64,000 nt of DNA, from contig CANQAV010000006.1 of the NCBI GenBank assembly GCA_947589425.1, positions 1-64,000 on the forward strand, given 5' to 3'. Within the stretch, counting starts at the first letter, position 1; each line of letters starts with the position of its first letter. Positions 1-64,000 of the stretch are shown in pieces. This stretch comes from Candidatus Gastranaerophilales bacterium (lineage in GTDB: Bacteria > Cyanobacteriota > Vampirovibrionia > Gastranaerophilales > Gastranaerophilaceae). A program made the position numbers and the translations under genes. Under the pieces are notes generated by a model. That model saw nothing but the letters and a program-made list of their open reading frames with translations, was not told where the DNA came from and made no database searches.

Positions 1-77
1 CAGACTTGAACTGGCACGAAGTTATTAGCCTCATCGGATTTTAAGTCCGACGTGTCTACCGATTCCACCACCAGGGC
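1..77 (-). tRNA. tRNA-Leu(UAA), 3' end cut by window edge
   Basis: The reverse strand starting at 77 folds as a tRNA: acceptor GCCCTGG, a D-arm region with GGTAGACA, and an anticodon arm CGGA-CTTAAAA-TCCG giving anticodon TAA. This is followed by a long variable arm (class II) and the T-arm GTTCAAGTC, which runs off the window. Long variable arm plus UAA anticodon identifies leucine. The 3' part of the T-arm and the acceptor 3' strand lie outside the window. An upstream AT-rich gap separates it from the DUF1858 gene on the same strand. Confidence 0.93.
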
Positions 78-118
78 GAAAATTTTAAAACGCCAACTTA
101 TAATAAAATAAACAAATA

Positions 119-331
119 CTATTGTCCAGCATTTTTTTCGATTACTTCGTTCATAGCTTTAACCATTTCATCCGGGTCAATCCCATGAACTTTCGCACCT
201 GCTTCAAGATTTTCAAAATGAGCAGCCGCACAACCGATACAGCCCATGCCGAAATTTTGAAAAACTTCAAGAGTTTCGGGATGTGCCGTAACAATATCCA
301 TAATACCCATATCTTTTGTTACTTTTTCCAT
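119..331 (-). CDS. DUF1858 redox-disulfide domain protein
   Basis: A 70-residue cytosolic protein of the DUF1858 family (hybrid-cluster-protein-associated redox disulfide domain). It opens with MEKVTKDMGIMDIV, and the hallmark is FGMGCIGCAAAHFENL, with a CxxC pair near residues 32-35 preceding a short helix. Family members are small single-domain proteins in anaerobes, thought to act as thiol/disulfide or metal-handling partners; the exact role is unknown. The open frame extends upstream to 418, but I chose the ATG at 331 because an AAAAGG site lies just before it and the upstream stretch is low-complexity, not domain-like. It lies between tRNA-Leu and the DUF151 gene on the same strand. Confidence 0.85.
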   Translation of the reverse strand: MEKVTKDMGIMDIVTAHPETLEVFQNFGMGCIGCAAAHFENLEAGAKVHGIDPDEMVKAMNEVIEKNAGQ

Positions 332-471
332 AATGTTGCCTTTTTTAATTTTTACATTAATAAGATACCATGGAAAATAAAAATAGTACAACATTTTATG
401 CCATAGGGCTAAATTCAATCAGAAAAAGATATTTAAAAAGCAAACTGACTTTTGACGGTACAAAATGGAAT

Positions 472-984
472 TTATTGGTCAGACTCAAAGTTCTTTTTGA
501 GTAATTTTTCAAAATCAGACGGTTTAATATCCTGAACAAATTCTTTAAATTCTTTTGCTTCCTGTTCATCCTTTTCAACATCCGTTGAAACCAATCCGGC
601 AGCTAAAACATTTGTTGTAACATAAATCGGAACGTCAGCTCTTAGAGCAATCGCAATTGCATCCGAAGGACGTGAATCAATTTGTATTTCTTTCTGTAAT
701 TTTTCATTATACATATAGATTGAAGAAAAATATGTTTGATCATCAACATCATTTATCTCGATTTTGGTTATTTTAAATTCCGTCAACTCCGCAATATCAA
801 TGAACAAATCATGAGTCATAGGACGAGATGTAGGAATATTTTCTATTTTTCTTATAATTGCCGAGGCTTCCGCTGAGCCAATCCAAATAGGCAATGCCCG
901 TCTGTTTTCCATATCATTTAATACAACAATCGGGGAGCCTGTTCTTGTATCAAGCGCAATACCCATAACTCTCATTTCAATCAT
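472..984 (-). CDS. Bifunctional nuclease family protein (DUF151)
   Basis: A 170-residue DUF151/BFN-domain protein. The domain fills about residues 1-135, starting MIEMRVMGIALDTRTG, with the conserved patches PIWIGSAEASAI and QIDSRPSDAIAIALR. Characterised homologues in plants and Thermotoga have DNase/RNase activity or a related fold; the substrate here is unknown. The last ~35 residues are acidic/lysine-rich and variable. A strong AAGGAG site sits 6 bases before the ATG. The family is common in cyanobacteria and anaerobes. No operon partner is obvious; the next gene is divergent across 128 bases of AT-rich DNA. Confidence 0.9.
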   Translation of the reverse strand: MIEMRVMGIALDTRTGSPIVVLNDMENRRALPIWIGSAEASAIIRKIENIPTSRPMTHDLFIDIAELTEFKITKIEINDVDDQTYFSSIYMYNEKLQKEIQIDSRPSDAIAIALRADVPIYVTTNVLAAGLVSTDVEKDEQEAKEFKEFVQDIKPSDFEKLLKKNFESDQ

Positions 985-1112
985 TACTTATCTCCTTGAA
1001 TATAAATTGAATTATAGCACTAAAAACGAATAAGTTTACAAATATTTAGACTATTTTTTTAAAAATTAATATATAATATATTTAATACTTTCCGACAGGA
1101 GTTAGCAACAAA

Positions 1113-2753
1113 ATGGAAACAAATATATTAAAGTTTATGGAAAAAAGAACGAAAGAGCTTGAAAATCATATTGCTCTCGGTATTCGCTCACAGCTCGGCT
1201 GGAGCGAAATTACATACAAAGGGCTCGGAATACTTTCAAGAAAACTTGCAAGCTATTTAATTGATTTGGGTATAGATAAAGGGGATAAAGTTGCAATTTT
1301 ATCGGAATCAATGCCCGAACTGGGTGCGACGTTGTTTGCAAACGTCTTATCGGGAGCAACGAGTGTACCTTTAGATATAAAATTAACCATACATGAATTA
1401 AACCATATTTTATCCGATTGTTTGCCTAAAGTTCTTCTTGTATCCAGCACATATTTAGAAAAAGCAAAAGAATTAAAAAATTTAATTCCTTCAATTGAAC
1501 ACATAATTTTAATTGACGGCAAAGGCGCAAACAAAGATTTTGTAAATTTACACACGCTTGATGAAATGCCGGATAAAAAATGGCGCCACAGAAATATGGA
1601 TAAAACTGCACTGATTGTCTATACTTCAGGTACAACAGGCAACCCTAAAGGAGTTGAAATTACATATCGAAACATATATTCTCAGGTTATAGCAATCGGA
1701 AAGTGTTTTAATTTCAATTCGGATGATGCAATGTTATCAATTCTTCCGATGAATCATCTTTTTGAAATATCAGTAGGTTTTATGTCATTTTTAAATAAAG
1801 GCGCAAGCGTATATTACTCTAACAGTCTTAAACCAAAAGATATCTTTCCTTTGATGCGGGAGAAAAAAATAACCTTTATGGTTGCCGTCCCTGCCTTCTT
1901 AAAACTAATGAAAACAACTCTTGAAAGCGAAATCAAGCAATACGGTCCCTTTAAAAAAGCTTTCCATAATTTTAAATATGCTCTGTCAAGAACGCTTAAA
2001 AACAAAACAATATCAAAACTTTTATTCAGAGAATTAAGGATGAAATTCGGCGGAAAATTCAAAGGTTTTATGTCAGGCGGCGCTCCTCTTGATATTGATG
2101 TCGCAAAATTCTTTGAAACAATAGGAATAAAAATATTTGAAGTATACGGTTTATCAGAAGCAAGCCCCATAATTACAATGAACACCGAAAAACACCACAG
2201 ACTGGGCTCTGTAGGTAAACCCATACACAATGTTAAAATAAGACTTGATAAAGAAACAAAAGAGCTTCAAATGTTTGGCGATAACATTATGAAAGGATAT
2301 TACAACAAACCGGACCTCACAAAAGAAGTTATAACCGAGGACGGCTGGCTTAAAACGGGCGATATCGCAAAAATAGATTCGCACGGCTATGTCTATATAA
2401 CAGGCAGAATAAAAAATATGATTGTTTTATCGGGCGGGAAAAAAGTCTTTCCCGAAGAAGTTGAAGCAGTTCTGTCTAAAAGCCCGATGATAGAAGAAGT
2501 TCTGGTATTTTCAGACATTATTAAAACAGGTTCAAAACAAGGCAGTGAAGAAATTGCGGCAAAAATTCACCCGACAAAAGATATTTTAGATAAATATACG
2601 GATTTAAAAGAGCTCGAAAATGTTATAAGAAAAGAGGTTAAATCGCTTTCGCTCGAGCTTTCAAGCTATAAAAGACCGACTGAAATTATAATATCAAAAG
2701 AGCCTCTTGAAAGAACGGGAATTTCAAAAATTTCAAGAAAAAAAGTAAAATAA
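1113..2753 (+). CDS. AMP-dependent long-chain acyl-CoA synthetase
   Basis: A 546-residue ANL-superfamily enzyme that activates a carboxylic acid (probably a long-chain fatty acid) with ATP and transfers it to CoA. The AMP/ATP-binding P-loop YTSGTTGNPKG is at about 170-180, the A5 motif YGLSEASP near 344-351, the A7 motif GWLKTGD near 411-417, and the C-terminal lysine motif RTGISKISRKK at the end. There is no signal peptide. Length fits bacterial FadD-like enzymes. A CAGGAG site precedes the ATG. It is monocistronic, ending at a strong bidirectional hairpin. Chain-length specificity cannot be read from the sequence; O-succinylbenzoate-type or acyl-ACP synthetase activity is possible. Confidence 0.88.
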   Translation: METNILKFMEKRTKELENHIALGIRSQLGWSEITYKGLGILSRKLASYLIDLGIDKGDKVAILSESMPELGATLFANVLSGATSVPLDIKLTIHELNHILSDCLPKVLLVSSTYLEKAKELKNLIPSIEHIILIDGKGANKDFVNLHTLDEMPDKKWRHRNMDKTALIVYTSGTTGNPKGVEITYRNIYSQVIAIGKCFNFNSDDAMLSILPMNHLFEISVGFMSFLNKGASVYYSNSLKPKDIFPLMREKKITFMVAVPAFLKLMKTTLESEIKQYGPFKKAFHNFKYALSRTLKNKTISKLLFRELRMKFGGKFKGFMSGGAPLDIDVAKFFETIGIKIFEVYGLSEASPIITMNTEKHHRLGSVGKPIHNVKIRLDKETKELQMFGDNIMKGYYNKPDLTKEVITEDGWLKTGDIAKIDSHGYVYITGRIKNMIVLSGGKKVFPEEVEAVLSKSPMIEEVLVFSDIIKTGSKQGSEEIAAKIHPTKDILDKYTDLKELENVIRKEVKSLSLELSSYKRPTEIIISKEPLERTGISKISRKKVK

Positions 2754-2760
2754 AATTAAT

Positions 2761-2787
2761 AAAAAAGCCCGCTAAACGGGCTTTTTA
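2761..2787. terminator. Bidirectional intrinsic terminator
   Basis: An A-run, then stem AGCCCG (2766-2771), loop CTAAA, stem CGGGCT (2777-2782) and a T-run. A-tract on one side and T-tract on the other lets it serve both the acyl-CoA synthetase and the convergent flavodiiron gene, whose stop codon lies in the T-run. Confidence 0.9.
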
Positions 2788-3990
2788 TTTAAGTGAATTA
2801 AATATATCTTTTGCAAGTTTATCAATATCGCTTTCTTGCGATTTTTTAAGGGATGATTTAACGGTTAATATATCACCGATAAACTTCGTACCCAAAAGCG
2901 CTTCAAGTTTTGCTTTTGCACAATTTGCAGCACATGGCGCCCAAGAGCCGTTTTCAATAATTGCAAAACATCTGTTTTGAAGATTGTGTTTTACAATATC
3001 TGATAAGAAGTTATCCATGTTAACAAAAATATTGTTATTATAAGTACTTGACGCAATCACAATATGAGAATATTTGAATGCATCAGCTAAAATATAGGAA
3101 GGATGTGTTTTTGATACATCATACATTTTAATATTTTTAACACCCAAATCGCTGAGTTTTGAAGCTAAAATTTCTGAAGCATTTTCCGTTGAGCCGTACA
3201 CACTTGCGTATGCAATTAAAACAGATTTAATTTCAGGCTCATAATTTGCCCAATGCATATATTTATCAATCATCAAAGGAATATTTTCTTTTAAAATGAG
3301 TCCGTGCAGAGGGCAAATCATATCAATTTGGACGCTTGAAGCTTTCTTTAAAAGATTATTAACCTGAAGTCCGTATTTACCCACAATATTTGTGTAATAT
3401 CTTCTGTATTCATCAATTCTTTCGTTAAAGTCAATGTTGCAATCAAACAAATTGCCGTCAAGTGCTCCGAAAGAGCCAAAAGCATCTGCGGAATAAAGAA
3501 TTTTTTTAGTTATATCATAAGTGACCATAGCTTCGGGCCAATGTACCATAGGCGCCATAATAAAGGTATATTCGTGGTTTGAAATTGTAATTTTATCCCC
3601 TTCTTTAATGATTTTAAAATTCCCTTCAATATCAAAATCAAATTCAAAAAATTGATATAACATCTGTTTTGTTTTTTGATTACAGATAATTTTAACATCG
3701 GGATATTTTTCAACAACACACTGTATCATAGAGGAATGATCGGGCTCAATGTGATTAATTATCATATAGTCAAGTTTTCTGCCTTTAAGACAATATGAAA
3801 GATTTTCAAAAAATATCTCGGAGAGTGATTTATCTATTGTATCAAACAAAAGAGTTTCATCTCCGTCAACAAAATATGAATTATAACTTGCTCCATAAGG
3901 TATAGGGTAGACATTTTCAAACAAGGCAACCCTTCTTGATGAAGAGCCGATATAGTATAAATCATCATTTATTTTTCTTACGTTATGCAT
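2785..3990 (-). CDS. Flavodiiron protein (FprA-type A flavoprotein)
   Basis: A 401-residue flavodiiron protein, reducing O2 to water and/or NO to N2O in anaerobes. Residues 1-250 are a metallo-beta-lactamase-like domain with diiron ligands H80-x-E82-x-D84-H85 (motif NHIEPDHSS), H150, D169 and H229 (CPLHG). Residues 255-401 are a flavodoxin domain with the FMN loop YASVYGSTENAS. There is no rubredoxin extension, so electrons must come from a separate rubredoxin or ferredoxin. A GGAGG site precedes the ATG. It lies directly upstream of nothing co-oriented on its 3' side and downstream of sbcC across 27 bases, so it may be read from the sbcDC transcript. Confidence 0.95.
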   Translation of the reverse strand: MHNVRKINDDLYYIGSSSRRVALFENVYPIPYGASYNSYFVDGDETLLFDTIDKSLSEIFFENLSYCLKGRKLDYMIINHIEPDHSSMIQCVVEKYPDVKIICNQKTKQMLYQFFEFDFDIEGNFKIIKEGDKITISNHEYTFIMAPMVHWPEAMVTYDITKKILYSADAFGSFGALDGNLFDCNIDFNERIDEYRRYYTNIVGKYGLQVNNLLKKASSVQIDMICPLHGLILKENIPLMIDKYMHWANYEPEIKSVLIAYASVYGSTENASEILASKLSDLGVKNIKMYDVSKTHPSYILADAFKYSHIVIASSTYNNNIFVNMDNFLSDIVKHNLQNRCFAIIENGSWAPCAANCAKAKLEALLGTKFIGDILTVKSSLKKSQESDIDKLAKDIFNSLK

Positions 3991-4017
3991 AATTATTCCT
4001 CCAAAGTAATATATAAA

Positions 4018-6582
4018 TTAAAATACCATGGAAATATATGCACCGCTATCATTTTTATGTGTAATTATTTGATTTTGTATTTTTGATTTCAATTCTTCAA
4101 CATGGGATATAATTCCAATCAACCTGTTTAAATCGGCAAGGTTTAAAATAACATCCATAGCGCTTTCAACAGATTCCGAATCAAGCGAGCCAAAGCCTTC
4201 ATCAATAAACATTGATTCAATATTCAAAGCACCCGACATGTCAGAAACGCAATCCGATAAACCAAGCGCAAGGCATAGCGCCGCTTTAAAAGACTCACCC
4301 CCCGAAAGAGTTTTTGTTGAGCGTGTTTTATAAGTATAATAATCCATTACCTCAATATCAAGTCCGGTCTTAGAATTAAGCGAAGTGTAGTCTTTTTTTC
4401 TTAAAAGCTCAAATTGCCCGTTAGTCATTACCTTAAATCTTTTATTTGCTTCGTTTAAAACCATATCAAGATAATAGCCCTGAATATATTGCTCAAACGC
4501 AAGACGTTTTTTGCCTTTTAAATTTCCGTTTGCGCAATCACACAAAGTTTTATGACTTAAATAATTTTGCGACAATTTAAGATAATCTTTATATTTATTC
4601 TTAATTAAATCAAGGATTTTGAGGTTTGTATGATATTTTAAATCAGCTTTTTTTAAAACGTCATTCAACAGCTTTAATTCATCGCTTAAAGTTAAAATTT
4701 CACCGTTGAGCTTATCAAAATCACCTTCATTTATATTTTCATATTCCGCTTCCTGACTGTTTAACAATTCAAGATTTGAAATCAGATTTTGAAGCTCAAG
4801 GTTTTCTTTTTCGTATGTTTTAGCCAATAATTCTATTTTGCTGTTTAATTGGTCAAGTTCAAGAGTTAATTTTTCATGCTCAATTAATATATTTTTAGCG
4901 CTTTTTCCCTTAAAAGACGTCTCAAGAGTTTCAATTTTAGATTTTAAGGATGCGCATAAAATTCGAGATGATGAAATATTATCCTGTAATTTATCAATTT
5001 CATCTTTTTTTTGAGAAATCAGTAATTCAAAATCGTCATTTTTCAATGATATATAAGTTTCATCAACAACAATCGAATATTCATTTTGAAGTTTTTTAGA
5101 TTTATTTTTAAGACTTTCTATATTTAAATTCACCTCATAACACTTTTTTGATTTTTCGCTCAAAGAAATGTTCATTTTATCAATTTCGCTTTTTTCCACG
5201 TCAAGAGTTTCTTTTGTAATATTTTCATCTTCAAGTTTTGCCGGGTTTGGATGAACACAAGAGCCGCAAACGGGGCAGGGAGAATTTTCTTTCAAATTTT
5301 TTGCAAGAACTCCCGCTTGAATTGATAAATAGGTATTATATTTGATGTTATATGACTGCGTTTTTTCACTTAATTTATTTTGAAATTCTTCAAAATCAGA
5401 TTGCATTTTGAACAACAAATCCGAATTAAGTTCAATTTCGGTGTTTATATTTGTAATATGAGCTTTTTTTAAATCACTGTAGTCATTAACTAAATCATCA
5501 AGGGTTTTAATTGCACTCTCAAGTTCATTTTCGTTTTTTGTTAAATCAGCGCTCAGACTTTCAACTTCAAGAGATTTTTTATAATCTTCATCAAGTTTTG
5601 AAATATCTATACTTAGTTTTTTCGCATCTTCTTTCAATTTATCCGATTGTTCAAATTCTTTTTTTATATCCGAAAAAACAATTTCCTGATTTTTTATTTT
5701 TTCAATAAGTTCATGCTTGGAATTAATCAATTTTAATTTAAGAGAAATTTTATCCGAACAGCGTTTTTTATCTTCAATATTTTTTTCCATGGAGCGTATT
5801 TTTTGAATATCTGTTTCATTTTTTTGTTTTTGCGTTTCAAGAAAATTTGAAACATCTTCCATATATTTATCAAAATTGAGAATTACATTGTTATTTATAA
5901 AATAATCCGTTTGATTTTTGATATCATTATCATCAATATCAAGCTGAATTAAATATTGAATTATTGAAGATAAAGCCATATCAAATTCATCTTTGTATTT
6001 TGCCGTTTCGTCTTTTAATTTCTGTTGAAAATAAGCATAATTTGATGTTTTAAAAATCGATCTGAAAATATCTCCTCTTTCCTGTGTTTGAGCATTTAAA
6101 AGCTTTAAAAATTCGCCTTGAGCCAAAAGCGCAATTCGAGAAAACTGTGAAGCGTTAATTCCGAGCAATTGAATAATATAATTATCTATATCAACACCGT
6201 TTGACATTGTTGTGCCGTTGGGTAAATAAAGCTCGGCAGTTGGCTTAGTTAAAATCTCGCCTTCGCCTTTTTGTTTTTTTCTCAAATAGGAAGGTTTTCT
6301 TATAATTCTATAAACATCATTTTTAATTGAAAAAGTAAAATCAACAAAAGTTTCAACATCAACTTTTGCAAAATGACTCCTTAAGTCCGAATTTGTCCTT
6401 AAACTACCCGAAGGGCAATTAAATAAAGCGTATGAAATTGCATCAAAAATCGTTGTTTTACCCGAGCCTGTTGAGCCTGCTATTAAATATAAATTTCCTT
6501 GAATTTTATCAAAAGGAATTTCAACACGATTTTTATAGACACCAAATGCCTGCATTATAAGATTAATCGGGCGCACAATCAT
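4018..6582 (-). CDS. sbcC: Exonuclease subunit SbcC (SMC-like ATPase)
   Basis: An 854-residue ATPase subunit of the SbcCD double-strand-break nuclease, which opens hairpins and trims blocked DNA ends. Walker A GSTGSGKTT is near residues 36-44. Two long coiled coils flank a zinc-hook CPVCGSC near 435. The ABC signature LSGGESFKAAL is near 757 and Walker B FIDEGFGSLD near 790. It is somewhat shorter than the ~1050-residue E. coli protein because the coiled coils are shorter, as in many Gram-positive and anaerobe versions. Its start overlaps the 3' end of sbcD by 20 bases, indicating a translationally coupled sbcDC operon. Confidence 0.95.
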   Translation of the reverse strand: MIVRPINLIMQAFGVYKNRVEIPFDKIQGNLYLIAGSTGSGKTTIFDAISYALFNCPSGSLRTNSDLRSHFAKVDVETFVDFTFSIKNDVYRIIRKPSYLRKKQKGEGEILTKPTAELYLPNGTTMSNGVDIDNYIIQLLGINASQFSRIALLAQGEFLKLLNAQTQERGDIFRSIFKTSNYAYFQQKLKDETAKYKDEFDMALSSIIQYLIQLDIDDNDIKNQTDYFINNNVILNFDKYMEDVSNFLETQKQKNETDIQKIRSMEKNIEDKKRCSDKISLKLKLINSKHELIEKIKNQEIVFSDIKKEFEQSDKLKEDAKKLSIDISKLDEDYKKSLEVESLSADLTKNENELESAIKTLDDLVNDYSDLKKAHITNINTEIELNSDLLFKMQSDFEEFQNKLSEKTQSYNIKYNTYLSIQAGVLAKNLKENSPCPVCGSCVHPNPAKLEDENITKETLDVEKSEIDKMNISLSEKSKKCYEVNLNIESLKNKSKKLQNEYSIVVDETYISLKNDDFELLISQKKDEIDKLQDNISSSRILCASLKSKIETLETSFKGKSAKNILIEHEKLTLELDQLNSKIELLAKTYEKENLELQNLISNLELLNSQEAEYENINEGDFDKLNGEILTLSDELKLLNDVLKKADLKYHTNLKILDLIKNKYKDYLKLSQNYLSHKTLCDCANGNLKGKKRLAFEQYIQGYYLDMVLNEANKRFKVMTNGQFELLRKKDYTSLNSKTGLDIEVMDYYTYKTRSTKTLSGGESFKAALCLALGLSDCVSDMSGALNIESMFIDEGFGSLDSESVESAMDVILNLADLNRLIGIISHVEELKSKIQNQIITHKNDSGAYISMVF

Positions 6583-7705
6583 TCCTTTCGATTTTTTCAG
6601 CCATGGATTTTACTATATCAAATTTTTTATCATCAATGTCTTCGCCTGTTTGAATTTTATAAAAGTCGCAAAAATGTTCCAAAAGCGTTTTATCTTTTTC
6701 ATAATTTTTTGAATAACTTGAATTTAATTCTCTTGTAAATTTGTTATCAAATTCCAAAATCATAATGTTGGGATAAATCATTGAAAGTTTCTTTTTGGCA
6801 TCAAGCACTTCTTCATCAAGCAGGGTAAACTTAAAATAATCATCACGGTTTATTTTTGAATAAAATTTTTCATCCAAAAAATCATCAATATATCCTCTTA
6901 ATTCTTTCATATCGTGTTGAAATTTGATATCAAAAAATTCCATATTTATTTTTTTATCTTCAATGTTAATAACGCTGAAGGTTTTCTTTTGGTTAATTTC
7001 GCTGAAAGAATATTTTAAAATTGAGCCCGAATATCTTATATTCTTATCACCCGCGCTTTGAGGGCAATGAATATGACCAAGAGCGGTATAATCAAATTTT
7101 TGAAAAATTTTATAATCAACCATATCCAACAACCCGAGCGACCTTTGTTCGCTGTCCGAAAATTGAAGTTCGGTCTTGTTTGAAGAAACAAATTGATGAG
7201 CAAGAAGGATATTTACCCGATTTTTATCCAAAATTGTGTTATCAATCAAAACTTTAATCGCATCATTATAAGAATTAATTTCACTGTCGGGGAAATATTT
7301 TTTAATCTGCAGAGGATAAAGATATGGCATAAGATAAATTGTAACACCATCTTCTATATCATAATGTTCAATTTCACCCTTGAATATCCCTGCAATATAA
7401 ATATTTGAGCTTTTAAGAAGCTCATTTAAATAAGAAAGTCTTTCAAGGTTATCGTGATTGCCCGAAATAATAAAAACTTTAATTTTTAGTTTATTTAATT
7501 CGGATAAAAATTGAGAAAAAAGATTAAGAGCAAAGACTTGAGGAATTGGCTTATCAAAGACATCTCCCGAAATTAAAACAGAGGAAATTTTTTCATTTTT
7601 AATAAGCTCAAGAGCCTCTTGAAGAACATATTTTTGTTCTTCAAGCATACAAAAACCGTTTACTTTTTTACCGATATGCAAGTCACCCAGATGAAGAATT
7701 TTCAT
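6563..7705 (-). CDS. sbcD: Exonuclease subunit SbcD (Mre11-like phosphodiesterase)
   Basis: A 380-residue nuclease subunit of SbcCD. Calcineurin-type metallophosphoesterase motifs are in order: DLHIG (8-12), GDVFD (47-51), GNHDN (82-86), a LAHQ histidine, and GHIH near residue 215; these bind two Mn ions. The C-terminal third is the capping region that contacts SbcC. It is first gene of sbcDC. No Shine-Dalgarno is visible before the ATG (upstream is all A/T), so it may be translated from a short-leader or leaderless transcript. Confidence 0.95.
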   Translation of the reverse strand: MKILHLGDLHIGKKVNGFCMLEEQKYVLQEALELIKNEKISSVLISGDVFDKPIPQVFALNLFSQFLSELNKLKIKVFIISGNHDNLERLSYLNELLKSSNIYIAGIFKGEIEHYDIEDGVTIYLMPYLYPLQIKKYFPDSEINSYNDAIKVLIDNTILDKNRVNILLAHQFVSSNKTELQFSDSEQRSLGLLDMVDYKIFQKFDYTALGHIHCPQSAGDKNIRYSGSILKYSFSEINQKKTFSVINIEDKKINMEFFDIKFQHDMKELRGYIDDFLDEKFYSKINRDDYFKFTLLDEEVLDAKKKLSMIYPNIMILEFDNKFTRELNSSYSKNYEKDKTLLEHFCDFYKIQTGEDIDDKKFDIVKSMAEKIERNDCAPD

Positions 7706-7818
7706 AATTTAATTAAAACATTAAATTAAAAGACAAACAAGTTCATAAGTGTATAAAACACTATATTTAGTTTTGTAATAGCTACATTAATCATATTATG
7801 GAATAAAAACCAAAAATT

Positions 7819-7827
7819 TGATATAAT
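7819..7827 (+). promoter_or_regulatory. Extended -10 promoter for the 7867 gene
   Basis: TG-A-TATAAT is a perfect extended -10 element; transcription would start near 7834, giving a leader of about 33 bases. No convincing -35 box is seen, as expected for extended -10 promoters. Confidence 0.5.
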
Positions 7828-7866
7828 AATTATATAGTTGTGTTGTAAAAATGAATCGAGATAAGT

Positions 7867-8304
7867 ATGAGGGTACCGCAAATTTCACAATTTGGTCTTT
7901 TTGGTATACAAAATAACTATTCTCAAAAAACTGCACCAAAAAACTTTTCAAAATTAAATGACCCGATTGGCGATACGGTTTCTTTCGGCTCTACGGCAAA
8001 GTATATGAAAAAATATTCAACCCTGCCCGATGAAATAAAAAAAGTGCTTGACCCTAAAGATGCAATTGATATGTTTAAAGATATGGAGCGCACCGCAAAA
8101 GGAATTTCAACGGGAAGAAAATTGATGGGCGGCGGAAAAACTTCGGCAGTATATTATAATCCTTGGCTTAAAGATTATTATCTTCTTGTAACCGATGACA
8201 ATTCAAAAGATATACAATTAATCTATTCAAGGCATACTCTCGGCAATTCAATTTGGATTGACAGCGATAATCATAACATCCAACTTATTGAACGTCTTGC
8301 ATAA
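7867..8304 (+). CDS. Unknown protein with N-terminal DTVSFG segment
   Basis: A 145-residue protein I cannot assign to a named family. It has no signal peptide or membrane segment. Residues 1-45 look disordered (rich in Q, N, S, P) and end in the segment GDTVSFGS. From memory such DTVSF(G) segments recur near the N-termini of otherwise unrelated proteins in gut Melainabacteria; this needs a database check. Residues 46-145 look folded, with the run GRKLMGGGKTSAVYYNPWL and a beta-rich end (DYYLLVTDD, IQLIYSRH). GGGKT resembles, but does not match, a P-loop. It is followed after 121 bases by another unknown gene on the same strand. Confidence 0.6.
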   Translation: MRVPQISQFGLFGIQNNYSQKTAPKNFSKLNDPIGDTVSFGSTAKYMKKYSTLPDEIKKVLDPKDAIDMFKDMERTAKGISTGRKLMGGGKTSAVYYNPWLKDYYLLVTDDNSKDIQLIYSRHTLGNSIWIDSDNHNIQLIERLA

Positions 8305-8425
8305 TAATTGTAAAGAATTATTAAAATTAATCTCAATTTCCTAATAATTTATCAACAAATGCCGATAAATAATGTGGATAGGTTGACTTTTAAAGAGAAA
8401 GTATTAATTAGGAAAAGGTGAGATT

Positions 8426-8914
8426 ATGAATATTAATTCGGTAAATATTGCGCTTGGAGCGTCTTACGGAGCATACAGCCAAAAGCTTACACAGCAAACA
8501 AAAGAAAAGCTTGAAAGCCTTAATATTCCCTATGAAAAAAATATAACAGAGGACGAAGGAAAAAAACTAATAAAAATGCACAATGCGCAAAAAGAGGAAA
8601 ATCAAAGCCAAACAAAGGGCGGAAATGACCTTTTTAAGAGAGCGCAAAAATTAGCCGAAAAACTTGGAATACAAACAAGTGAAGGAGAAAATTTTGCTCA
8701 ATTATTAAAAATAATTGAAACAGTGCTTGAACAAAAAATCTCATCCGCTTCAAATAACGAAAAAGAACTTCTTTTACTAAAAGGCTTAAGTCAGGAGCTG
8801 GCAAGTATTCAAGCACAATCAAACGGCTCATCAGGCTATAACAATACAAATCAAGCTCTTCTTATGAGCCTTGAAATATTGGGTCAATACAACAAAAATT
8901 ATTTAAACAGATAA
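8426..8914 (+). CDS. Unknown small soluble helical protein
   Basis: A 162-residue hypothetical protein with no recognised domain, signal peptide or membrane segment. Composition is Q/N/K/E/S-rich and mostly helical. Residues 70-115 could form an amphipathic or coiled segment (ENFAQLLKIIETVLEQKI), followed by a polar S/N/G-rich stretch near 125-140. A good AGGAAAAGGTGAG site precedes the ATG. The upstream 121-base gap is AT-rich with a TTGACT at 8383 but no well-spaced -10. The stop codon abuts, with no gap, the stop of the convergent 8915-9622 gene. Confidence 0.6.
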   Translation: MNINSVNIALGASYGAYSQKLTQQTKEKLESLNIPYEKNITEDEGKKLIKMHNAQKEENQSQTKGGNDLFKRAQKLAEKLGIQTSEGENFAQLLKIIETVLEQKISSASNNEKELLLLKGLSQELASIQAQSNGSSGYNNTNQALLMSLEILGQYNKNYLNR

Positions 8915-9622
8915 TCAATAAAGATAAAAATTTGTTGAAAAATTAACGCTTCTGCTCAAAGTCCCGGATTGATTTCTTGTAAGTCCGGTATATACACCAA
9001 AATCAACCGCTTTTGATTTCAGGGGAGAAAAAGTTAAACCTATATCATGGTCTGAAGAATAATTTTGAACATTCATTTTGTTGTAAAAACTCAACGAAAG
9101 TTTATCTCCAAGGTAAATACTCGGCGTTACATAAAGCTTTCTTGATGAAGGAATTTGGTCATATCCTCTGTAATTTGTTTCAAGACCCGATTCAATGCTA
9201 AAAAAATTTATGGGAGAATATTGAACTCCCGCAAGGATTTTATAGTCATTACTGTTATATTTATTCCTTGTTTTTGAAGTATTTTGATAAAAACTCAAGC
9301 TATCCCCAATCGGAACAATTGTTTTTGTATCAATTTTCTTGAACGATTCTCTATAAGGACTGACAGTATTTTCTTCAATTATGCGAAGTTTAAAGGGCTC
9401 ATATTCCGAGGTAATTACATCTTCTTCATTAACAAAATCTATGGGAGTTTCAATTTGGTTATTTTCAGGCTCATCTTTGGTATTTTTTTCAATTTGAGCA
9501 CATTCAATCAAATAGTCAAAATATTCTTCCGAATATAGATAATCATTGCCTGAAGAAAAAACGGGCAGTGTAAAAACAAAAAGAAATATAAACAAAAATG
9601 ATAAAATTAAATATTTTTTCAT
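8915..9622 (-). CDS. Predicted outer-membrane beta-barrel-like protein
   Basis: A 235-residue exported protein. Residues 1-23 form a signal peptide (KK start, hydrophobic core LFIFLFVFTLPVF, then SSG). Residues 24-95 are acidic and probably disordered. From about 100 on, alternating polar/aromatic segments of 8-10 residues separated by turns suggest transmembrane beta strands, and the protein ends in an aromatic residue (NFSTNFYLY), as outer-membrane barrels usually do. Only about 8-10 strands fit, so it could be a small barrel or a periplasmic beta protein. Function unknown. A TATAAT lies 11 bases upstream of the ATG with no Shine-Dalgarno. Confidence 0.6.
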   Translation of the reverse strand: MKKYLILSFLFIFLFVFTLPVFSSGNDYLYSEEYFDYLIECAQIEKNTKDEPENNQIETPIDFVNEEDVITSEYEPFKLRIIEENTVSPYRESFKKIDTKTIVPIGDSLSFYQNTSKTRNKYNSNDYKILAGVQYSPINFFSIESGLETNYRGYDQIPSSRKLYVTPSIYLGDKLSLSFYNKMNVQNYSSDHDIGLTFSPLKSKAVDFGVYTGLTRNQSGTLSRSVNFSTNFYLY

Positions 9623-9677
9623 ATCGGACTAATATTATAAATTCAAAATTATTCAATTTCAATTTATTTTTATAAAA

Positions 9678-10703
9678 TCAAAAAATATATTTTTTATAAG
9701 CTCTTTTTATTTGATTAAATTTTTTAAGAGCACTGCCGTCCTCAATAACTTTAGTTGCAAGCTTTATTCCTTCCGAAAGAGAAGGAGTGCATTTTGAAAT
9801 GTATAAAGAAAGTGCGCTGTTTAATATAACGGTATTTTTTTGAGCAACTTTCGATTTATTTTTAAGGACATCAAGTATTATTTCGCAGCTTTCGTTGATA
9901 TTTTCACACATTATGTCTGATAAGGGCGATTGCTTAATACCAAGAACATCCGAAGAAAGCGTGTAAGAAAAAATCTTATTTCTCCAAGCTTCACAAATAT
10001 ATGTATCACCCTCGGGAGATACCAGCGGCATGGAATCATCATGACAAAAAGAAACAGTATTTTTATTGCCGAGCAAAAGCGCACATTCTGCATATCTTTG
10101 CGCATCCTCTTTTGAACAAACACCGATTGTTTGATTTGTCACGCCAAAAGGATTAATTAACTTAAGCGCATTGGGAATAATCGAATTTCGTTTATGTTTT
10201 TTTGCGGTTTCATAAACATTATCATAACCTCTTGAACAAGAGGGAATTTTTACATAGAAAAAATTAGTTTTTTTAAAATTTTTGTTAATTTCAGATGTCA
10301 AATTTATTTCATTTAACCCAAAATGATTAAGTGAATCAAAAGAACGGAGTTTTTTTAATTCATCATCAAATTTACATCTGAAAACCGACAATCCGCAGCA
10401 AGAAGAAATAATATCCACCACAAAAGAAATGTCAAAAAATTTGAAATTTTCGTCAAGAACAATATTTTCAATTGCACTCTTGCCGATTTTAAAAGGTGAA
10501 TTTATATCAACTCCTTCGGCAAGACAAAGAACTATACCCGAAAACTCTGCGGTTGTCGGACCTTTTTTATTTAATGCATCAAAAAATGATTTAATTTCGG
10601 ATTTGTTTCCGGAATTATTTTTAAAACTTTTAAATATTTGCTTCAGCTCAAAAGGCGTAATATCCAGTTTTGCATTCAATTTATCAATTATGAGATTATT
10701 CAT
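9678..10703 (-). CDS. Degenerate TrpD-like (anthranilate PRTase family) protein
   Basis: A 341-residue member of the anthranilate phosphoribosyltransferase/nucleoside phosphorylase fold by overall match. The N-terminal helical domain contains FFDALNKKGPTTAEFSGIVL; the mid-protein LINPFGVTNQTIGV aligns with the family's PLxNPA...Q.IGV; the end LSLYISKCTPSLSEGIKLA aligns with the family C-terminus. The catalytic core is missing: where TrpD has GTGGD (PRPP binding), the NxST loop, the KHGN segment and SGSAD, this protein reads FDISFVVDIISSCCGLSV and unrelated sequence. It is therefore probably not a working TrpD. No other trp gene is nearby. It could be a moonlighting or regulatory paralogue. 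Confidence 0.65.
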   Translation of the reverse strand: MNNLIIDKLNAKLDITPFELKQIFKSFKNNSGNKSEIKSFFDALNKKGPTTAEFSGIVLCLAEGVDINSPFKIGKSAIENIVLDENFKFFDISFVVDIISSCCGLSVFRCKFDDELKKLRSFDSLNHFGLNEINLTSEINKNFKKTNFFYVKIPSCSRGYDNVYETAKKHKRNSIIPNALKLINPFGVTNQTIGVCSKEDAQRYAECALLLGNKNTVSFCHDDSMPLVSPEGDTYICEAWRNKIFSYTLSSDVLGIKQSPLSDIMCENINESCEIILDVLKNKSKVAQKNTVILNSALSLYISKCTPSLSEGIKLATKVIEDGSALKKFNQIKRAYKKYIF

Positions 10704-10709
10704 ACGTAT

Positions 10710-10715
10710 AATATA
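10710..10715 (-). promoter_or_regulatory. Possible -10 box, leaderless start of the TrpD-like gene
   Basis: TATATT on the reverse strand ends 6 bases before the ATG, and no ribosome binding site lies between. An overlapping TATTAT is two bases closer. Confidence 0.35.
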
Positions 10716-10825
10716 TCACAATATTAATTTTTTTAACAAATATTTTTCTGATATTACTTGCAAATTAAATATGTTTATAGTTTGATAGAAACAGTCAGTA
10801 CTTAAATAAAAAGGAATTTAACAAA

Positions 10826-11197
10826 GTGGTTAAAATAAGACTTAAAAGACTTGGTTATAAAAAAAATCCCAGCTACAGAATAGTTGCTATAGACAGCCGT
10901 TCTAAAAGAGAAGGTGCACCTATAGAAGAACTCGGGTATTACAATCCCAAATCAAAAGAAATGAAATTAAATGTTCAAAGAGCAAAAGAAAGAATTGCTC
11001 AAGGAGCTCAAGCAAGCAAAACGGTTATGTATTTAATTTCTAATTCCAATGAAGACGGAACTCTTAACTACAAGAAATCCGAAACTAAAAAATTATCTAA
11101 AAAAGCTCAAGCTAAATTAGAACAAGAAAAAGAAGCGGCTAAAGCTGAAAATGCAGACGCTCAAGAAGCGGGCGAAACTGCTGAAGCTGAGGCATAG
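10826..11197 (+). CDS. rpsP: 30S ribosomal protein S16
   Basis: A 123-residue S16 that assembles the 5' domain of the small subunit. The core is KIRLKRLGYKKNPSYRIV, then PIEELGYYNP and the RAKERIAQGAQAS region. It starts with GTG, with AAGGA 10 bases upstream. S16 is normally 80-90 residues; here about 40 extra residues follow, rich in Lys, Ala and Glu (for example KKAQAKLEQEKEAAKAE), a likely charged helix or disordered tail. It is followed by a strong terminator; rimM/trmD, its usual neighbours, are absent. Confidence 0.97.
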   Translation: MVKIRLKRLGYKKNPSYRIVAIDSRSKREGAPIEELGYYNPKSKEMKLNVQRAKERIAQGAQASKTVMYLISNSNEDGTLNYKKSETKKLSKKAQAKLEQEKEAAKAENADAQEAGETAEAEA

Positions 11198-11212
11198 TTT
11201 AAGTTTAACATT

Positions 11213-11250
11213 AAAAGAGCCTCGCAATTTATATTCGAGGCTCTTTTTTT
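11213..11250 (+). terminator. Intrinsic terminator after rpsP
   Basis: A 12-base perfect stem (AAAAGAGCCTCG at 11213-11224, CGAGGCTCTTTT at 11236-11247) with an 11-base loop and an extended T-run. Confidence 0.93.
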
Positions 11251-11276
11251 ATAAAAATTAAAACAACGGAGGTATG

Positions 11277-12476
11277 ATGACACAGCCAATTGATATGATT
11301 AATATTGCTCCCGCAGACAGAATTTTAAACCTGCCTAAATACATCTTCGCACAACTTGCGGAATGGAAACAGGAAGCCATAAAAAACGGTATTGATGTTA
11401 TTGATATCTCAATCGGAAACCCCGACGGAGCAACTCCCGACCCTGTTGTTAAAGTTGCCCTTGAAGCGATACAAAACCCTCAAAACCACGGATATCCGAA
11501 CTTTAGAGGAAAACCGGAATTAAGAAAAGCTATTGCAGGTTGGATGAAAAGAAGATATTTTGTCGAAGTTGATGCGGAAACAGAAATTCAAACTTTAATC
11601 GGCGAAAAAGAAGGATTGGCAAACATTGCACTTGCATACACTAACCCCGGCGATATAAACATAATTCCCGACCCTTATTATCCCGTTTTGTGCAGAGGAA
11701 CGCTTATTGCGGGGGGCAAACCGTTTTTTGTAAATTTAAAAGAAGAAAACAGATTTCTGATTGATTTAAATGAAATTCCGAAAGAAATTGCACAGAGCGC
11801 AAAGATGTTTTTTATTAATTATCCCAATAACCCTTCGGGCGCAGTTGCTCCAAAAAGTTTCTTAGCTGATGTTGTTAATTTCTGCCGTGAAAATAATATT
11901 CTTCTTGTATCCGATTTGGCATACGGCGAAGTGTGTTTTTCAAATTACCGCCCGTATTCAATTTTCAACATAGACGGCGCAAAAGATATTGCAATCGAAT
12001 TTCATTCGTTTACCAAAACCTTTAACATGGCAGGCTGGAGATGCGGTTTTGCCGTCGGTAAAGAAGAATTTATTTCAAATCTCTATGCAATGAAATCCAA
12101 CATTGATTACGGAACATCTACCATAGTTCAAGATGCCTGTATTGCCGCTCTTACAATGGATGACAGGTACGTTAAAGACATAATGGATAAATATGACGGA
12201 CGTCGTGAAATTGTAGCAAAAGGCTTTACCGATCTTGGTTTCTATGCACCCAGAAGCGATGCCACAATGTATTTTTGGATAAAAATTCCTTCAAACTTTA
12301 AAAGCTCAATGGAATTTTGTAAATATGTTCTTGATAAAACAGGTGTTCTTCTGACTCCGGGAAGTGCATTCGGCGCAATGAGCGACGACCATTTCAGAGT
12401 ATCATTGGTACAGCCGATATTAAGACTTCAGGAAGTATTTAAAAGATTTAGAGAAGCGGGAATTAAATATCAATAG
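11277..12476 (+). CDS. dapL: Class I/II aminotransferase, probably LL-diaminopimelate aminotransferase
   Basis: A 399-residue PLP enzyme of fold type I. The PLP lysine lies in SFTKTFNMAGWRCG near residue 247. Other signatures are YPNFRGKPELRKAI, INYPNNPSGAV (Asn/Pro binding PLP and substrate) and SDLAYGEVCF (Asp/Tyr). The pattern, including IDYGTSTIVQDACIAAL and the C-terminal FRVSLVQP, resembles cyanobacterial/Firmicutes DapL, which converts tetrahydrodipicolinate to LL-DAP in lysine and murein synthesis. Aspartate or alanine aminotransferase activity cannot be excluded. Two ATGs are adjacent (11274, 11277); GGAGGT abuts the first, so I prefer the second. Confidence 0.85.
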   Translation: MTQPIDMINIAPADRILNLPKYIFAQLAEWKQEAIKNGIDVIDISIGNPDGATPDPVVKVALEAIQNPQNHGYPNFRGKPELRKAIAGWMKRRYFVEVDAETEIQTLIGEKEGLANIALAYTNPGDINIIPDPYYPVLCRGTLIAGGKPFFVNLKEENRFLIDLNEIPKEIAQSAKMFFINYPNNPSGAVAPKSFLADVVNFCRENNILLVSDLAYGEVCFSNYRPYSIFNIDGAKDIAIEFHSFTKTFNMAGWRCGFAVGKEEFISNLYAMKSNIDYGTSTIVQDACIAALTMDDRYVKDIMDKYDGRREIVAKGFTDLGFYAPRSDATMYFWIKIPSNFKSSMEFCKYVLDKTGVLLTPGSAFGAMSDDHFRVSLVQPILRLQEVFKRFREAGIKYQ

Positions 12477-12914
12477 TTATTTTAAATAACTTTCAAATTT
12501 TTTATCAATATCAAAATAATAGCCGCATCCGTCAAGGGTTTCAATACCTTGATAGATAAGTTCGTTTGAGGCATTGGGATATTTTCTGCAAAAAGAAGGG
12601 CGGAAGGGATAAATCAAACAATTATTATTCTTTGAAATAAACTTACATTGAAATGTTAAAGCGCCGTTTTGAAAATCTTTTTTGTTTTCTACAATTCCCG
12701 AAATTTTAAACCTTCTGTAATAAGGATGTTTCTTTTGCATTTTTAAGAAAACTTCTTTTGATTTTACATAGCCTTCTTCGGTTGAAAAAAGAATATTGCG
12801 GCAGCAAGCACCGCATCTTTTGCATTTTCCTTTAAGTATATATTTTGATGAAAAAAGTTTGGTTTTTAAATCAAAAATAATATCTTCAAAAAACATTTTT
12901 AAATCATTTAACAT
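12477..12914 (-). CDS. YkgJ-family cysteine cluster protein
   Basis: A 145-residue protein of the YkgJ/Fe-S-oxidoreductase-like cysteine cluster family. The cluster begins KCKRCGACC (about 30-38) and continues with CKFISKNNNCLIYPFRPSFC, giving the CxxCxxCC...C...CxxY(P)xRPxxC pattern, with a further Cys near the end (DGCGYY). It probably binds zinc or an iron-sulphur cluster; the substrate is unknown. Its start directly follows the stop of the upstream secreted-protein gene (13340-12915), so the two are co-transcribed. It ends base-to-base against the convergent dapL stop. Confidence 0.85.
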   Translation of the reverse strand: MLNDLKMFFEDIIFDLKTKLFSSKYILKGKCKRCGACCRNILFSTEEGYVKSKEVFLKMQKKHPYYRRFKISGIVENKKDFQNGALTFQCKFISKNNNCLIYPFRPSFCRKYPNASNELIYQGIETLDGCGYYFDIDKKFESYLK

Positions 12915-13340
12915 TTATTCGTCCGCCACGATAAAAGCACCTATTGCAAGCCACTGATGCAGATTTTCAATATCAAAAACCTGAATAAAGTATTTTCCCG
13001 GTTGAGAAATAACAAAATAATCAACATACATATTTTTATTATCCACCCTTTTTGTGATGTTTCTTATTCTGCTAAAACCGCCCATGTGAGCCTTATCATC
13101 CTGTTTTACAATTTGATATTTAATATAATCCGACTTAAAACCTTCTTTTGTATAAATCAAAAAATAAATTCTTGAATTAACGGGAAAAACTGATTGATTT
13201 TCAAGTTTTTCATCAACCGCAGTTTCCGTTCTTGGATCATGATTAGATAATATTAAGACGGGATTCTCTTTTTTCTTCCACGCAAAAGAAGGGCTTACGA
13301 CTAAAATATAAAGAAAAAGTACAATTATTATCTTTTTCAT
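12915..13340 (-). CDS. Exported protein of unknown function
   Basis: A 141-residue protein with a clear signal peptide (MKKIIIVLFLYILVVSPSFA, cleavage after SFA). The mature part is beta-rich (RIYFLIYTKEGF, NMYVDYFVISQPGKYFIQVF), suggesting a small periplasmic beta-sandwich; I recognise no family. It overlaps the 3' end of the upstream TPR gene by 4 bases and is directly followed by the YkgJ gene, making a three-gene operon: TPR, secreted protein, cysteine-cluster protein. Confidence 0.7.
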   Translation of the reverse strand: MKKIIIVLFLYILVVSPSFAWKKKENPVLILSNHDPRTETAVDEKLENQSVFPVNSRIYFLIYTKEGFKSDYIKYQIVKQDDKAHMGGFSRIRNITKRVDNKNMYVDYFVISQPGKYFIQVFDIENLHQWLAIGAFIVADE

Positions 13341-15154
13341 TTAACTACTTCATCATATAACTTTTTAACTCTTGATTGGACTTTTGATTTAAGGCTTTCA
13401 TCATTTGTTAACTCAATAAATTTTTCATAAGCAAAAATTGCATTTTGTTTATTATCATTTTTTTCCCAAATCATCCCTTCAAGCTGATAATAATCAGCTT
13501 GAGAAGAATTTATTGAATTGGCTTTTTGGATGTCTGATAAAGCGCTGTCATATTTTTCAAGTCCAAACTCGATTAAAGCTTTGTTATAATAAAGTTTATC
13601 GTCGTCTTTAGAATTTTCAATCGCTTTATCAATAACTGCATTAGCAGTCTCATAATCCTTCAATTCATATAAAACCTGGGCATATCTTGAAAGCGGGTCA
13701 GAATTTGTATTATCGAGCTCAATTGCTTTTTCATAATAATTTTTTGCATAAACATTCATACCCAAAGCCAAAGAAGTATCTGCAAGTCCCAAATATACTC
13801 TGTAATCATCTTCTGTTTCATCCAGCAGCTTTTCATAAATTGCGCGAGCTTTCTTATTATCCCCTTGAGATTGTAAATTTTGTGCCATTTTAATTTTATT
13901 TTCAATTAAATCGTTCTTTATGTCAGAAGAATAAATATTATAATCCGAAAGAGTTTTTTTATCGGTTTTTTGAAGTTGTGTCAGCAGTATTTGAGCTTGC
14001 GAATAATCGCCGAGAGCTGTTTTTACAACAGCTTTGTTGTATAGCGCAAGCGGATTTGTCTTATCATAATTAAGAACATCATCATAGTATTTAAGCGCTT
14101 CTTCAAATTGAGAATTATTTTGATAAAGCATTCCGAGTTGAAGCAATAACGACTTATCATTCGGATTAATTTTTCTTGCGTCTTCAAGTGTCTTAATTGC
14201 ATCATCAAAATTACCCTTAGCACTTTGAAGTTCGGATAATTTAATATAGGCGCTGCTATACTCGGGATAAGCTTGAATAAATGTTTTATACTGCTCAATC
14301 GCTTCATCTTTTTTGTTTTTTAAAGAAAGAAGATTTGCATAGTCAAATCTTATTGAATTAAGTTCATTGTCTAAATTTAGTGCTTGTTCAAACGATTTTA
14401 AAGCTAAATCGTCTTTATCTTGTTTCATCTGTACAATTGCAAGGTTTGCATAACTCATTGCATCATTTTTATTTACCCCGACAGCGCTTGTAAAAGCAAT
14501 CTCTGCTTTTGGGTAATCACCTTTTCTTAACAGCGCCAATCCGTAATTTGAATAATCACGAAATTCGCTCGGGTTATTTCTTAAAGCAAGGGCAAAATAT
14601 TCAATTGATTTATCATAGTCTTTTTCATCAAGATATATGTTAGCAATTGCACATTGACCTTCAAGGTCATTAGGGTATGCTTCAAGAAATTTTTGATAAG
14701 AATCAATTGCGCTCTTATAGTCGCCCAATAAGCTTTGGGCATTAGCAATATTTATATAGTTATATTTATAATCCGGCATAAGGCTCTGTGCTTTTTCAAA
14801 AGAAATAAGAGCGTTTTTATAATCATAAGTATTCATAAACAAATTTGCCATACTAAGATATAAAAAGCCGTCATTGGGTCTTAGAGATATTGCTTTATTA
14901 TAGCTTGAAATAGCCTCGGGATACATATTTAAATTAGTATATAAACCTGCTGCTTTAATATTTAACACGGCGTCTTCAGGAGAATATTGGAGTGCTTTTT
15001 TAACATACTCAAGCGCTTGTTTGTAATTACCGTCCTGCTCCTGTAATATTGCGCTGTTATACAATTTGTTTGATTGAGCACTCATTTTAGCTTCACAATA
15101 TAGAAAATTAAAAGCCAAAAGTGCACATAAACCATATAATAATTTTCTTCTCAT
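13337..15154 (-). CDS. Exported TPR-repeat protein
   Basis: About 605 residues made almost wholly of tetratricopeptide repeats of ~34 residues (for example GNYKQALEYVKKALQYSPED, GDYKSAIDSYQKFLEAYPND), at least 14 by eye. Each repeat shows the W/L-G-Y-A-F-A-P spacing. The ATG at 15154 gives MRRKLLYGLCALLAFNFLYC, a signal peptide; a Cys is present but the -3/-1 residues are a poor lipobox, so ordinary cleavage is as likely. An upstream TTG start at 15190 is less likely. It probably scaffolds envelope protein complexes. It is divergent from a second exported TPR protein. No Shine-Dalgarno; a TAATAT ends 5 bases before the ATG. Confidence 0.88.
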   Translation of the reverse strand: MRRKLLYGLCALLAFNFLYCEAKMSAQSNKLYNSAILQEQDGNYKQALEYVKKALQYSPEDAVLNIKAAGLYTNLNMYPEAISSYNKAISLRPNDGFLYLSMANLFMNTYDYKNALISFEKAQSLMPDYKYNYINIANAQSLLGDYKSAIDSYQKFLEAYPNDLEGQCAIANIYLDEKDYDKSIEYFALALRNNPSEFRDYSNYGLALLRKGDYPKAEIAFTSAVGVNKNDAMSYANLAIVQMKQDKDDLALKSFEQALNLDNELNSIRFDYANLLSLKNKKDEAIEQYKTFIQAYPEYSSAYIKLSELQSAKGNFDDAIKTLEDARKINPNDKSLLLQLGMLYQNNSQFEEALKYYDDVLNYDKTNPLALYNKAVVKTALGDYSQAQILLTQLQKTDKKTLSDYNIYSSDIKNDLIENKIKMAQNLQSQGDNKKARAIYEKLLDETEDDYRVYLGLADTSLALGMNVYAKNYYEKAIELDNTNSDPLSRYAQVLYELKDYETANAVIDKAIENSKDDDKLYYNKALIEFGLEKYDSALSDIQKANSINSSQADYYQLEGMIWEKNDNKQNAIFAYEKFIELTNDESLKSKVQSRVKKLYDEVVK

Positions 15155-15229
15155 ACAGAATATTATTAAACCGAACAAGATAAAATGCAACTATAAAATT
15201 TTTAACAATAGTCAAAGGGTTATTTTTTT

Positions 15230-15238
15230 TGATATAAT
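15230..15238 (+). promoter_or_regulatory. Extended -10 promoter for the 15278 TPR gene
   Basis: TG-A-TATAAT, identical to the element at 7819; predicted start near 15245, leader about 33 bases. Confidence 0.5.
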
Positions 15239-15277
15239 TTTATATTAGAATTAATTGCAAAGATATGAGGTAGAATT

Positions 15278-17284
15278 TTGCATTTTTTTAACAAAAAAAT
15301 ATTTCTGATTTTTATATTGGGGATGACAATGTTCAACTGTGCTCACGCATTTGAAAAACAAAATGAGGCAGATGACATTAGAAGGCAACTATACCAATAT
15401 CAGGACAAAAATTCTCCAAAACATATTAAAACAAAGCAAAAACTTATCAAGTTCATAGAACAAAATAAAATTGATTACTCTGCACACTCAAGGCTAAATG
15501 ATGTTTTAAGATTAATAAACGAACAAAAATATGACATTGCCGAATATGAACTCTTTGATTTATTGAGCACTAATACGGAGCCTGCGATTTGCTATGAACT
15601 TTTAGGGGATATAAGCTATAAAAGCGCACAAAACACCAAGGAAACGGCACAATTTTATAAAAACTCTCTCAACTATAACCCTTCAAACACAAGTGTTTTA
15701 TTTAAGCTTTCAAAACTTTATTTAAGCGAAAAAAAGAACATTCTCGGTTTGGAATATATTAAACAGGCAATCGAAAGCACTGATGATACGGAAATTCTCA
15801 CGGAAATCGAAAATATTTTAAAAAACAAATTCGTTCCCCAGAGCAGATTTGAAACAAACATCAGCCAAGAGGCGTTAGGCATGATATATATAAAAATGAA
15901 TAACAGTACATTGGCTTATGATGCATTTGTAAAAGCTATTCAATCAAACCCCGGTGATATTTATCTTAAATATTATTTATCCGATTTATTATTCTCAAAC
16001 GGTATGGATAAAGCGGCAATTGTGCTTTTTGATGTAATTTTAAAAGATAACCCAAAAGACAGCCAAATAAGAGCAAGCAAAGCAAAAGCGCTGTTTAATT
16101 TAGGGGACGAACAAAAAGCATATTATGAATATTTAACCCTGCTAAACTGCTATCCGGACTCAAAAGAAGCAAAATACGGAATATATAAAATTTATGAAAA
16201 TAAAATCTCTCCGAAAGAAATATTGGAAAAAATCAACCAAAACAACGCCGAACATAAAATAACCCCGGAAGAGCTTAATTCTTTCGCAAATTTCTTGGAA
16301 ACAATGGGCGACAATCAAGGTGCGCAAAATTTCAGACAAAATGCACAAAAAATAACGGATGAATTAAGCCAAAAAATATCAGCTCCAAAAGAAAATCAAG
16401 TTCAAAAGCAAATATCGCAACAAATCCAAAAACCTTTAAAACAAATTGAAAGCACCCCAAAAACCAAAGACACAAAAACACAAAACACAAAAAAGATATC
16501 AAAAAACACGAAAATAATACAAACTAAAAAACAGGCAAAGAAAGAACAACAAAAAACAGCAAAAGAACAACCGAAAATTACCCAAAAACAAATTGTTAAA
16601 ACAAATAATCCCGCAGAATATAACGAATATCAAAAACAGATTGCAAAATATAATGCAATGACTCCAAAGGATGCGCAAATATATAATGCTATCGCCAACA
16701 CCTATAAATCAATGGGCGACTATACAAATGCACTCAAAAATTATGAAGAGGCGATTAAACTTGACCCTGCAAATTCAGATTTAAGATATAATATGGGAGT
16801 TGCATATCTTGAGCTAAATTCTCCCTACAGCGCAAAAAAAGCACTTCAAAAAGCGGTAGATTTAAATAAAGATAATTCAAAAGCATACAATCTGCTGTCT
16901 TTTGTCAATCAAAAAATTATAACCGAAATAATCAACTCATCATACTCAAAATTTGAAAACAAAAACTACGTTGAAGCGTTTGAAATTTTAGATAACGCAA
17001 TTAAACAATATCCCGAAAATGCGCAGCTATATTATTACAGAGCGCTGGTTTCGGATGCGCTGGGAAGAAATTCGGCACAAATTTCGGATTTACAAAAAGC
17101 AATAAGTCTTGACCCGTCGTACTATATATCATATTATCAATTAGGCATTGCGTATGAAAAAATTAACGATGAAAGAAATGCGCTTATTTCTTATGAAAGA
17201 TTTCTCTCAATCGAGCCTGACGAAAAAGACTTAGTCGAAGAAGTTCAAAAAAAAGTTGTTTCATTTGGAAAAAAATATTATTAA
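15278..17284 (+). CDS. Exported TPR-repeat protein with K/Q/T-rich linker
   Basis: A 668-residue exported protein. It starts with TTG, supported by GAGGT six bases upstream. The signal peptide is MHFFNKKIFLIFILGMTMF..., cleaving around CAHA. Residues ~60-350 hold several TPR units (NNSTLAYDAFVKAIQSNPGD). About residues 355-450 are a low-complexity linker of Lys, Gln and Thr, probably disordered. Residues ~455-665 hold a second TPR block (GDYTNALKNYEEAIKLDPAN, SPYSAKKALQKAVDLNKDN). It lies divergent to the 605-residue TPR protein and 8 bases before kdsB, so it may share an operon with LPS synthesis. Confidence 0.87.
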   Translation: MHFFNKKIFLIFILGMTMFNCAHAFEKQNEADDIRRQLYQYQDKNSPKHIKTKQKLIKFIEQNKIDYSAHSRLNDVLRLINEQKYDIAEYELFDLLSTNTEPAICYELLGDISYKSAQNTKETAQFYKNSLNYNPSNTSVLFKLSKLYLSEKKNILGLEYIKQAIESTDDTEILTEIENILKNKFVPQSRFETNISQEALGMIYIKMNNSTLAYDAFVKAIQSNPGDIYLKYYLSDLLFSNGMDKAAIVLFDVILKDNPKDSQIRASKAKALFNLGDEQKAYYEYLTLLNCYPDSKEAKYGIYKIYENKISPKEILEKINQNNAEHKITPEELNSFANFLETMGDNQGAQNFRQNAQKITDELSQKISAPKENQVQKQISQQIQKPLKQIESTPKTKDTKTQNTKKISKNTKIIQTKKQAKKEQQKTAKEQPKITQKQIVKTNNPAEYNEYQKQIAKYNAMTPKDAQIYNAIANTYKSMGDYTNALKNYEEAIKLDPANSDLRYNMGVAYLELNSPYSAKKALQKAVDLNKDNSKAYNLLSFVNQKIITEIINSSYSKFENKNYVEAFEILDNAIKQYPENAQLYYYRALVSDALGRNSAQISDLQKAISLDPSYYISYYQLGIAYEKINDERNALISYERFLSIEPDEKDLVEEVQKKVVSFGKKYY

Positions 17285-17292
17285 GGAATTAT

Positions 17293-18021
17293 ATGAAAAA
17301 AACTGCAATTATTATACCTGCACGATATGCTTCAACAAGACTTCCCGCAAAACCCCTTCTTGAAGTAAAAAATAAACCGATTATTCAATATGTATATGAA
17401 GCGGCAAAACTTTCTTCCTTGGCGGATGAAATAATTGTAGCTACGGATGATGAAAGAATTAAAGGCGCAGTTTTATCCTTCGGGGGAAATTGCGAAATGA
17501 CATCAAAAAATCATAAATGCGGCTCGGATAGAATTGCAGAAATCGTAAACAGACACGACGATTTTGAATATATTTTAAATTTACAGGGTGATGAGCCTCA
17601 AATTACACCAGAAGTTATTGATTTAGCAATCAAAACTCTTAAAGATGATGAAAAAGCGGATATTTCAACGCTTGTAAGGAAAATATCGGACCCCAATCAA
17701 ATAAATAATCCGAATTGTGTTAAATGTGTTTTTGATAACAGCTATAACGCCCTCTATTTTTCACGCTGTCCGATTCCTTATGAAAGAAATAAAGGCGAAG
17801 CCTCTTATTATGCTCATATCGGTATATATTGCTACAGGAGAAATTCGCTTATTAAAATGACTCAACTCAAACAAACGCCTCTTGAAAAACAAGAAAGCCT
17901 TGAACAATTAAGAGCGCTTCAAAACTCAATGACAATCAAAGTGGCAATAACCGATTTAAACCCAACGGGAATAGATACAATTGAAGATTATGAAAAATTT
18001 AAAAAAATAATGGAAGGCTAA
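17293..18021 (+). CDS. kdsB: 3-deoxy-manno-octulosonate (Kdo) cytidylyltransferase
   Basis: A 242-residue cytosolic enzyme making CMP-Kdo from CTP and Kdo, the activated sugar for the LPS inner core. The nucleotide-binding start is IIPARYASTRLPAKPLLEV; then QYVYEAAK, VATDDERI, the Mg/CTP motif LQGDEPQI, and YAHIGIYCYRR, all in family order; length is typical. AAGGA precedes the ATG. Its presence is strong evidence that the organism makes Kdo-containing LPS. Its last 4 bases overlap the convergent OstA/LptD-like gene. Confidence 0.96.
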   Translation: MKKTAIIIPARYASTRLPAKPLLEVKNKPIIQYVYEAAKLSSLADEIIVATDDERIKGAVLSFGGNCEMTSKNHKCGSDRIAEIVNRHDDFEYILNLQGDEPQITPEVIDLAIKTLKDDEKADISTLVRKISDPNQINNPNCVKCVFDNSYNALYFSRCPIPYERNKGEASYYAHIGIYCYRRNSLIKMTQLKQTPLEKQESLEQLRALQNSMTIKVAITDLNPTGIDTIEDYEKFKKIMEG

Positions 18022-20051
18022 ATATTTTCCAAATCTTCAACCTTAACAGGTTTAGTTCTTCTGTAAAAATCACGTTTTCTTTGCGAGCCGTCCGCATCTT
18101 TTGTGGTTAACTTTTCAAAGTCAATTTTAGATGAATCGGAACCTACAAAAAACATAAAGTCAACATGAGCAATATCCCTTACAAAGTCATAGGACACTGC
18201 AACTTTTAAGTCCTGGGGTCCAAATATAGCATAAAGTCGTGATTCCGTAAGTAAATCTTTTTCATAGTTATCTTTAAGAGGAGAAACTACGGCTCTAAAA
18301 CCGAGAGCAAATTTATCCGTGAGATTCAATTTTTCATTGAGCATAATTGAAGATTTACCGTATCTGTATTTATCAAATATGAAGGGGCTGTCGCCATGGA
18401 CACCGCCAAAAAGGTATCCGAGGCTTGATTCCCAGAATTTTAATTTTGTTGTTAAATAAGGACCGACCCTAATAACGCCCGTTGTTTGACCTGAGCCATA
18501 TAAAGTGGCTGCCGTTTGGACTAATCCGTTAAGGCTTATTTCCAAATCTTGTTCTTTATTTTGATATCTAATAAAGGGCTTTCTTAATTCGGCGATATAC
18601 CTAAATCTTGTAGTTGCATAAGCTTTTTCTTGTTTATGTTCCTGGTAATCACTGAAAATACCTGCATAAACACCATGATTAAAATATGCATCCAAATCCG
18701 CTACTTTGTAGCTTCTTAAATATTCAAGCTGTGCAGCATATCCGGAGCGTCTTGTACCCATGAAACCTTCGGGCAGATAAGCATTTCTGCCATATCTTAA
18801 TGCCAAATGATCGCTAAATTTATATCTTCCTCTTGCAACCAAATTAGTCGTTGCGGTAGCATATCCCGCTTCCAATACGCTGTTTGGAGTTCTGTACCTT
18901 CCGATTGCGCCGACACCAATGTTGCTGTTACCGTACACTAAAGCAGGCATGATTTTAAAACTTTGACCGTGAGGGAGTCTGTATACAAGACCATAGCCTA
19001 TGTATGTACCGAAATTTCTTAAAGTTCCGGCTTCCGGTGCATTTGTTTCAACCATTTGATGTTCTCTGTCCGACAATATTTCAATATCCGAATTTCTTAT
19101 AATTTTGTGCTTATTATAAAAAATATCGGAATTTTTCATAATTACGCTGTCATGGTCTTTGTAGCTTGTAATAACTATTTCTTTGGCATCAATTTTATAA
19201 GTTTGTTTTCTTGTTGTATCAGATAAAGCACGAAGACTACTGCGTTTTTTTGCATAATCAAACGCAACATTTTCAATTCTTTGAAATCCGCTTGTTTGAA
19301 GAGCATATTCGGCTTGCTGATTGCTTTTTATTGTGCCGTTAATCATTTGAATATCATTTGCAATTAAATATCCTTCCTGGGCATTAATTTTAAAAGAATA
19401 TGCTTCGACAGTGGGGTTATCCATTAAAATATTTTCTTCATTTAAATCGACAAGCAAATATTCACCCGTCATTTCAACATTATCTTTGATAACTTTAACA
19501 TTATCAAATAATTTTAAAGTTTGAGAAGTTTTATCCAAAACCGCTTCATCCGAACAAAGTTTTAAATTTTGAGCATTTGCAATAATTTCAACATGGCCTT
19601 TCGCATAGACGTTGCCGTCTTCCTCATCATAGGTAATCTTATCGGCATTTACCTGAAATTTGTTTTTATCCTGTACGGATTCGGTTTTTGAAGCATCACG
19701 AAAACTTGTATCATTTTGCAAAGTATCCTCGGTTATTTCTTCATTTTGTACTTCAGCGCCGATATCATCCTGCTGTTTTAAATTTTTCTTATTTTTTCTT
19801 TTATCGAAAAAATTTCTGAATTTATTCTCAATTTTTGCACTCACGCTGTTGTTTTCAGAAAAATTTGGTATCTCAGGGTCATTAAAAGTCGGAATAGAAT
19901 TATCATTTTTTTCCGCATCAGGCAAAATTTCACCCACAGTTTTCGCATTTATAATTTCGTATGCACTATAAGCAGATAAAGAAAGTTGAAACGGAATTAC
20001 CGTCAAACATATTATATAAATAAATTTTTTGCCAAAATTCAACAATCTCAC
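18018..20051 (-). CDS. OstA-domain outer-membrane protein, LptD-like
   Basis: A 677-residue exported protein starting at GTG. After the signal peptide there is an acidic linker (~30-125), then an OstA/LptA-like beta-jellyroll (~130-240: FQVNADKITYDEEDGNVYAK, KGHVEIIANAQNLKLCSDEA). The rest is beta-rich, with many aromatic/Gly strands and turns (GYGLVYRLPHG, RYRTPNSVLEAGYATATTN) fitting a C-terminal barrel. This is the LptD layout, which inserts LPS into the outer leaflet. It is shorter than E. coli LptD (784), and it ends in a ~35-residue charged tail instead of an aromatic barrel signature. I see no clear cysteine pairs. Its neighbour kdsB supports an LPS role. Confidence 0.72.
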   Translation of the reverse strand: MRLLNFGKKFIYIICLTVIPFQLSLSAYSAYEIINAKTVGEILPDAEKNDNSIPTFNDPEIPNFSENNSVSAKIENKFRNFFDKRKNKKNLKQQDDIGAEVQNEEITEDTLQNDTSFRDASKTESVQDKNKFQVNADKITYDEEDGNVYAKGHVEIIANAQNLKLCSDEAVLDKTSQTLKLFDNVKVIKDNVEMTGEYLLVDLNEENILMDNPTVEAYSFKINAQEGYLIANDIQMINGTIKSNQQAEYALQTSGFQRIENVAFDYAKKRSSLRALSDTTRKQTYKIDAKEIVITSYKDHDSVIMKNSDIFYNKHKIIRNSDIEILSDREHQMVETNAPEAGTLRNFGTYIGYGLVYRLPHGQSFKIMPALVYGNSNIGVGAIGRYRTPNSVLEAGYATATTNLVARGRYKFSDHLALRYGRNAYLPEGFMGTRRSGYAAQLEYLRSYKVADLDAYFNHGVYAGIFSDYQEHKQEKAYATTRFRYIAELRKPFIRYQNKEQDLEISLNGLVQTAATLYGSGQTTGVIRVGPYLTTKLKFWESSLGYLFGGVHGDSPFIFDKYRYGKSSIMLNEKLNLTDKFALGFRAVVSPLKDNYEKDLLTESRLYAIFGPQDLKVAVSYDFVRDIAHVDFMFFVGSDSSKIDFEKLTTKDADGSQRKRDFYRRTKPVKVEDLENI

Positions 20052-20107
20052 CCCATGGATATACTAACTATTTAAATCTACAACAAAAAACATACAAAAA
20101 CAAATCA

Positions 20108-21256
20108 TCAAATAAAGTTTAACGGATTGGTCGGATTACCTTTTTGACGGACTTCAAAGTGAAGATGAGGACCTGTTGCATATCCCGTAGTACCGACTTT
20201 ACCAATTACTTGACCTTTTGCTACATGCGCACCCTTTTGCGCTATTGTAACCGACATATGGGCGTATAAAGTAGTTGTAGGTATACCATTTATGCTGCCA
20301 TGGTCAATAATTATAACTTTTCCGTAGCCGTTATACCAACCCGCAAATATTACCCTTCCCGAGTTTGCGGCTTTAATCGGAGTACCGTAAGGAGAGCCTA
20401 TGTCCACGCCCGAATGGAAAATTCTGCGTTTAAATATAGGATGTATTCTCCAACCGTAAGGAGAGGTAATTTTACCCGGAACGGGTTTAATAAATCCTCC
20501 CGTTACAACAACGCTGCCCCCGGTTTTTTCGGTTTTTCGCATTTCCTGATTAATCATGTGGGAAATTGCTTTTGATTGTCGTGCCAAATCCCTTTCGGAT
20601 TTTTCCCAGGTGGCTCTGTCGGTTTTGAGTTTTTCAATAAACTTCTCATTTTTTGAAATAGCATCCTGTATATCAATTTGCTGTTTATTGATATAAGCTA
20701 TAGAAGTTTCAAGATTTCTTTTTTGATTGTCAATACGGGCTTTAAGAGTCAGTATTTCACGAGTAGCCCTTTTTGCTTCCTGCAAGCGCTTTTTATCGTA
20801 TGAAATTACAATATTTTCAAAATAAAGTCTGTCCAAAAAAGCATTAATATCTTCCGAGTTAAGCAAAAAATCAATATAGTTATTTCGTTTATGTTTATAA
20901 ATCTGAACTATTCTTTTTGAGGCATAAATTTCATGCTTTTTGTTTTCCGCCATTAATTTATCAAGTTTTTGCTGTAAATTCTCTACTTCGGTTTTCGCAT
21001 TTGAATACTCTTGCTGATTTTTTTGCAGACTGTGCTGGGTATGTTCAAGTTTTTGCTGATTTTTATAAAGTTTATTTGTCTCAATTTTTTCAAGCAGTTT
21101 TAAATTGTTAATTTTTTGTTTAACCCTGTTTCTTTGAGATTCAATGTCGCTTTGTTGTGCCGACAGCCTGTTATCCGCTAAGCAAGGAGTAATGCATAAA
21201 AGCAAAACGGACACAAATAACAGGATATAACTTTTTTTTCTACAAAAAATCTTCAT
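20108..21256 (-). CDS. Murein hydrolase activator EnvC-like / M23 peptidase
   Basis: A 382-residue exported protein. It has a signal peptide (~1-27), then a long coiled coil (~30-240, with QQKLEHTQHSLQKNQQEY and QQKLDKLMAENKKHEIYA), then an M23 (LytM) domain at ~265-382. The zinc ligands are present: HSGVDIG (H..D) and GPHLHFEV (HxH), with GWRIHPIF and LYAHMS. With all ligands intact it could be an active endopeptidase, unlike E. coli EnvC, which is a degenerate activator. It starts 3 bases after the stop of a 36-residue membrane protein and has no Shine-Dalgarno of its own, so its translation is probably coupled. Confidence 0.9.
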   Translation of the reverse strand: MKIFCRKKSYILLFVSVLLLCITPCLADNRLSAQQSDIESQRNRVKQKINNLKLLEKIETNKLYKNQQKLEHTQHSLQKNQQEYSNAKTEVENLQQKLDKLMAENKKHEIYASKRIVQIYKHKRNNYIDFLLNSEDINAFLDRLYFENIVISYDKKRLQEAKRATREILTLKARIDNQKRNLETSIAYINKQQIDIQDAISKNEKFIEKLKTDRATWEKSERDLARQSKAISHMINQEMRKTEKTGGSVVVTGGFIKPVPGKITSPYGWRIHPIFKRRIFHSGVDIGSPYGTPIKAANSGRVIFAGWYNGYGKVIIIDHGSINGIPTTTLYAHMSVTIAQKGAHVAKGQVIGKVGTTGYATGPHLHFEVRQKGNPTNPLNFI

Positions 21257-21259
21257 ATA

Positions 21260-21370
21260 TTATTTTGCAAGCAATACACCGACAACAGCAAATGCGCCAA
21301 CCATCCAAGCTATAAGCATAACGGATAATACCAATACTATTATTCTTCTGTGTTTTCTGAAAAATTCCAT
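21260..21370 (-). CDS. Small single-pass membrane protein (36 aa)
   Basis: A short open frame that encodes a basic N-terminus (MEFFRKHRR) followed by a hydrophobic helix of about 24 residues (IIVLVLSVMLIAWMVGAFAV) and ends in Lys. AAAGG sits 7 bases before the ATG. Positive-inside residues predict the N-terminus in the cytoplasm. It ends 3 bases before the M23 gene on the same strand, so the two are probably co-translated. It could be a membrane partner of the murein hydrolase, in the manner of FtsX/FtsL-like small divisome proteins, or a leader peptide. No family recognised. Confidence 0.6.
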   Translation of the reverse strand: MEFFRKHRRIIVLVLSVMLIAWMVGAFAVVGVLLAK

Positions 21371-21442
21371 TTTTAAACCTTTATTTACTTTATAATAATA
21401 TAATATCAAAAAGGAACTTATTTAAGCAAATCTTTAAGATTA

Positions 21443-23254
21443 TTATTTACATCCTTCATCATCAAGGTCGATTTTACCGTCAAAATTGTTATCAATTCCG
21501 TCATGGCATGAATTGATTGAGTCTTTGCCTTCTGCTCTGGGAAAAAGTTTAAGATATTTTTTATCAATCGAATTGAAAAGATATAAATAATAATCCCGCC
21601 AAGATTGTGCAATCATTGTATTTTCAATCAATAAAAGGTTTTCATCATTTTTATAAAATCCGCTCTTTGAAAAATTACAGCTTCCCATAATCAAATATTT
21701 ATCATCAATTTCAATTGTTTTATCGTGATTTTTTCCGCCCCAGTTTTCAACAACTACGTAAATACCTTCTTTTCTTAATTGGTTAATTCTCTCTTTAAAA
21801 TTGGATGCACCGAGCGCATCCATTAGAACAAGAACTCTTACTCCTCTCTTTTTAGCAAGAATTAATTCATTTATTAAATTTTTATCCGTAAGATAAAAGG
21901 CGCTTATCAATATTTCATTTTTTGCATTTTTAATTAAAGGCAAAATCATATTGTCATATACATCTCCTTTTGGTGTAAAATAGGGGGTAATTTTTAAATC
22001 GCCCTCAACAAAACCGTTTGAATTGATTTTTACCTTTAAATCCGAAAACTTAGAGTTATACATCTGTTCAAATTCTTGTTTATATTGTTTTGCAATTAAT
22101 GAAGAATTTATTAAAGCCATTGAATTTGCGCTATATCCGCCCGTTCCCGAAGAAGAAATGTTGGATGAGCCCGTTATAACTTTTGTGTTGTCAAACACAA
22201 TAAATTTATTGTGCATCAGTGCTTTTAAACTATCTTTCTTTGCGTCAAACTCTTTAATAAACAACTCTGTTTCAGGATATATTTCAAAAGAATTTTTGCT
22301 GTAGTCAACCACTGCTCTAATTTTTACACCTCTGTTTTTAGCATTTTTAAGCGCATCAAATATTTCTTTTTGAGCGCCAAAACCATATAGGGCAATATCA
22401 ATAGAACTTTTTGAAGAATTTATTTCTTTTACTATTTCCCTGCATATATCCGTTTTACATTCACTGTTTGGCTTTTTATATAAAAGCGGATTAATTAAAA
22501 AGAGTTTAAGAGAGCCTTTTGTAATAACCAAAGAATTTTTATAAACCTTTTTGCTTTTTGGTATATCACAAAGTTCATTTTTATCTTCGTTTTTAGAAAA
22601 ACAGATTTTACAGGGTTTATAAGCATTAATTTCAGAAGCTAAAATTAATTCTCCCCTTGAAATTTCTTTTGCATATTCGCAATTGAGCTTGTGGACAATA
22701 TTTGTATTTATATTCAAAATTGCAAAATCAAGATTAGAGATTTCTTTTATATTTTTCTTTGTTTGAATAATATTTTGAGCTTGAAGATAATTTATGTCTT
22801 TAGTGCCCGAATATAAATAGCCAAGACCGTTCTTAAGCAAAAATTTTGCAAAATCACTCCCTTTATAATTAAATGAAATATACCTATATTTCTTATAGCC
22901 CTGATTGTCAGGTATTAAAGATGTAATTGTAACATATTTATTTTCTAAATTATCTTTTGCATATTTTCTTGCAAGATAGCCTGCCATCATAAATTCATCA
23001 ATAGTTAAACCCAGAGTTTGAGCTTCATTTTTATAATAATCATTTAAAATCGGTACAAAAGCATTAACATTTTTTAATTTAAACAATTCGTCATCGTCAA
23101 TTTTATTGTTTGAATTTATGTCAATATAAAACTTATCCGCCTCAACGACTTTTAAAATTTTATATGAGGGTGATTTTTCGGATTTATAAAAACAAAAAGC
23201 AAAAACCGAAAACATTAAAAATAAAATCAAAGAAGTTAAAATTTTATTTTTCAT
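21443..23254 (-). CDS. Secreted SNase-like / phospholipase-D-family nuclease
   Basis: A 603-residue exported multidomain protein. In order: signal peptide or anchor (1-24); a thermonuclease-like fold (~30-150: KILKVVEADKFYI, AGYLARKYAKDNLENKYVTI, FAKFLLKNGLGYLY); a metal-site segment (~185-215: VHKLNCEYAKEI, YKPCKICF); two PLD repeats with HKD motifs MHNKFIVFDNTKVITGSSN and NHDKTIEIDDKYLIMGSCN; and a C-terminal calcium-loop-like segment SCHDGIDNNFDGKIDLDDEG with a Cys at each end. The double HKD predicts a working phosphodiesterase acting on DNA or phospholipid. The thermonuclease catalytic Arg/Glu are not obvious, so that domain may only bind. Confidence 0.82.
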   Translation of the reverse strand: MKNKILTSLILFLMFSVFAFCFYKSEKSPSYKILKVVEADKFYIDINSNNKIDDDELFKLKNVNAFVPILNDYYKNEAQTLGLTIDEFMMAGYLARKYAKDNLENKYVTITSLIPDNQGYKKYRYISFNYKGSDFAKFLLKNGLGYLYSGTKDINYLQAQNIIQTKKNIKEISNLDFAILNINTNIVHKLNCEYAKEISRGELILASEINAYKPCKICFSKNEDKNELCDIPKSKKVYKNSLVITKGSLKLFLINPLLYKKPNSECKTDICREIVKEINSSKSSIDIALYGFGAQKEIFDALKNAKNRGVKIRAVVDYSKNSFEIYPETELFIKEFDAKKDSLKALMHNKFIVFDNTKVITGSSNISSSGTGGYSANSMALINSSLIAKQYKQEFEQMYNSKFSDLKVKINSNGFVEGDLKITPYFTPKGDVYDNMILPLIKNAKNEILISAFYLTDKNLINELILAKKRGVRVLVLMDALGASNFKERINQLRKEGIYVVVENWGGKNHDKTIEIDDKYLIMGSCNFSKSGFYKNDENLLLIENTMIAQSWRDYYLYLFNSIDKKYLKLFPRAEGKDSINSCHDGIDNNFDGKIDLDDEGCK

Positions 23255-23260
23255 AGCACT

Positions 23261-23266
23261 ATAATA
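23261..23266 (-). promoter_or_regulatory. Possible -10 box, leaderless start of the PLD nuclease
   Basis: TATTAT on the reverse strand ends 6 bases before the ATG; no ribosome binding site intervenes. Confidence 0.4.
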
Positions 23267-23374
23267 TATAAAATTTGTTATTTTGTTAATAAAAGTTTAC
23301 TTTGGTACTTGTTTATTAATTTTGTTTAATATAATATGGATTATACTAGAATAACAAACAAAAAGGACAAAAAA

Positions 23375-23728
23375 ATGAATCCTATTATTACAGAACTTGA
23401 AAAAGAATATACAGGTCGTGAATTGCCTGAAATCAACCCCGGAGATACAGTTAAAGTTTTCGTTAGAATTATCGAAGGAAATAAAGAAAGAACACAGGCT
23501 TTTGAAGGCACTGTAATTAAAAAACGTGGAAGTTCAATCAACAAAACCATTACCGTAAGAAAAGTATTTCAAGGAATTGGTGTTGAACGTGTTTTTGCGG
23601 TTTACTCACCGAGAATTGAAAAGATTGAAGTATTAAGAAAAGGTGATGTAAAACGTTCTAAACTATACTACTTAAGAGAACGTTCAGGCAAAGCTACACG
23701 TATCAGAGAAAAAATGGAAAAAAGATAA
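23375..23728 (+). CDS. rplS: 50S ribosomal protein L19
   Basis: A 117-residue L19, at the 30S-50S interface. It matches throughout: PEINPGDTVKVFVRIIEGNK, FEGTVIKKRGSSINKTITVR, and GVERVFAVYSPRIEKIEVL followed by RSKLYYLRERSGKATRI. The frame is open from 23336 but AAAAGG lies 7-8 bases before the ATG at 23375, and the extra 13 residues are not L19-like. A TATAAT at 23330-23335 implies a leader of about 33 bases. It is followed by a hairpin and the ylqF-rnhB pair, a common ribosome-assembly neighbourhood. Confidence 0.97.
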   Translation: MNPIITELEKEYTGRELPEINPGDTVKVFVRIIEGNKERTQAFEGTVIKKRGSSINKTITVRKVFQGIGVERVFAVYSPRIEKIEVLRKGDVKRSKLYYLRERSGKATRIREKMEKR

Positions 23729-23753
23729 TTTTTCCAAAAACAGTTATGTATTT

Positions 23754-23785
23754 AATGCCTTGAGTTTCAATAAATTCAAGGCATT
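23754..23785 (+). terminator. Weak hairpin between rplS and ylqF
   Basis: A 10-base perfect stem AATGCCTTGA / TCAAGGCATT with a 12-base loop, followed by TAAAATTT and not a solid T-run. It could attenuate rplS transcription before ylqF or stabilise the rplS mRNA end. Confidence 0.5.
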
Positions 23786-23803
23786 TAAAATTTAAGAGGA
23801 AAT

Positions 23804-24658
23804 ATGGCGCACATACACTGGTATCCCGGACATATTGCAAAAGCGCAAAAAGAACTAAAAGAAAAACTTAACCTCATAGACGTTATAATTGAGGTTATTG
23901 ATGCTCGAATACCATATTCAAGCCGTTATAAAAATGCAGCCAGCCTCTGTTTAAATAAACCCCGATTAATTTTGATGAACAAATCTGATTTGTCCGATGA
24001 AAAATATAATAAAATTTGGGCGCAAACCACTGAAAAAGCAACCTCTTGCGAAGTATTTCCGACTGATATACAAAGCAAAAAAGATATAAAAAAAATAATT
24101 GAAAAAGTAAATGTTCTGACGGAACATATAATGAAAAAAAGGGAAGAAAAAGGGCTTTTAAGAAGATGCGCAAGGACTATGGTAATCGGTATGCCAAATG
24201 TCGGAAAATCAAGCACAATTAACAGACTTGCAGGAAAGTCAAAAGCAAAAACAGGTGCAAAAGCAGGGGTTACAAAAAAGCAGCAATGGGTTAGAATTAA
24301 CGATAAAATAGAGCTCTTAGACACCCCGGGTATAATTTCTGCCGTACAGGATGACCAATATCAGGCGCTAAAATTGGCACTTGTTAATTCTATCGGCTCA
24401 AATGCATATGACAGCGAATTTATTGCATCCGAATTGATTAAAATTCTTGATAAACGCTATAAAAAAGAAATGAGAGAATATTTCGGCTTCGGGGAAGACG
24501 AAGAAATAAATCTTGAAAATATTGCACTTAAAAGAAAATATCTTCAAAAAGAAGGAAAGCCCGATACAAAAAGAACATCCGAAATTATTCTTTCAAACTT
24601 CAGGGAAGGAAAAATAGGGCGCTTTACTCTTGAAATTCCGGAGGAATACAATATTTGA
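23804..24658 (+). CDS. ylqF: Ribosome biogenesis GTPase YlqF/RbgA
   Basis: A 284-residue circularly permuted GTPase needed for late 50S assembly. It starts WYPGHIAKAQKELKEKL, typical of the family. Motif order is permuted: G4 NKSD near 60, G1 GMPNVGKSS near 130, G3 DTPG near 170. A C-terminal RNA-binding region follows (RTSEIILSNFREGKIGRF). GAGGAAAT precedes the ATG. Its last codons contain the GGAGG site used by rnhB, and the two genes overlap by 4 bases. Confidence 0.95.
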   Translation: MAHIHWYPGHIAKAQKELKEKLNLIDVIIEVIDARIPYSSRYKNAASLCLNKPRLILMNKSDLSDEKYNKIWAQTTEKATSCEVFPTDIQSKKDIKKIIEKVNVLTEHIMKKREEKGLLRRCARTMVIGMPNVGKSSTINRLAGKSKAKTGAKAGVTKKQQWVRINDKIELLDTPGIISAVQDDQYQALKLALVNSIGSNAYDSEFIASELIKILDKRYKKEMREYFGFGEDEEINLENIALKRKYLQKEGKPDTKRTSEIILSNFREGKIGRFTLEIPEEYNI

Positions 24659-25272
24659 AACTGTTTGAATTTGATGCATCAGAAAAAAAGGGAGAAATAA
24701 AATATATTACAGGTACCGACGAAGCAGGCAGAGGTCCTTGTGCAGGCGGAGTTTGGGCAAGCGCTGTATGTTTTTTTGAGGATGTTGATGAAAAATTATT
24801 TTGCGAGTTGAATGACTCAAAAAAATTAACTCCCAAAAAAAGGGAAGAACTTTTTCCTCTCATAATAAAAAATTCGATTTACTCAATCAAAGCTGTTAAT
24901 GTTAAAAAAATTGAAGAAATAAATATTTTAAATGCATCACTTTTAGCTATAAAATATTGCGTTGAAGAAGTTTTGCAAAAACTTAATTCAAAAGAAACGC
25001 TTGTTTTAATAGACGGCAATAAATTAATTAAGAACTTTAATTGCAATCAAAAATATATTATAAAAGGGGATTTAAAATCAGCATCAATTGCAGCGGCAAG
25101 TATTCTGGCAAAAGTTTCAAGAGACAGGTATATGACAAAAATCGATAAATATTATTCATGCTACGGCTGGGAGAAAAACAAAGGATATCTCACAAAAGCC
25201 CATGCCGAAGCCATAAAAACCCATGGAATTACAAAATACCACAGACCCTCTTTTTTAAAAAATATCTTATAG
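24655..25272 (+). CDS. rnhB: Ribonuclease HII
   Basis: A 205-residue endonuclease cleaving RNA in RNA-DNA hybrids and at misincorporated ribonucleotides. The first acidic pair is in GTDEAGRGPCAGGV (about 20-33), then LNDSKKLTPKKRE, VLIDGNK and the family block KSASIAAASILAKVSRD, then YGWEKNKGY. The start is TTG, overlapping the ylqF stop (TTGA), with GGAGG about 10 bases upstream inside ylqF. It ends in a 6-base overlap with convergent deoB. Confidence 0.95.
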   Translation: MKLFEFDASEKKGEIKYITGTDEAGRGPCAGGVWASAVCFFEDVDEKLFCELNDSKKLTPKKREELFPLIIKNSIYSIKAVNVKKIEEINILNASLLAIKYCVEEVLQKLNSKETLVLIDGNKLIKNFNCNQKYIIKGDLKSASIAAASILAKVSRDRYMTKIDKYYSCYGWEKNKGYLTKAHAEAIKTHGITKYHRPSFLKNIL

Positions 25273-26400
25273 AAGATGTTTTTTAATTACTTGAGAAACG
25301 TAAGAAAATCCGTCTTTAAGACCGATATATCCGCCTGATTTATTTTTTCGATATTCAAGATAAGGTACCATTTCTCTTGTGTGGTCGCTGCCTCTAAATG
25401 TCGGGTCGCATCCGTGGTCGGCGGTAATAATTAAAATATCATCCTCGCTCATTGAAGATATAAATTTTGGAATATATGAATCAATCTCTTCAATTGCTTT
25501 TTTATAGCCAATGCTGTCCCGTCTGTGTCCATAGAGCATATCGGTATCTACAAGATTTACAAAAATTAAGTCGCAATCGGAATTTTTAATTGCTTCAAGA
25601 GTTTTATTAAGTCCTTCTGTATTACCCGAAGTTAAAATTTTTTCATCAATGCCCGAGCCTACAAAAATGTCATAAATTTTACCTATTCCCAAAACTTTTT
25701 TACCGTTATTTTTAAGCTCGTTTAAAACAGTGTCTTTAGGGGGTGCAACCGAATAATCATGCCTTAGTGCACCTTGCCTTTGGGGTTTATTGTCTATAAC
25801 TCGATAAGGTCTTGCGATAACTCTTGAAACACCCATATTCATTTCATTCAACAATTCTCTTGCAATTTTACACCACTCGTAAAGAGTTTCAAGAGGAATT
25901 AAATCAATGTCAAGAGCAATTTGAAAAACGCTGTCTGCCGAAGTATAAATTATCGGGAATTTTGTTTTTTGGTGCTCATCGTTGAGTTCTTCAATAATTT
26001 TTGTACCTGATGCGGGATAGTTGCCTAAATAACCTTTACAATTTGTTCTTTTAACAAATTCCGCCATAAAATCATCGGGAAATTTAAGATAGGTTTTAAA
26101 GGGATTATCTAAAACAAGCCCCATTAATTCCCAATGTCCCGTTGTAGTATCTTTTCCTTTTGAGATTGGGGATAAAATACCGTATTTTGCGCTTGCATCC
26201 ATAACTTTATTTACCCCTTTTATCTCAACAATATTTCCAAGCCCCATTTCTTCAAGATTTTTTACTTTCAAACCGCCCGCAGCTGAAGCCAGATTTGATA
26301 ATGTATTACAGCTTAAATCATCTCCGAATTCAAAAGCATCATCAACTGCACCGCAGCCCATAGAATCAACAACTATCACAATTGCACGTTTTTTATTCAT
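25267..26400 (-). CDS. deoB: Phosphopentomutase
   Basis: A 377-residue Mn-dependent enzyme interconverting (deoxy)ribose 1- and 5-phosphates, linking nucleoside salvage to the pentose phosphate pathway. Alkaline-phosphatase fold motifs: VDSMGCGAVDDA (metal Asp), GKDTTTGHWELMG (phosphorylated Thr), VNLVDTDMLYGHRRD, and TADHGCDPTFRGSDHTRE (metal Asp/His). The cap domain lies in the middle. Its start is 8 bases from the stop of the upstream PLP decarboxylase, suggesting co-transcription. Confidence 0.95.
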   Translation of the reverse strand: MNKKRAIVIVVDSMGCGAVDDAFEFGDDLSCNTLSNLASAAGGLKVKNLEEMGLGNIVEIKGVNKVMDASAKYGILSPISKGKDTTTGHWELMGLVLDNPFKTYLKFPDDFMAEFVKRTNCKGYLGNYPASGTKIIEELNDEHQKTKFPIIYTSADSVFQIALDIDLIPLETLYEWCKIARELLNEMNMGVSRVIARPYRVIDNKPQRQGALRHDYSVAPPKDTVLNELKNNGKKVLGIGKIYDIFVGSGIDEKILTSGNTEGLNKTLEAIKNSDCDLIFVNLVDTDMLYGHRRDSIGYKKAIEEIDSYIPKFISSMSEDDILIITADHGCDPTFRGSDHTREMVPYLEYRKNKSGGYIGLKDGFSYVSQVIKKHLL

Positions 26401-26408
26401 AAAACCAC

Positions 26409-27734
26409 CTACACCATTATTTCAACATCATTTTCCAAATAATCCAAATGCCACTTTTGAATTGCTTCCCCGGGATATAAAAGACCGATACCGGGAGGAT
26501 ACGGAATAACCATTTTATTTGAAATTTTTAAGACAGAATCGTCTTTGTTAACATACCTGTATTCACGATTAAAAGTATCAACAGGCTGTATTTTAACCAT
26601 TGGGAAAGGTTGAAAATCGGCTTCGACAAAATCAAAAGAAGGATTAGTCCGTACTTTTTTAAGAGCATTTTTAAGCTTTTCAAGTTTTTGTTTTGTAGTA
26701 CCCGCTCCGCAAAGATAAAGACAAGAAATTGAATTATTGAGCTCATCTTCAATCTTATAATCCTCAAACAAACTGTCCGAGAGGTCAAACCCGCTTATAC
26801 CTTCTTTTTTTACAAGAATTTTTGTCGGATCATGATTAAAATCTTCATAAAATGAAACACCAAACCTTTTGAGCTCATCTTTCATTTTTTCTATTTCAAG
26901 TATTAAAGTATCTATATTATTTTTTCCTTCTTTTGAAGAAAGATAGGAAATGCAAGCTTCAATGTTTGACAAAAAAGGATAAGAAGGCGACGTTGTGTGA
27001 AAAAGATTAAGCGCTTTTTGAAAAAGTGCAATATCAACGTTTTTGATATTTTTGCCGATATTTAAAAGTGCAGTCTGATTAAGCGCACCTGCAGTTTTAT
27101 GAAGGGAATTAACGCTAACGTCCGCACCTTGAGCAATTGCTGTTTTTGGAAGTTTATCCGAAAAATTATACAAAGAGCCGTGTGCTTCATCCACGATTAA
27201 ATATGTATCATGGGCACGGCATATTTGAGAGATTTTTTCAATATCCGAATTGACACCTTCATAGGTAGGGCTTGTCATAATAAAGACTTTATAATGATTT
27301 AATTCAAGCGTTTTTTCAAGCTTTTTCGGGTCAATTACGGTATAAATTCCCCACTCGGGCGAAGCATCCGGCATAAAATAATCAACCATACCCGCACATA
27401 AAATAAGTCCGTTAAAAACGGATTTATGGCAATTCCTTGCAACGAGGACTTTATCCGCAGGTTCAATCAATGCTTTCATTGCAGCCAGAAGCGCCGTTGT
27501 TGCACCTTGAACTACAAAAAAAGTTTTTTTTGTATCTAAAATATCACTTGCTTTAGATTGCGCCATAAAAATGGAATTTTTCGGATTTGAAAGATTATCA
27601 AAACCCTCGAGCTCCGAATAATCATCCTTATAAAATTCGCTGTATTCTTTTGAAAAAATCGGTTTTTGATTATGAGAAGGCGTAGTGAATAAAAATCTGT
27701 CCGTTTTTTTGCTTAATAATTTGATTATGCTCAT
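26409..27734 (-). CDS. Orn/Lys/Arg decarboxylase-family PLP enzyme
   Basis: A 441-residue fold-type-I PLP enzyme of the ornithine/lysine/arginine decarboxylase group, probably making a diamine or agmatine. Signatures: FVVQGATTALLAAM, IVDEAHGSLY (PLP-ring Asp) and the PLP lysine in NSLHKTAGALNQT near residue 217, followed by a C-terminal domain. It lacks the N-terminal wing domain of the large E. coli enzymes and matches the short YaaO/SpeA-like form. Substrate cannot be read from sequence. It diverges from ligA across only 23 bases and has no Shine-Dalgarno. Confidence 0.87.
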   Translation of the reverse strand: MSIIKLLSKKTDRFLFTTPSHNQKPIFSKEYSEFYKDDYSELEGFDNLSNPKNSIFMAQSKASDILDTKKTFFVVQGATTALLAAMKALIEPADKVLVARNCHKSVFNGLILCAGMVDYFMPDASPEWGIYTVIDPKKLEKTLELNHYKVFIMTSPTYEGVNSDIEKISQICRAHDTYLIVDEAHGSLYNFSDKLPKTAIAQGADVSVNSLHKTAGALNQTALLNIGKNIKNVDIALFQKALNLFHTTSPSYPFLSNIEACISYLSSKEGKNNIDTLILEIEKMKDELKRFGVSFYEDFNHDPTKILVKKEGISGFDLSDSLFEDYKIEDELNNSISCLYLCGAGTTKQKLEKLKNALKKVRTNPSFDFVEADFQPFPMVKIQPVDTFNREYRYVNKDDSVLKISNKMVIPYPPGIGLLYPGEAIQKWHLDYLENDVEIMV

Positions 27735-27736
27735 AA

Positions 27737-30494
<2,758 letters not shown>

Positions 30495-30616
30495 ACTGCT
30501 TGCAATTTTTCATTTCCGTTGTAATCTTAATTATATAAGCACCGGATAGTTTGACTTCGGTTATTAAATTTGTGGTGCGGTGTCTAATTAAAGAAACAGT
30601 TTATCACGGATAATTT

Positions 30617-33600
30617 GTGAAGTATACATTTAATAACAAATACTTAAAAGATAATTCCAAACCCGGCTCTTACAGACGGGGTTATGAAACGTTCCAAAAA
30701 GGAATGGTTGAAGACGTTAAATTTAACGAAAATATTGTAAGAGCAAAAGTAAAAGGCAATTTCAGGTCACATTACGAAACGGGAATTAAATTCACAAAAG
30801 CAGGCGCAAAACCGACATGCAACTGCCCTCTTGAAGAGCCATGGTGTAAGCATGCCATTGCCCTGGGGTTTACATCTTTAAAAAATCATTTTTGGGAAGA
30901 ATTTCTGTATGAAAAATTAAATATTGAGCCCAATCTTATCGATGAAGATTTGCCGATGAATGAAAATCCTCAAGGGGACTACATTTTTCATTTTAATCCC
31001 AAAAGGCGCCAGAATTTCTTTTCCATACTTGTTATGAACAGACATACAAAAAAGGTTATTCGTGACCTTGAGGCTGTTTTTAAACAAATTCTGTTAAAAC
31101 AAAAAGAAGATGAAAATTTTGAACTTAATAACTCCCAAAAGCTTGAAGTTGTTATGTTTAAAATGCTTTTAAGCCAATCAAGGCTTGATAAAAAATCCGG
31201 CTGGTATGATGTTCAGATTAACAAATTTGATGAATTTTTCAGAATGTTATCCAAAATGGATGATGTTATAGATGCAAAAACGCACCAAAAAATCAGATTT
31301 AGCAATGATATTTGGAATTTATGCCTTGACGTAAACGTATCTCTTGCAGGCAACGTGCTTTTAAGCCTGTACTGGAAAAGAAATGATATAGACGAAATTT
31401 ACCCCTTTGAAGAAGTAAGATATTTTTCAAGGCAGCTCAAATGGGGAAGATATAAGGATGTAATTTTTCAAGCGGATACTCAGGTAAGCGTAGTTCCGCA
31501 AAATCTTACAAAAGCAAGTTTTTCCGATATTAAAGATGCTGACGGCGGGAAATTTATATATGAGGAACTTCCGAAATTAAAAGAAGTAATGACCGTAAAC
31601 ATGTCGGAAGAAATGGAAAAATTATCTTTTGAAAAGCGCCCGCCAAAATGCATAGTTGAATTGGGAGTTGATTACGACCAATCTTTAAAAGCTTCTCTTG
31701 AATTTGAATATGACGGAGTTCGAGTTCCTTATCAAAAGCAGTATAAAAGCCCTTACGTCACAATTAAAGACCCTAAAAAAGACCTTTTATACTGGATTAA
31801 AAGAGATATGCAATTTGAACAATCAGCATATCAAATGCTTTTAGCATGCAGATTTGCACCTGTTCAATCCAACAACCTTGCGCTTGATAAAGAATTTGCA
31901 ATTGATTTTTATAACTATTACATTTCAAAAGCGGGCGAAGGCTGGGAATTTATTGAAAAAGACGACTTATCTTTCTATAAATTGAACAAAAAAGGTTTAA
32001 AACTTGTAGCGGACATTGATTTCAGCGACGAAGGAACAGACAAATTCCACATCCGATTAAAAGGGCTTGCGGATGAAAGAGAAGTCGATTTTGAAAAAAT
32101 TATTGATTTAACCTATGAAGGTGCAAAATATTATAACATCCCCTCGGGCGGACAAGTTTCAATACCTACGGATGATGTTTTATCTCTTTTAAAATCTTTT
32201 AATACCTATGATGTTTATAAAAACGATGAAGATAAATACATTGTTAAAACATATCGTGCGGGCGTAATTTCCGAAATGGAAAAAATGGGTATTACTCTTA
32301 AAATGAGCAGAGCATTTTCTAAATTTTGGAAAGAAATTTCAACGTTTTCCGATATGGATAATACAACACTGCCTAAAGCTCTTAAAGCCGAATTAAGAGA
32401 ATATCAGCTTAAAGGATTTTATTGGCTCTGGTTTTTATATAAATACGGGCTAAACGGAGTATTGGCGGATGATATGGGTCTTGGTAAAACCGTACAGACT
32501 TTGGCATTGCTTCAAAAAGCAAAAGAAAAAGATTCCAAAGAGCCTAATTTGGTTGTATGTCCGACTTCCGTAGTATTTAACTGGGAAAAGGAAATTGATA
32601 AATTTGCTCCCAATTTAAAATATTTAACTCTTTCGGGAAGCGAAAGAAAGAAAAAATTTAAAGATATTTCAAAATATGATGTTATAATTACAAGCTATGC
32701 TTTGGTTAGACGTGACATAGATGAGCTTAAAAAAGAAAAATTCAGATATGTAATTTTGGATGAATCTCAAAATATTAAAAACGCAACAAGCCAAACATCT
32801 CACGCATGTAAACAGCTTAATTCGGCACACAGGCTTGCGCTCTCGGGTACGCCGATTGAAAACAGACTTGAAGAATTGTGGTCAATCTTCGACTTTTTAA
32901 TGCCCGGATTTTTATTTGATGCAAACGAATTTAACCACAGATTTGTCAGCCCCATTGTTGAAGATGAGGACACGGAAGTACAAAAACGATTAAAATCCCA
33001 GATTTATCCTTTCATATTGCGCCGTATGAAAAGAGATGTTGCACGTGATTTGCCTGACAAAATTGAATCCGTTGCATATTGCGAACTTACACCCGACCAA
33101 AAAGACCTATATTTACAGGTATTGGATTCAACAAAAGAAGAACTGTTTAAATCAATTGAAACAGTCGGGCTTGAAAAATCAAGAATGTCAATATTCTCTG
33201 CTCTTTTGCGCTTAAGACAAATCTGCTGTCATCCGAGATTATATGACAAGGAAGGCAAATTAGGAATTAATGACTCGGGTAAATTTGAACAATTGCAGGA
33301 TATGCTCGAAGAAATCATCGCCGAAAAACACAGAATTTTACTGTTCTCACAATTTGTCGGAATGCTTGATATAATTAAAGATTGGCTTGAAAAGAAAGGA
33401 ATTAAGCACGAATACCTCTCAGGCAAAACAAAAGACAGACAAGGAACGGTTGAGCGCTTTAACAATGACCCGACAATTCCCGTTTTCCTTGTGTCCCTAA
33501 AAGCGGGGGGTACGGGCTTAAACTTAACCGGCGCAGATTATGTAATTCACTATGACCCGTGGTGGAATCCTGCGGTTGAAGATCAGGCAACAGACAGAGC

Positions 33601-33784
33601 CTATCGTATCGGACAGACCAAAAAAGTATTCGTATACAGGCTTATTACCAAAAATACGGTTGAAGAAAAAATACAGGCTCTTAAATCAAAGAAACGTTCG
33701 CTTGTAGACAGCGTTATCTCAATCGACAGAAATATCGTTAAAACTCTTACATATCAAGATATTAAAGACATATTCTCAATTTAG
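30617..33784 (+). CDS. SWIM zinc-finger SNF2-family helicase/ATPase
   Basis: A 1055-residue Swi2/Snf2 ATPase. An N-terminal SWIM zinc finger (CNC ... CKH, about 69-82) is followed by a ~500-residue bacterial SNF2-associated region. The helicase core runs from about 590: motif I DDMGLGKTVQT near 617, motif II LDESQNI, motif III LALSGTPIENR, and lobe 2 with LLFSQFVGMLD, VFLVSLKAGGTGLNLT and DRAYRIGQ. It probably moves on double-stranded DNA to remove proteins or remodel complexes; bacterial partners are poorly known. It starts with GTG and only a weak ACGGA upstream. The 122-base upstream gap is AT-rich with a possible small stem. Confidence 0.92.
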   Translation: MKYTFNNKYLKDNSKPGSYRRGYETFQKGMVEDVKFNENIVRAKVKGNFRSHYETGIKFTKAGAKPTCNCPLEEPWCKHAIALGFTSLKNHFWEEFLYEKLNIEPNLIDEDLPMNENPQGDYIFHFNPKRRQNFFSILVMNRHTKKVIRDLEAVFKQILLKQKEDENFELNNSQKLEVVMFKMLLSQSRLDKKSGWYDVQINKFDEFFRMLSKMDDVIDAKTHQKIRFSNDIWNLCLDVNVSLAGNVLLSLYWKRNDIDEIYPFEEVRYFSRQLKWGRYKDVIFQADTQVSVVPQNLTKASFSDIKDADGGKFIYEELPKLKEVMTVNMSEEMEKLSFEKRPPKCIVELGVDYDQSLKASLEFEYDGVRVPYQKQYKSPYVTIKDPKKDLLYWIKRDMQFEQSAYQMLLACRFAPVQSNNLALDKEFAIDFYNYYISKAGEGWEFIEKDDLSFYKLNKKGLKLVADIDFSDEGTDKFHIRLKGLADEREVDFEKIIDLTYEGAKYYNIPSGGQVSIPTDDVLSLLKSFNTYDVYKNDEDKYIVKTYRAGVISEMEKMGITLKMSRAFSKFWKEISTFSDMDNTTLPKALKAELREYQLKGFYWLWFLYKYGLNGVLADDMGLGKTVQTLALLQKAKEKDSKEPNLVVCPTSVVFNWEKEIDKFAPNLKYLTLSGSERKKKFKDISKYDVIITSYALVRRDIDELKKEKFRYVILDESQNIKNATSQTSHACKQLNSAHRLALSGTPIENRLEELWSIFDFLMPGFLFDANEFNHRFVSPIVEDEDTEVQKRLKSQIYPFILRRMKRDVARDLPDKIESVAYCELTPDQKDLYLQVLDSTKEELFKSIETVGLEKSRMSIFSALLRLRQICCHPRLYDKEGKLGINDSGKFEQLQDMLEEIIAEKHRILLFSQFVGMLDIIKDWLEKKGIKHEYLSGKTKDRQGTVERFNNDPTIPVFLVSLKAGGTGLNLTGADYVIHYDPWWNPAVEDQATDRAYRIGQTKKVFVYRLITKNTVEEKIQALKSKKRSLVDSVISIDRNIVKTLTYQDIKDIFSI

Positions 33785-33785
33785 T

Positions 33786-34877
33786 TTAAACTTCCGCTTC
33801 GGCAAGTTTTTCAAGCTTCAATTTCTGGTCATATTCAATCAGCATATTGATTAATTTATCAAGCTCGCCTTCAATAACTTCCCATACGTCAAGATTTTGA
33901 CCGATTCTGTGGTCGGTTAATCTTCCCTGAGGAAAATTATAAGTCCTGATTCTTTCCGATCTGTCACCCGTACCTACTTGAGAACGTCTTAAATCGGTTA
34001 CTTCCTGCATCTGTTTTTGTACTTCCATGTCATATAATTTAGCTTTAAGGATTTGAAGCGCTCTTTCTTTGTTTTGAAGCTGGGAGCGTTCTTCCGTACA
34101 AAAAATCATAATTCCCGTTGGCTTATGGAAAACTCTTGCAGCGGTTTCAACCTTATTAACGTTTTGACCGCCTGCACCGCCCGAGCGGGCTGTTGTAATT
34201 TCAATATCGTTCATATTAAGTTCGATTTCAACATCATCAACTTCAGGCATAACGGCAACAGTTGCGGTTGAAGTATGAACTCTTCCCTGAGATTCCGTTT
34301 GAGGAACTCTTTGAACTCTGTGCACTCCTGATTCATATTTTAATTGAGAATAGATATTATCCCCGCCTTTAATAGAAATAACTACTTCAGATACCCCGCC
34401 CGCTTCGCATTCGTTGATTGATAAAATTTTTGTCTGCCAGCCTTTATTTTGGGCATATCTCAAATACATTCTCATTAAGTCGCCCGCAAAGATGTTTGCT
34501 TCATCACCCCCTGCGCCGCCTCTGATTTCAAGCATAATATCTTTATCATCCATAGGGTCTTTTGGCAGAAGAAGAACTTTTAATCTGTGTTCATATTCTT
34601 CAATTTTTTCTTCGTTGGATGTTATTTCATTGTTTAAAAATTCTCTCATGGAAGAATCTTTTTCGCTGTGAAGCATTTCTTTTGCATCGTCAATAGCGCT
34701 TTTTGCATCTTTATATTTATAATAAATATTAACCGTCTCTTCCATGGTTTTTCTCTGGCGGGAAAGGTCTCGAAATTTTTCATAATCTTGAATTACATCA
34801 GGTTTAGAAAGAGTTTCCCCCAATTCCTGATATTTTTTTTCAATTTTTTCCACTTTTTCAAACATTGAATTATCCAT
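33786..34877 (-). CDS. prfA: Peptide chain release factor 1
   Basis: A 363-residue RF1, ending translation at UAA/UAG. The catalytic GGQ loop is in [16 protein letters not shown]. The stop-codon tripeptide position reads PQT in [18 protein letters not shown], where most bacteria have PAT or PVT. The N-terminal helical domain and C-terminal region are complete. Its ATG overlaps the thyX stop by 8 bases; a second ATG 12 bases in ([10 protein letters not shown]) is an alternative start. It ends one base from the convergent helicase stop. Confidence 0.96.
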
Positions 34878-35565
34878 TTTTGGGTTTTACCTTTCCGCAA
34901 GAATTATCTTCATCACAATAGCCCAATCTTTCGCATTTGGGTACTAAATGCTCCCTAAGCCAATCTTCACGCTCAAGAACAAGTTCACACATTTTTTTTA
35001 CAACCGTTCTAATCTCAAGCTGTGCACGAGTGCAAAGTCTTAAATTTGCAAGATGAATTAATTCTCTTAAATTTAAACTTGCAACAATTGAACTAACCGC
35101 TGCATTCGGAAGGATAGAACGTGCATCTTCGCCTTTGATACCGCTTTCAAGCATTTCGTTATATAAAAGAGAAGTTAATTCCATGTGTTTTTTAAACTTC
35201 TCAAAAAGCTGTTGTTTTTTTTCAATTGCCAAAGGAACAATATAGTCAAATTCTCCTTTTTCTTTTACATATCTTTGCGATTTTTGAGAAAAGCTCATGT
35301 GTCTGTGTCTTACAAGCTGATGAGTAGCCGCACGTGAAATATTATTAATTGCAAAAGTGAGTTGAATATGTTCAATTGTCGAGTAATGCCCCGAGGAAAT
35401 GACTCTTTTTATAAGGTTGAGTTTTTTTTCTTTTGAATCCGTGATGTTTTTAAAAATCTCAACCGCGCCGTCCGGACTGTAGCAAGTTCTGCAAGCAGTA
35501 TAGATAACATCAAGCATGTTATCCGGAACAGATATTAAAGACACTTCCAATTCTTTTTTCGGCAT
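34870..35565 (-). CDS. thyX: FAD-dependent thymidylate synthase
   Basis: A 231-residue flavin-dependent thymidylate synthase making dTMP from dUMP with methylene-THF and NAD(P)H, common in anaerobes lacking ThyA. The ThyX motif is [14 protein letters not shown]. Other conserved parts: [35 protein letters not shown] and [12 protein letters not shown]. The frame is open to 35622, but GGGAG lies before the ATG at 35565 and homology starts there. It is between rpmE and prfA on the same strand. Confidence 0.95.
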
Positions 35566-35631
35566 ATCAAACTCCCAATTGTCTATATAAATTTTTGGCT
35601 GGTTATTAGCCAGCCAAACCACAATTTAAAT

Positions 35632-35832
35632 TTATTTTTTTTCGTAGCGTTTTTTAAATCTTTCAACTCTTCCTTCGGAGTCAAGAATTTTTTGGTTGCC
35701 CGTATAATAAGGGTGGCAGGCATTACAAATTTCAACAGTGATATTTTCTTCAACGGAGCCTGTTTCAATTTCATTACCGCATACACATTTTATTGTAGTT
35801 TTTTTGTAATCGGGGTGAATATCTTTTTTCAT
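35632..35832 (-). CDS. rpmE: 50S ribosomal protein L31 (zinc-binding form)
   Basis: A 66-residue L31 at the subunit interface. The four-cysteine zinc site is intact (KCVCGN and [11 protein letters not shown]), so this is the C+ form, which does not need zinc-limitation regulation. It starts [16 protein letters not shown], with AAAAGGA before the ATG. rpmE-thyX-prfA run together; rpmE followed by prfA is a common bacterial arrangement. Confidence 0.96.
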
Positions 35833-35913
35833 TGTATGTTCCTTTTAGTGATAGTAACTTATAGTAATAATTTTACTTACTCAAAAAAATATTTCAAGCA
35901 TGAAAGTTTGTTA

Positions 35914-35919
35914 TATAAT
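35914..35919 (+). promoter_or_regulatory. -10 box for lepA, leaderless
   Basis: Consensus TATAAT ends exactly 7 bases before the lepA ATG, so transcription should begin at or next to the start codon. A weak TTTCAA lies 16 bases upstream. No Shine-Dalgarno fits between. Confidence 0.55.
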
Positions 35920-35926
35920 TAAATTT

Positions 35927-37729
35927 ATGAAAAAACTTGAACACATAAGAAATTTTAGCATAATAGCCCATATTGACCACGGCAAGTCAACTCTTGCAGA
36001 CAGGCTCCTTGAAGCGACAAATACAATATCCAAAAGAGATATGCAGGACCAATTGCTTGATACAATGGATATTGAGCGTGAAAGAGGAATTACAATCAAG
36101 CTGAATGCCGCAAAAATGAAATATAAAGCTAAAAACGGCAAAGACTATATTTTAAATTTAATTGATACCCCGGGACACGTTGATTTTTCTTATGAAGTAT
36201 CCCGCTCTCTTGCCGCATGTGAAGGTGCGCTGTTAATAGTAGATGCAACACAGGGTGTTGAAGCACAGACCCTTGCAAATGTTTATCTGGCATTAGAGCA
36301 AAATCTTGAAATTATTCCCGTAATAAATAAAATAGACCTGCCTTCAGCGGATGTCGAGAGAGTAAAAAAAGAAATTGAAGATGTTTTGGGAATTGATTCA
36401 AAATATGCAATTCCCGTGAGCGCTAAAACGGGCGAAAATATTGATAAGGTTTTGGAAGCAATTGTGGAATATATACCCTCTCCCGAAGACACGTCAGACA
36501 AACCCCTAAGAGCGCTTGTATTTGACAGCGCTTATGACAGCTATTTGGGAACTATCTGTTTTTTTAAAGTAGTAGACGGCTCAATTAAACTGGGCGATAA
36601 AATAAAATTCATGGCAACGGGAAGAGAATTTGAAGTGGTTGAACTCGGTTTTTTAAATCCGAACAGAAACCCTGTCGACGAACTTAAAACAGGCGAAGTA
36701 GGCTATTTTGCAGGCTCAATCAAAGAAATTACCCGTTTCGTGGGTGATACAATAACACACGTTGAAAATCCTGCACAAACTCCTTTGGAAGGCTATAAAG
36801 AAGCAAAACCAATGGTGTTTTCAGGACTATACCCCGTAAATAACGAAGATTATCAAGAATTAAAAGAAGCGCTTGAAAAATTAAAACTGTCCGACAGCTC
36901 AATAACCTATGAGCCTGAAACATCAAGTGCGCTCGGTTTTGGTTTCAGATGCGGTTTTTTGGGTATGCTTCATATGGAAATTGCTCAAGAACGCCTTGAA
37001 AGAGAATATGACCTTTCTTTAATTACAACAGCGCCTTCCGTTGTATATAAAGTCCACAAAACAGACAATTCAATTGTTGAAATTGATAACCCTGCAGAAC
37101 TTCCACCTGCGCAATATCTTGACTATATTGAAGAGCCTTACGTAAAAGTCAATATTTTTACACCAAACGATTATGTAGGGACCCTTATGGAATTATGTCA
37201 GGATAAACGGGGCATTTTCCGTGATATGAAATACATTGATGATATAAGAGTTAATCTTGAATATGAAATACCTTTATCTGAAGTAATTACCGACTTTTAT
37301 GACCAATTAAAGTCAAGAACAAAAGGCTATGCTTCCTTAGATTATGAATTTTGCGACTATAAAAAATCCGACCTTGTTAAAATGGATATACTGCTTGCAA
37401 ATGAAGTTGTGGATGCTCTCAGCGTTATCTGCCACAAAGACAGCGCTTATAACATAGGTCAAAAATTAACAAGCAAACTGAAAGAAATAATTCCCCGACA
37501 GCTCTTTGAAGTAGCAATTCAAGCGGCAATAGGAGGAAGAATTATTGCAAGGACAAACATTAAGGCTCTGAGAAAATCAGTTCTTGATAAATGTTACGGC
37601 GGTGACATCACAAGAAAAAGAAAACTTCTTGAAAAGCAGAAGCGAGGCAAGAAAAGGATGAAATCCGTAGGCAGAGTTGAAATCCCGCAGGAAGCCTTTA
37701 TGGCGGTTTTATCCCTTAATGAAGAATAA
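35927..37729 (+). CDS. lepA: Elongation factor 4 (LepA) GTPase
   Basis: A 600-residue translational GTPase acting on stalled or assembling ribosomes. It starts [18 protein letters not shown] (G1), then [14 protein letters not shown] (G2), [10 protein letters not shown] (G3), NKIDLPSAD (G4) and the EF4-specific C-terminal domain ([20 protein letters not shown]). Length and all motifs are normal. The ATG at 35927 matches family starts; the frame upstream to 35900 is not conserved. No ribosome binding site. Confidence 0.97.
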
Positions 37730-38590
37730 TTAGTTAATATAATCAAAGCCCAAATCAAGAGGCTGTGCTTTCATAACGATTGCACTTGTTGAAATAACGT
37801 CAACTCCCGTTTTTGCAATTTCTTCAACATTTTCAAGGGTAACACATCCCGATGCTTCTACAATTGCTTTTTTGTTGACAAGCTTTGTACATTCTTTCAT
37901 TTTATCAAGACTCATATTATCGAGCATAATTATATCAACATTGTTTAAAAGGGCTTCTTTAACCTGTTCGATTGTATCGCATTCAACTTCAATTTTATGA
38001 GCATGAGAGAGATTTTCTCTTACTTTTTTTACGGCACTTGTAATTGAGCCGCCCAAAAAAGCGATATGATTATCTTTTAACATAACGCAGTCAGACAAAT
38101 TAAAACGGTGAAGATAATGCCCGCCGATTATAACTCCGTATTTTTCAAAAAGTCTGAAATTAGGGGTATTTTTTCTTGTATCGGTAATTTTTACGTTATA
38201 TTTTTTAGCTATATCATAAAATTGTCTTGTATAGGTTGCAATTCCAGAAATTTTTTGAACAAAGTTAAGCGCAAGCCTTTCCCCTTTAAGGATATAGCCC
38301 GCATTTCCTTTTAATTTCGCTAATTTATCTCCTTTTTTAATTGTATCGCCGTCTTTAAAATAAAGTTCAATTTTTACTTCATCCCCCGAAAGAAGTTCAA
38401 AAACACGTTTAAAAACATGGATACCTGCCAATATGCCGTCTTGTCTTGTGGATAAAAACAACTCAAATTCATTTTTTCCTTCGTTATATAAAATCGCATC
38501 GGTAGTAATATCGCCCCAGAACATATCTTCTTTAAGTGCTGATTTAATATAATCATCAATCACAAAATTTTCAAGAGAATAATTCGACAT
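37730..38590 (-). CDS. nadC: Nicotinate-nucleotide pyrophosphorylase (carboxylating)
   Basis: A 286-residue enzyme converting quinolinate and PRPP to nicotinate mononucleotide in de novo NAD synthesis. Family blocks: LKEDMFWGDITTDAIL, ERLALNFVQKISGIATYT, TRKNTPNFRLFEKYGV, GGHYLHRFNLSDCVMLKDNH, IEVECDTIEQ and EASGCVTLENV. It starts inside the 3' end of nadB (20-base overlap), so the two are coupled. nadA is not in the window. Confidence 0.95.
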   Translation of the reverse strand: MSNYSLENFVIDDYIKSALKEDMFWGDITTDAILYNEGKNEFELFLSTRQDGILAGIHVFKRVFELLSGDEVKIELYFKDGDTIKKGDKLAKLKGNAGYILKGERLALNFVQKISGIATYTRQFYDIAKKYNVKITDTRKNTPNFRLFEKYGVIIGGHYLHRFNLSDCVMLKDNHIAFLGGSITSAVKKVRENLSHAHKIEVECDTIEQVKEALLNNVDIIMLDNMSLDKMKECTKLVNKKAIVEASGCVTLENVEEIAKTGVDVISTSAIVMKAQPLDLGFDYIN

Positions 38591-40190
38591 TTTCGTTTAA
38601 TCCTGTTTCTTTTTTAACTTCGGTATTATCGGTATAATCCGCTCTATAATGAGCTCCGATTGATTTTGTGCGCTTAAGCGCCGATTTAATAATTAATTTT
38701 GAAATACATATTGCGTTTTCAAGCTCATATTTAATCCTTGAGCCGTATGAAGGGAGAATATCAAGTTTTTTCTCAAGAGAAATAATTTCCCTAAGTCCCT
38801 CTTTTAAACCGTAATCCGTTCTTATAATTCCCGAGTGTTCGCTCATAATATTTTTTAATTTGTCAAATATTTCACTTAAATCATCATTTTTTGCATAATA
38901 TTCAAAATCGGTTGAATTATATTTATCAATCGTATTTTTCACTTTTTCGTCATGCATTTTTGGCGGGGCAATATGAGATTTTATTATATCTTTAGCGAGC
39001 TTATCCGAAAACACGACACATTCCAAAAGCGAATTTGATGCAAGTCTGTTTGCGCCATGAAGTCCCGAAGAAGCGCATTCGCCTACGGCGTATAAATTTT
39101 TAATTGAAGTCATTGAATTTAAATCCGTTTTAATACCGCCCATAAAATAATGTGCAGCGGGAATAACGGGTATAAGACCCGAATTAATATCAACATTGTT
39201 TTCTTCGCAAAGTCTTGTTATGGTAGGAAATCTTTTTTTGAATTTTTCAATTCCGATTTGAGATATATCAAGATTAACATATTCATCATTATTTATTTTC
39301 ATTTGAGAAACAATTGCACGGCTTACAACATCCCTTGGCGCTAAGTCGGCTTTTTTATCATAATTTTTTGCAAAATAATTACCGCTTAAATCAACAAGTT
39401 TTGCTCCTTCTCCTCTGACTGATTCGGATATTAAAGGGGTTGAGCCTTTATTTTTGCAATAAAGCGCAGTGGGGTGAAACTGAACAAATTCCATATTTTC
39501 AACCTCAGCGCCCGCACGGTATGCGATTGCAATCCCGTCCCCTGTTGAAGTTGAAGGATTGGTAGTTCTTTTATATAATTGGCCGATACCGCCCGTTGCA
39601 AGAATAACATTGTTTGAATATACTGCTTCGTATGAATTTTGCTCCCAATTATATACAACAAGCCCCCTGCAGACATTATCCATATCAACTAAAATTTCAA
39701 GTGCAAGAGTGTTTTTATATATATCAATTCCTTCTTGTTTTTCAAGGCATTTTGCAAGAGTTTCAACAATAACCCTGCCTGTTGAATCGCCGTTTGCATG
39801 AAGTATTCTCGGGCATGAATGCGCCCCTTCAAGAGTAAAATTGAGGGATTTCTTTTCGTTTCTGTCAAATCGAACGCCGAAGTTAATCAACTCTTGAGCC
39901 GCAATAAAAGAATTTTCGGAAACATATTTAACCGTATTTAAGTTATTTAATCCGCAGCCCGCTTTAATTGTATCGCTTATATGAGATTGAATTGAATCAA
40001 GCGGGTTAATCTCGGGTATGACTGAAACCATTCCGCCCTGTGCAAGATAAGATGAGCCTGATAATATATCTTCTTTTGTGACAAGCAGTATTCCGTCTTT
40101 AAAGTCTTTATTTACAGAAAGCTTATTTGCAAGATATAATCCGCTTATCCCGCTTCCCACAATAATTACATCATATTTAGAGTACTTCAT
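38571..40190 (-). CDS. nadB: L-aspartate oxidase
   Basis: A 539-residue FAD enzyme oxidising L-aspartate to iminoaspartate for NAD synthesis; anaerobes can use fumarate as acceptor. The FAD loop is VIIVGSGISGLYLA; then SSYLAQGGMVSV, LEGAHSCPRILHANGD, the catalytic region NMEFVQFHPTALY and ESVRGEGAKLV, HYFMGGIKTD and GLHGANRLASNSLLE. The frame is open to 40229, but the ATG at 40190 has GGAGATAG upstream and matches the flavoprotein start. Confidence 0.95.
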   Translation of the reverse strand: MKYSKYDVIIVGSGISGLYLANKLSVNKDFKDGILLVTKEDILSGSSYLAQGGMVSVIPEINPLDSIQSHISDTIKAGCGLNNLNTVKYVSENSFIAAQELINFGVRFDRNEKKSLNFTLEGAHSCPRILHANGDSTGRVIVETLAKCLEKQEGIDIYKNTLALEILVDMDNVCRGLVVYNWEQNSYEAVYSNNVILATGGIGQLYKRTTNPSTSTGDGIAIAYRAGAEVENMEFVQFHPTALYCKNKGSTPLISESVRGEGAKLVDLSGNYFAKNYDKKADLAPRDVVSRAIVSQMKINNDEYVNLDISQIGIEKFKKRFPTITRLCEENNVDINSGLIPVIPAAHYFMGGIKTDLNSMTSIKNLYAVGECASSGLHGANRLASNSLLECVVFSDKLAKDIIKSHIAPPKMHDEKVKNTIDKYNSTDFEYYAKNDDLSEIFDKLKNIMSEHSGIIRTDYGLKEGLREIISLEKKLDILPSYGSRIKYELENAICISKLIIKSALKRTKSIGAHYRADYTDNTEVKKETGLNENVELFS

Positions 40191-40268
40191 TATGCATCTA
40201 TCTCCACAGTAAAATAATAATATAAACAAAAATTAAATAAAAACATAATTGTATATGTAATATTTACT

Positions 40269-40277
40269 TGATAAAAT
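40269..40277 (+). promoter_or_regulatory. Extended -10 promoter for gpmI
   Basis: TG-A-TAAAAT, predicted start near 40284, leader of about 25 bases containing the GAGGT ribosome binding site. Confidence 0.45.
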
Positions 40278-40308
40278 ATATGCGTTAACACATTTTATTG
40301 AGGTAAAT

Positions 40309-41847
40309 ATGACAAATAATAAAAAAAGAGTCTTACTTTGTATATTAGACGGATGGGGAATATCAAAAGACAAAGAATATAATGCGGTATATTGTGCAGA
40401 TACACCAAATTATGATAAATTTATAAAAGAAATGCCAAACACAATTCTCCATGCCGACGGCCTTAATGTAGGACTTCCCGAAGGGCAGATGGGTAATTCC
40501 GAAGTGGGACATTTAAATATCGGTGCGGGAAGAATTGTATATCAGGAATTAACAAGAATAAATAAATCAATTGATGAAGGGGATTTCTTTAAAAACAGCG
40601 AATTTTTAAATGCAATAAATCATGTAAAAAACAATAATTCCGCCCTTCATATCTACGGACTTGTTTCTCCGGGCGGTGTTCACAGCTCAATGAAGCATTT
40701 AAAAGCACTTATTAAAATGACATCCGATACGGGTTTAAAAAATGTTTATGTTCACGCATTCTTAGACGGCAGGGACACCCCGCCCAAATCCGCAGATAAA
40801 TATTTAGCTGAAATCGAAGAAGAGCTTAAAAAATATAATCTTCCAAAAATTGCCTCAATAATCGGAAGATACTGGGCAATGGACAGGGATAAACGCTGGG
40901 AAAGAGTTGAAAAAGCGTATAATTGCCTGACTTTAGGAGAAGGAATTAAAGAAGAAGACTCAAACAGTGCAATAAATAATTCATACAACAATAATGTAAC
41001 GGATGAATTTGTTGAGCCTGTTTCAATTTCAAAAAGAAGAATTGATGATAATGATGCGATAATTTTCTTTAACTACAGACCCGACCGTGCAAGAGAAATC
41101 ACCCGTTCGTTTGTCGACGAAAATTTTGAAGGCTTTAATCGCAAAAAAGTAATTAAAAATCTGTATTATGTATGTATGACGCAATATGATGAAACTTTAA
41201 GCACTCCCGTCGCATTTAAACCTCAAACCCTTGTAAATATACTGGGGGATGTTTTGGATGAAAACGGCATTAAACAGTTCAGAACGGCAGAAACCGAAAA
41301 ATATGCTCATATTACGTTTTTCTTTAACGGCGGAGTGGAAAAATCGGGAAAACTTGAAACAAGGGCTCTTGTTAATTCTCCGAAAGTTGCAACCTATGAC
41401 TTAAAACCGCAAATGAGCGCCTATGAAGTTTGCGATAACGTCTTAAAAGCACTTGATGATGAACAATACGGTTTTATTCTCGTAAACTTTGCAAACCCCG
41501 ATATGGTAGGTCATACGGGCGTTATGGAAGCAGCGGTTAAAGCTTGCCATGCCGTTGATGAATGTGTCGGAAAAATTGCCCAAAAAGCACTTGAAAATGA
41601 TGTCACAATGATTATCACGGCAGATCACGGAAATGCCGAATGGATGTTTGACACAAAAACAAACGCTCCTCAAACGGCGCATACAACAAACCCCGTGCCG
41701 TTTATTATTGTATCGGGCGAAAAATATGAACTTAATCAGGAAGGCGCATTGTGTGACATTGCTCCTACAGTGCTTGATATTTTAAATATTGAAAGACCGA
41801 AAGAAATGACTGGAAAATCAATGATAAAAGAAATGGCAAGAAAATAA
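40309..41847 (+). CDS. gpmI: 2,3-bisphosphoglycerate-independent phosphoglycerate mutase
   Basis: A 512-residue Mn-dependent glycolytic enzyme interconverting 3- and 2-phosphoglycerate. The metal site starts LCILDGWG; the catalytic Ser is in GQMGNSEVGHLNIGAGR; then HAFLDGRDTPPKSA, IGRYWAMDRDKRWER, NYRPDRAREITRSF, VNFANPDMVGHTG and TADHGNAEWM. All are intact. A GAGGT site precedes the ATG. It is monocistronic, ended by a strong terminator. Confidence 0.97.
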   Translation: MTNNKKRVLLCILDGWGISKDKEYNAVYCADTPNYDKFIKEMPNTILHADGLNVGLPEGQMGNSEVGHLNIGAGRIVYQELTRINKSIDEGDFFKNSEFLNAINHVKNNNSALHIYGLVSPGGVHSSMKHLKALIKMTSDTGLKNVYVHAFLDGRDTPPKSADKYLAEIEEELKKYNLPKIASIIGRYWAMDRDKRWERVEKAYNCLTLGEGIKEEDSNSAINNSYNNNVTDEFVEPVSISKRRIDDNDAIIFFNYRPDRAREITRSFVDENFEGFNRKKVIKNLYYVCMTQYDETLSTPVAFKPQTLVNILGDVLDENGIKQFRTAETEKYAHITFFFNGGVEKSGKLETRALVNSPKVATYDLKPQMSAYEVCDNVLKALDDEQYGFILVNFANPDMVGHTGVMEAAVKACHAVDECVGKIAQKALENDVTMIITADHGNAEWMFDTKTNAPQTAHTTNPVPFIIVSGEKYELNQEGALCDIAPTVLDILNIERPKEMTGKSMIKEMARK

Positions 41848-41850
41848 TAA

Positions 41851-41877
41851 AAAAGCCCTATAAAAGGGCTTTTTTTA
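41851..41877. terminator. Bidirectional terminator between gpmI and GT8 copy 1
   Basis: Stem AAAAGCCCT / AGGGCTTTT with a five-base loop, A-run on the left and T-run on the right. It can serve both convergent genes; the GT8 stop codon lies in its T-run. Confidence 0.9.
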
Positions 41878-42843
41878 TTTTAGTTTTATTATAAAACGAA
41901 AGCCAAAGCAGGTAATAACCTTGTGTTTATATTTAATATATTCTGATTTTTTACAGCTGAAAATTTTTTCAAAAAAGTTCTTATAGGTAATACCCCCCCC
42001 CTCAATCTTGAGTAGGGTTTTAACATAAATATCTTGCATAATTTCTTCATAAAAAGGAGAAAATCTTGCATAAAAAAAGAAAATATCAGACATCATACAT
42101 TTTATTGAATGCCAAGGCTTTAAACCCCCCGCCCAGTGTATTACAACAGGGTTTTTCAATGCTTCTTTTTTTTCTTCTTCATTTTTATATGTAAAATAAG
42201 GAGCAGCATTAAAGATTGAAAAAATATATTTTATTTTTGGGGCAAAAGTTATATTAAAAGCATCCTGGTCGGGGAATTTTAAAAATTTAGAATATTTATT
42301 TATATTTTCAAATAATTTATCAAAAATTTCTTCTTCTCTCCATTTTTTAAGATTTGCAACCATAACCCCCGAATTAACATATAAAAAATCTGAAGGAAGA
42401 TTTAAATTTTTAATCCAATCGCTTTTATCCAAAAGCGCTACCTGATCAACAACGGCAGCCATATAATTATCTTCTAAATCAATATCCCATAATTTTTTAA
42501 TATCGTCATCAAAAACCAAATCAACATCTAAAATAATTGCCTTATCTATTTTATCATCCAGTTTTGATGTAAAAAGCTTGTTAAAAGCATCTCTTCCTAC
42601 ATGTTCACAAACCGAGTCGGGAATTTTATCAAAAACTTCAAGACTTTTTTCATAAAAATTAATTTCGCAATCATAATTTTTTTTGATAAAATTAATTTTT
42701 CTGACACTTTCAGGACTTAGTCCGCTGTTAATTATATGAAAAGACAGGGCATTTTTTGTGTTTTTCAATATTGAAATCATTGCAACTGAAAGATATTTTG
42801 CATAATCATCATTAATTGAAAAAAATACGTGAATTTTATTCAT
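41875..42843 (-). CDS. GT8 glycosyltransferase copy 1, with in-frame G9 tract
   Basis: A 322-residue family 8 glycosyltransferase, the group of LPS alpha-galactosyl/glucosyltransferases. Nucleotide-sugar binding begins KIHVFFSINDDYAKYLSVAM; the metal motif is DVD in AIILDVDLVFDDDIKKLW; NSGVMVANLKKWR and the catalytic-end motif VIHWAGGLKPWH are present. Residues 282-284 (GGG) are coded by nine consecutive G (41993-42001). After it a 38-residue basic tail follows, ending HKVITCFGFRFIIKLK. One G more stops the protein within a few codons; one fewer gives an unrelated ~35-residue tail. The ATG at 42843 has GAGGT upstream. Sugar and acceptor are unknown. Confidence 0.9.
   Translation of the reverse strand: MNKIHVFFSINDDYAKYLSVAMISILKNTKNALSFHIINSGLSPESVRKINFIKKNYDCEINFYEKSLEVFDKIPDSVCEHVGRDAFNKLFTSKLDDKIDKAIILDVDLVFDDDIKKLWDIDLEDNYMAAVVDQVALLDKSDWIKNLNLPSDFLYVNSGVMVANLKKWREEEIFDKLFENINKYSKFLKFPDQDAFNITFAPKIKYIFSIFNAAPYFTYKNEEEKKEALKNPVVIHWAGGLKPWHSIKCMMSDIFFFYARFSPFYEEIMQDIYVKTLLKIEGGGITYKNFFEKIFSCKKSEYIKYKHKVITCFGFRFIIKLK
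41993..42001 (-). repeat. Homopolymer G9 tract in GT8 copy 1
   Basis: Nine consecutive C on the given strand (nine G in the coding strand), codons for residues 281-284. Runs this long are exceptional in such AT-rich DNA; elsewhere in the window G or C runs reach about six. It is a candidate site for slipped-strand length change. Confidence 0.9.
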
Positions 42844-42871
42844 ATATAACCTCGTACACATATTTTAGATA

Positions 42872-43849
42872 TCAAGCACATTTAAGTTTCATCAAATTTA
42901 AATCGAATTCCAAAAAGCGTAACAACTTTGTGGCGTTTTTTTGTTCTTTTAACATGTTTAATGCTAAAAATTTGCTCAGATAAGCTTCTATGGAAAGACC
43001 CCCCCCTTGAGAATTTGCGCATAATTTTGTGATATTTTCATACAAAATTGATTCATAAAAAGGGGACAATCTTGCATATTTAAAAAATTCATCACACATG
43101 TATACATTTTGATTGTTCCAGGGTTTTTCATGTCCTGCCCAGTGAACAACAACAGCGTTCATACGAATATTTTCTTCTTCTTTTATATCGTCATATCCAA
43201 GATTAGGTGTATAATTAAAAATCTGAGGGAAATATTTAACTTTTGGAGCAAAAGTCATATTAAACGTATCCTGATCCGGAAAACGTAATATTTTAGCATT
43301 TTTGTGTGCAACTTCAAATAATTTTTCCGAGATTGATTCATGTCTCCATTTTTTCAGATTTGCAACCATTACCCCGGAATTAATATAGTCATATTTTTCG
43401 GGCAGTGAATAATATTTTCTCCACTTTTCTTTATCGTTCGAAAAAACTCTATCAATAGAAGCGCCTATATAATTATCGGTGATATCTATATCCCACAATT
43501 TCTTAATATCATCAACAAAAATAATATCAACATCAAGTATAATAGCTTTGTCAATATTTTTGTCAATATTTGATACCAAAAATTTATGGTCAGGCTCATC
43601 CGACACATGCGCATCCGCACATTCTGGAATATCTTTAAAAATATCATTATCAACCCTAAAATAGTCAATTTCAAAATTTTTTATATTCTTAACAGAATTG
43701 ATTTTCCTTATATTCTCGGGACTTAATCCGCTGTTTATAATATGAAAAAAGATGCTGCTGCTTGTGTTTTTTAATATCGAAATCATTGCAACTGAAAGAT
43801 ATTTTGCATAATCATCATTAATTGAAAAAAATACGTGAATTTTATCCAT
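42872..43849 (-). CDS. GT8 glycosyltransferase copy 2, C-terminus shifted at G8 tract
   Basis: As written, a 325-residue family 8 glycosyltransferase, paralogue of its downstream neighbour. Shared: KIHVFFSINDDYAKYLSVAM, AIILDVDIIFVDDIKKLW (DVD), YINSGVMVANLKKWR, FPDQDTFNMTFAP and VVHWAGHEKPWN. GGG at 282-284 is coded by only eight G (42999-43006). After the tract the current frame gives a 41-residue tail unlike copy 1. Adding one G gives a 322-residue product whose 38-residue tail contains HKVVTLFGIRF, matching copy 1, and stops at 42882. So this copy appears to be in the shifted state (or carries a homopolymer miscall). AAGGAG precedes the ATG. Confidence 0.9.
   Translation of the reverse strand: MDKIHVFFSINDDYAKYLSVAMISILKNTSSSIFFHIINSGLSPENIRKINSVKNIKNFEIDYFRVDNDIFKDIPECADAHVSDEPDHKFLVSNIDKNIDKAIILDVDIIFVDDIKKLWDIDITDNYIGASIDRVFSNDKEKWRKYYSLPEKYDYINSGVMVANLKKWRHESISEKLFEVAHKNAKILRFPDQDTFNMTFAPKVKYFPQIFNYTPNLGYDDIKEEENIRMNAVVVHWAGHEKPWNNQNVYMCDEFFKYARLSPFYESILYENITKLCANSQGGGLSIEAYLSKFLALNMLKEQKNATKLLRFLEFDLNLMKLKCA
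42999..43006 (-). repeat. Homopolymer G8 tract in GT8 copy 2
   Basis: Eight consecutive C on the given strand, codons for residues 282-284, exactly the position of the G9 run in copy 1. One base short of the frame that restores the shared C-terminus. Confidence 0.9.
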
Positions 43850-43864
43850 AATAACTCCTTATGC

Positions 43865-44662
43865 TTATTTTACAAAAAAAGTACGGATATACAAAAAAAT
43901 TAATGATAAAATTAAGGCAAAAATTGAAATTACGCTTGCCACAGGCAGTCCAAAAACAAAAGAAACACTGTCTATTCTGATACTTTCTACAAATATTCTT
44001 ACAATTGAATATAAAATTATATAAATTAAAAACACCGTTCCGGTTTTTAGATTTTTTACTTTTAAATACAAAAATAAAAGAATTGCAAAAATTATTAAAT
44101 CAAAAATGCTTTCATACAAAAAAGCCGGGTGAAAAAAATCAACTTCTTTAAATTCGGGGGGTCTATACTCCGGGTCTACATAAAGTTTAATAAAAAAATT
44201 AGTCGGATAACCAAATGCCTCTTGATTAAAAAAGTTTCCCCACCTTCCGATTGCCTGTGAAAGAGAAAAAGCGGGTGCAATTGCATCAAGCAATTGCAAG
44301 GGTTTTATTATCTTTTTGTTTAAAAATAAAAAAATTCCCGCAATTCCAAAAATTATCGCCCCCCAGATTGAAATACCGCCATGGTTTAACATAATGATTT
44401 CTTGGGGGTATTTTAAATAATAATCAATATTCCCTAAAACATAAAAAAATCTTGCTCCCAATATTGAAAAAACAACAACAGGCGGAATAAAGTCAATAAA
44501 ATAATTTGCGCAATCTTTCGAATATTTATCTTTCAAAATAAAATATGTTACACAAACACCGAGCGCAATAGCAAATGCCAGTATCAAACCGTAAAGACGA
44601 ATTGAGATATTGCCGATTTGAAATAATACTGGTTGAAGTTTTGGATATAAAACTATATGCAT
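43865..44662 (-). CDS. lgt: Prolipoprotein diacylglyceryl transferase
   Basis: A 265-residue inner-membrane enzyme adding diacylglycerol to the lipobox cysteine of prolipoproteins. About seven transmembrane helices. The family signature GRWGNFFNQEAFG is at ~139-151, preceded by MLNHGGISIWGA (essential region) and IRLYGLILAFAIALG near the N-terminus; FHPAFLYESIFDL is also present. Its start lies 5 bases after the stop of a predicted lipoprotein gene, so substrate and enzyme are co-transcribed. No strong Shine-Dalgarno. Confidence 0.96.
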   Translation of the reverse strand: MHIVLYPKLQPVLFQIGNISIRLYGLILAFAIALGVCVTYFILKDKYSKDCANYFIDFIPPVVVFSILGARFFYVLGNIDYYLKYPQEIIMLNHGGISIWGAIIFGIAGIFLFLNKKIIKPLQLLDAIAPAFSLSQAIGRWGNFFNQEAFGYPTNFFIKLYVDPEYRPPEFKEVDFFHPAFLYESIFDLIIFAILLFLYLKVKNLKTGTVFLIYIILYSIVRIFVESIRIDSVSFVFGLPVASVISIFALILSLIFLYIRTFFVK

Positions 44663-44667
44663 GAGCG

Positions 44668-45222
44668 CTATTCTTTATTATCAAAATTTTCTTTTTTATT
44701 TTTCAATATACGAACTCTTTCTTCGACACTGTCTTTATCTTGTGCTTGAGGAGAAAGTTCCGCATATTTTTCATAATTGCTAATGGCAGAATTTAAATAA
44801 GGTAAATATTTTTCCTTTGAGTCTTTAGATTGTGCTATATCGTTATTTTTATCACTTGTAATATTATTTAAATCATCACTGTTGCCATAAATGCTATCTG
44901 CCATACAATCATAAGCAACGCCGAGCGTATAGTATACCGAAGGCTCTTTTGGACGTATTTTTTGAGCAGCATCCAGTTGTTCTATCGCAAGATCGCATTT
45001 AGACGCTTTAATATAAGCTGATGCAAGATTGTACCTTGTCTCAAAAATATTTTCATCCAAATCAATTGAAGCTTCAAGACGTGATATCGCAGTGTCAATA
45101 TCTCCCGCATTCATGCGCTCCATTGCGATATCATTTAATTTTTGAACGGCAAGCGTATTTATGCAAGCCGAACAAATCACCGCCAAAAATAAAATAAAAA
45201 CAAAAGACAAAAATCTTCTCAT
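44668..45222 (-). CDS. Predicted TPR lipoprotein
   Basis: A 184-residue exported protein. The signal peptide MRRFLSFVFILFLAVICSAC ends at a cysteine with S-A at -2/-1, a workable though non-ideal lipobox (Cys at -3). About three TPR units follow (AGDIDTAISRLEASIDLDEN, SKCDLAIEQLDAAQKIRPKE), then a charged, disordered stretch (~115-140) and a final helix. It probably anchors in the envelope and binds proteins. AGGAT precedes the ATG. Directly upstream of lgt. Confidence 0.8.
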   Translation of the reverse strand: MRRFLSFVFILFLAVICSACINTLAVQKLNDIAMERMNAGDIDTAISRLEASIDLDENIFETRYNLASAYIKASKCDLAIEQLDAAQKIRPKEPSVYYTLGVAYDCMADSIYGNSDDLNNITSDKNNDIAQSKDSKEKYLPYLNSAISNYEKYAELSPQAQDKDSVEERVRILKNKKENFDNKE

Positions 45223-45315
45223 ATAAATCCTAATTATACTTTCTAATCTGCAATATATTACAAGGATATTTTTTACATATCATAATGTAAATCGTACAAA
45301 AGAATAATTTTTAAA

Positions 45316-45945
45316 TCAAAGTTCCAAAGGCTGTTTGATAAATACACCGTCACCACCCAGATATTCAACTTCTTCGCCGTTTATATAAAGATATACGTTT
45401 GTATCGGGCTCCATTGATTTTATTGTTTTTGTTAACTGCATAACACGATTTTCAACGCTTTGACTTCCTCCGCCGTTGCCAAATTTTGAGGAAAGATTAA
45501 CTACAATTCCTTTTTCGGTTTTTTTAAGGGAAATTAAATCTACGTTTGCGGGGATTTCGGAATATATGCCCTTTTTTGTTTCCTCAATTGTAGGGCCTTT
45601 TAAAAGTAGAGTTACCGTTGTTTTCAAAGAAGGCTTTGAGGTTAATTGCCTTTGCACGGGGATTAATTTGCCGTTAGAATCAAAAAGATAAAATGTGTGA
45701 GTATATTTTTCGGCAGCAGTTTTTTTGGGCGGCTGCGCCGGCTTTTGCTCGGGTTTTTCCTTTGGGGGTAATACTTCTTTTTTATTATCCGAAGATTTTA
45801 ATTTATCTTCGTGTGTACCGAAAACAGGATTATCTTTTGAAACTTGCAATTGAGTACTGTAGCTGTCGGAACTTACAAATTTGTAAATAAAAAACCCCAA
45901 ACACAACACAAGACAAATAAAAAAAGTCTTTAAAAAAGTATTCAT
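45316..45945 (-). CDS. Membrane-anchored GerMN-domain protein
   Basis: A 209-residue protein with an uncleaved-looking N-terminal membrane segment (TFFICLVLCLGFFIYKFV), a Pro/Lys-rich linker (~45-80: PPKEKPEQKPAQPPKK), and a GerMN domain (~85-200: TVTLLLKGPTIEETKKGIYS, GIVVNLSSKFGNGGGSQSVE, YINGEEVEYLG). GerMN domains are found in envelope and spore lipoproteins and are thought to bind protein or murein. The ATG at 45945 overlaps the truB end and has GGAGAG upstream; the frame open to 45960 starts inside truB. Last gene of the infB operon. Confidence 0.87.
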   Translation of the reverse strand: MNTFLKTFFICLVLCLGFFIYKFVSSDSYSTQLQVSKDNPVFGTHEDKLKSSDNKKEVLPPKEKPEQKPAQPPKKTAAEKYTHTFYLFDSNGKLIPVQRQLTSKPSLKTTVTLLLKGPTIEETKKGIYSEIPANVDLISLKKTEKGIVVNLSSKFGNGGGSQSVENRVMQLTKTIKSMEPDTNVYLYINGEEVEYLGGDGVFIKQPLEL

Positions 45946-45947
45946 TT

Positions 45948-46790
45948 TCAATCTCTCCAAAATATTTTTTTTGGTTTGATTAAATTATCCGATAAATTTG
46001 CAATTGATACAAGTTTATTATTTTTTGTTAATAAAATTTTATCGGTTGAAAATTGTTGATTTTGCGGAATTGAATTACCGTTTTTAACAAATTTGAATTC
46101 AATATCGGATAACTCTTTTTTATCAAGTTCAAGAGCTTCAAGGGGGTCTATTTTATTAAATTCAATATCATCCAATTCATTGGAGTTTTCAATCTTAAAA
46201 TTGCCTGCACAAATTCTTTTTAAATCGGACATATATGCACCGCAGCCAATCTTAATACCTATATCATTTACAAGCGACCTGATATATGTACCTTTTTTAC
46301 AGCATACTTTAATTTGAGCATAATCATCAACAAAATTAATTAAATCAATTGAATATATTTCAATTTCTCTTGGTTGAAGTTCAATTATATTATCTTTATT
46401 ATTTCTTGCCATATCGCACATTTTTTTGCCGTTTTGTTTAATTGCACTATATTTTGGGGGTATTTGAAGCGATTTACCGACAAAAGATAATATGCAGTCT
46501 TTTAGGACACTTTGCGAAAAATCAGGAGTTTTGACAAATTGTTTTTCACCTTCCGAATCAAACGTATTTGTTATATAGCCGAACTTGATATCGGCAATAT
46601 AAGTTTTATTTGAGCCCAAATATTCAAGAAGCCTTGTTGCATCTTCAACCGCAACTTGTAAAACTCCCGAAGCCAAAGGGTCAAGCGTTCCCGAATGACC
46701 GATTTTTTTAATATTCAGTCTTTTTCTTAATTTTCTTATAACATCAAAAGAAGTAATTCCCTTTGGTTTATTTATATTTAAAAAATACAT
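45948..46790 (-). CDS. truB: tRNA pseudouridine(55) synthase
   Basis: A 280-residue enzyme making pseudouridine 55 in the T-loop of tRNAs. It starts FLNINKPKGITSFDVI; the catalytic Asp is in GHSGTLDPLASGVL; YSAIKQNGKKMCDMAR and KCCKKGTYIRSLVNDIG-type blocks follow, then a PUA-like end. Its ATG overlaps the rbfA stop in a TAATG arrangement, indicating coupled translation in infB-rbfA-truB. Confidence 0.96.
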   Translation of the reverse strand: MYFLNINKPKGITSFDVIRKLRKRLNIKKIGHSGTLDPLASGVLQVAVEDATRLLEYLGSNKTYIADIKFGYITNTFDSEGEKQFVKTPDFSQSVLKDCILSFVGKSLQIPPKYSAIKQNGKKMCDMARNNKDNIIELQPREIEIYSIDLINFVDDYAQIKVCCKKGTYIRSLVNDIGIKIGCGAYMSDLKRICAGNFKIENSNELDDIEFNKIDPLEALELDKKELSDIEFKFVKNGNSIPQNQQFSTDKILLTKNNKLVSIANLSDNLIKPKKIFWRD

Positions 46791-47140
46791 TAAATCTCGC
46801 CACGCTGAATTTTGTTTATTAATTCAGACATTTTAGCCCCATGTTCGAGTGAATCATCCAAAATAAAAAGCAATGTCGGAGTTTTTCTAAGTCTTATTCT
46901 TTTACCGACTTCATGGCGGATTTGACCTACATGGCGCTCCAGAGCACGTGAAGTCTTTTCTTTTGCTTCGTCTGAGCCGAATACGCTATAAAAAACACGA
47001 GCAGCAGAATTATCGGATGAAACATCAACATCCGTAATCGAAACCATACCGCAAATTTGAGGGTCTTTAATTTCCCTGAAAATTATATCGGAAATCTCTC
47101 TCATAAGAGCTTTTCTTACTCTTTCATTTCTTAATGACAT
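46790..47140 (-). CDS. rbfA: Ribosome-binding factor A
   Basis: A 116-residue KH-like RNA-binding protein needed for maturation of the 16S rRNA 5' end. Family blocks: RVRKALMREISDIIFREIKD, VSITDVDVSSDNSAARVFYS and KRIRLRKTPTLLFILDDSLEHG (shown in part). Position between infB and truB is the classical order. The intergenic distance to infB is 9 bases. Confidence 0.95.
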   Translation of the reverse strand: MSLRNERVRKALMREISDIIFREIKDPQICGMVSITDVDVSSDNSAARVFYSVFGSDEAKEKTSRALERHVGQIRHEVGKRIRLRKTPTLLFILDDSLEHGAKMSELINKIQRGEI

Positions 47141-47149
47141 TATTAATTC

Positions 47150-49627
47150 CTATATAAGTGTCTGAGGCTCAACTTCTTTTGTTGTAGATACTTCAATAAT
47201 ATCACCCTCTTGAATATCGTTAAATTTAGAGAATGATATACCGCATTCAAATCCTTCTTTGACTTCTTTAACGTCGTCTTTAAAGCGTTTAAGCTGGTCG
47301 ATTTCGCCTTTAAATATTTCAACACCGTTTCTTAAAAGACGTGCGGTTTTGGAACGTACTATTTTACCTTCCGTTACGTAACAGCCTGCAATTTTTGTTG
47401 TTTTACCGATAGTAAACACGGCTCTTACTTCGGCTTTACCTAATTCAACATCTTCAATTTCGGGAGAAAGAAGAGAAAGCATTGTTTTTTCGATATCTTC
47501 CAAAACCTGATAGATGATATCGTATTTTTTGATTTTAACACCTTCTTTTTGGGCTGATAAAAGCGCATTCATATCTTCTTTTACCGTAAAACCGAGAATA
47601 ATTGCATCAGATGCGCTTGCTAACATAACATCTGCTTCCGATATATCGCCAACGCCAACGTGTACGATTTTTGGAACAACTTTAAGCGATTTAACGTTTT
47701 GAATGGCATGAGAAACAGCTTCCGCAGAGCCGTTGGTATTTGCTTTAATAATTAAATTCAAGTTAGTAACTTCGCTATCAGATACCATTGCTTCTTTTTG
47801 AACGTGTGCCGCCGTCATTGCTTCAAGTCTTGTTGAGCGCTCTTGCTGTTTTCTTTCCTGTACAATAGCTTTCATTATTTTTTCATTTTGAACAACTTCA
47901 AAGATATCGCCCGCCTGCGGTACTTCATTCAAGCCTAAAATTTCAACGGGAGTAGAAGGACCTGCCGTTCTGACACGTCTTCCCGAGTCATCTATCAGGG
48001 CTCTTACTTTACCGCCTACCGTACCCGCAACGATTGAATCCGAAACTTTAAGAGTTCCGTTTTGAACAAGCATAGTAGCAACGGGGCCTTTTCCTTTATC
48101 AAGATTTGCTTCAATAATAACACCCGTTGCAGGACATTTTTCAACCGCTTTTAATTCCTGCATATCCGCAACAAGCAGAATATATTCCAACAGTTCATCA
48201 ATACCTGTTTTTTGCAAAGCGGAAACGGGAACACAGATAGTTTCCCCGCCCCATTTTTCAGGGATAAGACCATGCTCTGTTAATTCCTGCATTACTTTAT
48301 CGGGGTTTGCATCGGGTTTATCAATTTTGTTAACAGCAACAATAATTGGAACACCTGCCGATTTTGCATGCGAAATACTTTCAATGGTTTGAGGCATAAC
48401 ACCGTCATCGGCAGCCACAACCAACACTGCAATATCGGTTGATTGAGCCCCTCTTAATCTCATCTGGGTAAATGCTTCATGACCCGGGGTGTCAATAAAT
48501 ACTATTTTCTTTTTATCAACCCAAACGGTATAAGCACCGATACTCTGGGTAATTCCGCCGACCTCGCTTTGAACTATTTTATGTTTTGAGGCTCTTATTG
48601 AATCAAGAAGAGTAGTTTTACCGTGGTCAACATGTCCCATAACCGTAACAACGGGAGCACGGCGAATAATGTCTTCTTCTTTTGCGTTTTGAAGATATTT
48701 GTTTACTTCTTCTTTTTCTTCTTCCGCTGCAATAAATGCATCTAAATCTTCTTCTAAAATTTCAAGTTCAAAATTTCTTGCAACTTTTTTTGCGGTTTCC
48801 GTGTCTATCGGAGTATTAACCGTAACCATAATGCCTTCAAGCATTAAAAACTTGATTATTTCGGCAGGTGTTTTTTTAATTTTGTTGCTCAGTTCACCAA
48901 CCGTCATGGGTCTGTCTATAACAACCGATTTTACTTCTTCAACCGCCGCCGTTTCTTGAGTATGTTTTTTGTGCTTGTTTTGAACGGTTTTTTCAAGACT
49001 TATTCTTTCCTGTTCTTCTTCTTTATTGTTATAACCCCTTTCTTTCTTTTTCTTTTTATTTTGACGACCTTGGTTAACATACATATCCTGCGGGATAATA
49101 TGTCTTTTTATAGGCTGTTGAGGTCTTTGGGGTCTTTGTTCTTTCGGTTTTTTATCCTCTGAATTTTCTTCTCCTTTGGTCGGTTGGGGTTTAGAAAAAT
49201 TCTTTCTGGTCATTGAAGGAAGACTGGACAGTTTATCGGTAGAATTTAGCGGGCGTGAAATCTTTTCTGCGGTTTTAGGTAAAGGTTTTTGAACATCCTG
49301 AATTTTTTTTGGAGTTTTTGTCAAATTTTGACTTGCGGGTCTGACGATTTCTAATTTAGAAACCATTTTAATTACGGGTCTTTTTTCTTCTTTAACTTCA
49401 TTTTTGATTTCATTTTCGGGTTGTTTTTGTTTTTTTACAACAAAAGCCTTGGGTTTAACCGTCTGTTTTTTGGGCTCGGAATTGTACAAAGCTTTAATTT
49501 TGTCAACATATCCGTCGCCAACGGTCGAACTGTGAGATTTCAAAGACAAACCCAAAGCCTCATTAGCCTTTTCAATGAGTTCTTTTGATGTTATATTCAA
49601 TTCTTTTGCAAGTTCATGTACTCTCAT
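47150..49627 (-). CDS. infB: Translation initiation factor IF-2
   Basis: An 825-residue GTPase placing fMet-tRNA on the 30S subunit. It has an N-terminal winged IF2_N domain (MRVHELAKELNITSKELIEK), a ~200-residue low-complexity Lys/Pro/Gln linker, a second IF2_N module (MTVGELSNKIKKTPAEIIKF), then the G domain with G1 GHVDHGKTT, G3 DTPGHEAF and G4 NKIDKPDA, and the C1/C2 tRNA-binding domains. GGTGAAAA lies before the ATG. First gene of infB-rbfA-truB-GerMN; nusA is not adjacent. Confidence 0.97.
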   Translation of the reverse strand: MRVHELAKELNITSKELIEKANEALGLSLKSHSSTVGDGYVDKIKALYNSEPKKQTVKPKAFVVKKQKQPENEIKNEVKEEKRPVIKMVSKLEIVRPASQNLTKTPKKIQDVQKPLPKTAEKISRPLNSTDKLSSLPSMTRKNFSKPQPTKGEENSEDKKPKEQRPQRPQQPIKRHIIPQDMYVNQGRQNKKKKKERGYNNKEEEQERISLEKTVQNKHKKHTQETAAVEEVKSVVIDRPMTVGELSNKIKKTPAEIIKFLMLEGIMVTVNTPIDTETAKKVARNFELEILEEDLDAFIAAEEEKEEVNKYLQNAKEEDIIRRAPVVTVMGHVDHGKTTLLDSIRASKHKIVQSEVGGITQSIGAYTVWVDKKKIVFIDTPGHEAFTQMRLRGAQSTDIAVLVVAADDGVMPQTIESISHAKSAGVPIIVAVNKIDKPDANPDKVMQELTEHGLIPEKWGGETICVPVSALQKTGIDELLEYILLVADMQELKAVEKCPATGVIIEANLDKGKGPVATMLVQNGTLKVSDSIVAGTVGGKVRALIDDSGRRVRTAGPSTPVEILGLNEVPQAGDIFEVVQNEKIMKAIVQERKQQERSTRLEAMTAAHVQKEAMVSDSEVTNLNLIIKANTNGSAEAVSHAIQNVKSLKVVPKIVHVGVGDISEADVMLASASDAIILGFTVKEDMNALLSAQKEGVKIKKYDIIYQVLEDIEKTMLSLLSPEIEDVELGKAEVRAVFTIGKTTKIAGCYVTEGKIVRSKTARLLRNGVEIFKGEIDQLKRFKDDVKEVKEGFECGISFSKFNDIQEGDIIEVSTTKEVEPQTLI

Positions 49628-49692
49628 TTTTCACCAAATTCAAATCTATTAAATAAAATAACACAACCATACTTTTAAGTACAGTCATAATT

Positions 49693-50394
49693 TTAATCAT
49701 GATATTCTCTAATCTCTATTGCATTAATACCTGTGATCGCTCTAAAGATATCATTGATATCCCTTAACGGTTTTTTTGTCGATATAATTGCGGAAAACTT
49801 AAGTTCCTCATGGTTAATCAGTTTCTTATTAAATTTATAAATTTTATGAAAATTATTTTCAAAAATTTCTTGTATTTTTTCACATTCATCAATTGAAGCG
49901 GAAATTGTTATTTCATAAATCGTGTAAAATATTTTTCTTTTAGAAAGTACATCTTTTTCAAGTTTTCTGATTAATATAAGAACTATTAGTGTTGCAAAAG
50001 ATGCTATTATTGCGGTCATATACTCTCCGCATCCGCACGACATACCGATTGCAGCACACATCCAAAGAGTTGCTGCGGTTGTAATGCCAAAAACCGTACT
50101 GCCATGGCGCATAACCGTACCTGCACCGATAAAACCGATACCGGTTATTACCTGCGCCGCAATACGAGCGGGGTCATTTGTTCCGACAACACCTTCCGCT
50201 ATATACATTTTAAAACCGTAAAGCGATAATATTGTAAACACACATGCTCCGACACAAACGAGTATATGTGTTCTAAGCCCCGCAAATTTACCCGTAAGCT
50301 CACGCTCAATACCGGGTATAAAAGAGAGCACAACTGCAAGAGTAATTCTGAATAAAATTACCAAATTTATATTAACATCAGATAAATCAATCAT
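49693..50394 (-). CDS. MgtC/SapB-family membrane protein
   Basis: A 233-residue inner-membrane protein. Four to five helices occupy ~1-145, with family blocks ALAVVLSFIPGIERELTG-like (ERELTGKFAGLRTHILVCVG), QVITGIGFIGAGTVMRHG, GITTAATLWMCAAIGMSCG. A cytosolic ACT-like C-terminal domain covers ~150-233. MgtC proteins modulate magnesium homeostasis and F-type ATPase in pathogens; the general role elsewhere is unclear. It starts 9 bases after the upstream ABC permease stop, so probably shares its transcript. Confidence 0.9.
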   Translation of the reverse strand: MIDLSDVNINLVILFRITLAVVLSFIPGIERELTGKFAGLRTHILVCVGACVFTILSLYGFKMYIAEGVVGTNDPARIAAQVITGIGFIGAGTVMRHGSTVFGITTAATLWMCAAIGMSCGCGEYMTAIIASFATLIVLILIRKLEKDVLSKRKIFYTIYEITISASIDECEKIQEIFENNFHKIYKFNKKLINHEELKFSAIISTKKPLRDINDIFRAITGINAIEIREYHD

Positions 50395-50403
50395 TCTAAT
50401 TCC

Positions 50404-51474
50404 TTATTTAATTGTTTTAGGGTCAAGTATATCTCTTATCTTATCCCCTAAAACGTTAAAAGACAAAACCGCAATAAAAATTAAAAATCCGGGAGTCAAA
50501 AGCCAGGGACGATAAACAATATTTGCAAATTCCTGTGCCTCTCTTAGCATATTGCCCCAGCTTGCATCCGGAAGCTGTATACCCAATCCCAAAAAACTTA
50601 AACCCGATTCCGCCAAAATATATGAAGGAACGGATAATGTTATTGCAATAATTACATAACTTGAAGTTTGAGGAAGTATATGATTTAAAATCACTCTTTT
50701 TTTTGATGCACCAACGGTTTCAATAGCTTTAACATAATCCTGCGTTTTAATAGATAGCACCATGCCCCTTATAACTCTTGAAAAACCCGCCCAGCCTATT
50801 AGCGCCAAAATTGCCGTTATAAGAGCAAATCTTTGTTTTGAAGTCATATTTGAAGGGAGAATTGAAGCCAAGATTATAAGAAGATAAAAGCTTGGTATCG
50901 ACATAATGGCTTCCGCTATTCTCATCATTACTTTATCAACAATTCCGCCGATATAACCTGAAATTCCGCCATATACCGCACCTATAGGGAAAGATATCAA
51001 AAGAGCCAAAAATCCGATTGTTAAAGAAATCTGCCCGCCGAAAAACAACCTTGAATATACATCATGCCCGTTTATGTCAGTTCCCAAAAGAAATAAATTA
51101 CAATCTTTCGGCACCGAAAAAAGGTGTATATCGGTATTAATAAACCCCAAAAGTTTATATTTATACCCATGTGAAAAAAACTTTACGGGATATTTTTTTA
51201 ATCTGTCCTGCTTGTATTCAATATTAAGCGTATCTTTATTAAAAGTTTTAATATAGTTATATGTGTAAGGTTTAACTATTTTATTTTCAGGGCTTATTAT
51301 ATAAACATTGCTTGGAGGCTGATATGACAATTTGCGGTTTGAATATGTCATGGGATATACGGCAAAAAAATCCGCAAATAAAATAAAAAGATACATAATA
51401 ACAAGCACCCAAAGAGCAAAATAGGGGATTTTATCTTTTTTAATTTTATTAAAAAACGAAATTATATTCTGCAT
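50404..51474 (-). CDS. ABC transporter permease, DppC/OppC type
   Basis: A 356-residue inner-membrane permease for peptides or nickel. The first helix (IPYFALWVLVIMYLFILF) is followed by a ~75-residue periplasmic insert, then the LGTDINGHDVYSRLFFGGQI block, core helices, and the EAA loop (KAIETVGASKKRVILNHILP) that meets the ATPase. The end has GLSFLGLGIQLPDASWGNML, a DppC hallmark. Its ATG overlaps the upstream permease stop (TAATG). Confidence 0.92.
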   Translation of the reverse strand: MQNIISFFNKIKKDKIPYFALWVLVIMYLFILFADFFAVYPMTYSNRKLSYQPPSNVYIISPENKIVKPYTYNYIKTFNKDTLNIEYKQDRLKKYPVKFFSHGYKYKLLGFINTDIHLFSVPKDCNLFLLGTDINGHDVYSRLFFGGQISLTIGFLALLISFPIGAVYGGISGYIGGIVDKVMMRIAEAIMSIPSFYLLIILASILPSNMTSKQRFALITAILALIGWAGFSRVIRGMVLSIKTQDYVKAIETVGASKKRVILNHILPQTSSYVIIAITLSVPSYILAESGLSFLGLGIQLPDASWGNMLREAQEFANIVYRPWLLTPGFLIFIAVLSFNVLGDKIRDILDPKTIK

Positions 51475-52439
51475 TAAACCCTCACTCTCGGGTCAGTTAA
51501 TTTAAGAAGAATATCAGCTAAAATATTGCCTGCAATAAGCATAAAAGCACCAATCATAAGGCTTGCCATAACAAGATTGATATCTGACTGCATAACCGCT
51601 TCTAAAATTAGTTTTCCAAGCCCCGGATATTGAAATACATACTCTGTTAAAGCGGCTCCCGACAACAATCCCGCAAATTCAAACCCCAAAAGAGTAATAA
51701 TCGGATTTAGGGCATTTCTTAAAGCGTGTTTTATAATAACCTTATTTTTTGACAATCCTTTGGCATAAGCGAATTTAACATATTCCGAATTTAGTACATC
51801 CAGTAAATTTGCTCTCATTTGACGTGCGAGAGAAGAAAGAGAAATTGTTGTTAAAACAAAAACGGGAAGGGCTAAATGCCACAATATATCAACTATTTTT
51901 GCAAACAAACTCATTTCATTAAAATTAACGCTCTCAAGTCCGCCCATTGGAAAAAGTCCCGTGTATCTTGCAAACAAAAGCATTAATATGGCAAAAAAGA
52001 AAGATGGTATTGCCATACCGATACTTGACAAAAGAGTAAGCATCCTGTCAAAAAAGGAATTATAATTTATTGCCGCAATTACCCCTAAAGGAATTGCAAT
52101 AATCCAGCTGAAAAATATAACAAATACGGAAAGTAAAAGCGTATTTAAAATCCTTCCTTTAATTTTTGTCGATACTTTTGTGTTATCCGTACAGTATCCC
52201 ATATTTCCTTTGAGAAAATTCTTGAGCCATAAACCGTATTGAACAATTATTGGTTTATCAAGCCCAAGCCTTTGGGTTTCTTTTTGGATTGTTTCCTGAC
52301 TTATTGAAGGGTTAAGTTTTAATTGCGCCAAAGGGTCAACCGGAGACAAGCGTATCAAAAAGAAGCTTATTAAAGACACAATAAACAATATCGGAACTGC
52401 GCTCAACAGTCTTTTTAAAATGTAAACCCAAGTACTCAT
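51474..52439 (-). CDS. ABC transporter permease, DppB/OppB type
   Basis: A 321-residue inner-membrane permease partnering the DppC-type protein. N-terminal helix LLSAVPILFIVSLISFFLI, then SPVDPLAQL; the EAA loop is KFAYAKGLSKNKVIIKHALR; the end has LTEYVFQYPGLGKLILEAV, the family signature. No ATPase (DppD/F) or substrate-binding gene lies in the window, so these subunits must be encoded elsewhere. It lies 46 bases downstream of a TPR gene. Confidence 0.92.
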   Translation of the reverse strand: MSTWVYILKRLLSAVPILFIVSLISFFLIRLSPVDPLAQLKLNPSISQETIQKETQRLGLDKPIIVQYGLWLKNFLKGNMGYCTDNTKVSTKIKGRILNTLLLSVFVIFFSWIIAIPLGVIAAINYNSFFDRMLTLLSSIGMAIPSFFFAILMLLFARYTGLFPMGGLESVNFNEMSLFAKIVDILWHLALPVFVLTTISLSSLARQMRANLLDVLNSEYVKFAYAKGLSKNKVIIKHALRNALNPIITLLGFEFAGLLSGAALTEYVFQYPGLGKLILEAVMQSDINLVMASLMIGAFMLIAGNILADILLKLTDPRVRV

Positions 52440-52485
52440 AACACCATAATCCTACATCAAAAAACATTGAAATATATTAGCCGGT

Positions 52486-54078
52486 TTAGTTAAAAAGATT
52501 ATTTAATCTTTCCTGAATATCAAGAGGATCAATTTCATTTGTTATATTATTGACATCCATTGCCTGCTGATAATATTTTGCAGCTTCAATGTTTTCATTT
52601 TTAAGCGCATAACATCTGCCGAGGTTGTAATATGCCAATGCATAACTTGGATTATACGAAACAGCTTTATTAAAGCAGTCAATTGCATCTTGAATTTTAA
52701 CCAAATCATCAAGGTATATTACGCCCAAATTATTATATGCAATATCATACGTAGGGTCGAATTTCAAAGAAAGTTTATATTCTTTAATTGCTTCATCCAA
52801 ATCTCCCAAACCCCAATACAGATAACCCAAATTACAGTGAATTTTAGAATTGTTCGGCTGTAATTCAAGTGCTCTTCTGTAAACAATAAGAGCATTTTTA
52901 TAATCTTCATTATCATAAAATGCGCTTCCCAAAGAAATATAAACATCAATCTCTTTCGGATTAAGTACATTTGCCGTTTGATAGTTTGCAATTGCACTAT
53001 CGGTATTTTTAATTGTATTTTGTTGAATGAAGCCTAAAGTTTGAGCGACAATACTTGTCCATTCTTTTCTGGGGTTTATGGTAATTGCAGCCTGATAGTG
53101 AGAAACGGCTTGTTCCATTTCACCTTTCCAAAGATATAAGTCCGCTAAATTATAGTGCAAAAGCGCATCATAAGGACGAATTTTAATATATTTGTTGTAA
53201 TATTTAATTGCATTATCAAAATCCTGCATTTCATTATATGCAAGAACAATTCCCGAATATGCCGCATACATAAGAGGGTCCATAAATAATGCGGTTCTAT
53301 ATTCATCAATTGCCTCTTCCAAACGACCCGCACGCCTGTATGCATCACCCAAGGTACAATATAAAGCCGCAAACCCGGGCATTTTTTCTATCGCATCATT
53401 ATAACACTGAAAGCCTCTTTCAATATCCCCTTGTGCAATATAGCTGTCTGCTTGTATTATAGTCGGAATAACGGTAAGCCATTTAATTTTGTTTTTTAAA
53501 TCATTAATTGCTTCCGCATCAAACGGAAGAGTTAAATACGAAAGAATTAATTCCGTAAACGCACCAAAACGCATTTTTATATTTTTGAAATAAAGAGCAT
53601 TCATCAATCGTGATTTTGCATAATGCATTCTGGATGAGCGCAATAATGAATGTTTAAGTGCCAAATCAATATATGTAAGTGCATCTTGATATCTTTCTTT
53701 CTTTTTAAAACAATTAGATATCATATAATAACACTGAGCAATATTGCCTTTTTTATCAACCGCTATATTAAAATAGTTAATAGCTCTGTCCAGCTCGCCC
53801 TTATAATAAAGCGCCAAGCCTATCTTATAATTAATTTCGCCGTTATCAATAAGCACTTCTGCCGCTTTTTGATATTCGGTAATTGCTTCATCAATATACT
53901 GTTCTCTTTTATAAATATCCAAATGCCAATCAAGATATAAATCGCCCAGTCTTATGTGTAAATTTGTATCGCCCGGCTCGTTTAAAAGCAGGCTTTGACA
54001 ATATTCGATTGCTTCTTGTATAGAGCCTTTTTTTGCTATTTCGTGTATTTTTTTATCAATTTTTTTAATATCTTCCAA
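52486..54078 (-). CDS. Cytosolic TPR-repeat protein
   Basis: A 530-residue protein of about 13 TPR units (GELDRAINYFNIAVDKKGNI, GRLEEAIDEYRTALFMDP, GDLDEAIKEYKLSLKFDPTY), with no signal peptide or membrane helix, unlike the other three TPR proteins here. The start is TTG with GGAG 6-7 bases upstream. The first ~25 residues are helical and charged. It is a likely scaffold; partner unknown. It leads a transcription unit with the DppB/C permeases and MgtC. Confidence 0.87.
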   Translation of the reverse strand: MEDIKKIDKKIHEIAKKGSIQEAIEYCQSLLLNEPGDTNLHIRLGDLYLDWHLDIYKREQYIDEAITEYQKAAEVLIDNGEINYKIGLALYYKGELDRAINYFNIAVDKKGNIAQCYYMISNCFKKKERYQDALTYIDLALKHSLLRSSRMHYAKSRLMNALYFKNIKMRFGAFTELILSYLTLPFDAEAINDLKNKIKWLTVIPTIIQADSYIAQGDIERGFQCYNDAIEKMPGFAALYCTLGDAYRRAGRLEEAIDEYRTALFMDPLMYAAYSGIVLAYNEMQDFDNAIKYYNKYIKIRPYDALLHYNLADLYLWKGEMEQAVSHYQAAITINPRKEWTSIVAQTLGFIQQNTIKNTDSAIANYQTANVLNPKEIDVYISLGSAFYDNEDYKNALIVYRRALELQPNNSKIHCNLGYLYWGLGDLDEAIKEYKLSLKFDPTYDIAYNNLGVIYLDDLVKIQDAIDCFNKAVSYNPSYALAYYNLGRCYALKNENIEAAKYYQQAMDVNNITNEIDPLDIQERLNNLFN

Positions 54079-54147
54079 AGTTACTCCAAATTTCTAGCAT
54101 TTTGATGAAAATAACATTTTGCGTATATGATGATTTTAAAATATTTT

Positions 54148-54711
54148 TTATTTTTTAGCAAATATCTGTTTTTCGCTATATATTTCATCACATTTTATGT
54201 CATGTTTTTCCTGAATAAACTTATCCGACACAAGAGCAGACGGAATTACTATTATCTTTTTTGCCCCGGGATTATATTTTGCAAAAAATTTATCGTAACA
54301 GCCTTTTCCTCTGCCCAATCTGTATTTTTCAAAATTTGCATAAAGAGCGGGGACATATATAATATCTAAAATATCGGGATTTACCGATTTTGTATTCGGA
54401 TACATAATCCCGTATTTATCCTTAATGAAATCGCAATCATCAGTGTATGCACAAAAAACCATATCCGACAAAATACATTTTGGAAAATAAAATGTCTTGT
54501 CTTTAATTTTAAGAAGGGGAAGCAAATTTATTTCGCCCCTTAACGGATAGTATATTGCAACATGTTTTGAATTTTTAAATTCAAAGGAATTAATAATTTT
54601 TTGCACTATAATTTCCGAAATTTTATTCGTTTGTTTTGTGTTCGATAAAATTTCTCTTTGTTTTAAGGCATATTTTCTTAATTCATTTTTATTATTAATT
54701 AAATTTAACAT
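54148..54711 (-). CDS. 5-formyltetrahydrofolate cyclo-ligase
   Basis: A 187-residue enzyme (MTHFS/YgfA) converting 5-formyl-THF to methenyl-THF with ATP. The N-terminal Lys/Arg-rich helix (KNELRKYALKQREILS), the YYPLRGEINLLPLL block, FPKCILSD, and the ATP loop RLGRGKGCYDKFFAKY are present, followed by a typical end. It starts 2 bases after the stop of the HIT gene. Links folate salvage to purine and dTMP synthesis (thyX in the same window). Confidence 0.92.
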   Translation of the reverse strand: MLNLINNKNELRKYALKQREILSNTKQTNKISEIIVQKIINSFEFKNSKHVAIYYPLRGEINLLPLLKIKDKTFYFPKCILSDMVFCAYTDDCDFIKDKYGIMYPNTKSVNPDILDIIYVPALYANFEKYRLGRGKGCYDKFFAKYNPGAKKIIVIPSALVSDKFIQEKHDIKCDEIYSEKQIFAKK

Positions 54712-54713
54712 AG

Positions 54714-55022
54714 TTAATTTGCAAGTATGTGTATATGAAGGTGATCAACTTCCTGTCCCGCACCTTTACCTGTATTTATTTGAAGTCTGAAATCTTTAAT
54801 ACCTTCTTTTGCATTTATTTTTTTAATCGCATCGAACATGTTTTTAATAAGCATATTATCATCAACTTCATTTAAAGATTTTACATGTACTTTCGGAATA
54901 ACAAGGATATGCTTTTTTGCTTTAGGATTAATGTCATTTATCGCAAAACAGGTTTCATCTTCATAAACAAATTTTGAAGGAATTTCTTTGTTTAAAATTT
55001 TACAAAATATACAATCACTCAT
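54714..55022 (-). CDS. HIT-family purine nucleoside phosphoramidase-like protein
   Basis: A 102-residue histidine-triad hydrolase. It starts CIFCKILNKEIPSKFVYEDE; the two Cys at 4 and 7 match the zinc-site Cys of HinT-like proteins. The catalytic triad is HLHIH (VDHLHIHILAN) at the C-terminus, with LQINTGKGAGQ before it. AAGGAGG precedes the ATG. Acts on nucleotide phosphoramidates; physiological role uncertain. Confidence 0.93.
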   Translation of the reverse strand: MSDCIFCKILNKEIPSKFVYEDETCFAINDINPKAKKHILVIPKVHVKSLNEVDDNMLIKNMFDAIKKINAKEGIKDFRLQINTGKGAGQEVDHLHIHILAN

Positions 55023-55101
55023 AATTGCCTCCTTACTATAATGATATTATAATTTAAATATTAAGTTTTACACAAATATTTTGTTTCACAAAAATGCATA
55101 C

Positions 55102-55107
55102 TATAAT
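55102..55107 (+). promoter_or_regulatory. -10 box for the 55115 gene, leaderless
   Basis: Consensus TATAAT ends exactly 7 bases before the ATG; no ribosome binding site. Confidence 0.5.
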
Positions 55108-55114
55108 ATAAATT

Positions 55115-56236
55115 ATGAAAGAAAAAATAAAAAAATTTTTTTCATTTTTACTGTTAATGATTTTTATGAATTTACAGTACTCAATTTGCGCACCCATTTC
55201 AGGTCATGTACAAAAAGACGATGAAAATTCAAAAACTCTTGACAGTAAACTTTTTACCGGAGAAATTGAAAAGCTTGATACGCATGATGTCATAAATTTA
55301 ACCGTATCACAGGTACTAAGCTCAGGATACACTCTTGAAGGAGATGAATTTTTTGCCGAAGTCACATCTGACGTTGAATCGGAAAAAGGAATTATATTAC
55401 CGGCAGGCACAATTGTACACGGTATGGTTAAGGTAATCGGCAATCCTAAAAATATCGGCAGAGACGGCTGGGTAAATGTTGATTTTGATTATATGGTAAC
55501 ACCTGATGGCAGAGAAATCCCCATTCAGGCAAGTCTTACAACAAAAGATAATCCCGTAAAAGGAAGCGCAAAAGCCGTTGCAACGGGTGCGGGCTATACG
55601 CTTCTGGGCGGTGTTGCAGGAGGTTTTTTGGCGCTTAATACTCTGGGGCTTGGCGCTGCGGTTGCATCAAACGGATATACTCTTGCAGGCGGTGCTGCAA
55701 TAGGAGGTGCTATAGGACTTACGGCGGCAATCATAAGAAAAGGGGACGGTTTTATGATAAAACCGGGTGACGAACTTAAAATCAAAGTCGAAAATAATAT
55801 TGATATGCCTGTTTTTTCCAAAGATGCATTCAGACAGGAAGAACTCCTGCTTGACGGATTAAAGGTAAAAATTAATTCGGTAAAACTTGAAAAAGACCCA
55901 TTTGGCGAAGAAAACACCATAACGCTTCAATTGGCGGTTGATAACTATACTGACTACACTTTCTCCACATTTGATATTGCACTGATAAGCAACACCGAAC
56001 AGGCATTTTACCCAAGTCCCTTTGGGGATACTTCTTTGTGGTTTAAAACAATTTCGCCCGGCGACAGGGTAGTGGGAAAGCTTTCTTTTAGCGTTAACGA
56101 CAAAAAAGCAAAACATTGGCTTGTATTTTATGACAGAAAAACAAAAAAACCTCTTGCAAAATATTCAATAGATAATGCAAAAAATGACCTTAAAGAATTA
56201 TCAAAAAACAACACAAAAAAACACAAAAAAATTTAA
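55115..56236 (+). CDS. Exported protein with glycine-zipper membrane segment
   Basis: A 373-residue protein I cannot name. Signal peptide to about residue 28 (FSFLLLMIFMNLQYSICA). A beta-rich region (~35-150) has LPAGTIVHGMVKVIG, similar in feel to periplasmic beta modules of VirB10-like or TonB-like proteins. Residues ~155-215 form two Gly/Ala-rich helices (LLGGVAGGFLALNTLGLGAA and AGGAAIGGAIGLTAAII), a glycine zipper able to insert in the outer or inner membrane. A second beta domain (~225-350) and a Lys-rich tail follow. Possibly an outer-membrane-associated structural protein. Confidence 0.6.
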   Translation: MKEKIKKFFSFLLLMIFMNLQYSICAPISGHVQKDDENSKTLDSKLFTGEIEKLDTHDVINLTVSQVLSSGYTLEGDEFFAEVTSDVESEKGIILPAGTIVHGMVKVIGNPKNIGRDGWVNVDFDYMVTPDGREIPIQASLTTKDNPVKGSAKAVATGAGYTLLGGVAGGFLALNTLGLGAAVASNGYTLAGGAAIGGAIGLTAAIIRKGDGFMIKPGDELKIKVENNIDMPVFSKDAFRQEELLLDGLKVKINSVKLEKDPFGEENTITLQLAVDNYTDYTFSTFDIALISNTEQAFYPSPFGDTSLWFKTISPGDRVVGKLSFSVNDKKAKHWLVFYDRKTKKPLAKYSIDNAKNDLKELSKNNTKKHKKI

Positions 56237-56277
56237 AAAAGTGGCAAATTTGAATTTTGCAGTGTTTTTATAAATAT

Positions 56278-57345
56278 ATGCAGACCTTTGACGTAAAAAA
56301 TGCATTAAAATCTAACAGGCAGATGTACAAAAAATTTACTTTGCAAAATATCGACACCGCAAAGAACTTTTTGTCATACGCAAATACTTCCTCAAAACCT
56401 GAAACAGAATATTATAATGACCCGAAGAAAAAGAAAAAAGGCAAAATATTTAAATTTTCCGTGCTTGCCGTTTCAATAATTACAATAGGAACGCTTCTTT
56501 TGAAAGGTAAGGCATCAAAACCGTTAAATGAAGCCCTTGAAAAATTTAACATTAAAGATTTAAAAGAGCTTGATTTGGGACATAAATTTTCAAATTTTAT
56601 AAGCAACGTCGTTAATGTAAAAGATGACATAAACGACAGATGTATGGCAAAATTTAAAGATATTCCCGTTCTCAATTTCCCGACAAAAGTCGCTCAATGG
56701 ATTAAAGGTGTTTACAAAAAAGGGATTTCTTCCGCCATGAAACCAAAATATGAAAATGCGTTTAATTCTCTTAAAAAAGCGGGATATAACGGTGAATTAA
56801 TCGAATTTGACAAGTGGTATGAAAATATTAACAACGCCTTTTATCAAAGATTTCAGCTAAAAGATAACAGAATAACAAACAATCTTTTTAATAAAAATTT
56901 CTTTAAAACAATGAGTTCTTCAAATATTGCGGACGGAAAAATTAAAGATATTATTGAACACGAACTTATTAAGACACCCGAAAACGCATCAGAAGCACTT
57001 CAGAAAGCAATTAAAGAATATAACGGAGTACAGCATATACTTCTGCCAAAATTAAGAGATGTTAACTGCGGAAGCGCAATAACCGACTTGTTTACAATTA
57101 TTGCTTCAATAGGCGGTTTATCGGCTGCAGCTGTTACTGCCGATAATAAAGAAGAAAGAAAATCGATTTTAATTGATTTCGGTATTCCACTTTTAACAAC
57201 ACTTGGCGCTACAACATTTGCAACCGTCAAGTGTATAAGCGGTGCCCGTTCGCTTCTTTTTGGTCTTGCAACGGGTCAAATCGCAAAACTTGCCGCTAAA
57301 AAAATAAATCAAACAAGCGAAAACAAAAAAGAAATAATTACATAA
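56278..57345 (+). CDS. Unknown membrane protein
   Basis: A 355-residue protein without a recognised domain. A basic stretch (DPKKKKKGKIFK, ~50-61) precedes a membrane helix (FSVLAVSIITIGTLLL). A long soluble helical region (~90-260) follows, then two more hydrophobic segments near 275-290 (LFTIIASIGGLSAAAV) and 305-340 (IPLLTTLGATTFATV, SLLFGLATGQIAKLA). I prefer the ATG at 56278; the frame can start at a TTG at 56257. No Shine-Dalgarno. It lies 41 bases after the glycine-zipper gene and ends at a strong terminator, so the two probably form one unit. Confidence 0.6.
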   Translation: MQTFDVKNALKSNRQMYKKFTLQNIDTAKNFLSYANTSSKPETEYYNDPKKKKKGKIFKFSVLAVSIITIGTLLLKGKASKPLNEALEKFNIKDLKELDLGHKFSNFISNVVNVKDDINDRCMAKFKDIPVLNFPTKVAQWIKGVYKKGISSAMKPKYENAFNSLKKAGYNGELIEFDKWYENINNAFYQRFQLKDNRITNNLFNKNFFKTMSSSNIADGKIKDIIEHELIKTPENASEALQKAIKEYNGVQHILLPKLRDVNCGSAITDLFTIIASIGGLSAAAVTADNKEERKSILIDFGIPLLTTLGATTFATVKCISGARSLLFGLATGQIAKLAAKKINQTSENKKEIIT

Positions 57346-57378
57346 AAAAATGCGCATCTTAAACGATGCGCATTTTTT
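57344..57378. terminator. Bidirectional terminator between 56278 gene and ferredoxin
   Basis: A-run, stem TGCGCATC (57351-57358), loop TTAAAC, stem GATGCGCA (57365-57372), T-run of six. Symmetrical A and T tracts allow use by the convergent ferredoxin gene. Confidence 0.9.
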
Positions 57379-57390
57379 ATAAATTAATTG

Positions 57391-57570
57391 TTATTCGCTA
57401 ACCGTAATAACGCTAACAGGGCAAGCATCCGCAGCATCTTTAACGCAATCTTCGTTGCCTGCAATATTTGCATCATTAACAACACAAACATCTTCTACTT
57501 TAAATACATCTGAGCAGAATGATTCGCAAGCGCCGCAACCGATACATCCGTCTTCAATAACAACTTTCAT
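57391..57570 (-). CDS. Single-cluster 4Fe-4S ferredoxin
   Basis: A 59-residue ferredoxin. It starts MKVVIEDGCIGCGACESFC, giving C9-x2-C12-x2-C15, and the fourth ligand is C50 in DACPVSVITVSE. This is the one-cluster Thermotoga/Desulfovibrio-type layout, with extra Cys (19, 29, 42) where those ferredoxins have a disulfide. A GGAGAT site precedes the ATG. It is a low-potential carrier, a plausible donor to the flavodiiron protein or fermentative oxidoreductases. Monocistronic, with its own terminator. Confidence 0.93.
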   Translation of the reverse strand: MKVVIEDGCIGCGACESFCSDVFKVEDVCVVNDANIAGNEDCVKDAADACPVSVITVSE

Positions 57571-57644
57571 GTGTCATCTCCTTAAATAAGTTATACAAAA
57601 ATAAGTATATAGAAAAATACAAATTTTTACAAGCAGATTATTAA

Positions 57645-59087
57645 CTAAGGTTTATAGTTTGAAATAATTATGTCTTTGTTAATCATTCCCGACTCAAAAA
57701 GCAGTTGAGATTGAGAAATGTTATATTTAATAACGGCATTAACATATTCAATTCTCGCCTGTGTCATCTGACTTTGTGCCTGTATAACATCAAGCAGAAT
57801 TCCCTTCCCGCTGTTAAACCTAAGCATTGCAAGCTTAACCGATGCATTTGAATATTCGACTCTCTGTTTTGTAATTTCTATTTCTTTAAGGTTAAATTGC
57901 GTGGTAGAAAGTGCTTCAACAAGCTGTTGTTCAATATTTCTTAATTTATTTTGAAATTCAAGCACTTTTGTCTTAATTTTTTCTTTTTGGGCTTTTATTT
58001 TGGTAACAGTTCCCCAGATAAGGTTTTCTCCCGGCGCCCAGGTGACATAGCCCGCTACAATATAGTTAGGGCGAATGTTATAGTTAAGAGTACCTTGAAA
58101 CTGTTCCTGGAAATTAATCAGAGGTTTTGGGATAAAATCAGTAACATAGATATTTTTAATTTGTTTTTCATAAGAAATTAAATCGGAATAACCTTTTAAA
58201 TCTTCTCTGTTATTAAGAGCAAGCTTAAAATAGTCCTCAATATTTAAGTTTTCATCAACAAGTTTCATTTGATTAATTTCATTTTCAAAAGGCATAAGAG
58301 CGGTTTCAACTTCAATACCCATAATGTTTGAAAGCCTTGTCTGATAAAGTCTGAAGGTGTTAAGCGCATTAAGCAGGCTGACTTTTGCCTGAGCAGATTC
58401 GTTTTGAGAGCGAATTACATCAAATTTCGTACCAAAACCCGATTTTTCAAGTTTTTTTGCAAGCTCAAGCTGGGCATTTCGCTCAATCAGATTTCTCAAA
58501 TATATTTCTATATTTAATTTAGCCCTCAAAAGCTCAAAATAATAACGTGTTGTTAAATATATCGTTTCGCTCATCGTATAGTTAAATTGATGTTTTTTAG
58601 CTTTTGAAAAATATTTTTTCGCTTTTGCTTCAAAAATCTGGCGTCCGCCTTCGGTTAGGCGGTGTTCGGCGGTGATATTGACGGATAAAGCGGTTTCATG
58701 GATAACATCTCTCAATACACCGCCGACAAGGATTTGCCCGCTATAGTCCGCAATATATGAAGTTGTACCCAATGTCGGTAAGAAATTAGACAGAGCATTT
58801 TGATATTCATATTTTGAACTCAAATAGTTATGATTATCAATTTGTATATCAAAATTGTTTTGAAGCGCAACATCAATACACTCATCCAAACTCACAACAA
58901 CATATTCGTTTTCAATCTGCTCTTTGATATATTTTTCAATATTAATATCGCTGATATATTTTTCGCAAAATTCGCTCAATGTACACTCTTTTTTATCGCC
59001 GAATTCGATTGGTTTATCTAAAAGCGTATCTTTTGCAAAGGCAAAATTAAAAAGAAAAATCACTAAAATTACAGATACAAATCGCAT
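57645..59087 (-). CDS. TolC-family outer-membrane channel protein
   Basis: A 480-residue exported OEP/TolC-type protein. Signal peptide ~1-18. Two outer-membrane efflux repeats are visible: VVSLDECIDVALQNNFDIQI (about 50-69) starts the first, and LAKKLEKSGFGTKFDVIRSQ and MLRFNSGKGILLDVIQAQSQ are the paired helical hairpins typical of TolC (x-SG-x-G-x-x-D-V). Long amphipathic helices lie between. Likely forms the outer conduit for efflux or type I secretion; no membrane-fusion or inner-membrane partner is adjacent. No Shine-Dalgarno. Confidence 0.9.
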   Translation of the reverse strand: MRFVSVILVIFLFNFAFAKDTLLDKPIEFGDKKECTLSEFCEKYISDINIEKYIKEQIENEYVVVSLDECIDVALQNNFDIQIDNHNYLSSKYEYQNALSNFLPTLGTTSYIADYSGQILVGGVLRDVIHETALSVNITAEHRLTEGGRQIFEAKAKKYFSKAKKHQFNYTMSETIYLTTRYYFELLRAKLNIEIYLRNLIERNAQLELAKKLEKSGFGTKFDVIRSQNESAQAKVSLLNALNTFRLYQTRLSNIMGIEVETALMPFENEINQMKLVDENLNIEDYFKLALNNREDLKGYSDLISYEKQIKNIYVTDFIPKPLINFQEQFQGTLNYNIRPNYIVAGYVTWAPGENLIWGTVTKIKAQKEKIKTKVLEFQNKLRNIEQQLVEALSTTQFNLKEIEITKQRVEYSNASVKLAMLRFNSGKGILLDVIQAQSQMTQARIEYVNAVIKYNISQSQLLFESGMINKDIIISNYKP

Positions 59088-59093
59088 TCATAT

Positions 59094-59099
59094 ATTTTA
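59094..59099 (-). promoter_or_regulatory. Possible -10 box, leaderless start of TolC-like gene
   Basis: TAAAAT on the reverse strand ends 6 bases before the ATG; no ribosome binding site. Confidence 0.45.
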
Positions 59100-59184
59100 T
59101 TGAATGATAAATAAGATAATAATATCTTTATCGGCTAATACTTTTGTGATAGATTATTATTGAAATTATAAAAAAGGAAACATT

Positions 59185-61794
59185 ATGACTCAAACAACCG
59201 ACAAAGAACTTGCAAGCGTATATAATGCAAGAGAAACGGAAAAAGAAATATATAAGTTTTGGGAAGATAATAACTGCTTTAAGGCGGATTCATCTTCCGA
59301 AAAAGAGCCTTATTCAATTGTTATACCTCCGCCGAATGTTACCGGAGTATTGCATATGGGTCATGCACTTGACGGGACTTTACAGGATATTTTAATCCGC
59401 TATAACAGAATGCTCAACAAAGAAGTTCTCTGGATGCCCGGATGCGACCATGCGGGTATAGCAACGCAAAACGTTATTGAAAAAAATCTTGCAAAAGAAG
59501 GTTTGAGCCGTTTTGATTTGGGAAGAGATAAATTTATCGAAAAAACATGGGAGTGGGCAAACGACCACAAAAACAGAATTTTGGAACAATTTAAGCTTTT
59601 AGGCGCAAGTTTTGATCTTTCAAGAAAAAGATTTACTTTAGACAAAGGCTGTTCGGATGCCGTTAAAAAAGTATTTGTCGATTTATATAACAAAGGGCTG
59701 ATATATAGAGGAAGTTATATCGTAAACTGGTGTCCCAGATGCCAAAGCGCAATATCAGACATTGAAACAAACTACGAAGAACAAGAAGGACATCTTTGGG
59801 AAATTTCATACGCACTTAAAGACACAATGGGCGCAATCGTAATTGCAACGACAAGACCCGAAACAATGTTCGGCGATGTTGCGATTGCAGTAAACCCGAG
59901 CGACTATAAATATAAAGATTTAATCGGCACAAGCTGTGTTATGCCTTTAACGGGAAGAGTAATTCCGATTATTGCCGACGAATATGTTGATAAATCCTTC
60001 GGTACGGGCGCACTTAAAATCACTCCCGCACATGACCCGAACGACTTTGAAGTAGGTTTAAGACACAACCTGCCTCAAATTAAAGTTATTGACGAAAAAG
60101 GCAATATGATGTCAAACGAGTTTGTTCCTCCTCAGCTTCAAGGGTTAACAAGAGAAGAGGCACGTGAAAAAACCGTTAAAATGCTTGAAGAAAATCAGGT
60201 TTTGGTAAGAGTAACAAAACATAAACACAATGTAGGCACATGCCAAAGATGCTCGACAACAATCGAGCCATTGTTATCAAGACAGTGGTTTGTTAAAATG
60301 AAACCTCTGGCAGAGCCTGCAATTGAAGCGGTAAAATCAGGCAAAATTAAATTCATTCCTCAAAGATGGGAAAAAAATTATCTTATGTGGATGGAAAACA
60401 TTCGTGACTGGTGTATTTCACGACAGCTCTGGTGGGGACACCAAATTCCCGCATATTATCATAACGAAACGGGAGAAATGGTTGTAGCTCTTGAAAATCC
60501 CGACCCCAAAAATTATACCCAGGATAAAGATGTGCTTGATACTTGGTTTTCATCAGGCTTATGGTCTTTTGAAACAATGGGCTGGCCTGATACCAATTGT
60601 GCGGACTATAAGAAATTTTATCCAACAAATACGCTTGTAACGGGATTTGACATAATTTTCTTCTGGGTTGCAAGAATGATAACAATGGGGCTTGAATTTA
60701 CAAAAAAACCGCCATTTTCTACCGTATTTATACACGGACTTATAAGAGATGAACACGGGCAGAAAATGTCAAAATCAAAAGGGAATACGATTGACCCCGT
60801 TGATTTAATTGAAAAATACGGATGCGATGCCCTGAGGTTTACTCTTACGTATTTGTGCACCTATGGCGGACAGGACATTAAAATAAGCGATGAAAAATTT
60901 GAATTTGGAAGAAATTTCTCAAATAAAATATGGAATGCTTCAAGATATGTTTTAATGAATATAACAAAAAGCCAAAAAGAGCTTGAACTCGACTTTGATA
61001 ATCTTACGATTGCGGACAAATGGATTTTAAACGAACTTAATGAAACAATTAAAGGGGTTAATGAAAATCTTGAAAGCTATAGAATAGGCGAAGTTGCGGG
61101 GCAATTGTACGACTTTTTCCGCTCAAAATATTGCGATTGGTATGTTGAATTATCAAAAATCGAAAAAAACGAAGCGGTTTTGGTTTATGTTTTAGCACAA
61201 TTTTTAAAACTTCTTCACCCGATTATGCCTCATATTACAGAGGCTGTTTGGCAAAAGATGCCTCAAATTAAAGAAAGTAAAGCGATTTTAAAAGCGAACT
61301 ATCCTAAATATCTTCCCGAACTTAAATTTGAAGAAGATTCCAAAAAAATGGAAACGGTTTTTGAAACAATAAAAGCCCTGAGAAATGCAAGAGCGGAATT
61401 TAATATCCCGTTGGGCTCTAAAATTGATATTGTTCTTGATAAAAACGAGGATTTATATTCTCAAATTATTCCCTATCTTAACCGCCTTGCAAAAGTGGGA
61501 GCCGTTAAATTTGAAAAAGACTGCAATATTCCAAAAAGCGCATACTGCAATGTTTTAGATACAAAAATTACAATTCCTCTTGAAGATTTAATTGATTTAA
61601 AACAGGAAATTGCCCGTCAGAATAAAAAAGCGGAAAAATTAATCACAGAGCTTAAATCCGTTGAAGGAAGATTAAATAACGACAAATTTACCTCTTCCGC
61701 TCCGGAAGACGTTGTTCAAAAAACAAAAGAACGCAAAGACGAATTAACAAAAGAAATTGCTTTAATCAAAGAAACGATTAAAAAATTATCCTAA
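59185..61794 (+). CDS. valS: Valine-tRNA ligase
   Basis: An 869-residue class I synthetase charging tRNA-Val. The HIGH-type motif reads HMGH in PPPNVTGVLHMGHALDGT; the editing domain has TTRPETMFGDVAIAVNP; a tryptophan-rich block is NWCPRCQSAISDIE; the KMSKS loop is GQKMSKSKGNTIDP. The C-terminal coiled-coil arm (about 800-869) is complete. AAAAGGAAAC precedes the ATG. It ends in a 9-base overlap with the convergent GT2 gene. Confidence 0.97.
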   Translation: MTQTTDKELASVYNARETEKEIYKFWEDNNCFKADSSSEKEPYSIVIPPPNVTGVLHMGHALDGTLQDILIRYNRMLNKEVLWMPGCDHAGIATQNVIEKNLAKEGLSRFDLGRDKFIEKTWEWANDHKNRILEQFKLLGASFDLSRKRFTLDKGCSDAVKKVFVDLYNKGLIYRGSYIVNWCPRCQSAISDIETNYEEQEGHLWEISYALKDTMGAIVIATTRPETMFGDVAIAVNPSDYKYKDLIGTSCVMPLTGRVIPIIADEYVDKSFGTGALKITPAHDPNDFEVGLRHNLPQIKVIDEKGNMMSNEFVPPQLQGLTREEAREKTVKMLEENQVLVRVTKHKHNVGTCQRCSTTIEPLLSRQWFVKMKPLAEPAIEAVKSGKIKFIPQRWEKNYLMWMENIRDWCISRQLWWGHQIPAYYHNETGEMVVALENPDPKNYTQDKDVLDTWFSSGLWSFETMGWPDTNCADYKKFYPTNTLVTGFDIIFFWVARMITMGLEFTKKPPFSTVFIHGLIRDEHGQKMSKSKGNTIDPVDLIEKYGCDALRFTLTYLCTYGGQDIKISDEKFEFGRNFSNKIWNASRYVLMNITKSQKELELDFDNLTIADKWILNELNETIKGVNENLESYRIGEVAGQLYDFFRSKYCDWYVELSKIEKNEAVLVYVLAQFLKLLHPIMPHITEAVWQKMPQIKESKAILKANYPKYLPELKFEEDSKKMETVFETIKALRNARAEFNIPLGSKIDIVLDKNEDLYSQIIPYLNRLAKVGAVKFEKDCNIPKSAYCNVLDTKITIPLEDLIDLKQEIARQNKKAEKLITELKSVEGRLNNDKFTSSAPEDVVQKTKERKDELTKEIALIKETIKKLS

Positions 61795-62487
61795 ACGAAT
61801 TTTTATAACATTGAGCAGGGCTTCAAAAAATATAGCCTTGCTCATTTTTGATTTTCCGAATTTTCTGTCCTCAAAAACTATCGGAAATTCTTTTATTTTT
61901 GCATTATTTTTAAATGCTTTATACTTCATTTCAACCTGAAAAGAATATCCTTTGGAAATAATTGAATTTAAATCAATTTTATCCAAAATTTCTTTCTTCC
62001 AGCCGTTAAATCCGCCTGTTAAATCGTGTATGGGGACACCTAAAACCAATCTTGAATATAAAGAGCCCCCTTTTGAAATTAATGTCCTTAAAAATGACCA
62101 GCCGACGCTGTATCCCCCTTTTATATTTCTTGAGCCTATTACAACATCAAAATCATTCAAATATTCAAACATCAAAGGAAGATATTTAGGGTCATGTGAA
62201 AAATCCGCATCTAATTCGACAAAACAATCAAACCCTTTTTCAATTCCAAACTTAAACCCGTCAATATATGCACTTGCAAGCCCGAGCTTGGAAGGTCTTT
62301 TTAAAAGGAAAAGATTGCTGTAATATCCTTTAAGTTCTTCTATTTTATCTGCCGTTTTGTCTGTTGAAGAGTCATCTACAACAAGGATTGAAAAAAAATC
62401 GGCATTTAAAACCTCGTTGATTTTTTTAATCAAGGGCTCAATGTTTTCAATTTCATTGTATGTTGGAATTACGATTAAAGTATTCAT
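61786..62487 (-). CDS. GT2 polyprenol-phosphate sugar synthase-like enzyme
   Basis: A 233-residue family 2 glycosyltransferase of the dolichol-phosphate mannose synthase group. It starts LIVIPTYNEIENIEPLIKKI; the metal motif is DAD in FVELDADFSHDPKYL; then VIGSRNIKGGY, RTLISKGGSLYSRLVLG and DLTGGFNGWKKEIL, the DPM1-like signature. No C-terminal membrane helices, so it resembles the soluble class III DPM synthases. Likely makes a lipid-linked sugar for envelope glycans or protein glycosylation. No Shine-Dalgarno; divergent from sdaAB. Confidence 0.9.
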   Translation of the reverse strand: MNTLIVIPTYNEIENIEPLIKKINEVLNADFFSILVVDDSSTDKTADKIEELKGYYSNLFLLKRPSKLGLASAYIDGFKFGIEKGFDCFVELDADFSHDPKYLPLMFEYLNDFDVVIGSRNIKGGYSVGWSFLRTLISKGGSLYSRLVLGVPIHDLTGGFNGWKKEILDKIDLNSIISKGYSFQVEMKYKAFKNNAKIKEFPIVFEDRKFGKSKMSKAIFFEALLNVIKIRLG

Positions 62488-62494
62488 TGACTAT

Positions 62495-62500
62495 ATTGTA
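62495..62500 (-). promoter_or_regulatory. Possible -10 box, leaderless start of GT2 gene
   Basis: TACAAT on the reverse strand ends exactly 7 bases before the ATG; no ribosome binding site. Confidence 0.5.
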
Positions 62501-62559
62501 CACCCGAATAAAAATATAAAGATTAAGTTAAATTTTTTTTACAAACAAATTAAATATTG

Positions 62560-62565
62560 TAGAAT
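62560..62565 (+). promoter_or_regulatory. -10 and -35 boxes for sdaAB, leaderless
   Basis: TAGAAT ends 6 bases before the ATG, and TTTACA (62538-62543), a 5/6 match to TTGACA, lies 16 bases upstream. No ribosome binding site. Confidence 0.5.
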
Positions 62566-62571
62566 ATAAGT

Positions 62572-63240
62572 ATGAACGAAGCATCAATACTTGATATTAT
62601 ATCACCCGTTATGGTAGGTCCGTCCAGCTCTCATACCGCAGGAGCGGTGCGACTCGGGCTTATTGCAAGAAATATACACGGAGAAAACATTAAAAAAGTT
62701 AAAATAATTCTCTATAATTCATATGCTCAAACAGGCGAAGGACACGGAACGGATAAAGGGCTGATTGCAGGTCTTTTGGGTTATAAACCCGACAGCACGA
62801 TTATAAAAGATATCTTTAACAGTCAGGATATGGTTAGTCTTGAATACAGATTTGAATTTCGGGAAAACTTTGCAAAACATCCAAATGCCGTTGATTTTAT
62901 TTTTGAAGACGATAATCCCATGACAATATCCGCACAAAGCATTGGCGGGGGCGAAATAAAAGTTTGCAAAATAAATGAATTTGATGTTAGTCTGGACGGA
63001 AAATTTAATTCCATTTTAATCGTTATGGGTGATAAACTTGGAGCAATCGCAAAAATAACCTCAATAATCCAAAAATACGGCGCAAATATAGCTACTCTTA
63101 ATTGCGACAGAAAAACAAGAGGACAAAACGCATCTCTTGTGATTTCTTTGGATAATGAAATATCAGCCGATGCGATTGAAGAAATAAAAAAAGAAATCAG
63201 CCCTCACCTTATAAGATACGTTAAAAAACTTGAATATTAG
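62572..63240 (+). CDS. sdaAB: L-serine dehydratase, beta subunit
   Basis: A 222-residue subunit of the oxygen-sensitive [4Fe-4S] L-serine deaminase, giving pyruvate and ammonia. The family start is ISPVMVGPSSSHTAGAVRLG; GEGHGTDKGLIAGLLGY and SIGGGEIKV follow; an ACT regulatory domain occupies ~145-222 (LIVMGDKLGAIAKITSIIQ). It is split from the alpha subunit, the Gram-positive/anaerobe layout. Alpha follows 7 bases later. Confidence 0.95.
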   Translation: MNEASILDIISPVMVGPSSSHTAGAVRLGLIARNIHGENIKKVKIILYNSYAQTGEGHGTDKGLIAGLLGYKPDSTIIKDIFNSQDMVSLEYRFEFRENFAKHPNAVDFIFEDDNPMTISAQSIGGGEIKVCKINEFDVSLDGKFNSILIVMGDKLGAIAKITSIIQKYGANIATLNCDRKTRGQNASLVISLDNEISADAIEEIKKEISPHLIRYVKKLEY

Positions 63241-63247
63241 GCACATT

Positions 63248-64000
63248 ATGACAATTAAAACTTTTGAAGAATTAAAAGAAACATGTATTAAAAATAACAC
63301 TGAAATCTGGCAGACAGCACAGCTTCAAGAAGCACAAATCCACGATATAACAGTCGAAGAATTCAGAGCAAGGGTTAATAAAACGCTAAGCGCCATGAAA
63401 GAAGCAATTAAAAACGGTATGGAAAGCTCTGTCCTGACAAACGGCAAAATGGGCGGTTTTGATTGCGCAAAGCAAAAAGAATATTACAAAAATAATCCCT
63501 GTATATACGGAAAACTCTATGAAAAAATATTGTGCTATTCTCTTGCAACATCTGAAGAAAATGCAAGAATGGGTCGTATTGCAGCATGCCCCACTGCGGG
63601 AGCATGCGGAATTGTGCCTTCCGTTATAATTTCAATGGGTGAAATATATAATATTGATAATGAAAAGCTTATTAATTCGCTTATAATAGCGGGTATCACG
63701 GGTCAAATCATCTCATTTAAGGTTAAGCCTTCGGGCGCAACGGCAGGCTGTCAAGCCGAATGCGGAAGCGCAAGTGCTATGGCGGCTGCTGCCATGGCAT
63801 ATTTATTTGATTGTGATACGGATAAAATTTTAAATTCATCAGCACTCGCACTCAAGAATATTCTCGGCTTAACGTGCGACCCCGTACGGGGCTTTGTTGA
63901 AGTTCCATGCATTAAAAGAAATCCCTTCATGGCGCTCCATGCCGCATCTGCTGTTGAAATGGCAAAAGCGGGAATTGTATCCGTCATTCCGATTGACGAT
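63248..64000 (+). CDS. sdaAA: L-serine dehydratase, alpha subunit (3' end outside window)
   Basis: The first 251 codons of the iron-sulphur catalytic subunit; the reading frame is open to the window end. The probable cluster cysteines are in AACPTAGACGIVPSV, GCQAECGSASAMAAAAMAY and LTCDPVRGFVEVPC, all in family order. Full-length proteins are about 290 residues, so roughly 40 residues are missing. The ATG is 7 bases after the sdaAB stop with AGG upstream. Supplies pyruvate from serine in an anaerobe. Confidence 0.93.
   Translation, partial: MTIKTFEELKETCIKNNTEIWQTAQLQEAQIHDITVEEFRARVNKTLSAMKEAIKNGMESSVLTNGKMGGFDCAKQKEYYKNNPCIYGKLYEKILCYSLATSEENARMGRIAACPTAGACGIVPSVIISMGEIYNIDNEKLINSLIIAGITGQIISFKVKPSGATAGCQAECGSASAMAAAAMAYLFDCDTDKILNSSALALKNILGLTCDPVRGFVEVPCIKRNPFMALHAASAVEMAKAGIVSVIPIDD

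Follow-up and report, generated by a model that had tools for sequence, protein, structure and literature searches.

Poly-G tracts in two tandem family 8 glycosyltransferase genes of a bacterium that is probably a non-photosynthetic relative of cyanobacteria: candidate contingency loci within a genome-wide set

Why do two neighbouring glycosyltransferase genes carry a long, uninterrupted run of G at the same codon, and does the length of this run decide which protein is made? In the window, by which we mean the whole 64 kb stretch of DNA analysed, both genes lie in tandem on the minus strand. GT8_2 (41875..42861, 328 aa, with a probable true start at Met7, position 42843) and its paralogue GT8_1 (42872..43849, 325 aa in the present frame) are 51% identical and both match the Pfam family Glyco_transf_8, GT8_2 with E 1.4e-48 over residues 11-253 and GT8_1 with E 2.3e-43. 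From the Pfam match and the alignment, the catalytic domain of GT8_2 was placed at 42103..42831 (minus strand), including DVD at residues 112-114, the DXD motif that is invariant in both copies, and HWAG at residues 242-245. The best solved relative of GT8_2 is LgtC (1g9r/1ga8, E 9e-26). Against the equivalog NF011718 for LPS 3-alpha-galactosyltransferase, the pair scored 79 and 84 bits, below the cut-off of 461.

The first-pass annotation had reported a G9 run at 41993-42001 and a G8 run at 42999-43006 on the coding strand, and both could be confirmed, appearing as C9 and C8 in the letters of the plus strand. It had also held that G/C runs elsewhere reach about six; indeed no other G/C run longer than 6 is present in the window, for which an order-3 Markov model of its sequence predicts about 0.24 runs of at least 8 over both strands of 64 kb. 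The G9 tract reads GAG GGG GGG GGT (Glu-Gly-Gly-Gly) and the G8 tract CAA GGG GGG GGT, each coding for Gly-Gly-Gly at the homologous position of the two proteins. The numbering 282-284 given to these residues is correct for GT8_1 and applies to GT8_2 only if translation starts at Met7, the residues being 288-290 when counted from the first ATG. Their placement just after HWAG was loosely worded: the tract lies downstream of this motif, but about 40 residues away.

The position of the tract suggests what a change of its length would do. In GT8_2, an AlphaFold model from an 8-sequence alignment (pLDDT 82.6 overall, with a confident GT8 fold) is folded to approximately residue 287, loses confidence at the tract (287-290) and then continues into a tail with pLDDT of at most 52 that sits apart from the folded domain. 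Since the tract marks the boundary between domain and tail, slippage should exchange the tail or abolish it while sparing the catalytic domain. The tail of GT8_2 (41875..41992, minus strand), read in the present G9 frame and ending in NFFEKIFSCKKSEYIKYKHKVITCFGFRFIIKLK, is a conserved basic and aromatic module. At G8, GT8_1 reads an unrelated, non-conserved tail ending in NLMKLKCA, and the matching tail, ending in SLSEQIFSIKHVKRTKKRHKVVTLFGIRFKFDET, is found one frame off (42882..42998, minus strand) with 45% identity to the GT8_2 tail, a call that depends on a match of 31 residues. The neighbouring copies are thus in different phases although both open reading frames look intact, a difference that had escaped the earlier description of a tandem pair with tracts at the same codon. 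As assembled, GT8_2 has its conserved tail switched on and GT8_1 carries an alternative one. The three frames that follow the tract give the conserved tail, a different tail of similar length, or a stop after few residues, so that with a tract near the 3' end the products differ only in their C-terminus. Over the 38 codons of the tail dN/dS is 0.63, a stretch too short to decide on selection. The C-terminus of LgtC is basic and aromatic, and by analogy the tail may serve in docking to the membrane or the acceptor. The same kind of module is found at the end of one tract-free GT8 protein (HKLFFAGCVGNRYVLTLFGIKFKFRIK) and of several other glycan enzymes of the genome.

As an observation of its own, the module follows the pattern ..FSxKn..[KH]KVxTxFGIKxKFK and forms the C-terminus or the N-terminus of glycan enzymes that are not related to one another (GT8, a TPP enzyme, an SDR and others). 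Its sites are L044, L050, L057, L061 and 41875-41992 of the window, with a tandem duplicate in one L057 protein, and no Pfam family matched over it in any scanned protein.

The two tracts belong to a set that extends over the genome (1.87 Mb in 32 contigs, 99.8% complete), which is represented by a single assembly; the length given for any one tract may be wrong by a base. Runs of at least 8 G number 36, comprising 13 G8, 16 G9, 5 G10 and 2 G11, while runs of exactly G7 occur only six times. The lengths are therefore two-humped, dipping at 7 and rising again at 8-9, unlike a random tail, which would fall with length. An A directly precedes 33 of the 34 distinct tracts (GA in 24/34) and a T follows in 25/34; a more extended motif common to the tracts of this genome was rejected, leaving only these flanks, (G)A before and T after. 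Most of the tract genes that could be classified are glycan or surface genes: GT8, GT9, GT90, GT2, DUF4422, alpha-2,8-polysialyltransferase-like, polysaccharide deacetylase, AlgX-like, FkbM methyltransferase, SDR, TPP enzymes and a polysaccharide pyruvyltransferase with an F420-hydrogenase-like iron-sulfur part. Two further assignments were made by eye: two tracts are followed immediately by a gene pair for a PEP-mutase-like and a phosphonopyruvate-decarboxylase-like protein, and two tracts share a region with a flagellin gene. Where a tract is intergenic or close to a start codon, as several are, switching of the reading frame is not an applicable mechanism.

Two of these loci deserve separate mention. 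At L049 (contig C5:78852-86077), tandem proteins of 1142 residues, for which no Pfam match was found, show signal-peptide-like starts and glycine-rich repeats, and each gene carries a G11 one base before its ATG, making switching of the expression level possible for this pair. At L050 (contig C6:77900-82500), a tract-bearing sulfotransferase-like gene adjoins the PEP-mutase-like and phosphonopyruvate-decarboxylase-like genes, as assigned by eye, and a phase-variable phosphonate decoration of surface glycans is a possible outcome.

For the tracts that lie within genes, their length sets the frame, and both states occur. At several of them the open frames upstream and downstream are out of register, and the offsets needed to rejoin them are of both signs. 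Across three genomes, 12/33 in-ORF runs of at least 8 are frame-broken, compared to 24/417 runs of 4-7 (Fisher p 1.2e-6). On the sequences compared, homologous pairs are decisive for the frame states: tract length alone accounts for the frame difference in four pairs of paralogues, one of them the GT8 pair of the window, and in one pair of genes from different species. A GT90 pair is broken at G8 and intact at G9 with C-terminal parts 89% identical, an SDR pair is intact at G8 and broken at G9, and two adjacent pyruvyltransferase-like genes, named by eye as they had no Pfam match, are both broken, at G10 and G8, in opposite directions. A polysialyltransferase-like gene has an unbroken frame here but a broken one in the congener G024, with 91% identity after the tract. 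The parts downstream of the tract yield dN/dS of 0.26 for GT90, 0.17 for the pyruvyltransferase-like genes, in which both copies are broken, and 0.24 for the polysialyltransferase-like gene; three frame-broken bodies are thus still under purifying selection. This selection argues for reversible switching and not for decay.

Four other explanations have to be weighed against switching. The run could simply encode Gly-Gly-Gly as a preferred hinge that links the catalytic domain to the tail, with a fixed length that has no meaning, as three glycines stand at the boundary in both copies and both reading frames are open. We consider this unlikely, since GGG makes up just 11% of the glycine codons, yet both genes use two consecutive GGG followed by GGT, and since GT8_1 at its present length reads a non-conserved tail; furthermore, other genes are broken by similar tracts at unrelated positions, and runs of 8-9 outnumber runs of 7. 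Marginally less probable still is obligate recoding, in which transcriptional slippage or -1 ribosomal frameshifting at an unchanging tract would yield a fixed mixture of products. G-runs are slippery, and in the sister genome G065 an identical one-base shift, at a run of exactly G10, is required by all 23 pilin-like leader genes, the pattern that fixed recoding would produce. In the genome studied here, however, offsets occur in both directions and several genes need no shift to be in frame.

Homopolymer errors in sequencing or assembly, to which long G-runs are prone, might render the frame breaks artefactual if the real lengths differ. Errors of this kind could not have produced 36 long tracts in surface genes here and left most congeners with 0-2 runs of at least 9; none of the 8 in-ORF G6 runs of the genome is frame-broken and the other genes of the window are full length, leaving this account very improbable. 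We give the least credence to the idea that the broken genes are decaying pseudogenes whose G-runs mutated by happenstance: although about one third of the classified in-ORF tracts in the three genomes are frame-broken, the compared pairs show no other disruption, and past the break the three best pairs are still 76-91% identical as proteins, with dN/dS between 0.17 and 0.26.

The G tracts are probably simple-sequence contingency loci that switch by slipped-strand mispairing, as the first-pass annotation had suggested for the GT8 pair; the genome-wide set, the bimodal lengths, the pairs in different frames and the purifying selection past the break all speak for this reading. We infer slippage in living cells from the sequence record. 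During replication, a run would gain or lose one base by slipped-strand mispairing, and cells of one population would consequently differ in reading frame. In the GT8 pair, slippage after a complete catalytic domain would switch between forms with the tail and forms with no tail or another tail, which probably alters membrane or acceptor docking and thereby the sugar added to a surface glycan. Of the proposed surface-sugar switch, the contingency tract stands, and the expected effect has to be restated as a change of tail rather than plain on/off. The pair is one element in the genome's repertoire of 36 tracts. Lengths of 8-9 fall towards the lower limit of the range known to switch, which counts against this interpretation. 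Loss of mismatch repair as the cause of slippage was rejected, MutS, the one component looked at, being found in 28/28 genomes of the genus; the presence of this protein likewise counts against the interpretation, since a repair defect would raise slippage. Contig ends near tracts were set aside as a sign of mixed lengths, since gene copies that occur repeatedly account for at least part of them.

The pair sits between gpmI (phosphoglycerate mutase, 40309..41847, plus strand) as conserved left and lgt (prolipoprotein diacylglyceryl transferase, 43865..44662, minus strand) as conserved right neighbour. In 22 of the 26 congeners with a gpmI match, gpmI and lgt are adjacent without GT8 genes, and no close GT8 homologue was found in any congener. 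By gene order, the pair is a species-specific insertion present only in this genome among the congeners compared. A scan of a genome-contig collection for copies from the same or a near species gave only distant GT8 genes. Regarding the lineage, TIGR02388 (rpoC2) matched a 1285-residue open frame with 1249 bits over model positions 2-1226, while 6/14 control genomes also exceed the cut-off of this model; the separate cyanobacterial-type rpoC2 favours Melainabacteria/Gastranaerophilales, and the organism is probably one of the non-photosynthetic Cyanobacteriota.

Within the genus, 4 of 28 species have 15-27 runs of at least 9 G and the others 0-2. On a LepA tree the four tract-rich species need one state change, which is weakly supported (51/81), and none of 500 shuffles gave a number as low. 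An order-wide survey found up to 176 such runs in genomes of this family, counts that mix at least two phenomena, and 0-6 in 17 genomes of five other families. That all long G-runs of the family are one phenomenon was rejected, because the runs of G065 are fixed in length, lie between two C and go with another conserved motif.

In this genome of the sister genus g2 (e.g. L091-L120, L166-L185), which has 176 runs of at least 9 in total, 50 of 52 sampled runs of at least 7 are exactly G10. Nearly all have a C before and after the run and are followed by a motif close to C[AG]NNYTNNARGCTYC, and other genomes of its genus mostly show G10 at the same motif. On the large contigs listed, run direction is uniform on C1 and C2 (all minus) and C4 (all plus), and changes from plus to minus along C3. 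The 23 type-IV-pilin-like (FTLAE) genes (e.g. L099, L102, L105, L176) have a Shine-Dalgarno sequence, an ATG and a leader of 21-32 nt before the G10, and in all of them with G10 the body needs the same one-base shift to come into frame with the leader. This points to obligate recoding, to switching with off as the default, or to a G11 that was systematically undercalled. At other sites of G065, another left half precedes the same pilin bodies, which looks like recombination at the G10. In G140 and G246, from another genus of the family (L186-L204), runs of G9-G11 occur soon after the starts of long open reading frames, many of which are out of frame.

Homopolymer phase variation is best known from host-adapted pathogens. 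In the open-access literature we found no paper on it in Melainabacteria/Gastranaerophilales or in metagenome-assembled genomes, in line with the earlier statement that no description in the Melainabacteria lineage was known. New here are the lineage, the genome-wide scale and a putatively switched tail that is a module common to glycan enzymes. If the reading is true, a whole repertoire in an uncultured, probably non-photosynthetic lineage of Cyanobacteriota would mean that the strategy evolved again, and would suggest strong immune or phage pressure on the surface glycans of this lineage. Gene calls in such genomes may hide frame-switched genes, as GT8_1 illustrates by looking intact while reading a non-conserved tail. 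More tentatively, and with rather more doubt than conviction, we propose that this one family holds among the largest homopolymer-switch repertoires of any bacteria, with tens to more than 150 tracts of at least 9 G per genome in many species, independent of the proteobacterial and campylobacterial phasomes, and that GT8 slippage toggles a docking tail and not activity, resulting in a graded re-wiring of the surface glycan.

Poly-G switching is an established mechanism in Neisseria, Helicobacter and Campylobacter. In the latter two, phasomes occur in AT-rich genomes of 1.6-2 Mb, where tens of G-runs cluster in genes for surface glycans and in those of the flagellar region, and the present genome resembles them in its AT-rich composition, its size and its tens of runs in such genes, but belongs to a different phylum, has MutS and shows an A before 33/34 tracts. 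Among gut commensals, Bifidobacterium breve carries two pilus loci for which ON/OFF replication slippage at an intragenic G-tract was shown experimentally (PMC9187656); that organism is Gram-positive and the loci encode pili, in contrast to the genome-wide glycan repertoire that we infer here from sequence. Closest by family is lgtC of Neisseria, a GT8 alpha-1,4-galactosyltransferase and best solved relative with an uninterrupted coding poly-G, which is phase-variable and switches LOS structure (PMC3526765), with tracts from G8 to G16 in gonococcal strains (PMC5320596). The similarity to the GT8 proteins of the window amounts to just about 94 bits, and the likeness is one of family and poly-G; in the window, the tract lies where the catalytic domain stops and would alter the tail. 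In arrangement, the locus resembles in particular the C-terminal phase variation described in Helicobacter canadensis (PMC2823697) and gonococcus (PMC5320596), where a poly-G in the last part of the gene gives different C-termini in its three frames while most of the protein is made. In H. canadensis the ends affected are mostly few residues long and the tracts G10 or longer (PMC2823697), whereas here tracts of G8-G9 would control a tail of about 40 residues with a module that recurs on other glycan enzymes.

Follow-up and report, generated by a model that had tools for sequence, protein, structure and literature searches.

Candidate C-terminal phase variation in a tandem pair of GT8 glycosyltransferase genes from a Gastranaerophilales bacterium

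Introduction

Phase variation by slippage at a homopolymer need not switch a gene off. In Helicobacter canadensis, C-terminal phase variation has been described, with variation in tract length seen in reads (Snyder et al. 2010, PMC2823697). C-terminal phase-variable genes are likewise described in Neisseria gonorrhoeae (PMC5320596), where repeat-mediated switching of C-terminal wall-attachment motifs in Streptococcus agalactiae is also cited. The poly-G tract of lgtC, listed at 8-16 Gs between Neisseria strains, is placed in the translational ON/OFF class (PMC5320596). The LgtC enzyme itself carries a C-terminal tail predicted to be a basic amphipathic membrane-binding helix, which can be removed without loss of activity (PMC9952996, PMC4202792).

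Here we describe two tandem GT8 genes in which a G tract lies at the junction between the enzyme and a short basic tail. They are found in the first 64,000 nucleotides of contig 6 (the window). The genome, that of a Candidatus Gastranaerophilales bacterium, comprises 1.87 Mb in 32 contigs and is the only one that represents its species. The G+C content of the window is 33%.

Results

Two GT8 genes that differ by one G

Both genes are encoded on the minus strand and follow an lgt-like gene; a 28-nt gap separates the end of copy 2 from the likely start of copy 1. Their features are as follows; both G tracts read as C-runs on the plus strand.

42872..43849, minus strand: GT8 copy 2 as assembled (G8 state), 325 aa; open reading frame list and Pfam PF01501, E=2.3e-43
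42999..43006, minus strand: G8 tract of copy 2, at the 3' edge of the catalytic domain; sequence, among the 36 tracts of at least eight Gs in the genome
42885..42998, minus strand: 38-aa conserved module that forms the hidden tail of copy 2 in the G9 frame, with its stop at 42882-42884; profile matches and GT8 alignment
42875..42997, minus strand: 41-aa tail of copy 2 read in the G8 frame as assembled, with no relation to the copy 1 tail; translation and tail alignment
41875..42843, minus strand: GT8 copy 1 (G9 state), 322 aa; sequence, open reading frame list and Pfam PF01501, E=1.4e-48
41993..42001, minus strand: G9 tract of copy 1, encoding a Gly3 hinge; sequence and the predicted hinge residues (see below)
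41878..41991, minus strand: module forming the tail of copy 1, read in the enzyme's own frame; translation and module searches

The start of copy 1 is taken as the Met at 42843, which has GAGG just upstream; the mechanical ORF call uses an in-frame ATG at 42861 and gives 328 aa. Both proteins belong to GT8 (166 and 149 bits against a curated PF01501 cut-off of 24.3), their catalytic parts are 55% identical (157/284), and the DxD motif is present, with D106 and D108 invariant in alignment A4. Both fall far short of the LPS 3-alpha-galactosyltransferase equivalog (NF011718), at 79 and 84 bits against a cut-off of 461 bits. No close orthologues of the pair were found among the relatives searched.

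The first-pass annotation had proposed that copy 2 is one G short of copy 1, and the sequence confirms this. With nine Gs, copy 2 reads through GGG plus 38 aa to the stop at 42882, for a total of 322 aa, exactly the length of copy 1. In its three phases copy 2 has a tail of 41, 38 or 2 aa beyond the GGG/GG. The tract follows codon 281 in copy 2 and about codon 280 in copy 1, of 322. In both copies the homopolymer is thus close to the 3' end, as in C-terminal phase variation, and not at the 5' end with early truncation, as in the translational ON/OFF class; other genes of the same genome do fit the latter.

The G9-frame tail of copy 2 aligns with that of copy 1 without gaps (14/38 identical), and six codon differences are synonymous, exactly those that had been listed. 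DNA identity between the tails is 65/114 in register and 47-48 when slid by one base. The alignment score of 74 compares with a shuffle mean of 22.9 and was reached by 0/2000 shuffles, whereas the assembled G8 tail scores 17 against the copy 1 tail, which is chance level.

The synonymous differences had also been read as a sign of selection on the G9 frame, and this part of the argument does not hold. Substitutions between the tails are flat across codon positions (17/14/18), and we rejected the pair alone as evidence of selection on that frame. Codon usage was rejected as a means of choosing the frame, since log-odds of 3.6 (G9) and 0.9 (G8, first 38 codons) do not separate the two. Selection to keep the G8 frame open was rejected too: its openness is unexceptional under synonymous shuffling (P=0.24 and 0.14), and the likeness between the two alternative tails (P=0.009) is confounded by shared ancestry.

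The hidden frame encodes a recurrent tail module

What does identify the conserved frame is the family to which the tail belongs. It is a basic module of about 37 aa (IFSxKN..HKxxTILGIKxKxK; mean net charge +6.8) found at about 120 places in 36/58 related genomes, mostly in glycosyltransferases, and present in 140/191 genomes sampled from the family. A first profile, built from three tails with copy 2 excluded, recovered the G9 frame of copy 2 from the fetched loci with E=5.8e-11 and listed no other copy 2 phase. An extended profile from alignment A1, again without copy 2, found the same frame in a whole-genome search at 3.7e-11. The assembled G8 tail gave no match to the module profile.

GT8 relatives that have no tract carry the module after the catalytic domain, at the same alignment position as the G9-frame tail of copy 2; the hidden frame is therefore the usual tail of this family. 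Copy 2 differs in that its module lacks the last basic consensus residues and ends in KFDET. Among 84 non-redundant instances in the DNA fetched by then, the module was C-terminal in 48, N-terminal in 17, internal in 15 and in short orphan frames in 4. GT2 (25) and GT8 (15) predominate among the 59 carriers scanned. Searches of the module against Pfam, NCBIfam, PDB sequences and viral contigs returned nothing significant.

The module is found in other arrangements as well. It occurs in tandem pairs (L102, in a 940-aa ORF; L122:1194-2285:-; G032:C9:60197-60403), and such pairs also sit between domains within a single protein, as with TupA-like ATP-grasp and FkbM methyltransferase. On the minus strand of L121 (G000:C2:180121-180207), a module lies in a 59-aa frame that immediately precedes one for an FkbM methyltransferase; there is no G-run close by, and a different type of frameshift may have caused the break. 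Two GT8 paralogues elsewhere in the window's genome, at C1:194-196 kb, instead have the G-run placed after the module.

The predicted catalytic fold ends before the tract

Copy 1 was modelled with AlphaFold2 from a seven-sequence alignment (mean pLDDT 82); a model made without the alignment (pLDDT 36) was not used. The predicted GT-A fold is ordered to about residue 280, the tract-encoded glycines at residues 281-284 have pLDDT <50, and the tail is a low-confidence helix. The best structural matches of the model are WbbM and LgtC. A change of phase would thus yield alternative C-termini and leave the main domain unchanged, the predicted fold being complete before the tract. The first-pass annotation had described one copy as ON and the other as phase-shifted or miscounted. 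A phase shift does suit the genome-wide picture (below) better than a sequencing slip, but ON/OFF is inexact: with the predicted catalytic fold ending before the tract, a shift swaps the tail and does not kill the enzyme.

G tracts across the genome and in relatives

The number of homopolymer runs is expected to fall with run length. In this genome the counts climb instead, from only 6 runs of exactly seven Gs (derived from the run counts) to 36 runs of at least eight (13 G8, 16 G9, 5 G10 and 2 G11); tract lengths are bimodal. The Pfam-matching genes at these runs are mostly surface-glycan enzymes (GT8, GT9, GT90, GT2, DUF4422, polysialyltransferase-like, pyruvyl transferase, FkbM methyltransferase, AlgX-like and polysaccharide deacetylase), some in frame and others one G more or less away. 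Tract length differs in 3/3 tract-bearing paralogue pairs found in the genome (G8/G9, G10/G8, G8/G9).

A second species (G011) provides two further cases. Its orthologue of the polysialyltransferase-like gene has one extra nt at the tract and is out of frame; the flanks are 91% identical. Its GT10 fucosyltransferase-like gene has a G9 run at the enzyme/module junction, as in the GT8 pair; as assembled, the last 29 residues of its product are an unrelated tail, and the module lies in a frame offset by one G. Tract-bearing orthologue pairs are not all different, a deacetylase pair having G9 in both. The length differences among paralogues and orthologues lend indirect support to variation of the tracts within the population.

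These data bear on whether the assembly or the sequencing simply miscounted the run, so that copy 2 really has nine Gs and the module is always present at the end of both enzymes. Miscounting a homopolymer by one base would produce exactly such a picture, and an error at the copy 2 tract alone is possible. Nonetheless, the bimodal lengths and the differences between paralogues and orthologues make a single assembly slip a poor general explanation, and many coordinated errors would be needed to explain both the three differing paralogue pairs and the tracts that lie out of frame in another species and in several further surface-glycan genes. We regard a miscount as unlikely.

Two identical G11 runs (L078:2853-2863 and L078:6627-6637; G000:C5:78852-78862, 82626-82636) lie directly before the ATG of two tandem ORFs of ~1130 aa without a Pfam match, and may act in the leader or ribosome-binding site. 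Counts of G9 windows in relatives range from 0 in most genomes of the same genus up to 238 in G030, which suggests a contingency repertoire that comes and goes rapidly.

Mismatch repair

None of the 28 genomes of the genus (G000-G027), nor G029, gave a MutL above the family cut-off; only weak, short ATPase-type matches were present. In the same genomes MutS is short (about 770-800 aa) and does not reach its cut-off; in several other genera of the family both proteins score over theirs. The absence of MutL would favour slippage, and we take it as context and not as cause. Loss of MutL as the cause of the tracts was rejected: the absence is genus-wide, yet within the genus tracts are patchily distributed, and MutL-positive genera have them in abundance. 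The MutS search also reported an unusually long open frame, of 24107 aa, at G040:C1:383707-384003.

Discussion

Judged from sequence, the tandem GT8 genes are probably contingency loci in which C-terminal phase variation gates a glycosyltransferase tail module. The G-run at the 3' edge of the catalytic domain would gain or lose a G by replication slippage in living cells, altering the frame of the last ~40 codons only. With nine Gs, as copy 1 is assembled, the enzyme would continue through a Gly3 hinge into the recurrent, strongly basic module; with eight, as in copy 2, it would end in the 41-aa tail, which bears no relation to the module; with seven, translation of copy 2 would end almost immediately. 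If the tail serves to anchor the enzyme, at the membrane or on a partner, as the analogy with LgtC suggests, the switch would tune the surface glycan and would not be a simple enzyme off. Membrane tethering by the module is a reasonable proposal on that analogy, and docking to a partner is equally open.

Copy 2 might instead have lost one G once and be drifting, its module a dying remnant. The missing basic residues at the end of that module and the flat distribution of substitutions over codon positions are what such decay would be expected to leave. Against it, the hidden 38 codons are free of stops and still match the module at an E of about 1e-11, the tract itself has been kept at 8 Gs, and the G011 gene has a matching layout; we consider permanent loss improbable. 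Least probable of all is programmed ribosomal or polymerase slippage, by which both tails would be made from one DNA length: G-runs are prone to slippage and neither frame meets a stop for 38-41 codons, but the DNA tract lengths differ between paralogues and between species, which fits switching at the DNA level, and different tracts would need different changes to join the frames.

Beyond phase variation of the GT8 pair, we tentatively suggest that the module may be a general docking or membrane-tethering tail of the surface-glycan enzymes of this family. G-runs could have become established at the enzyme/tail junction independently in separate glycosyltransferase families, with slippage re-targeting intact enzymes instead of silencing them.

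The findings point to a rich repertoire of contingency loci in an AT-rich lineage whose genus appears to be without MutL. They also bring to light an uncharacterised tail module common to many surface-glycan enzymes, for which natural alleles with and without the module are to hand. Gene calling hides such switches, as the conserved tail of copy 2 is absent from its predicted protein.

Comparison with known systems

Neisseria LgtC resembles the pair described here in being a GT8 enzyme with a poly-G tract, a similar fold and a basic C-terminal tail. However, lgtC is in the ON/OFF class whereas here the tract follows the catalytic domain; the tails are alike in basic character, and the scores of the pair lie far from the LPS galactosyltransferase equivalog cut-off. 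The C-terminal phase-variable genes of N. gonorrhoeae share the 3' homopolymer and the alternative tails, but concern other proteins in another lineage, where here they are glycosyltransferases with a basic tail module. In S. agalactiae, as far as its citation in PMC5320596 describes it, a functional C-terminal motif is likewise added or removed, in other proteins and another lineage.

In H. canadensis, a poly-G near the 3' end of the coding sequence gives a different short C-terminus in each frame, as here, and 5' and promoter tracts occur in the same genome. Length variation there comes from reads, and tract lengths here are those of the assembly alone. The listed H. canadensis tails are not reported as a recurrent module, whereas here one frame encodes a module common to many enzymes. 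C-terminal phase variation is thus a known mechanism; what this locus adds is the lineage, the glycosyltransferase tail module, and the recurrence of that module at the junction in two glycosyltransferase families.
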